A stretch of DNA of 21,821 bases from IMG/VR virus record IMGVR_UViG_3300038701_003160, positions 1 to 21,821 of that record; one strand, written 5' to 3'. The position numbers and the translations under genes are program-made. Source of the stretch: a virus. Every line of letters starts with the position of its first letter. The first letter of the stretch is position 1. The notes under the pieces were generated by a model. The model saw nothing but the letters and a program-made list of their open reading frames with translations. It was not told the origin of the DNA and did not search any database. Positions 1 through 21,821 of the stretch are shown one piece after another.

Positions 1-12
1 GCTTGGGCACCA
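1..12 (+). tRNA. 3' end of a tRNA gene (partial), probable attL
   Basis: Bases 2-8 (CTTGGGC), A at 9 and CCA at 10-12 fit the 3' acceptor strand, discriminator base and encoded CCA end of a tRNA. A discriminator A and this acceptor sequence are compatible with a leucine tRNA. Only the last 12 bases are inside the window, so the cloverleaf cannot be checked. The integrase reads in the same direction just downstream, as is common for prophages inserted in tRNA 3' ends. The reading is an inference from twelve bases and position. Confidence 0.4.
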
Positions 13-113
13 TTTATCACATGACTAGCTCTACATGACTCTATTTATAGGATGTGTAGAGTAAGTCATTGCTCACAATCTCACTCTATTTCACACTATC
101 TCTACTCATTGCT
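13..113. repeat. Short direct and inverted repeats, probable integrase/Xis arm sites
   Basis: ACATGACT occurs at 19-26 and 33-40, and its core recurs inverted as AGTCAT at 64-69. ACTCTATTT occurs at 38-46 and 83-91. TCATTGCT occurs at 66-73 and 106-113, 40 bp apart. Clustered short repeats between a tRNA end and an integrase gene look like arm-type binding sites of an attachment region. They argue that the integrase starts after them (at 142) rather than at the in-frame ATG at 52. Function is inferred. Confidence 0.4.
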
Positions 114-141
114 ACAGAAATATGCAGATCGAGCTACAGAG

Positions 142-1107
142 ATGGCATCCATTATTAAGAAATCTAAAGGCTGGGAAGTGCAGATATCCGTTAAGGGTGC
201 GCGCAAAACCAGGACCTTACCCTCTAAGAAATTGGCCGAAGACTGGGCATTCAAAACCGAATATGAATTACGCTCCCAGGTAGAAGATGGTGTAAGCCAG
301 ACGCACACGTTTAGGGATGTGTTTGAGCGCTACCAAGAAGAGGTGAGCGAGCATAAGAAGGGTTCGCGCTGGGAAATTATTCGCCTCACTAAGTTCTGTA
401 CATATCCACTTGCCGATATAAAACTTTCAAAGCTCCGTCGTGAAGATCTGGAGGCTTGGATTGATTTACGACTTCGAACGGTAAAGACATCTACTGTTAA
501 TCGAGAGCTCAACCTAATCAGCCACTGCTTAACCCAGGCGCGTCGTTGGCGATGGATGAAAGATAATCCCATGAAGGATTTGAAACGCCCTGAGAATCCA
601 CCACATCGCGACAGGCGTATTTCTCAAGAAGAGATTGATTTGGTGTTGCACTGTTTGAATTACACCGAAGATCATGAGCTAGACCAAAAGCAACAATTCA
701 CAGCAGCGGCATTCTTATTCGCTATTGAAACAGCAATGAGGGCCAAGGAAATATGCTCTCTAAGCCCCTCCACGGTCGATCTAGATAAACGTGTTGCTCA
801 TCTTCCTAAAACAAAGAACGGAGCAGCGCGGAGCGTTCCTTTAACTAGAGAGGCTGTTCGCTTGCTGAAGCGCGTAGATTGTAATTTCAAGCTGAGCCCT
901 GGCGTTCTGAGTAGTAGCTTTCTAAAAGCTGTTAGGCGGTCGCAGATTCACGATTTAACGTTTCATGATTCACGGCATGAGGGAATTACTCGACTATCTA
1001 AAAAGCTTGGGGTGTTGGAGTTGGCTCGCGCTGTAGGGCACAGGGATATCAAACAATTGCAGACGTATTACAACGAAAGTGCGGAAGATTTGGCCAAACT
1101 GCTTTAG
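142..1107 (+). CDS. int: Tyrosine-family site-specific integrase
   Basis: This is a 321-residue phage integrase that would recombine attP with a host tRNA attB and, with an excisionase, reverse the reaction. The N-terminal part (about 1-60) is an arm-binding-type domain, residues about 60-150 the core-binding domain, and about 160-321 the catalytic domain. The catalytic set is visible: Arg200 in ETAMRAKE, a beta-hairpin lysine in PKTKNG (Lys223 or 225), His275 and Arg278 in HDSRH, His300 in GHRD, and the nucleophile Tyr309 or Tyr310 in QTYYN. The length is normal for the family. I chose ATG 142 because the upstream in-frame ATG at 52 lies among repeats that look like att arms and gives an atypical N-terminus; the ribosome site is weak for both. 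The gene stands alone on the + strand at the prophage left end. Confidence 0.93.
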   Translation: MASIIKKSKGWEVQISVKGARKTRTLPSKKLAEDWAFKTEYELRSQVEDGVSQTHTFRDVFERYQEEVSEHKKGSRWEIIRLTKFCTYPLADIKLSKLRREDLEAWIDLRLRTVKTSTVNRELNLISHCLTQARRWRWMKDNPMKDLKRPENPPHRDRRISQEEIDLVLHCLNYTEDHELDQKQQFTAAAFLFAIETAMRAKEICSLSPSTVDLDKRVAHLPKTKNGAARSVPLTREAVRLLKRVDCNFKLSPGVLSSSFLKAVRRSQIHDLTFHDSRHEGITRLSKKLGVLELARAVGHRDIKQLQTYYNESAEDLAKLL

Positions 1108-1292
1108 AGACCCACCAACGGGCGCCAAAATCTTTTTATTGTGAAAAGTTTACATATTATTTTGCTTATACTCATATCAATATAAACAGATAGATATTAT
1201 CGATACGGCAAGGCCTCGTCCTTGCGTTTACTAATTTTAACGGCTGTAATGTGCGTATTCGCAGAATTTGCAGGATAAACAAGCGAATTTAA
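1108..1292. other. Intergenic region between int and the moron-like pair
   Basis: AT-rich, non-coding. It contains a small hairpin, GCAAGG (1208-1213) with CCTTGC (1220-1225), followed by a short T stretch, which could be a weak terminator for int. TATACT at 1167-1172 resembles a -10 box, but TTTACA at 1149-1154 is only 12 bp upstream, so no convincing promoter can be claimed, although the next two genes need one. Confidence 0.3.
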
Positions 1293-1640
1293 ATGTCTGA
1301 AGGCGAAGGAAACGAAAGGGCAGGTCTTTTTAGCAGAATTGCAAATTGGCCGTTACTAGTCATTGTTGGCACATTTTGCAGTATTTTTGGTGCGGTGACG
1401 TACATATATGAGAAATACGCCATTAAAGACCCAGCCGTTACTTGGGCGATCACGGTAGTTATTGTTCTATTTATATTTTGCATGCTATTCAATTATTGTT
1501 GCGTTACTCAAGCAGTATTGCATGACGAGATAAACAGGCAGGCAAAAGCTAAAAAAATTCTAGAAGATGCGCTTTTGAACAACAGGCAATCATCTAATGG
1601 CGCAAAGAAAAGGCGCAATAAAGGAAGGGGTAAGAGATGA
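1293..1640 (+). CDS. Unknown protein with two membrane segments
   Basis: I do not recognise the family. The 115-residue product has two clear hydrophobic segments, about residues 19-40 (WPLLVIVGTFCSIFG...) and 49-72 (VTWAITVVIVLFIFC...), and a strongly basic C-terminal tail (KKRRNKGRGKR) that should face the cytoplasm. That predicts a small inner-membrane protein with both ends inside. The stop overlaps the start of the next gene by four bases (ATGA), so the two are translationally coupled and probably work together. The position between int and a terminator, on the strand opposite the early operon, is typical of genes expressed from the prophage (morons), for example superinfection exclusion or host-fitness genes. 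That role is inferred from position only. Confidence 0.7.
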   Translation: MSEGEGNERAGLFSRIANWPLLVIVGTFCSIFGAVTYIYEKYAIKDPAVTWAITVVIVLFIFCMLFNYCCVTQAVLHDEINRQAKAKKILEDALLNNRQSSNGAKKRRNKGRGKR

Positions 1641-2206
1641 GTATAGAAACGTTAATCGGGATAACCGTGATGGCTTTATTCTCGATCCTATTTCGCAAAT
1701 TAAAGTCTCGTACAAATAGAAAGAGAGCGTGCTTTAAGTTGTATGCCGTTCGCGATGAGCTTGTTCTATTGGTTGCGCAAGAAAAGGTTAGTGAGACTGA
1801 TAAGGTTTTCATGCACTATTACGAGCGCGTCAACAACCTCCTTGGTTATGCGCCAGATATTGGTATTGATAACTTTATCGATAATTTCCTATCCTTAAAA
1901 AAGTCAGGCGACTTTGAAAGCCAAATGAAAAGGGCGTCAAAAAACGCGGATGAAATGCAAAAGCTTGTTGAGGACTGCGATAAAGAGTTGGCTTTGGTTG
2001 TTGCGAATTTCTACGACGCAGCTAAAGAAATGATTCTTGCGCATAGCAGTTATTCACGCATTCTTTATTTAATTCTTTTCAAACAGCCTATCACAGCGGC
2101 TATAGAGTTTGTGGTTGGAGAGAAGCAGGCGCATAGAATCAAAGTAATGCAATTTGCGGAGGAAGAAAGTAGAGAATTCCATAGAATATCTCTTACAACA
2201 GCGTAA
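1637..2206 (+). CDS. Unknown membrane-anchored protein, coupled to the preceding gene
   Basis: A 189-residue protein with an N-terminal membrane segment (about residues 3-20, IETLIGITVMALFSILF) followed by basic residues. A long, mostly helical soluble region follows (about 25-140), then a second hydrophobic stretch near 143-160 (ILYLILFKQPITAAIEFVVG) that could dip into the membrane. The start ATG overlaps the upstream stop by four bases and has a good ribosome site (GGAAGGGG) about nine bases upstream. No domain is recognised. Together with its partner it forms a two-gene unit closed by a hairpin at 2262-2278. A phage-exclusion or other lysogenic-conversion role is plausible but not shown by any motif. 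Confidence 0.72.
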   Translation: MSIETLIGITVMALFSILFRKLKSRTNRKRACFKLYAVRDELVLLVAQEKVSETDKVFMHYYERVNNLLGYAPDIGIDNFIDNFLSLKKSGDFESQMKRASKNADEMQKLVEDCDKELALVVANFYDAAKEMILAHSSYSRILYLILFKQPITAAIEFVVGEKQAHRIKVMQFAEEESREFHRISLTTA

Positions 2207-2261
2207 ACCCTCCATCCTCTTACCCTCTCTTAATGCCAACCTTCTTTTCGTGCAGGATAGG

Positions 2262-2291
2262 GCGGGGCTTTCCCCCGCATGAATCATTTTT
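2262..2291 (+). terminator. Rho-independent-type terminator for the + strand gene pair
   Basis: Stem GCGGGG (2262-2267) with CCCCGC (2273-2278) and a 5-base loop. The run of five T residues starts eight bases after the stem (2287-2291), so it is not an ideal terminator. It lies 55 bases after the stop at 2206. Confidence 0.5.
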
Positions 2292-2332
2292 CTACCCTCT
2301 GTGTTAGTGATAAAAATTCGCCTCTTGCACCC

Positions 2333-2352
2333 AAAAACCCCACTTAAGGGGC
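2333..2352 (-). terminator. Terminator of the leftward early operon
   Basis: Read leftward, CCCC (2351-2348), a 6-base loop and GGGG (2341-2338) are followed at once by five T residues (A run 2337-2333 on the + strand). It is 28 bases beyond the stop of the last leftward gene (2380). The stem is short but the T run is well placed. Confidence 0.55.
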
Positions 2353-2379
2353 GTTTTAAATTGTTTTTAGTGCAGGTGT

Positions 2380-2628
2380 TTAAGTGTTAGCATCATTAGG
2401 CCCGTGCTCTTTTAGAGTTTCTTCAAAGTATTTTTTTGCCGCTAGAATCTTATTTTTTTCAGACTCTTGCACTTCGCACCTCATTAAGTCGTCACAAAGC
2501 TTCCACGCATTAGCGACAGCGGTTTCTAGCGCTGCTTCTTTTTCTATGCCAAAGCAAAACAAATCCCAAGTTCTTCCGAGCAGGTGGTCATAGTCTGACT
2601 TTAATTTTTTGTATGGGTGATTCGTCAT
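2380..2628 (-). CDS. Unknown small protein, last gene of the leftward operon
   Basis: 82 residues, mainly helical and soluble, with alternating charged residues and two cysteines in the middle (LCDDLMRCE). No family is recognised. The start is supported by AGAGG eight bases upstream, within a copy of the start-associated repeat. It ends 28 bases before the operon terminator. It belongs to the cassette of very small genes at the distal end of the early operon, where phages often carry host-takeover or accessory genes. Confidence 0.68.
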   Translation of the reverse strand: MTNHPYKKLKSDYDHLLGRTWDLFCFGIEKEAALETAVANAWKLCDDLMRCEVQESEKNKILAAKKYFEETLKEHGPNDANT

Positions 2629-2649
2629 GCAAACCTCTTTTCGTGCAGC

Positions 2650-2784
2650 TCAGCGAGCTTTGCGTTTTGGCTTTCTAAAACTGTAATTAGTGCCGTTTAC
2701 CGGGCGATTCATTTTGTGCTCGGCCCGATATCCAAAAAAACTTCTACATTCACGATTAAACCTTCTGACTTCTTTGGTTGTCAT
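2650..2784 (-). CDS. Unknown very small basic protein
   Basis: 44 residues, starting MTTKEVRRFN and ending KPKRKAR. It is rich in Arg and Lys, with a basic tail that could bind nucleic acid. The start has a strong ribosome site (GGAG, seven bases upstream) that follows a TAATGCAC repeat. The stop TGA lies directly before the next repeat copy (TGCACGAAAAGAGG) and the next start at 2628. Its tight packing between two start-associated repeats supports translation. Function unknown. Confidence 0.6.
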   Translation of the reverse strand: MTTKEVRRFNRECRSFFGYRAEHKMNRPVNGTNYSFRKPKRKAR

Positions 2785-2818
2785 ACTATCTCCAAAGTTT
2801 TATATAGTTAAAAGTGCA

Positions 2819-2989
2819 TTATTTAGATTTGTTTGTGGCTTGCAGTTTTGCAGATAAAAATCCTGTTATCGATGATTGAATACTATTCACTTTTTCCGCA
2901 TCATATTGCTTTTGTCCAAAAATCATTTCGCGCCAATCGGACAACATTTCTGCTTCAGCTTCTGGAAGCTCAAATTCTTCGATTTTCAT
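2819..2989 (-). CDS. Unknown small acidic protein
   Basis: 56 residues starting MKIEEFELPEAEAEM. The N-terminal half is acidic and helical; the C-terminal half is polar with a basic end. I start it at 2989, where AGG in TATAGGTAGC precedes the ATG; a longer reading from 3025 would run through the repeat and the upstream gene's end. The stop TAA is the first three bases of the next TAATGCAC copy. Function unknown. Confidence 0.62.
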   Translation of the reverse strand: MKIEEFELPEAEAEMLSDWREMIFGQKQYDAEKVNSIQSSITGFLSAKLQATNKSK

Positions 2990-3008
2990 ATAGCTACCTA
3001 TACGTGCA

Positions 3009-3260
3009 TTAAGTAGATTTAACAATTGTGTGGTAGTGCATCAAATCAGATAAAAGCAGCCACCCACCTTTTTCAAAATGAACCGTTGGATTGTCGGGGA
3101 AAATTCCGCCTCCGACGCCTAATGGATCGTTGCCAGAAAACCCAACGACCTTGCTAGGCTTTTCTTTTTTTGGCTGCCCTTTTCGTGGGCCGCGCTGGCA
3201 ATCGGTCACGATGAAAAAAGGACATTCGATACTTTTTATCTCACTTTCAGTAATTGGCAT
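3009..3260 (-). CDS. Unknown protein of the small-gene cassette
   Basis: 83 residues with a Lys/Pro-rich middle (RGPRKGQPKKEKPSK) and a Gly-rich turn (DPLGVGGGIFPD). Two cysteines (CPFF...DC) lie near the N-terminus. The mixed beta-type composition suggests a small folded domain. The start follows GGGAGAG and the repeat; the stop TAA is part of the next TAATGCAC. No family is recognised. Confidence 0.65.
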   Translation of the reverse strand: MPITESEIKSIECPFFIVTDCQRGPRKGQPKKEKPSKVVGFSGNDPLGVGGGIFPDNPTVHFEKGGWLLLSDLMHYHTIVKST

Positions 3261-3281
3261 TTAACACTCTCCCTTGGTGCA

Positions 3282-3449
3282 TTATTGGAATTTATCTTCT
3301 GTTTTCCTTAAGGCTTCCTTGAGTTTGGCCTTATCTCCACCACAAAGATGTAGAGCCGCGAAACGATAGTGCTTAACACGCTCTTCAGCTGCTCTAAGCT
3401 GACTCTGGACATGGTATAGGTCTTCCCATTTTGGTTGCGGTTCTGGCAT
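3282..3449 (-). CDS. Unknown small helical protein
   Basis: 55 residues starting MPEPQPKWEDLYHV, then a long amphipathic helix (VQSQLRAAEERVKHYRFAAL) with heptad character, so dimerisation by coiled coil is likely. The ATG at 3449 has GAGAGGAG eight to ten bases upstream. An earlier in-frame ATG at 3473 belongs to the TAATG of the repeat and would add eight residues that read through the ribosome site. Function unknown. Confidence 0.65.
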   Translation of the reverse strand: MPEPQPKWEDLYHVQSQLRAAEERVKHYRFAALHLCGGDKAKLKEALRKTEDKFQ

Positions 3450-3472
3450 TTCTAAATCACTCCTCTCGTGCA

Positions 3473-3613
3473 TTACTGAGCTATAGACTCGAATTCGTCG
3501 CGCTCATATGTGTTTTCTTGAATATCTTGTTCCATGTGGTCGGCGCAAATGGCGTTGTCCATTGGATCATAGAATTCTGCGATTTCTTCGCAGTCAATAA
3601 TTTCGCATTTCAT
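3473..3613 (-). CDS. Small putative zinc-binding protein
   Basis: 46 residues: Cys3 and Cys8 (MKCEIIDCEE) and, after YDPMDNAI, Cys23 and His26 (CADH). The C-x4-C...C-x2-H spacing suggests a single small zinc knuckle followed by an acidic helix. The start ATG at 3613 has AAGGG upstream inside the first copy of the start-associated repeat. It is the first gene of the small cassette and lies just downstream (in leftward transcription) of two structured elements. Zinc binding is inferred from spacing only. Confidence 0.62.
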   Translation of the reverse strand: MKCEIIDCEEIAEFYDPMDNAICADHMEQDIQENTYERDEFESIAQ

Positions 3614-3685
3614 ATCGTTACCCTTGTGCATTATTAAAGTTGGGGTACTCGCCGAAGCTTTCCCCCCCCTTTTTTCGCTTATAAC

Positions 3686-3789
3686 GTTGGCGCTTGGGTA
3701 TCTCTCAATTGGCAACCCAAACAAATAGGGGAGAGATAAAACCTATTTGCCTTTAACTGCCTTAATCACAACCCAAATGCAGCGCCAAC
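3686..3789 (-). ncRNA. Candidate structured RNA element with a kissing-loop fold
   Basis: Non-coding stretch with nested perfect complementarity. Outer stem: GTTGGCGC (3686-3693) with GCGCCAAC (3782-3789). Hairpin A: TTGGGT (3694-3699) with ACCCAA (3715-3720). Hairpin B: CAAATAGG (3722-3729) with CCTATTTG (3742-3749). The loop of A contains ATCTCTC (3700-3706) and the loop of B contains GAGAGAT (3731-3737), which are fully complementary, allowing a 7-bp kissing interaction. TTGGGT could instead pair with a second ACCCAA at 3771-3776, giving an alternative state. It lies inside the leftward transcript, upstream of the small-gene cassette. The strand is assumed to be that of the operon. A regulatory RNA or a cis element is inferred. 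Confidence 0.5.
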
Positions 3790-3815
3790 TTGTTGTGGTT
3801 CATGCATAAAATAAA

Positions 3816-3918
3816 TTTGGTGTGGGTGCCGGTGCGATATCCGGTCGTTTGTCGTGGGCTGCGATCTTTAATAACCGGCGTCTCGTAACCGGTCACGACT
3901 GGCAATACCCACACCAAA
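3816..3918 (-). ncRNA. Candidate structured element bounded by a 12-bp perfect inverted repeat
   Basis: TTTGGTGTGGGT (3816-3827) pairs perfectly with ACCCACACCAAA (3907-3918). Further inward, GCC (3828-3830) can pair with GGC (3901-3903), GTCGTG (3851-3856) with CACGAC (3894-3899), and ACCGG (3874-3878) with CCGGT (3889-3893), giving nested stems. It begins five bases after the stop of the leftward gene ending at 3924 and has no credible coding frame. The flanks (ATAAA and GTTTT) show no target duplication, so a MITE is less likely. It could be a stable RNA, a processing site or a transcription attenuator. Confidence 0.45.
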
Positions 3919-3923
3919 GTTTT

Positions 3924-4166
3924 CTACCGTGTATTTGTTGCCAACCTATCCCCAAAAACAACAAACCCCGGTTTTTGTTTGTAATCGGTAACGTAAGTTA
4001 TTGCGTATGTGCCGGTGTACTCGTGCGCTGGATGTTCTGCGCTAAAGTACGTAATGGTATCGCCTGCTTTAAAATCACGGTCGTTGTAGCGAACTTCAAA
4101 CGGCTTGTTGCCAAGCGCTTTTTCCATCGCGAATTTTGGATGTATTTTTAATTTGTGGTGGGTCAT
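3924..4166 (-). CDS. DUF3850-type (ASCH/PUA-like fold) protein
   Basis: 80 residues with the DUF3850 pattern: HHKLKIHPKF at the N-terminus, then PFEVRYNDRDFKAGDTI, a YTG turn and a C-terminal KPGFVVFGD strand. Proteins of this family are small, common in phages and related in fold to ASCH/PUA domains that contact RNA; the exact role is not known. The start overlaps the stop of the upstream gene by four bases (ATGA), so translation is coupled. Family assignment is by recognised sequence pattern; no experiment-like evidence exists in the sequence. Confidence 0.78.
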   Translation of the reverse strand: MTHHKLKIHPKFAMEKALGNKPFEVRYNDRDFKAGDTITYFSAEHPAHEYTGTYAITYVTDYKQKPGFVVFGDRLATNTR

Positions 4167-4336
4167 AAATCTTTGCTTCGATAAATATCAAAGCCTTGTT
4201 TGGGTGTAATGCCGTCATTTGCGGCGATCCAAATAGTCACAAGAGGAATTAAATTCACACAAAGTCGTTTGTTAACTGGAGAATAATGTGCGCCGATCCA
4301 CCAACTTTGCGCTCGAAAGAGGATGCCGTATTTCAT
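4163..4336 (-). CDS. Conserved small phage protein of unknown function
   Basis: 57 residues with the pattern MKYGILFRAQSWWIGAHYSP, then NKRLCVNLIPLVTIWIA and a polar tail. Small proteins with this pattern occur in many prophages, but their role is unknown. The hydrophobic middle could be a buried strand pair rather than a membrane segment. I start at 4336, which forms an ATGA overlap with the stop of the upstream HTH gene; an earlier ATG at 4357 would place GGAG inside the coding sequence. Confidence 0.7.
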   Translation of the reverse strand: MKYGILFRAQSWWIGAHYSPVNKRLCVNLIPLVTIWIAANDGITPKQGFDIYRSKDL

Positions 4337-4581
4337 ATTTTCTTTTTCTCCGCCCATTTATAAAGATCACCACCAAGCCATTTAGGTTGCCCGTTTTGCT
4401 TAAATCTAAAAGGGCGAGGAAACCCAACTTTGTGTTGAAGCTGATTAATCAAATAACCTTTGGAACACTTTAAATATTCCGCTGACTCATCAGCCGTTAA
4501 AATAGTTTTTTCAAAAGGTGGCTTCTTTCCAACCTTCTCAGCCACTAGCGTTGCCAAATGATCTAATTCTTGTGCGTTCAC
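4333..4581 (-). CDS. Excisionase-like HTH protein, copy 2 of a tandem pair
   Basis: 82 residues. Residues about 24-75 form a MerR/AlpA-type winged-helix pattern (ILTADESAEYLKCSKGYLINQL, then GFPRPFRF...PKWLGGDLYKWAEKK), typical of small excisionases and AlpA regulators that bend DNA at att sites. It is clearly related to the gene just upstream, so the pair arose by duplication. The start is GTG 4581 with GGAG five bases upstream, and it overlaps the previous stop. It may direct prophage excision or regulate int; which of the two paralogues does which cannot be told. Confidence 0.72.
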   Translation of the reverse strand: MNAQELDHLATLVAEKVGKKPPFEKTILTADESAEYLKCSKGYLINQLQHKVGFPRPFRFKQNGQPKWLGGDLYKWAEKKKI

Positions 4582-4847
4582 ATTGACTCCGTATTAATAG
4601 CGTTTTTTTCTGCCCAAGCTTTAAGGTCTCGAGCGAAATATTTTGGCTTTCCTCGATAAATACGCCCACCTAAATCAAGCTGTTGTGGAAACCCCTTTCG
4701 AGTTCGAATCTCTTTTAAAAAATATGTTGTGCTTACTCTGAAATATTGTGCGGCTTCTTCTGCATTAAATATTCGGTCTTCAAACGGCACCAAAAAAGGC
4801 GCTATTTGGTTTGCTATTTCTTTTGCTTGATCTTGTGTTAGTTGCAT
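4578..4847 (-). CDS. Excisionase-like HTH protein, copy 1 of a tandem pair
   Basis: 89 residues with the same architecture as the next gene: an N-terminal helix (QDQAKEIANQIAPF), then a winged-helix region (IFNAEEAAQYFRVSTTYFLKEI, GFPQQLDL, KPKYFARDLKAWAEKN). Matching residues include FE, A-E-A/S-A, Y/F, GFP and DL-x-x-WAEK. Family knowledge supports site-specific DNA binding. The ATG at 4847 has AAGGGTGG about nine bases upstream. A GC-rich region with alternative hairpins (4867-4902) precedes it in the transcript and may modulate its expression. Confidence 0.72.
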   Translation of the reverse strand: MQLTQDQAKEIANQIAPFLVPFEDRIFNAEEAAQYFRVSTTYFLKEIRTRKGFPQQLDLGGRIYRGKPKYFARDLKAWAEKNAINTESM

Positions 4848-4866
4848 AATCCACCCTTTAGTTAAT

Positions 4867-4902
4867 GCCGGTTACGTCTCCGGCGCGGGGTACAAACCGC
4901 CG
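4867..4902 (-). promoter_or_regulatory. GC-rich leader with two mutually exclusive hairpins upstream of the excisionase-like pair
   Basis: GCCGG (4867-4871) pairs with CCGGC (4880-4884); CGGCG (4881-4885) pairs with CGCCG (4898-4902). The two stems share 4881-4884 and cannot coexist. The first hairpin has the string CCGGTTACG, also found (on the opposite strand) in the hairpin at 3874-3893. There is no T run. A cis-regulatory leader is inferred. Confidence 0.35.
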
Positions 4903-4926
4903 TCTTCCTTCAAATGGGGGGTATTC

Positions 4927-5502
4927 TTAAGCTGCTTCGTCGCCTTCTAAATCTTCTGCGTATTCGTCATCTTCAACAAAGTCGTCTTCAATATCTTGCT
5001 GAATGCTTTCTGAAGCTGAAGGAGGAATCATTGATAAATCAACGTCGCTTTGAATTAATTCACAAAGACTACCCACTGCTTCAGTATTGGGATGCGCAAC
5101 AACTCTAAATTGCATTTCAACACTTCCACCCTCTAAGCATTCGAAAACGAATTTGTCGATTGCAACCTTATTAAGCTTGATATCTTCGTAGCCCGTAATT
5201 CCTCGACTTATGTGCGCCGTGTAACCGTCGCTTTCGTATTCCCATTTAATAGGGCCCATACTTGGAAAGCGCAGTGCTGGCAAATAATCACTACTCATGC
5301 CTTGATCTGCTAAATCTTGCTCATCAAGCGGACGAGCGCCGAAAAGCGTTGTCTTGAGTCGGTCGTCGAACATCTCGAGCGCATCATTCGGAAGCATGGT
5401 TTTAAATTTTAAATCGCAGGCTAATTTTGTATCTTCGCCATGTAGTTCAGCGCGAGGATTAACCGATAAAAGCCTGCAATCTTGTTGGTGGATTCTAAAC
5501 AT
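4927..5502 (-). CDS. Conserved phage protein with acidic C-terminal tail, recombination neighbourhood
   Basis: 191 residues. About 1-140 have beta-rich composition (NPRAELHGEDTKLACDLKF; EMQFRVVAHPN). The last ~35 residues are strongly acidic (DIEDDFVEDDEYAEDLEGD). I recognise the beginning (MFRIHQQDCRLLSVNPRAELHG) as a widespread phage family without a firm function, found near exonuclease/annealing genes. A folded beta domain plus acidic tail resembles single-stranded DNA-binding proteins in layout, but no such motif is identified. The start has GGAG about ten bases upstream and lies seven bases from the previous stop. Confidence 0.75.
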   Translation of the reverse strand: MFRIHQQDCRLLSVNPRAELHGEDTKLACDLKFKTMLPNDALEMFDDRLKTTLFGARPLDEQDLADQGMSSDYLPALRFPSMGPIKWEYESDGYTAHISRGITGYEDIKLNKVAIDKFVFECLEGGSVEMQFRVVAHPNTEAVGSLCELIQSDVDLSMIPPSASESIQQDIEDDFVEDDEYAEDLEGDEAA

Positions 5503-5508
5503 AATGTT

Positions 5509-5739
5509 TCACTCCGGCGTTTGGGTTGGTTTACTAATGGCATTAATTTTTTCTTGTAAGCGACAACACTTTCGGCGCTTGGTGTTGTTTTGCCTTTTAA
5601 GATCATCGATTCGGTGTTGCATTGATAAGACTTCTTCCTCAAATTCTTCAAGAGCACACTTAATTCGAACAAGCGATGCAACGCCTTTTATCGAAATAAG
5701 TTCTGAACGTACTTGGTCGAAGTCTTTTTGGTAACACAT
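5509..5739 (-). CDS. Unknown coiled-coil protein
   Basis: 76 residues, almost entirely helical with a heptad-like middle (ALEEFEEEVLSMQHRIDDL) followed by a basic stretch (KRRKCCRL). No family is recognised. The ATG is two bases after the stop of the upstream gene and only a weak ribosome site is present, so translation probably depends on coupling. It sits between the recombination pair and the acidic-tailed protein. Confidence 0.6.
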   Translation of the reverse strand: MCYQKDFDQVRSELISIKGVASLVRIKCALEEFEEEVLSMQHRIDDLKRQNNTKRRKCCRLQEKINAISKPTQTPE

Positions 5740-5741
5740 GA

Positions 5742-6494
5742 TTACGCACTCATTACTGAATCAAACGTTGTGCATATCGCTTCGATTTCTTCCTGGAAGA
5801 TCTCACGCTCTTTGGGTGTCATTTTCTTTGTTAAACTGTGATTTATAAGTTCACGCGCTTCGTCAGCTGTTTCCACAGCTAACAATTTATCTTTCATTGT
5901 TTGGTATGAAGGGCTTTGGTTTTCAGTGGCAAACTCTTCCTCGATGGGCGCCGGTTTAGCATCCGCTCCGGCGGCTATTTTTTTAAACTCTTCGTGTCGG
6001 TTTAATAGCGATTGCTTTTCTGATTTATTGAGTCTTTCGAAAAACTGTTGATAGGTCGCTAGACCGCCTCTAGCGGCTTCCTCGGCCAAACTAGCTAAAG
6101 ATGGGCTCTGTGCTAGTACGTTTACCTGAAACGGCTTCTTGGCCCCTCTCGTTACTGTTAAAGCCATTACCATTGGATTCTTAATGTCCGACATGGCCCG
6201 AATGCGAATTCCGCCTACATCTTTGCCTGCCCACTTAACAGATGGGTCGCGATATAACTGAAGACTACGGCCGATGTATTGAGCTGCATCAGGTCCCCAG
6301 GCGGAAACCAAAACGCGGCGCATTGTTTTACATGGAAGCCATGGTTGCCCGCCCTCATAAAATATCTTTACTGGTTGCTCAACTGTTGAGCCCTGGCGAA
6401 CATCAGTGATCGTGATAACTTTATCGCCACCAATTAAATCATCGGCGTTTAGTTGATCGCTTTTTGCAACAATTGTGGGGTTCATATCAATCAT
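5742..6494 (-). CDS. Exonuclease-partner protein (conserved phage family; recombination-associated)
   Basis: 250 residues. The N-terminal ~125 residues carry a pattern recurrent in phages: KSDQLNADDLIGG, KIFYEGGQPWLPCKTMRRVL, YIGRSLQLYRDPSVKW and MALTVTRGAKKPF. A flexible, charged linker follows, then a helical C-terminal domain (about 195-250). The family is usually annotated as hypothetical. Its constant place beside a YqaJ-type exonuclease suggests it is the single-strand binding or annealing partner, but no RecT, Erf or Bet signature is seen, so this is inference. The ATG at 6494 has AAGG about nine bases upstream; a second ATG follows at 6485. It lies 11 bases from the exonuclease stop. 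Confidence 0.75.
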   Translation of the reverse strand: MIDMNPTIVAKSDQLNADDLIGGDKVITITDVRQGSTVEQPVKIFYEGGQPWLPCKTMRRVLVSAWGPDAAQYIGRSLQLYRDPSVKWAGKDVGGIRIRAMSDIKNPMVMALTVTRGAKKPFQVNVLAQSPSLASLAEEAARGGLATYQQFFERLNKSEKQSLLNRHEEFKKIAAGADAKPAPIEEEFATENQSPSYQTMKDKLLAVETADEARELINHSLTKKMTPKEREIFQEEIEAICTTFDSVMSA

Positions 6495-6505
6495 TTTGGT
6501 AAACC

Positions 6506-7192
6506 TTAAACTTGAATTTCGAACAATTCCGAGTAGTCGCGATATGGCGTACTTGGAAGATTTTTAGCTGCTTCTTTGTAGGTCTCTACAACCGAAGCAA
6601 TCTGTTTTTCTAATTCAGCTGCAGCTGTTTTTATTGCAGCTTGTATTGATTCTGAAGCTTTGATGTTTTTTATCATCAAGGGCATGCCGTTTGAAAAGCT
6701 CACAAAGTCACAACTACTCACTTCGCACACCATCATTTGCGTTTGTACTTGCAGACGAAAATCATCGGGCATTTCATTTGCTAGAATCACACGCACTTGC
6801 TCGCGGTTGATTCTCGATTTAATTTCCAAAAGCTTATCGCTAGTTGGTAAGCCGTCAGGAGAGCAGCCGATTGCCACAATGCCGAATTGATTTGTAACAA
6901 AACCAACTCTTTCAACTTTATGGCCCGTGATCTTTTCGTATTCTTCAATCGCAAAGTCTTCTTCCATCTTCCCGCGTTCGGTGTGAAAGCTTGAGAAGGT
7001 GTCGTCGCGAGGATAGTTATAAACACGATCAACCGCTTTTTGCATTGCAAGTTTTCTTACTTGATCACCTTTTGCGGGCTCAAGTTTTTTAGGCGTAAGA
7101 ATTAAATTCACCTCACTCGCCGTTAAAATTCCTCGGCGTAGTTCATGCCATTCTTCAGTTCCTTGTAAAACGTCGTGAACTAGCATTCCCAT
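6506..7192 (-). CDS. YqaJ-type phage exonuclease
   Basis: 228 residues of the lambda-exonuclease/YqaJ fold, a 5'-3' double-strand exonuclease that makes single-stranded tails for annealing. Visible signatures: the N-terminal GTEEWHELRRGILTASE, the RGKMEEDFAIEEYE helix with a conserved Glu, Asp113 in GCSPDGL, Glu123 and Lys125 in LLEIKSR, and the Q-rich helix FRLQVQTQMMV. These give the PD-(D/E)XK active site. The full length matches the family. The start at 7192 is followed by another ATG at 7186; neither has a strong ribosome site. It is followed closely by its probable partner gene. Confidence 0.9.
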   Translation of the reverse strand: MGMLVHDVLQGTEEWHELRRGILTASEVNLILTPKKLEPAKGDQVRKLAMQKAVDRVYNYPRDDTFSSFHTERGKMEEDFAIEEYEKITGHKVERVGFVTNQFGIVAIGCSPDGLPTSDKLLEIKSRINREQVRVILANEMPDDFRLQVQTQMMVCEVSSCDFVSFSNGMPLMIKNIKASESIQAAIKTAAAELEKQIASVVETYKEAAKNLPSTPYRDYSELFEIQV

Positions 7193-7195
7193 GAC

Positions 7196-7336
7196 TTAAG
7201 CCGCCGTTCCTAAAATACTAAAAAGTCCATGGAAAAACAGAATCACAAACAAAACGAATCCGGCTATTCCTAACGAAGTCCAAACACTTGCCCAATTAGT
7301 TTTGGGCGGCAATTTCTCTTCTCTTTGTGGTTTCAT
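7196..7336 (-). CDS. Very small single-pass membrane protein
   Basis: 46 residues: a polar N-terminus (MKPQREEKLPPKTNWASV) and one long hydrophobic segment (about 22-41, GIAGFVLFVILFFHGLFSI). The ribosome site GGTGAAGC is well spaced from the ATG at 7336. Its first 41 bases overlap, in another frame, the end of the upstream small membrane gene. It ends three bases before the exonuclease start. Function unknown. Confidence 0.58.
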   Translation of the reverse strand: MKPQREEKLPPKTNWASVWTSLGIAGFVLFVILFFHGLFSILGTAA

Positions 7337-7424
7337 GTGCTTCACCTGTGTAAGCTAATCCGATTAAAAGGGTGGTTGCGATAATCCAAAAAAATATTTC
7401 TAACACCTTAATGCTTCGTTTCAT
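7296..7424 (-). CDS. Very small membrane protein overlapping the next gene
   Basis: 42 residues: basic start (MKRSIKV), a hydrophobic segment (about 8-25, LEIFFWIIATTLLIGLAY) and a charged tail. AGGAG lies about eight bases before the ATG at 7424, inside the last codons of the upstream gene, so the start overlaps that gene by 17 bases. Its own end overlaps the next membrane gene by 41 bases in a different frame. The nested arrangement recalls Rz/Rz1, but neither has a lipobox and they are not near the lysis genes. Confidence 0.55.
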   Translation of the reverse strand: MKRSIKVLEIFFWIIATTLLIGLAYTGEAHETTKRREIAAQN

Positions 7425-7626
7425 CGCCTAAGCTCCTTGCTAAGCATTCGTCGCATTGTTTAATGAATTCCAGGCCGTAAACGTGGTGCGCTTTATCGTC
7501 TTCCGACAACAAGCAAGCCTTCACTAACTCTGATAACAGCTCACTAACTGGTGTGTTTGTTTCTTCACTTTCATCCAGCAATGCAACAAGTAATCGATCC
7601 ACACTTGTTGAATGCCGGGCTTTCAT
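7408..7626 (-). CDS. Unknown small protein of the early operon
   Basis: 72 residues, starting MKARHSTSVDRLLVALLDE, with leucine-rich amphipathic helices and a C-terminal segment with two cysteines (KQCDEC). The start codon overlaps the upstream stop by one base (TAATG), which suggests coupled translation. No family is recognised. Cotranscribed with the recombination genes from pL. Confidence 0.62.
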   Translation of the reverse strand: MKARHSTSVDRLLVALLDESEETNTPVSELLSELVKACLLSEDDKAHHVYGLEFIKQCDECLARSLGDETKH

Positions 7627-7961
7627 TACTCTGCCGCTTTTTCTTCCGCAAGAGGGCGCATTGATTCGTGCATGTGCGCGCTTATTGCTTTTAGCAGCGT
7701 GTTTCCCATCGTGACCAAGTACATCAACTGAGCCGGGTTTAAATCGCGATACACGTTGTCTACTGGCTCAATAGCTGCGAAATTTCTCCAAGCCTCTTCA
7801 CATGAAACGAACGCTTCAACTGTTTCATCGTGCGAGCAATCAACAATTGCTTCATCAACTAAGATTTTTAATTCGTTTTCAACATCGTACTCGTGAACTT
7901 CTTTTTCTTGGCTTAAGTAGGCGTTTAATTCAGTAGTGATTCTGTCTGGCAAGTTAAGCAT
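7626..7961 (-). CDS. Unknown helical protein of the early operon
   Basis: 111 residues, all-helical composition and acidic. The ATG at 7961 has GAGGT about eight bases upstream, while the longer reading from 8000 would place that ribosome site inside the coding sequence, so the shorter form is preferred. The C-terminal half (NPAQLMYLVTMGNTLLKAISAHM) is a strongly amphipathic helix. No domain recognised. Second gene of the leftward operon. Confidence 0.62.
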   Translation of the reverse strand: MLNLPDRITTELNAYLSQEKEVHEYDVENELKILVDEAIVDCSHDETVEAFVSCEEAWRNFAAIEPVDNVYRDLNPAQLMYLVTMGNTLLKAISAHMHESMRPLAEEKAAE

Positions 7962-7971
7962 CGCGGTTACC

Positions 7972-8163
7972 TCATGCTGCGCTGGGTGGAGTTGGTTCAT
8001 CGTCTGGGGTGTTCGCTCTTAAGAACCGCACGTTGCTGCCTTTGGGTTCAACGTCTTTGCGAAGCACATATTTATCCTTCGAGAACTTAACCTTTAGGCC
8101 TAGGCTTTTAGCAATCTCGATAACTGTAGAGACAGGAGTGGTGTCGGGGATATCTAGGATCAT
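7972..8163 (-). CDS. Unknown small protein, first gene after pL
   Basis: 63 residues starting MILDIPDTTPVSTVIEIAKSL, then a lysine-rich beta segment (LKVKFSKDKYVLRKDV) and a proline-rich tail. It is the first product of the leftward transcript, about 35 bases after the promoter; a GAGAG ribosome site precedes the ATG. First early genes of lambdoid phages are often antiterminators (N) or host-directed proteins, but no Arg-rich N-like motif is seen here. Confidence 0.62.
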   Translation of the reverse strand: MILDIPDTTPVSTVIEIAKSLGLKVKFSKDKYVLRKDVEPKGSNVRFLRANTPDDEPTPPSAA

Positions 8164-8196
8164 TGTTCAGCTCTCGTTTGTGTTTGTTGTAAATAC

Positions 8197-8235
8197 AGTA
8201 AAGCATGCTTTACCTTGAAGTCAAGCGTAATTTAC
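8197..8235 (-). promoter_or_regulatory. Leftward early promoter pL with two operators (OL)
   Basis: On the - strand, TTGACT (8224-8219), a 16-bp spacer and TTTACT (8202-8197) form the promoter. OL1 is the perfect palindrome GTAAAGCATGCTTTAC (8198-8213), lying between and over the boxes. OL2 is GTCAAGCGTAATTTAC (8220-8235), two mismatches from the consensus half-sites, centred 22 bp away. The same operator recurs at pR (9384-9399). Binding by the repressor encoded at 8983-9321 and by Cro is inferred. Confidence 0.7.
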
Positions 8236-8243
8236 TTTATGTT
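8215..8243 (+). promoter_or_regulatory. Possible divergent promoter over OL2
   Basis: On the + strand, TTGAAG (8215-8220), exactly 17 bp, then TATGTT (8238-8243), which matches four of six -10 positions. It would drive the small + strand frame starting at 8289 and be covered by OL2. The boxes are only moderate, so this is tentative. Confidence 0.3.
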
Positions 8244-8288
8244 TGAAAAAAAATTAAATCAGATGTTCAAAAGTCGAGGAGAGCGGAT

Positions 8289-8507
8289 ATGCGAAATAAC
8301 GAGAAGGCTGAGTGGTTCTTTATAGGCTGGTGTGCGGCACTTTTTTTTAAGCTTTTGCTTTCTAAAGCAGGGCTAGCATTATCGCAATCGGAATGCCCCA
8401 CACCCATTTCCAGTTACGAAGGTAGAAACTTACAAGGAGATGGACAGCATTCGCCGTCCAATGGCGTTCTACGTGTGGAGTATCAAGAAGAATTAGGCGA
8501 CCATTGA
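8289..8507 (+). CDS. Possible small membrane protein, antisense-overlapping its neighbour
   Basis: The ATG at 8289 has an excellent ribosome site (GAGGAGAG, six bases upstream) and codes for a hydrophobic segment early on (WFFIGWCAALFFKLLL, residues 9-24). The rest (to residue 72) overlaps the opposite-strand gene 8362-8574 and looks less protein-like. A run of eight T at about 8341-8348 could allow slippage; loss of one T would end the product at about 28 residues, near 8370. So the real product may be only the membrane segment. A divergent promoter at 8215-8243 could express it. Confidence 0.38.
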   Translation: MRNNEKAEWFFIGWCAALFFKLLLSKAGLALSQSECPTPISSYEGRNLQGDGQHSPSNGVLRVEYQEELGDH

Positions 8508-8574
8508 CCCTTGTGTGGGTTGTTTTGTCGCCTTCGTACCAATTCTTAATACGGGAAGAAATTTTAGCCATCAT
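8362..8574 (-). CDS. Small prophage membrane protein
   Basis: 70 residues starting MMAKISSRIKNWYEGD, with the motif VERHWTANAVHLLVSFYLRNWKW-VWG and a C-terminal membrane helix (about 54-70). Small prophage proteins of the form 'KNWYEG...RHWTA...FYL..WRWVWG' are widespread; their role is unknown. ATG 8574 overlaps the stop of the upstream small membrane gene (ATGA), indicating coupling. The pair lies between repressor and pL, where lambdoid phages carry genes such as rex that are expressed in the lysogen; the same role is possible here but unproven. Confidence 0.68.
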   Translation of the reverse strand: MMAKISSRIKNWYEGDKTTHTRVNGRLILLDTPHVERHWTANAVHLLVSFYLRNWKWVWGIPIAIMLALL

Positions 8575-8753
8575 TTCGGTAGAGGAGGGAAAAGCAAAGC
8601 TGCTGGGAGAAGGCATAAAAACCAAACCGCAGCGCCTGCGGCCCAACCTTTACCCTTATCGTTTGTTTTGCTGTACACGGTAGTTCCGGTCTTGTATCCG
8701 GCCCAACAAGCAAAGAAAAAAGCGCCATAATTTAATATGTAAGCGTCGAGCAT
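8571..8753 (-). CDS. Small two-segment membrane protein downstream of the repressor
   Basis: 60 residues: a first hydrophobic segment (about 2-20, LDAYILNYGAFFFACWAGY), a polar loop (KTGTTVYSKTNDKGKGW) and a second segment (about 38-55, AAGAAVWFLCLLPAALLFP). The ATG at 8753 has a strong ribosome site (AGAGAGGG). A longer reading from 8831 has no such site and an unlikely N-terminus. It is coupled to the next small gene by an ATGA overlap. Possible lysogenic-conversion pair; no family with known function is recognised. Confidence 0.66.
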   Translation of the reverse strand: MLDAYILNYGAFFFACWAGYKTGTTVYSKTNDKGKGWAAGAAVWFLCLLPAALLFPPLPK

Positions 8754-8821
8754 AAGCCCTCTCTTTGATATTCGAATAAGTGATGAATCTTTGAGCGGTA
8801 TTTCGCGACTAAAGGATTTAG

Positions 8822-9086
8822 ATGATGCCAAATTTTGATATCATGGACGCCTCTCAAGTGATCACCTACCGGCGTTCGTCGGGCCACTTGATGCAGGAGC
8901 TTCAAATTGGAAGATTTAGAATTCAAAACTCAAATCTCCCGCCTCTGGGACTTACTTACCGAAACTCAAAAACAGGAAATAATCAGCGCCGCTCAAGGTT
9001 TTTCAGAGCGTACCGGCGAGCAATATCAAGCACCGACTCCTTGTCGTCATCAGAAAGCCCAGCCGAAATCTCCTCCAACTGGCTGA
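8822..9086 (+). CDS. Possible small + strand gene antisense to the repressor 3' end, with a putative frameshift
   Basis: No - strand gene fits 8754-8982. On the + strand, AAGGA precedes ATG 8822, which reads MMPNFDIMDASQVITYRRSS. Near 8906 the coding-like character passes to the next frame, which reads LEDLEFKTQISRLWDLLT, then ETQKQEIISAAQGFSER, ending at 9086. The second frame could also start by itself at TTG 8907, with AGGAG seven bases upstream, like two other TTG starts in this phage. So this is either one gene with a +1 shift at CAAATTGG or a separate 59-residue TTG-started gene. It overlaps the repressor gene by about 104 bp in antisense. Tentative. Confidence 0.3.
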
Positions 9087-9321
9087 GAAAGTCGTCTGGC
9101 CTGTTGCTGAACATCATTGGCTCTTTTCCGGTGGTTATCCAGGTGTCACTCACTCCAAGCTTTTCACGCAACGCAACAAGCGCCTCGTGGCTTGGTTGTG
9201 AGTCCTGGTTAATCCATTGACCTACTGCTTGTTTGGTGACTCCGGCCACTGAGGCCAATTCTACGTTTGAGAGCTCAAATATGTCTTTAATCTTTTTAAT
9301 TCTGTCGCTTACGGCGTTCAT
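8983..9321 (-). CDS. CI-like repressor, short form
   Basis: 112 residues with a Cro/CI-type HTH at about 19-40 (NVELASVAGVTKQAVGQWIN) and a short helical C-terminus (LSDDDKESVLDIARRYA) that probably mediates dimerisation. It lacks the S24/LexA-like self-cleavage domain of lambda CI, so RecA-driven autocleavage is not expected and induction must use another route. It is divergent from the cro-like gene and separated from it by the operator region, so it is the prophage repressor by position. GAGG lies about nine bases before the ATG. It should bind GTAAAG-N4-CTTTAC operators at OL and OR. Confidence 0.85.
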   Translation of the reverse strand: MNAVSDRIKKIKDIFELSNVELASVAGVTKQAVGQWINQDSQPSHEALVALREKLGVSDTWITTGKEPMMFSNRPDDFLSQLEEISAGLSDDDKESVLDIARRYALKNLERR

Positions 9322-9339
9322 TTAGCTTGCCTCTAAAAG

Positions 9340-9400
9340 ATCAATTTTAATTGACTTCGAGTAAGCCGTGCTTGACCTAGAGAGTAAAGAGTGCTTTACT
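9340..9400 (+). promoter_or_regulatory. Operator region OR with pR (and probable pRM)
   Basis: Three operator-like palindromes: 9384-9399 GTAAAGAGTGCTTTAC (best), 9361-9376 GTAAGCCGTGCTTGAC (three half-site mismatches) and a weaker one at 9340-9355 containing TCAATTTTAATTGA. Their centres are 23 and 21 bp apart, as in lambdoid OR1-OR3. pR: TTGACC (9372-9377), 17 bp, TTTACT (9395-9400). A leftward -10-like TAAAAT (9349-9344) with no good -35 fits a weak maintenance promoter for the repressor. Binding order is not deducible. Confidence 0.7.
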
Positions 9401-9423
9401 CTAAAAAACTAGGAGATTAGTTC

Positions 9424-9612
9424 GTGATGACATTAAGAGAAGCGTTAAAGCACTTCAAAACTAAATCTGAGCTTGCGGCGGCACTCGACATTTCAAAGCA
9501 GGCTGTTAGTAGCTGGCCTCTGGATGAACCTATTCCAGAAGCTCGCGAATTAAAACTTCGGTATGAAATTCTTCCTCAATTGGAAGTTCAGCCCGAAAAC
9601 TCTGCTGCCTGA
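9424..9612 (+). CDS. Cro-like transcriptional regulator
   Basis: 62 residues with an HTH at about 13-32 (KSELAAALDISKQAVSSW) and the IPEARELKLRYEIL tail typical of small Cro/YdaS-like proteins. It is the first rightward gene after pR and faces the repressor, so the Cro role is well supported by position. AGGAG (9411-9415) is eight bases before GTG 9424 and 11 before the adjacent ATG 9427; either may be used. It would repress repressor synthesis and favour lytic growth. Confidence 0.82.
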   Translation: MMTLREALKHFKTKSELAAALDISKQAVSSWPLDEPIPEARELKLRYEILPQLEVQPENSAA

Positions 9613-9623
9613 GTTAATTATCA

Positions 9624-9905
9624 ATGGATATGCCTACCAGAGCACGCAAGAACGAATCCATCATCTTGGGCGAAATTTCGCGCGTTGGTTTGGATTCAAT
9701 TGCCGTGGCTGTGCAGCGCGATACATCCACAATTAGCCGCTGGAAAGATGCAGAAATACACCGACTTGCCACCCTGTTAGCAGTGTGTGGTTTGAAGGTT
9801 GTGCCCGAAACAATGCGGTGTGCTCGGCCTGAAGTAATTGAGGCTTTGGAGACGCTTTCTAGGGTCGCTATCAATCAACAGCATTCACTTGTGTGGGATG
9901 ACTAA
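9624..9905 (+). CDS. CII-like transcriptional activator
   Basis: 93 residues matching the phage CII family: ARKNESIILGEISRVG, the HTH DSIAVAVQRDTSTISRWKD, then the LATLLAVCGLKVVPE segment, CARPEVIEAL and a C-terminal SLVWDD. CII activates establishment of lysogeny (repressor and integrase promoters) in lambdoid phages; here the family pattern and position right after cro support the same role. No convincing TTGC-N6-TTGC sites were found. There is no good ribosome site, and a second ATG is at 9630. The stop shares one base with the next start. Confidence 0.85.
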   Translation: MDMPTRARKNESIILGEISRVGLDSIAVAVQRDTSTISRWKDAEIHRLATLLAVCGLKVVPETMRCARPEVIEALETLSRVAINQQHSLVWDD

Positions 9906-10387
9906 TGTCGAAACTAGACGCGATTCTAAGCCGTTTAGACGGCGTTAAAAAAACGAGCGGCGGATACATTGCTCGATGTCCCTCGCACAACGATAAAGGG
10001 CCTAGCTTAAGCCTGAAAGAGAACGAGCGAGGCAACGTGATTTTGCATTGTTTTGCTGGTTGCTCTCATGTCGATGTGGTGGAGTCAATCGGATTAAAAG
10101 AGAGTGATTTATTTGCCGAGTCCAGACTTACACCTAACCAAATTTATTACACGAATGCACAAAAAGAAGAACTCGAATTACAGATCTGGTATGTCGCAAT
10201 CGGCCTCTCAGATTTAAAAAATCGAGTCAGAATTCTCCCAAATGACTATCAAATTTTATGGCGATGTGTGCGCAGTTTGAAGCGTGAATATCGTCGATTA
10301 ATGAAGGCAAATGAGGTGGAAATTTGTCGAAAAATTGCCGTTGTAATGACGCAAATTACAACAAATAAGGAGACGAAAATTGTCTAA
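9905..10387 (+). CDS. Zinc-finger primase-like protein without a TOPRIM domain
   Basis: 160 residues. The N-terminal ~65 carry a CHC2/P4-alpha-type zinc ribbon: Cys25 and His28 in ARCPSHND, then Cys49 and Cys53 in HCFAGC, followed by the helix HVDVVESIGL. The remainder is helical and basic and contains no TOPRIM or polymerase motif, so this is a stand-alone zinc-binding module. It may recognise template or serve as a subunit with the nearby replication gene and helicase. It overlaps the CII stop by one base and the next gene by eight bases, so it is embedded in the replication operon. Confidence 0.78.
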   Translation: MSKLDAILSRLDGVKKTSGGYIARCPSHNDKGPSLSLKENERGNVILHCFAGCSHVDVVESIGLKESDLFAESRLTPNQIYYTNAQKEELELQIWYVAIGLSDLKNRVRILPNDYQILWRCVRSLKREYRRLMKANEVEICRKIAVVMTQITTNKETKIV

Positions 10388-11003
10388 TCCTTGGTTCAGA
10401 ATGTACTCAGAATTTGCAACAGATCCAAAAGTTCAGATGCTTTCTGAGGTCGATCAACGACGTTTTTTGATGCTTTTATGTATCCGTTGCAGTAACGGAA
10501 ATGTAACGTTACAAGATGAAGAAGTAACGTTTTTGTTACGCATAACAATGGACGAATGGATGCAAACTAAGGACAACCTTGTAACACGCAAATTGGTTGA
10601 TAAATACGCCAGGCCAATAAATTGGGATAAAAGACAGTATGTCTCAGACACTAGTGCCGCAAGGGTTAGAAGGCATCGAGAGAGGAAGAAACAGGCATTG
10701 GAACAGGAATGTAACGTTACAGTAACCCCCCCAGATACAGATACAGATACAGAAAAAGAAAAAATAAAAAGAAAAAATAAAAAATTTTTGAAACCAACTT
10801 TGGATCAAGTTCGCGATTATTGTAACGATCGGTGTAACGGAATTGATCCGAATTCGTTCATGGATTTTTACGAATCGAAAGGTTGGAAAATCGGGAAGAA
10901 TCCAATGGCGGATTGGAAGGCTGCGGTTAGGACTTGGGAAAAAAATCAAAAAAATAATTCTAATCTCGTTCCGATTTCACGTTCCAACGAGGTAATTTTC
11001 TGA
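10380..11003 (+). CDS. Lambda-O-like replication initiation protein
   Basis: 207 residues. The N-terminal part (about 1-85, MSNPWFRMYSEFATDPKVQM...) has the winged-helix pattern of phage replication proteins. A low-complexity linker (DTDTDTEKEK, then Lys-rich) leads to a conserved C-terminal segment (DQVRDYCNDRCNGIDPNSFMDFYESKG, then NPMADWKAAVRTWEK), in pieces typical of helicase-loading phage proteins. The start is TTG 10380, with AGGAG seven bases upstream and an eight-base overlap with the previous stop. Its coding sequence contains many GTAACG repeats and an AT-rich run, as lambda ori lies inside O. It probably binds those repeats and recruits the helicase encoded next. Confidence 0.82.
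   Translation: MSNPWFRMYSEFATDPKVQMLSEVDQRRFLMLLCIRCSNGNVTLQDEEVTFLLRITMDEWMQTKDNLVTRKLVDKYARPINWDKRQYVSDTSAARVRRHRERKKQALEQECNVTVTPPDTDTDTEKEKIKRKNKKFLKPTLDQVRDYCNDRCNGIDPNSFMDFYESKGWKIGKNPMADWKAAVRTWEKNQKNNSNLVPISRSNEVIF
10492..10839. other. Candidate replication origin: GTAACG iterons plus AT-rich region inside the initiator gene
   Basis: GTAACG or its complement occurs at 10492-10497, 10503-10508 with 10507-10512, 10524-10529, 10535-10540 (inverted), 10711-10716 with 10715-10720, 10822-10827 and 10834-10839. Near matches are at 10581 (GTAACA) and 10722 (GTAACC). Two of these sites are the same 12-bp palindrome TGTAACGTTACA (10502-10513, 10710-10721). Next come three AGATAC repeats (10733-10750) and a very A-rich stretch to about 10797, a good unwinding element. 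This is far above chance for a six-base word in 350 bp. Confidence 0.65.
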
Positions 11004-11947
11004 TGGACATGATTTTTTCTGACCGCGATATTTCTCAAGACCTTGACGTCGAACAAAAACTTCTGGATCATAGCGAATCTCAATACGTGATCGAGCCGAA
11101 AGACGTCATCGGCAACGTCGTGAAACTTGCAAGCTACGGTAGCGAACAACGGGGGGAATCTTTACCGTGGAGTAACGTTGATCAGATTTTTCGTTTACGT
11201 CCTGGCGAATTAACCATCTGGGGCGGACACAGCGGAAGCGGAAAATCTAACGCACTTGGCCAAGCGATTTTGTGGGCCATGAAAAACAAAACCGCGCTGG
11301 TTGCTTCGCTCGAAATGAAGCCTCAAGAAACCCTGCTACGGATGATTTCACAGCGTGCAGGTTGCCATCCAGGCAAAGATTTTATCCAGAAATCACTTCA
11401 CGAATTTACCGGTCGCATGTGGATTTATGATCAGCTCGACACGGTACCAGCAAACCGAATCCTAGCCCTCGTTCACTACGCGGCGAAGGAACTCAAAGTA
11501 AATCACATCGTAATCGATTCGCTCATGAAATGCGGGTTTGGATACGAGGATTACTCAGGCGAAAAAGCTTTCGTCGATCGCTTACAAAACGCAGCCAAAA
11601 AATACAACACGCATATCCATCTCGTTTGTCACGTTCGCAAAGGCGAGAACGAGCACAAGCGTATCAGCAAAGCCGACATTCGCGGCGGTGGAGTTATCAC
11701 CGATATCTGCGATAACGTCATCATGATTCAGCGAAATAAACTTCGCGAACAAGCCCTTCTAAAACAATCCCGAAACCACGTTTTAAACCCTCAAGACGAG
11801 AAAGCACTCGAGCAGCCAGCGGTATGGTTTAGCGTCGAGAAGAACCGTCACGGACGCAAAGAGGGGACTGCAGGATTATATTTTCACGAGCCTTCTGGTC
11901 AGTTGATTTCTGAAGACCGAAACCAAGCAATGCTTCAACCGTTTTGA
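11003..11947 (+). CDS. DnaB/T7 gp4-type replicative helicase
   Basis: 314 residues with a RecA-like ATPase core: Walker A GGHSGSGKS (74-82), the glutamate-containing SLEMKPQET (about 102-110), Walker B HIVIDS (168-173), and a sensor histidine His210 in HLVCHVRKG. The core ends with IRGGGVITDICDNVIMI (about 226-242), characteristic of DnaB-like hexameric helicases. The N-terminus is short, with no DnaB N-terminal domain and no primase domain, so loading and priming partners must come from other proteins, probably the two preceding genes. The start overlaps the previous stop by one base (TGATG) and has GAGGT upstream. Confidence 0.88.
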   Translation: MDMIFSDRDISQDLDVEQKLLDHSESQYVIEPKDVIGNVVKLASYGSEQRGESLPWSNVDQIFRLRPGELTIWGGHSGSGKSNALGQAILWAMKNKTALVASLEMKPQETLLRMISQRAGCHPGKDFIQKSLHEFTGRMWIYDQLDTVPANRILALVHYAAKELKVNHIVIDSLMKCGFGYEDYSGEKAFVDRLQNAAKKYNTHIHLVCHVRKGENEHKRISKADIRGGGVITDICDNVIMIQRNKLREQALLKQSRNHVLNPQDEKALEQPAVWFSVEKNRHGRKEGTAGLYFHEPSGQLISEDRNQAMLQPF

Positions 11948-11954
11948 GGTGATT

Positions 11955-12125
11955 ATGGAACTCGCACGAATGAAAATTACGAAAGAAAGTTTGTTTTTGC
12001 TCTGGGAAATTTCCGTGAAAGAGGGGGATTATTCTCTAGCAAAAAAATATGCCGCTGCGCATGACGAGCTACACAAAAAAATCCGTGAACTAGAATCAAA
12101 AGAGATTCGGGAGTGTGCCGCATGA
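11955..12125 (+). CDS. Unknown small helical protein
   Basis: 56 residues starting MELARMKITKESLFLLWEIS and continuing as a charged helix (AAAHDELHKKIRELESKEI). GAGGTG lies five bases before the ATG, directly after the helicase stop. The end overlaps the next gene by four bases (ATGA). The coupling on both sides supports translation. Function unknown; it lies in the lambda nin-like interval. Confidence 0.62.
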   Translation: MELARMKITKESLFLLWEISVKEGDYSLAKKYAAAHDELHKKIRELESKEIRECAA

Positions 12126-12346
12126 GCGAGTTCGAGAAGCTTGTAAATAAAAACAAAATCGCCGTTCGTGAAAGCGAATACCGAACCATGCAAAAACGAC
12201 TTGCTCAGAAATTACTTCGGCGCTCTGAAAATCTTCGTCATGGAGTGATAGATCTTGAACTCGAAAGAACGATTCGCGAAATCGAACGTGATATGAATTT
12301 TATCGAGTCTGAGCTTTCGAAGTTGCAAGTGGAGGGCATGGCATGA
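12122..12346 (+). CDS. Unknown coiled-coil protein
   Basis: 74 residues, charged throughout, with long helices (SEYRTMQKRLAQKLLRRSEN; LERTIREIERDMNFIESEL) and heptad spacing of leucine and isoleucine. ATG 12122 overlaps the upstream stop and has GGGAG about eight bases upstream. It overlaps rusA by four bases. It may form dimers; no family is recognised. Confidence 0.66.
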   Translation: MSEFEKLVNKNKIAVRESEYRTMQKRLAQKLLRRSENLRHGVIDLELERTIREIERDMNFIESELSKLQVEGMA

Positions 12347-12738
12347 GTTGGGATTACGAATTCGAATTGCCATTTCCACCGAGTGTGAACGGTTACTGGC
12401 GTGCAGTTGTTCGAGGCAAACGTGTTGCCCAAATTATTTCTGAGAAGGGCAGGGATTACACCAAAATCGTTGATGATCGGATGGCAGCGCTAAACCTCAA
12501 GAACGAGCAGCTAAGCGATCGCCTGAAGGTAAAAATCATATTCCACCCACCGTGCAAGCGTAATCGGGATCTTGATAATTATTTTAAATCGACCCTAGAC
12601 GCAATCACGAAGTGTGGTTTCTGGCTGGATGACTCACAGATCGACAAGCTAGCCATCGACCGGGCAGAAAAAATCAAGGGTGGGAAGATCATCGTTCAAG
12701 TCAGTCGTATCGATTTCGAATTTGGGGTTGCCGCATGA
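12343..12738 (+). CDS. rusA: RusA-family Holliday-junction resolvase
   Basis: 131 residues of the RusA fold: N-terminal FPPSVNGYWR, then NRDLDNYFKSTLDAI, which carries the catalytic Asp76 and Asp78, and WLDDSQID with Asp96/Asp97. These are the metal-binding aspartates of the family. It cleaves four-way DNA junctions formed during phage recombination or replication, and is common in the nin-like region of lambdoid phages. ATGA overlaps exist at both ends, so it is tightly coupled to the neighbouring small genes. Confidence 0.92.
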   Translation: MSWDYEFELPFPPSVNGYWRAVVRGKRVAQIISEKGRDYTKIVDDRMAALNLKNEQLSDRLKVKIIFHPPCKRNRDLDNYFKSTLDAITKCGFWLDDSQIDKLAIDRAEKIKGGKIIVQVSRIDFEFGVAA

Positions 12739-12875
12739 ACGAGATAAACAAAACCCCAAACCCCAAGATGCTCCGAAACTGCAAAGCCATGGGGTGGGAA
12801 TACCTTGGCGATGGAATTTTTGCGAAAGGGGATGTGATTGGGTATTTCGTTGAACGTAATTTTGTAAAAGTGTAA
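12735..12875 (+). CDS. Unknown very small protein after rusA
   Basis: 46 residues: MNEINKTPNPKMLRNC, then KAMGWEYLGDGIFAKGDVIGYF, ending VERNFVKV. The second half reads as a small beta-type fold (WEYLGDGIFAKGDVIGYFVE). ATG 12735 overlaps the rusA stop by four bases, which supports coupled translation. No family with a known role is recognised. Confidence 0.58.
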   Translation: MNEINKTPNPKMLRNCKAMGWEYLGDGIFAKGDVIGYFVERNFVKV

Positions 12876-12907
12876 TCCGCGCGTGCGCGCGCGTTTGGGT
12901 CTTTCGC

Positions 12908-13174
12908 ATGATAAAACTCGAGAAGCATGAGCGTGTAGATTGGTTCCGAATCACCGTTGATTTAAACAACGAGGGAATCAGTTTGGATGCGTTAGCGAAG
13001 ATGTCCGAAATCCCTCGCTCAACGGTTCAGGGATGGCGATATCGAAATGCTAGACCGAAGCTCGAGGAAGCCATTCGAGTCTTAAACATCTGGGCAGACA
13101 TCACAGGGAGCGACATTGACCATGTGCCGGTGTACAACCCATTCCTACCTGACAGCCATCCCAGCCAGCCGTAG
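12908..13174 (+). CDS. Small HTH protein, possible late regulator
   Basis: 88 residues. The middle is an HTH-like segment (about 24-48: ISLDALAKMSEIPRSTVQGWRY) followed by ARPKLEEAIRVLNIWADIT, which fits a DNA-binding protein of the Cro/CI or MarR-neutral type. It lies between the early rightward operon and the late genes, the place where lambdoid phages keep a late activator or antiterminator. No ribosome site is obvious, and a 17-base alternating CG run (12878-12894) precedes it. The regulatory role is inferred from HTH and position. Confidence 0.6.
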   Translation: MIKLEKHERVDWFRITVDLNNEGISLDALAKMSEIPRSTVQGWRYRNARPKLEEAIRVLNIWADITGSDIDHVPVYNPFLPDSHPSQP

Positions 13175-13176
13175 TT

Positions 13177-13220
13177 AGCCGAGAATCCGTTAAACACAGA
13201 AATTTAGACTGGCCCCACTG
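13177..13220 (+). repeat. Leader element copy A (shared with the capsid leader)
   Basis: AGCCGAGAATCCGT (13177-13190), six bases, CAGAA (13197-13201), then AGACTGG (13206-13212) and CTG (13218-13220). The same elements in the same order recur at 17794-17849 before the capsid gene. Copy A lies between the HTH gene and the first gene of the late module. It could be a late promoter, an operator, or an RNA leader. Confidence 0.5.
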
Positions 13221-13245
13221 ACAAACACGCGGCAATGAAAAGCGA

Positions 13246-13608
13246 ATGAACGAACGGCGAAAAGACAACATGATCAAAAGTGTGGTTCTCCCCGTCGTTG
13301 TGGCGGTTATCACTGGGATCGGTTCAAGTTATTTCACCGTGTATGCAAATCTCGCTGTACTTGAAAGCCGGTTTGCGTATGTCGAGAAAGATATTATTTC
13401 TATCAAAGATGTAATTCTCGAAGTTAATCGAAACCAAACTGAGCTAGCTAAGCGTGGAGAATGGATGCTGTATCAAGAGCGACGAACAGATGCGCTTGAG
13501 AGAGCAGTAGAAATTTTGGCAGAGCAAGCCAAAGATCAATACACGCGCACCGAAGCAAAAAAAGATTTTGATGCGATCAAGCAAGTTATTAAAAACCATC
13601 ACCACTGA
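13246..13608 (+). CDS. Small membrane-anchored coiled-coil protein
   Basis: 120 residues. After MNERRKDNM there is one membrane segment (about 11-32, KSVVLPVVVAVITGIGSSYF), then a long helical, coiled-coil-like region (about 35-110), ending in HHH. The topology predicts N-in, with the helical part outside the inner membrane. It is the first gene of the late module. No clear family is recognised; a lysis-related or entry role is possible. ATG 13246 has a weak ribosome site; ATG 13270 in frame is an alternative that would keep the membrane segment. Confidence 0.65.
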   Translation: MNERRKDNMIKSVVLPVVVAVITGIGSSYFTVYANLAVLESRFAYVEKDIISIKDVILEVNRNQTELAKRGEWMLYQERRTDALERAVEILAEQAKDQYTRTEAKKDFDAIKQVIKNHHH

Positions 13609-13617
13609 GGATTTCCC

Positions 13618-13980
13618 ATGCCTGCAAATCGAAACATCAATCCACGTACACCTGGTACTCAAGACGAGTCTGACAAGATGCCTCCGCAGCAAGGCGAAGA
13701 GAATACGCCTGAAGCACCAGAAACTGACGAAGAGATCACGATTAAAAAATCTGAACTCGAGGAGATGGTTGCCGGCATGGTTGAGTCGCGTGTCGTAAGC
13801 GAAGTGAAAGCAGCCCGACGACGTGTGGAGCTTGCAAAGAATCCGATGGAGGCTGAAGACCTTCCTGATCAAAAAGACGTGGACGCAACAAAACTTAAGC
13901 GTGCTGTTTTAACCAAGCAAGGATGGGTTTGCCCTTTGGTTCACCCTAGCGATAAGAATCGCGCGAATAAAACCATTTAA
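13618..13980 (+). CDS. Unknown acidic structural-module protein
   Basis: 120 residues. The N-terminal third is Pro/Glu-rich and probably disordered (TPEAPETDEE). A helix follows (IKKSELEEMVAGMVESRVVSE), then a conserved-looking C-terminal block (LKRAVLTKQGWVCPLVHPSDK). GAGG lies about nine bases upstream of the ATG. Found directly before the portal region, it could be a head-completion or virion-associated protein, but nothing specific is seen. Confidence 0.64.
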   Translation: MPANRNINPRTPGTQDESDKMPPQQGEENTPEAPETDEEITIKKSELEEMVAGMVESRVVSEVKAARRRVELAKNPMEAEDLPDQKDVDATKLKRAVLTKQGWVCPLVHPSDKNRANKTI

Positions 13981-14007
13981 TTTTCCATCGCAATTCGAGA
14001 GGCGAGT

Positions 14008-14217
14008 ATGTGCGGTTCAACTCCAAGTGTAGAGCGTCGGGATATTCGAGCTGAGAACCTTCAGGCGGATCGAGAAGCCACACGAAAAGCAAATGCTGAA
14101 ATTGCATCACGCAAAGCAGGAAGAGCACGCTCCTCGTTGATTTCAAACATCGGCGGCGCTTCTGGTTTGGGCTCCTCTGCAATCTCTGTGCAACCAGGAA
14201 GAGAAACCCTTGGCTAA
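14008..14217 (+). CDS. Unknown small protein preceding the portal gene
   Basis: 69 residues starting MCGSTPSVERRDIRAENLQA, then a charged helix with alanine repeats and a Gly/Ser-rich tail (SNIGGASGLGSSAIS). GAGAGGCGAG gives a very strong ribosome site. The stop overlaps the TTG start of the portal by eight bases. Short MCG-starting proteins at this position occur in related podoviruses, but the function is not known to me. Confidence 0.66.
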   Translation: MCGSTPSVERRDIRAENLQADREATRKANAEIASRKAGRARSSLISNIGGASGLGSSAISVQPGRETLG

Positions 14218-15820
14218 TCCATTTGGCGCTTCGTCGCTTGCGGTTAAAACCTGTCAAAGACAGGCATCAATGGAATCGCTTCGCACTCAACACGTTGAGG
14301 TTTGGCGAAAGAGCTACCAGTACACCTACCCAATGCGCCAGCATGGCTTTTTCGGTGAGATTGTTACCGCTGAGAATGGACTTGCTGAACTCTCACGATT
14401 AAACGACTCAACAACCACCGAAGCTGTTCGTAACTGGGCCTCACACATGATTTCCGGTATGACGCCGAGCAATGCTTTATGGTTTGGCCTGTACATGAGT
14501 GGGCAAGCTGAGAACGAAAAACGCTTTTTATCTCAAGCGGCTCGAGTCATCTGGGAAAATATTCATAACAGTAATTTTGACTCGTTAGCGTTTGAAGCGA
14601 TGATCGACGCTGCTTGTGCTGGTTGGTTCGTTCTGTACATCGACGAATCCAAAGACGGTGGTTATCACTTCGAACTTTGGCCGATTCCAGAGTGTTACAT
14701 CGCGTCTTCACGACCAGGGCAGCCAGTCGATACGATTTATCGTAAGTTTAAATTGCGCGCCGACCAGGCCATGAATCAGTACGGTGATGAGTGCAGCGAA
14801 AAAATCAAAGAGGCGATTGCAAACAATAAACCGCATGAGAAGTTCGAGTTTGTGCATGCGATTTATCCTCGCGAGTCTGGGGATGCAAATTCAAAGTTTG
14901 CAAAGAATTTACCGTTTGCCAGCGTTCATGTGGAGCTTAAAACCAAAACAACTGTACGCGAGAGTGGATACCATGAATTCCCGTGCTGTGTTCCTCGATA
15001 CATGCTTATTCCTGGCACTCCTTATCCTGTTGGCCCTGTTTACGATGCTCTTCCAGATGCAGCCACGTTAAATAAATTGCGTGAGTTTGAATTTGCAAAT
15101 TTAGATATGGCGGTTGGTGGTTTATGGATCGCTGAAGACGACGGTGTATTAAATCCTAGAGCCATCAAGATTGGCGCGCGCAGAGTTATCGTTGCCAACA
15201 GCGTCGACAGCATGAAACCTTTGCAGTCCTCAACGGATTTCAATGTTGCGTTTATGTCTGAAGATCGCATTCAAGGACAAATAAGAAAAATTCTTTTGGC
15301 AGATGTTTTGCCACCTCTCGAAGGCCAACCACGAACAGCGACTGAAATCAATGAGCGTATGGCATGGCTTCGTCAAATGCTTGGCCCAGTTTACGGCCGA
15401 CTTGAATCAGAATATTTGCAGGTGATGATTCAGCGTTGTTTTGGTCTTGCGCTTCGTGCTGGTGCTTTAGGTAAGCCGCCCCAATCAATGGACGGCCGCA
15501 CATGGCATGTTCGATACGAATCACCACTTGCACGCGCTCAGAAGATGAATGAGGTTGCAGCGATTGACCAGTATGTTTCTGGATTGATGGCGGCTGCACA
15601 AGTTGATCCTTCAGTCCTCGACAACATCGATTTAGACAAGGCTGCCAAGTACCGCGCGGAAGCTTTGGGTGTGCCTGCTGATTTAATTCCAATTGAGAAG
15701 GATATTGCAGAGCGACGTTCGGAGCGTAAGCAAATGCAAGAGCAGGAACAGCAAGAACAGATTGCCAGTGAGCTTCAGCTAGAGGCGGGCAAACAAGCCA
15801 TTCAGAATCCGGCGGCGTAA
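14210..15820 (+). CDS. Portal (head-tail connector) protein, T7-like
   Basis: 536 residues, the usual length of T7-type connector proteins. Recognisable segments are the N-terminal SLRTQHVEVWRKSYQYTYP, MISGMTPSNALWFGL, and the central PGTPYPVGPVYDALPDAATLNKL. A PRTATEINERMAWLRQMLGPVYGR block lies near residue 375-400, and a Gln-rich coiled tail (QMQEQEQQEQIASEL) ends the protein. It forms the dodecameric ring through which DNA is packaged and to which the tail attaches. The start is TTG 14210, with AGGA about 11 bases upstream; it overlaps the upstream gene by eight bases. The portal comes first in the structural module, before scaffold and capsid, as in T7. Confidence 0.92.
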   Translation: MANPFGASSLAVKTCQRQASMESLRTQHVEVWRKSYQYTYPMRQHGFFGEIVTAENGLAELSRLNDSTTTEAVRNWASHMISGMTPSNALWFGLYMSGQAENEKRFLSQAARVIWENIHNSNFDSLAFEAMIDAACAGWFVLYIDESKDGGYHFELWPIPECYIASSRPGQPVDTIYRKFKLRADQAMNQYGDECSEKIKEAIANNKPHEKFEFVHAIYPRESGDANSKFAKNLPFASVHVELKTKTTVRESGYHEFPCCVPRYMLIPGTPYPVGPVYDALPDAATLNKLREFEFANLDMAVGGLWIAEDDGVLNPRAIKIGARRVIVANSVDSMKPLQSSTDFNVAFMSEDRIQGQIRKILLADVLPPLEGQPRTATEINERMAWLRQMLGPVYGRLESEYLQVMIQRCFGLALRAGALGKPPQSMDGRTWHVRYESPLARAQKMNEVAAIDQYVSGLMAAAQVDPSVLDNIDLDKAAKYRAEALGVPADLIPIEKDIAERRSERKQMQEQEQQEQIASELQLEAGKQAIQNPAA

Positions 15821-15822
15821 CA

Positions 15823-16209
15823 GTGTACTCATTTGGAACGCGCTCAAAATCAGTTCTTGCAGGCGTTGATAACAGGCTTCAAGAGATTGCAAACGAAGCT
15901 ATCAATACCACAAAGGTAGACTTCGGCTTTCCGAAAAACGGCGGAATGCGAACCAGGGAAGAGCAGTTTCAGCTATACAAAGACGGCAAATCAAACGCTG
16001 ATGGGTATGTAAACTTATCTCATCACCAAACAGGAAGAGCATTAGATTTCTTTGCGTTTGTGGATGGCAAAGCGAATTGGGACGAATACAACCTAGCAAT
16101 GGTGGCAGCGGCATTCCTACAAGCAGCATCAATGCTTGGTTACAAGTTAACGTGGGGTGGACTTTGGAAAAACTTCCAAGACTATCCACACGTTCAAGTT
16201 GAAGATTGA
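15823..16209 (+). CDS. M15-family endolysin (L-alanyl-D-glutamate or D-Ala peptidase type)
   Basis: 128 residues of the VanY/M15 zinc-peptidase type that cut peptidoglycan stem peptides at lysis. The signature S-x-H-x2-G-x-A-x-D is intact (Ser66, His68, Gly71, Ala73, Asp75), and the C-terminus WGGLWKNFQDYPHVQ supplies Asp120 and His123. The zinc ligands would be His68, Asp75 and His123, with Asp120 as catalytic acid, spaced as in T5 endolysin. It has no signal peptide, so release needs the holin encoded next. The start is GTG 15823, two bases after the portal stop, with a poor ribosome site. Its position between portal and scaffold genes is unusual. Confidence 0.88.
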   Translation: MYSFGTRSKSVLAGVDNRLQEIANEAINTTKVDFGFPKNGGMRTREEQFQLYKDGKSNADGYVNLSHHQTGRALDFFAFVDGKANWDEYNLAMVAAAFLQAASMLGYKLTWGGLWKNFQDYPHVQVED

Positions 16210-16217
16210 GGTGCAGT

Positions 16218-16697
16218 ATGGGTCTTTTATCGAAACTCACAAAGTTTGTTGGTGGTTCGCTATTTTCCGAAATCAAAGAAACGATCAAAGAATATTACCC
16301 GCCAGATTTATCACCCCTTCAAAAGGCTGAACTCGAACAGCGTATTGAGATATTCCTTCACCAAAAAGAACTGGAGTCCAACCGTATTTTGAATGAGGCA
16401 GCTGCTCAGCTTGATAAGCGTATATCGCAACAGGAAGGCACTGCGTCCGATTTAAAAACTATTCCGATCCTTGGCCATCTGTTGATATTTCTTCGCGGTG
16501 CTCAACGTCCTGTGTGGGGATTTGCCACGCTATACATGGATTTCAAATGGCTGTTCGAGGGTGGAACGTTCACCGAACAGCAACAAACCGCAATGATCGT
16601 GATCAACATTCTCGTGCTTGGTTTCTTGTTTGGCGAACGAACGATTAAGAACTTAGAGCCGTTAATCATCAAAGTTTTTGGTAAAACACCAAGCTAG
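16218..16697 (+). CDS. Holin, 3-TM (GTA-like) family
   Basis: 159 residues. An amphipathic N-terminal region is followed by a charged helix (KAELEQRIEIFLHQKELESN). Hydrophobic segments then lie at about 86-98 (IPILGHLLIFLRG), 102-115 (VWGFATLYMDFKWL) and 128-142 (MIVINILVLGFLFG). The RPVWGFATLYMD motif is characteristic of the 3-TM holin family. It would permeabilise the inner membrane and let the M15 endolysin out. I use ATG 16218, which has GAGGTG four to five bases upstream; an earlier in-frame TTG at 16206 lacks this. Confidence 0.85.
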   Translation: MGLLSKLTKFVGGSLFSEIKETIKEYYPPDLSPLQKAELEQRIEIFLHQKELESNRILNEAAAQLDKRISQQEGTASDLKTIPILGHLLIFLRGAQRPVWGFATLYMDFKWLFEGGTFTEQQQTAMIVINILVLGFLFGERTIKNLEPLIIKVFGKTPS

Positions 16698-16705
16698 GAA
16701 ATACG

Positions 16706-16963
16706 ATGTCTACCTATTCCCGCGCAACACCAGAAGATTACAAAATGATTTTCGAAGAGCACCGAGTGGGGCAGAAGGTGTTCGAGGATTTGCTTTTGCG
16801 GTTCGGTAGTTTGCCGGTAAAAGACGGTGGTATTGATCGCATCTTGAATCAATTTGAATACAGCGGACAACGACGAGTTATTGACCATATTGCTTTGCGT
16901 ATCGATCAAGCCAACGGCGTTCGAACACAAGGTGAAATTATTGATTTGGAAAATGAGGACTAA
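16706..16963 (+). CDS. Small podovirus head-module protein, possibly Bbp19-like
   Basis: 85 residues: YSRATPEDYKMIFEEHRVGQ, VFEDLLLRFGSL and RRVIDHIALRIDQANG. The sequence resembles short proteins found between portal and scaffold in podoviruses and prophages (Bbp19-like), whose role is not established. The match is by general pattern only. It sits eight bases after the holin stop and two bases before the scaffold gene start, so it belongs to the head operon. Confidence 0.7.
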   Translation: MSTYSRATPEDYKMIFEEHRVGQKVFEDLLLRFGSLPVKDGGIDRILNQFEYSGQRRVIDHIALRIDQANGVRTQGEIIDLENED

Positions 16964-16965
16964 GT

Positions 16966-17751
16966 ATGTCAGAACCAGCACCAGCCCCTGCAGAACCAGC
17001 TGCTGATCCAGCGCCAGCAGATCCAGCGTCGTCAGCAATTGCCGCGGCAAATGAATTACCCCTTCATGAAGCGATGCCAGAAAAGTTTCGCGTGTTTGAA
17101 GGCGAAGGTGATGCAGCCCAATTTAATTTAGAAGGATCGGCCAAGAAATTACTTGATTCATATTCGGCGCTTGAAAAGCGGAATGGTGCACCAGAGTCGC
17201 CAGATGATTACAAAGTTGAATCCGAAGCTCTTGGTGAAGATTTTAGTTTTGATGAATTCAAGAAGGATGAAACCAATCAGGCGTTTTTGAAAAGCATGCA
17301 CGCGGCTGGATTGAATAACGGCCAAGTGCAAAAAGTTCTTGAGTATGGAATGAAAGAATTGATTCCAGGCTTGATGCAAGGCAATCAATCACTCAATCAA
17401 GAAGACTCTATCAAACACATGCAAACTGAAGTGTGGACGGATCAAAAGCAGTATGCGGAAAACATGAATCTAGCGAATCGTGCATACAGCTCACTCAGCC
17501 CAGACTTGCAAGACAAAATCAACAAAGCCATTGGTAATGACCCAGTTTTTTTAGAAGTGATGTCGATCTTCGGTAAAGAAATGCAAGAAGATACTTCGCC
17601 TAGCGAAACCATCACTGATGACGAAGCGGTTGAAGTTGAAAAGCTTATGATGAGTGAAGCCTATCGCGATTCTAAGCACCCAGAGCACAAGAAAGTTAGC
17701 CAGCAAGTTGCCGTATATTTCCAGAAAAAACACCCGCAGAAATCCGCATAA
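16966..17751 (+). CDS. Capsid assembly (scaffolding) protein
   Basis: 261 residues, acidic, with an Ala/Pro repeat N-terminus (PAPAPAEPAADPAPADPA). Long predicted helices follow (NQAFLKSMHAAGLNNGQVQ; LQDKINKAIGNDPVFLEVM), and the C-terminus is basic and capsid-facing (YRDSKHPEHKKVSQQVAVYF-QKKHPQ). This layout and the position directly before the capsid gene are those of podovirus scaffolding proteins, which guide procapsid assembly and then leave. The ATG follows the previous stop by two bases. Confidence 0.85.
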   Translation: MSEPAPAPAEPAADPAPADPASSAIAAANELPLHEAMPEKFRVFEGEGDAAQFNLEGSAKKLLDSYSALEKRNGAPESPDDYKVESEALGEDFSFDEFKKDETNQAFLKSMHAAGLNNGQVQKVLEYGMKELIPGLMQGNQSLNQEDSIKHMQTEVWTDQKQYAENMNLANRAYSSLSPDLQDKINKAIGNDPVFLEVMSIFGKEMQEDTSPSETITDDEAVEVEKLMMSEAYRDSKHPEHKKVSQQVAVYFQKKHPQKSA

Positions 17752-17965
17752 CGACCCGCCACCATAGCTGCAAGGACGCAGCCCCTCCTAAACAGCCGGG
17801 AATCCGTCACCTTCAGAAGCGAATAATCCAGATCAAAGGCCCAGACTGGTCTGCTGGATAACCTTAGCGACCCGCATGCACCGCCGAAACGCATGACGTA
17901 TCACAGGCCCCTATTGGGACAACCTGAAAAAGGCACAAATCGTTCAGAATATTGAGGACATGCAA
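17752..17965 (+). promoter_or_regulatory. Structured untranslated leader of the capsid gene (element copy B)
   Basis: A 214-bp gap, large for this operon. It holds a hairpin, GCTGC (17767-17771) with GCAGC (17778-17782). Element copy B follows: AGCCGGGAATCCGT at 17794-17807, six bases, CAGAA 17814-17818, AGACTGG 17843-17849. A second hairpin is TCCAG with CTGGA around 17827-17858, containing an inner CAGA/TCTG stem. The leader ends with GAGG (17954-17957) before the capsid start. No sigma70 promoter or T-run terminator is evident. A late promoter, processing site or stabilising 5' leader is inferred. Confidence 0.45.
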
Positions 17966-18829
17966 ATGCCTAGTTCAATTACTGAAGCCTTTGTTCAACA
18001 ATTTGATACGCAAATTCGTTTAGAAGCAGGGCAAAAAGAATCTCGTTTGATGAGCGCAGTTACCGATCGCGGAACAATAACTGGCGAATCGTTCACTGCA
18101 AACATGTTGGACGATGACGGTTCGTTACTGGATCAAAACTCTGTTCGTCACGGCGACACAGTCTGGTCTGACATCACTCACTTAACACCTCTCGCGACAA
18201 TGCTTGATTACTACAAAGCATATCCAGTTGATCGCGCGGATGAGCCTAAGTTATTGGCCAATCCAAGCGGTGCTTACATGGACATGCTAGTGCGTAATCG
18301 TAATCGTCGTTGCGACAAGATTATTTATAACGCCGCTCGTGGTACGCAAACTTTGAAAGATGGTTCTTCAGAAGCATTACCATCTGGACAAAAGATTGCT
18401 CACGGTTCATCTGGCATGACCAAATCTAAAATCATCGAAACGAAGAAAATCTTCCGCGCAAACGAAGTTGATGAGCATGAAGGCGAAGAGTTATTCATGA
18501 CGTTCGACTCCAAGACTTTGGAAGACATTCTTGCAGACACAACGCTTACAAGCGCTGATTACATGGCTGTGAAAATGCTTCAAAGCGGTGATCTTTCTGG
18601 CAACTGGATGGGCTTCAAGTGGATTCCATACGAGAACATCTACAACGACGGTTCGACGTACTACAACATCGCTTGGGCTAAATCTGGTATCCAGTTTGGT
18701 TCTGGCTTTGTTGAAGGTAACGCTCAACGTCGTGCAGATAAAAAAGACACGTTGCAAGTATCAATGGCAGCTTCTTACGGTGCACTTCGTACCGAAGCGA
18801 AGCGAGTTGTTGAAATTGCGTTCCAGTAA
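17966..18829 (+). CDS. Major capsid protein
   Basis: 287 residues of the podovirus/prophage HK97-like capsid type (start MPSSITEAFVQQFDTQIRL; SRLMSAVTDRGTITGESF; LLANPSGAYMDMLV; MTFDSKTLEDIL). It comes right after the scaffold gene and before a small beta-rich protein. I prefer ATG 17966, eight bases after GAGG, over ATG 17960, which is only two bases from it. There is no propeptide and no internal deletion visible. It forms the icosahedral shell. Confidence 0.9.
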   Translation: MPSSITEAFVQQFDTQIRLEAGQKESRLMSAVTDRGTITGESFTANMLDDDGSLLDQNSVRHGDTVWSDITHLTPLATMLDYYKAYPVDRADEPKLLANPSGAYMDMLVRNRNRRCDKIIYNAARGTQTLKDGSSEALPSGQKIAHGSSGMTKSKIIETKKIFRANEVDEHEGEELFMTFDSKTLEDILADTTLTSADYMAVKMLQSGDLSGNWMGFKWIPYENIYNDGSTYYNIAWAKSGIQFGSGFVEGNAQRRADKKDTLQVSMAASYGALRTEAKRVVEIAFQ

Positions 18830-18871
18830 TCGCGGTTTGGCTTAACTAAACCCTAATTGAGGATTTAAACA

Positions 18872-19348
18872 ATGGCTGAAATAGTTTCTTTAGAAGCCGC
18901 CAAAGTCGCAGCAAACTCGAAGATGACAAATGATGAGGCGCTTGGCCGCTTAAAAATCATTACAATCACTTCGCCTGCAACTGCAGCTTGGGCGCAAAAC
19001 GACACGATCGCATCGCCTGTAGATTTGCCAGTCGGTTCGCGCATTGTTGATTGTTGGGTTCACCACGAAGCAATGGGCACTTCTGTAACCATGGACATCG
19101 GTTTGCGCGCAGCTGAGAGCGTTGACGCTGCGCAAACTGTTATTGACGTTGACGGTATTGCAGACGGCATTGATGTAGCTTCTGCTGGCCAGTCTCATGC
19201 AGTAAATGGTGAGTATGTAAATGTAACTGCAACGACGCCTATCAAGCGCACGACGCAAGTTTCAAACGTTTACGCTTCATTGCTTTCTGCAAACCCAACT
19301 GATGATCAGCAGTTCCGCATCGACGTTGTAGTTGCTCTTCCAGGTTAA
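18872..19348 (+). CDS. Capsid-associated beta-rich protein, possible decoration protein
   Basis: 158 residues, rich in Val, Ala, Thr and short beta segments (TVIDVDGIADGIDVASAG; YVNVTATTPIKRTTQV; FRIDVVVALPG). Small beta-rich genes directly after the capsid gene often encode head decoration or stabilisation proteins, which is the best guess here; no specific family is certain. GAGG lies about nine bases before the ATG. Strong hairpins follow its stop. Confidence 0.72.
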   Translation: MAEIVSLEAAKVAANSKMTNDEALGRLKIITITSPATAAWAQNDTIASPVDLPVGSRIVDCWVHHEAMGTSVTMDIGLRAAESVDAAQTVIDVDGIADGIDVASAGQSHAVNGEYVNVTATTPIKRTTQVSNVYASLLSANPTDDQQFRIDVVVALPG

Positions 19349-19360
19349 TTGCTCGTTTAC

Positions 19361-19403
19361 GCGGGCTTACCCGATTAAAGCCCGCCCTTGTGGCGGGTTT
19401 TTT
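19361..19403 (+). terminator. Terminator with an overlapping alternative hairpin at the head-tail junction
   Basis: Terminator: CCCGCC (19381-19386), five-base loop, GGCGGG (19392-19397), six T (19398-19403). A competing hairpin pairs GCGGGCTT (19361-19368) with AAGCCCGC (19378-19385) and shares 19381-19385 with the terminator stem. Only one can form, so termination may be partial. It lies between capsid and tail tubular A genes, the same place as the T7 terminator T-phi. Confidence 0.82.
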
Positions 19404-19418
19404 ATTTAAGGAATTCAA

Positions 19419-20039
19419 ATGGCTTCAGATGTTTCGATTTGTTCCAACGCTCTTCAAATGCTTGGAGGCAATCCAATCAATTCATTCAGTGAGGCCGCAC
19501 AAACAAGCGGACTAGATTCTGCGCGTTTGTGTTCAAATCTTTGGCCCACCGTTCGAGATGCCATTCTTCGTTCGCACACTTGGGGTTGTGCCACGACACG
19601 CGTTTCATTGTCTCCAGAAGCAGCCACACCGGCCTTTGGTTATACTTATCGCTACATATTGCCTTCTAATTGGCTTCGAAATGTGGAAATAAACGGTGTT
19701 GTTTCCGATGAGGTGGACTACAGAACAGAAACGGTAGGTGACGGGAACGGAAGCAAGCGGTTATTAATTAATGAAACAACATTAAAACTTGTTTATATCT
19801 GGAAGAACACTGACACCGAGAGTTGGGACTCAATGCTCGTGGCGGCTGCAGAGTTAGCAATGGCTGTGCGTATGGCCTACGCGGTTACACAAAGCACCTC
19901 CTTAAAACAGCAGCTTGAAAACGAATTGGCTCGCTACTTGGCTCAAGCAAGATCTGTTGATGGTCAGGACGAAAGCCCATCCCAATTAGGTAGTCTTGAA
20001 ATTCTCGGTGCGCGTCGATCACTTTCGAGAAATTACTAG
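19419..20039 (+). CDS. Tail tubular protein A (T7 gp11-like)
   Basis: 206 residues with the typical pattern SDVSICSNALQMLGGNPINS, LWPTVRDAILRSHTW, YILPSNWLRN and a C-terminal LARYLAQARSVDGQDES. It forms the adaptor ring under the portal in T7-like phages. The length agrees with the family (about 200). AAGGA lies six bases before the ATG, right after the T run of the terminator, so transcription must read through. Confidence 0.9.
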   Translation: MASDVSICSNALQMLGGNPINSFSEAAQTSGLDSARLCSNLWPTVRDAILRSHTWGCATTRVSLSPEAATPAFGYTYRYILPSNWLRNVEINGVVSDEVDYRTETVGDGNGSKRLLINETTLKLVYIWKNTDTESWDSMLVAAAELAMAVRMAYAVTQSTSLKQQLENELARYLAQARSVDGQDESPSQLGSLEILGARRSLSRNY

Positions 20040-20041
20040 CT

Positions 20042-21821
20042 ATGAGTAATGCCAATCTCGTTCAAACAAACTTCACGGCCGGCGAAATATCTCCAAAGCT
20101 ATTTGGTCGGTACGATGTAGAGCGTTATAAAAACGCCGTTGCGGAACTTCGCAATTTTTTGCCTCTTATTCAAGGCGGAATTAAATCAACGCCTACGCGT
20201 CGCTACAATGCTAGCGCAAAGAATTCTGATAAAACTTGTCGCCTAATTAGGTTTGAATTCTCAAGCACTGAAGCAAACATTTTGGAGTTTGGCGAAAACT
20301 ACATTCGATTTTTTAATCAAGACCGCACGCAAGTTATGGATGGCGGCAGTCCATATGAGATTACTTCTGTTTATTCGGAAAGCGAACTATTTGAAATCGA
20401 ATATGTTGGCGGCGCAGATACTATTTTCTTGTTCCACCAAGATCACCCTGTGCAACGCTTACGACGCTTTGCCAATGATAACTGGGTGATTGAAGATGCT
20501 CCTTTTGATCCTCAACCATTTTTTGAACAAGGCTTCAAGCCATCTGAAACGCTCACCTTAAGCACTGCAACTGTAGGAAGTGGCAGAACATTCACTGCAG
20601 GTGGTTCGGCTTTCCTTGAGGCCGACGTTGGTCGCAGAATTACATACTTAGGCGGTGTCGCTTTAATTACCGGCTATACAAGTGCAACAGTTGTGACATG
20701 CACTATCGAAAGCGCGTTCAGCAGCACAAGTATTGCAGCAAGCGCATGGACTATTACGGGAACGCCTCAAGCAGTTTGCACTCCTTCAGCAAATGGAACG
20801 GTCGGTGAAGAGATTACCCTAGAGCTTTCTACTGGAAAGGTTTATGGTTCAGAAATATCAATAAGTTCGGCATCTTGGTCTTCCAGCACCACAAGATATA
20901 CCACAGCGACAAACCACGGTTATTCAATTGGCGACATCGTGCGTCTTCGCGGCAACGTTCCGCTAGTTCATAACGGCACCTACGAAATAGATAATGTTCC
21001 CTTAACCAATCAAATTGAGGTTACATCGGCCGATCCCGGCACACTCACAACGGAAGGGACGGTTCAAGAGGTTACCGCGTCGGTTAGCACAAACGGTTGG
21101 CGTTCGGGTGATATTGGTTCATTTGTAAAAATAAACGGTGGGTTAGTAGAGATCACCGCATACACTAATGCTACTTCAGTCACTGGCATCGTTAAGCAGG
21201 CAATGACATCTGACGCAGAATCTCAAATGGGAGCCTGGACGCTTAATCAAGAAATATGGAGCGCTTCAAACGGTTATCCAAGATGTGGAACGTTCTTCCA
21301 GCAAAGTTTAATTGTAGGTGGGTCTCCTACATTCCCGCACTCCGTTGCAAAATCAAGAGTCGGCGAGTATTTAAATTTTGAACTAGGTGTGCTCGATGAC
21401 GATGCTTTTCTATATACGCTCGATGTGGATGAATACGATCCAATTCTTCATTTAAACAAAGTAAAAAATCAGTTGCTTGTACTAACGTCCGGAAGCGAAT
21501 TCACGCTTACCGGTGGCGTTGAAGCTCCGATGACGCCAACGAATGTCCAAGTGACTAACCCAAGCGATTACGGATGTAACACCGTTCGACCTGTTCGCGT
21601 TGAGAGTGAACTTGTTTTTGTAAATAGAACAGGTTTAAAGCTGCGAGGCCTTGGGTACCAATTAACTCAAGACAGCTTTGATTCTCCAGACCTTACAAAA
21701 CTTTCCGACCACATTACTGAAAGTGGGATAAAAGATCTCGCTTACCAGCAAGAGCCTGAATCCATCGTGTGGGCCGTGCTGAACAATGGAAACATGGTGA
21801 CCCTTTGTATCGACCGCAATT
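20042..21821 (+). CDS. Tail tubular protein B-like nozzle protein (partial, runs off the window)
   Basis: The frame is open from ATG 20042 to the window end (593 residues, no stop). It begins MSNANLVQTNFTAGEISPKL, then FGRYDVERYKNAVAELRNFL and LIQGGIKSTPTRRY, the recognised start of podovirus tail-nozzle proteins. The middle is rich in beta segments and Ser/Thr/Gly, consistent with the beta-propeller-like nozzle. Near residue 410-450 the FFQQSLIVGGSPTFP segment is also typical. It should extend to about 700-800 residues. It begins two bases after the gene for tail tubular A. Confidence 0.88.
   Translation, partial: MSNANLVQTNFTAGEISPKLFGRYDVERYKNAVAELRNFLPLIQGGIKSTPTRRYNASAKNSDKTCRLIRFEFSSTEANILEFGENYIRFFNQDRTQVMDGGSPYEITSVYSESELFEIEYVGGADTIFLFHQDHPVQRLRRFANDNWVIEDAPFDPQPFFEQGFKPSETLTLSTATVGSGRTFTAGGSAFLEADVGRRITYLGGVALITGYTSATVVTCTIESAFSSTSIAASAWTITGTPQAVCTPSANGTVGEEITLELSTGKVYGSEISISSASWSSSTTRYTTATNHGYSIGDIVRLRGNVPLVHNGTYEIDNVPLTNQIEVTSADPGTLTTEGTVQEVTASVSTNGWRSGDIGSFVKINGGLVEITAYTNATSVTGIVKQAMTSDAESQMGAWTLNQEIWSASNGYPRCGTFFQQSLIVGGSPTFPHSVAKSRVGEYLNFELGVLDDDAFLYTLDVDEYDPILHLNKVKNQLLVLTSGSEFTLTGGVEAPMTPTNVQVTNPSDYGCNTVRPVRVESELVFVNRTGLKLRGLGYQLTQDSFDSPDLTKLSDHITESGIKDLAYQQEPESIVWAVLNNGNMVTLCIDRN

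Follow-up and report, generated by a model that had tools for sequence, protein, structure and literature searches.

Methylophilales-1 (Rfam RF03011) is one of many RNAs that were found by comparative genomics and have no known function. Other small RNAs with which a structured phage RNA can be compared are the type III toxin-antitoxin RNAs, namely the ToxI pseudoknots and the abiF RNA RF03085 (PMC12373285), and AgvB, an anti-sRNA of prophage Sp5 that imitates the mRNA targets of GcvB (review PMC12197685). Here, these RNAs are compared with a 104-nt element of the viral record IMGVR_UViG_3300038701_003160, whose whole analysed stretch of 21,821 nt is referred to as the window.

Methylophilales-1 was detected in 63 of 100 Methylophilaceae genomes, usually with one copy each, and one of these genomes, G068, scores 24.7 bits, which is no better than chance. 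Outside this family of bacteria, nothing above chance was found in a sample of the class (369 genomes, 368 of them other genomes) and a sample of the order (399 genomes, about 390 others). Pattern and model searches located about a dozen loci in genome contigs and yielded a collection of 26 copies from Methylophilaceae and two phage-borne copies. An alignment of 27 sequences (A6; the 26 bacterial copies and the phage copy L002, with the window left out) supports the helices P1 (8 bp), P2 (5 bp), and P4 (4 bp). A fourth supported helix is a 4-bp pseudoknot, in which the P4 loop pairs with the strand located one letter 5' of the 3' arm of P1 (P1'). In this alignment 98.9% of the cells pair, and 14 of 21 pairs show changes on both sides; neither value is reached in any of 500 shuffles, and both are destroyed by sliding the partners. 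All 27 sequences keep the pseudoknot paired, three of its four pairs show compensatory changes, and its variants include CCUA/UAGG, CUUA/UAAG, CCCA/UGGG, CUCA/UGAG, CUCC/GGAG, CCUC/GAGG, and CCCC/GGGG. The structure line printed by Rfam for RF03011 is without this covarying pseudoknot, which is thus an addition to the family structure.

In the bacterial family, almost no variation is seen at the unpaired junction letters, whereas the helices including the pseudoknot vary freely. This combination is characteristic of RNAs recognized by a protein or a small molecule and not of antisense pairing. In three copies (L080, L083, and L091), GUGA with CCGAU or CUGAU, as found in the other copies, is replaced by GAGA with CCGAA or CUGAA, and this joint change represents a covarying, non-canonical contact across the junction. 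L075 harbors a second, partly degenerate copy (4576-4666, 31 bits) at a distance of 1.8 kb from the intact one, and the 3' halves of both copies are almost identical. A -10 box lies 4-7 nt before P1, abutting the RNA, in 22 of the 26 bacterial copies (background 3.5%).

The two phage-borne copies are located in viral records of 25 kb (L002, 85.0 bits) and 51 kb (L099, 64.9 bits). The copy in L002 precedes genes for a terminase and an SU10-type portal protein and is followed by a terminator-like hairpin. The copy in L099, with the pseudoknot CUAA/UUAG, is part of a recombination operon, where it lies between the genes for a DUF2800/PD-(D/E)XK nuclease and an Enc34-type ssDNA-binding protein and on their strand. 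The -10 box of the bacterial copies is missing from L002, L099, and the window element. This suggests that phage transcripts give rise to the phage copies and that the bacterial ones are stand-alone sRNA genes. In L099 (3335-3420, minus strand) and L002 (270-400, plus strand), the 5' arm of P1 also serves as the 3' arm of a long hairpin upstream (CCACACGAACAG/CTGTTCGTGTGG in L099, about 18 bp in L002), and both RNAs could adopt two mutually exclusive folds via this hairpin.

In the window, the leftward genes leave a 286-nt non-coding gap (3638-3923), inside which the element is located. The claim of the earlier note that the element is non-coding holds, save for the only coding candidate across it, an unconvincing TTG-started upstream extension of the ORF at 3473-3637. 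The neighboring genes are encoded on the minus strand, which is also the better-folding strand of the element. Read on this strand from 5' to 3', the features are as follows.

3924-4166, minus strand: upstream neighbor gene, DUF3850 (ASCH-like; PF12961, E 7e-16; PHROG 986), RNA-binding according to phage annotation
3686-3789, minus strand as read here: element segment, 104 nt
3782-3789, minus strand: 5' arm of the outer closing stem P1a, GUUGGCGC, pairing with 3686-3693; perfect 8 bp, present in the minimum-free-energy fold
3777-3781, minus strand: 5-nt bulge UGCAU between P1a and P1b, from sequence and fold
3771-3776, minus strand: 5' arm of the inner closing stem P1b, UUGGGU, pairing with 3694-3699 in the fold; aligns with P1 of Methylophilales-1
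3762-3769, minus strand: conserved junction letters GUGAUUAA (family: GUGAAUAA), from the Rfam alignment and alignments A1 and A4
3758-3761, minus strand: 5' arm of P2, GGCA, pairing with UGCC at 3711-3714 in the fold and the Rfam alignment; P2 covaries in the family
3742-3749, minus strand: hairpin 5' arm CAAAUAGG, pairing with 3722-3729; perfect 8 bp, equivalent to P4
3731-3737, minus strand: AUCUCUC, the pseudoknot strand in the hairpin loop; complementary to 3700-3706 over all 7 nt, at the position of the family's covarying pseudoknot
3722-3729, minus strand: hairpin 3' arm CCUAUUUG, from pairing and fold
3711-3714, minus strand: 3' arm of P2, UGCC, followed by AAUU (3707-3710), from the Rfam alignment
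3700-3706, minus strand: GAGAGAU, the pseudoknot strand in the junction, adjoining the 3' arm of P1b on its 5' side; from complementarity and energies, position as in the family
3694-3699, minus strand: 3' arm of P1b, ACCCAA, from pairing and fold
3686-3693, minus strand: 3' arm of the outer closing stem P1a, GCGCCAAC, from pairing and fold
3473-3637, leftward: next small gene downstream, an ORF with no function assigned

The earlier note had described an outer stem (3686-3693/3782-3789), a hairpin A (3694-3699/3715-3720), a second hairpin (3722-3729/3742-3749), and a kissing-loop pair of ATCTCTC (3700-3706) with GAGAGAT (3731-3737). All of these pairings are present, perfect, and mutually compatible, and the second ACCCAA at 3771-3776, which had been proposed as an alternative partner of TTGGGT and as the basis of a putative switch, was confirmed. 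This motif does pair with TTGGGT, but as its regular partner that closes the inner stem and not as an optional alternative. Hairpin A and the stem 3694-3699/3771-3776 are mutually exclusive, and on the minus strand the fold with the latter stem, in which the 8-bp hairpin 3722-3749 tops P1b and P2, exceeds the two-hairpin fold in stability by about 11 kcal/mol (-37.0 versus -25.5 kcal/mol), the pseudoknot not yet counted. Leaving both complementary 7-mers free costs 2.5 kcal/mol (-37.0 versus -39.5), and the duplex of the two 7-mers alone amounts to -7.9 kcal/mol. According to these energies, the 7-mers would form a pseudoknot between loop and junction instead of a kissing loop of two hairpins. 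The evidence best supports the suggestion of a small or structured phage RNA in the leftward transcript; its strand and fold had been misjudged.

The only Rfam match in the segment is Methylophilales-1, on the minus strand and over the full model length. Its 19.3 bits are weak compared with the gathering score of 79.9, so that homology is likely but not proven. The match has an E-value of 0.41 in 501 nt and 0.21 in 251 nt, the best among 4227 families, and is not significant in a scan over the whole window. It is based on P1b, the core GUGAUUAAGGCAGU (GUGAAUAAGGCAGU in the family), and UGCC; P1b, core, and P2 all align in register. The junction of the element, GUGAUUAAGGCAGU ... UGCCAAU, corresponds to the core of the family. 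With a model trained without the window, no place in the window scores higher than the element (15.0 bits, E 0.084), the runner-up reaching 13.4 bits. A model from which P3 had been cut out (R3) gave 13.6 bits, level with a chance match; confidence is moderate because this model did not raise the score. The covariance models used for the element do not score the pseudoknot.

Feature by feature, the closing stem UUGGGU/ACCCAA is followed by one letter, U, and by GUGAUUAA, which differs from the family by one core letter. P2, GGCAG/CUGCC by the junction in the family, is GGCAG/UUGCC in the window with one G-U pair. The 3' junction, GAUAUAGAU in the family and AAUUGAGA in the window, is partly alike, with an invariant G replaced by A; in total, family-invariant letters are changed at two positions (GUGAA to GUGAU and CCG to CCA). 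The predicted complementarity AUCUCUC/GAGAGAU is found at the family's place for the P4-loop pseudoknot, and a single hairpin is located between the P2 arms, the variable hairpin P3 being absent. As the element lies below the cut-off and has neither P3 nor its own promoter, it is not filed as a member of RF03011. The case for relatedness is a combined one, comprising a segment of 104 nt selected beforehand, a match on the operon strand, the register of core, P1b, and P2, and the place of the pseudoknot. As a matter of judgement and not of computation, it is probable that the element shares ancestry with Methylophilales-1, and very probable that it is a functional structured RNA of the minus strand. 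The earlier note could name no known feature for the element, a view that is superseded by the match of junction and topology to Methylophilales-1.

A search of related phages, which the earlier note had proposed as a check, turned up no homologue of the window element. DNA searches of phages and plasmids with the segment gave nothing useful, and an exact 27-base pattern has no match in IMG/VR. In L034 and L035, whose portal proteins have 85% and 79% identity, respectively, head genes are shared, the early region is different, and the element is absent; a copy is likewise absent from seven annotated phages whose portal or early genes are related. Further pattern matches (L003-L010, L031-L033, and L108-L124) are apparently coding sequence or chance. 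The neighbor proteins of the element have no close relatives in IMG/VR. Among 187 Methylophilaceae genomes, the best match to the portal protein of the phage reaches 29% identity, too little for a close relative; of the annotated portals, that of Yersinia phages comes nearest (51% identity). The head genes at 14062-21772 have 71-76% DNA identity to the IMG/VR phages L038 and L040, whose early regions are unrelated to that of the window, indicating strong mosaicism.

Several other identities were rejected. A ribosomal frameshift stimulator is ruled out because the A6G8 run is located 3' of the pseudoknot. This run, C8T6 at 3662-3675 on the plus strand, lies between the element and the next gene and is a possible slippage or sequencing-error site. 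A tRNA-like element is not found in the window by ARAGORN. Regarding a type III toxin-antitoxin RNA, for which an adjacent toxin gene and ToxI repeats or abiF motifs would be characteristic, the neighbors are DUF3850 and unassigned small proteins, and there is no recognized toxin neighbor, no repeat, and no Rfam match to such an RNA.

Two further features of the region were observed. Directly upstream of the element on the minus strand, a second structured stretch (3819-3917; z -2.7 on the minus and -3.2 on the plus strand) has a 9-bp outer repeat GGTGTGGGT/ACCCACACC, an inner repeat GTCGTG/CACGAC, and four CCGG motifs. It has no match in Rfam; pairing of the loop GCCGGT with one ACCGGC that immediately precedes the closing arm is conceivable and would give a topology similar to that of the main element. 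The sequence TAATGCAC is common to three leftward genes before the ribosome-binding site (3278-3285, 3468-3475, and 3626-3633) with a purine-rich stretch (AAGGG/GAGAGGAG) no more than a few bases behind it.

The earlier note considered the element too ordered to be chance. It is unusual, but this wording was too strong: 34 of 200 shuffled windows (17%) contain a perfect hairpin with a stem of 8 bp and a loop whose 7-nt complement lies no more than 60 nt away, and it is to this frequency, and to the missing homologues, that a functionless chance cluster of inverted repeats, or the remnants of one, could appeal. The full architecture with an enclosing 8-bp stem is found in only 2 of 200 shuffled windows and at exactly one place in the real window, the element itself; the minus strand of the segment folds at -39.5 kcal/mol (z -4.6 versus its own shuffles), and the match to the core of a known RNA falls on the operon strand, all of which makes a chance cluster improbable. 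The plus strand also folds well (-33.2 kcal/mol, z -4.1), and inverted repeats serve both strands, as would be expected for an antisense regulatory RNA of the plus strand or a palindromic binding site at the DNA level that uses the two-hairpin kissing-loop fold. The plus-strand fold is the weaker of the two, both the genes and the match to the core lie on the minus strand, and a promoter-like site is absent from both strands between 3200 and 4600, so that such a function is very improbable.

A cis-acting structured element of the leftward mRNA that is unrelated to Methylophilales-1 would have a stable pseudoknotted fold between DUF3850 and the next small gene setting mRNA stability, processing, or translation. 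The position inside the operon, where neither a promoter nor a minus-strand terminator was found around the element, is in agreement with this, and its core match could have arisen by chance, as the best of 4227 families reaches only the E-value of 0.21 given above. Such an element is nonetheless rather unlikely, since core, P1b, P2, and pseudoknot position all fit one family and this family occurs in phage operons. The element is thus reasonably probably a divergent, shortened, and promoterless phage-borne relative of Methylophilales-1 within the leftward transcript that acts as a mimic or replacement of the bacterial RNA. That it is transcribed, descends from a common ancestor with Methylophilales-1, and shares its partner is the most likely interpretation.

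According to this proposal, the element would be carried on the leftward transcript of the phage. Its fold would comprise P1a, the bulge, and P1b as the closing stem, an internal junction of GUGAUUAA and AAUUGAGA, a short P2, and one hairpin. The hairpin loop would pair with the strand beside the closing stem, and the resulting pseudoknot would yield a compact fold displaying the conserved junction. The RNA would presumably be stable and have the same binding partner as the bacterial sRNA, probably a protein, and in this way it may imitate or replace Methylophilales-1 during infection; a decoy role is compatible with this. In general, phages may borrow or imitate RNAs of the Methylophilales-1 type. 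It is a doubtful extension that different phage groups carry promoterless versions of the sRNA in operons to imitate the bacterial RNA or titrate its partner, the window element being an extreme, minimised version with only the core and a strengthened pseudoknot. The occurrence in phage operons provides a handle on Methylophilales-1: the parts kept by the phages (core junction, P2, and pseudoknot) are probably what the partner recognizes, and the phage copies open the way to pull-down and knock-out tests.

The type III toxin-antitoxin RNAs resemble the window element in being small, structured, partly pseudoknotted, and phage-associated, and they bind a protein; they differ from it in toxin neighbor, repeats, and Rfam matches. 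AgvB shares the idea of a phage RNA that acts by mimicry on a bacterial sRNA system, but it imitates the targets of an sRNA, whereas the window element resembles the sRNA itself. The closest resemblance is that to Methylophilales-1, with a strand-specific match to the full model, a single letter and then GUGAnUAAGGCAGU after P1, P2 as GGCA/UGCC, and a hairpin loop that pairs with the strand just 5' of P1', as indicated by covariation in the family and by complementarity in the window. Compared with the family, the window element has no P3 and no promoter of its own, its pseudoknot comprises 7 bp instead of 4, its hairpin is longer (8 bp), an outer stem P1a is added, and it is located in a phage operon. 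The copies in L002 and L099 differ from it by retaining P3, the full core, and the 4-bp pseudoknot; they share with it the phage genome and the absence of a -10 box and, in the case of L099, the position in an operon on the strand of its genes.
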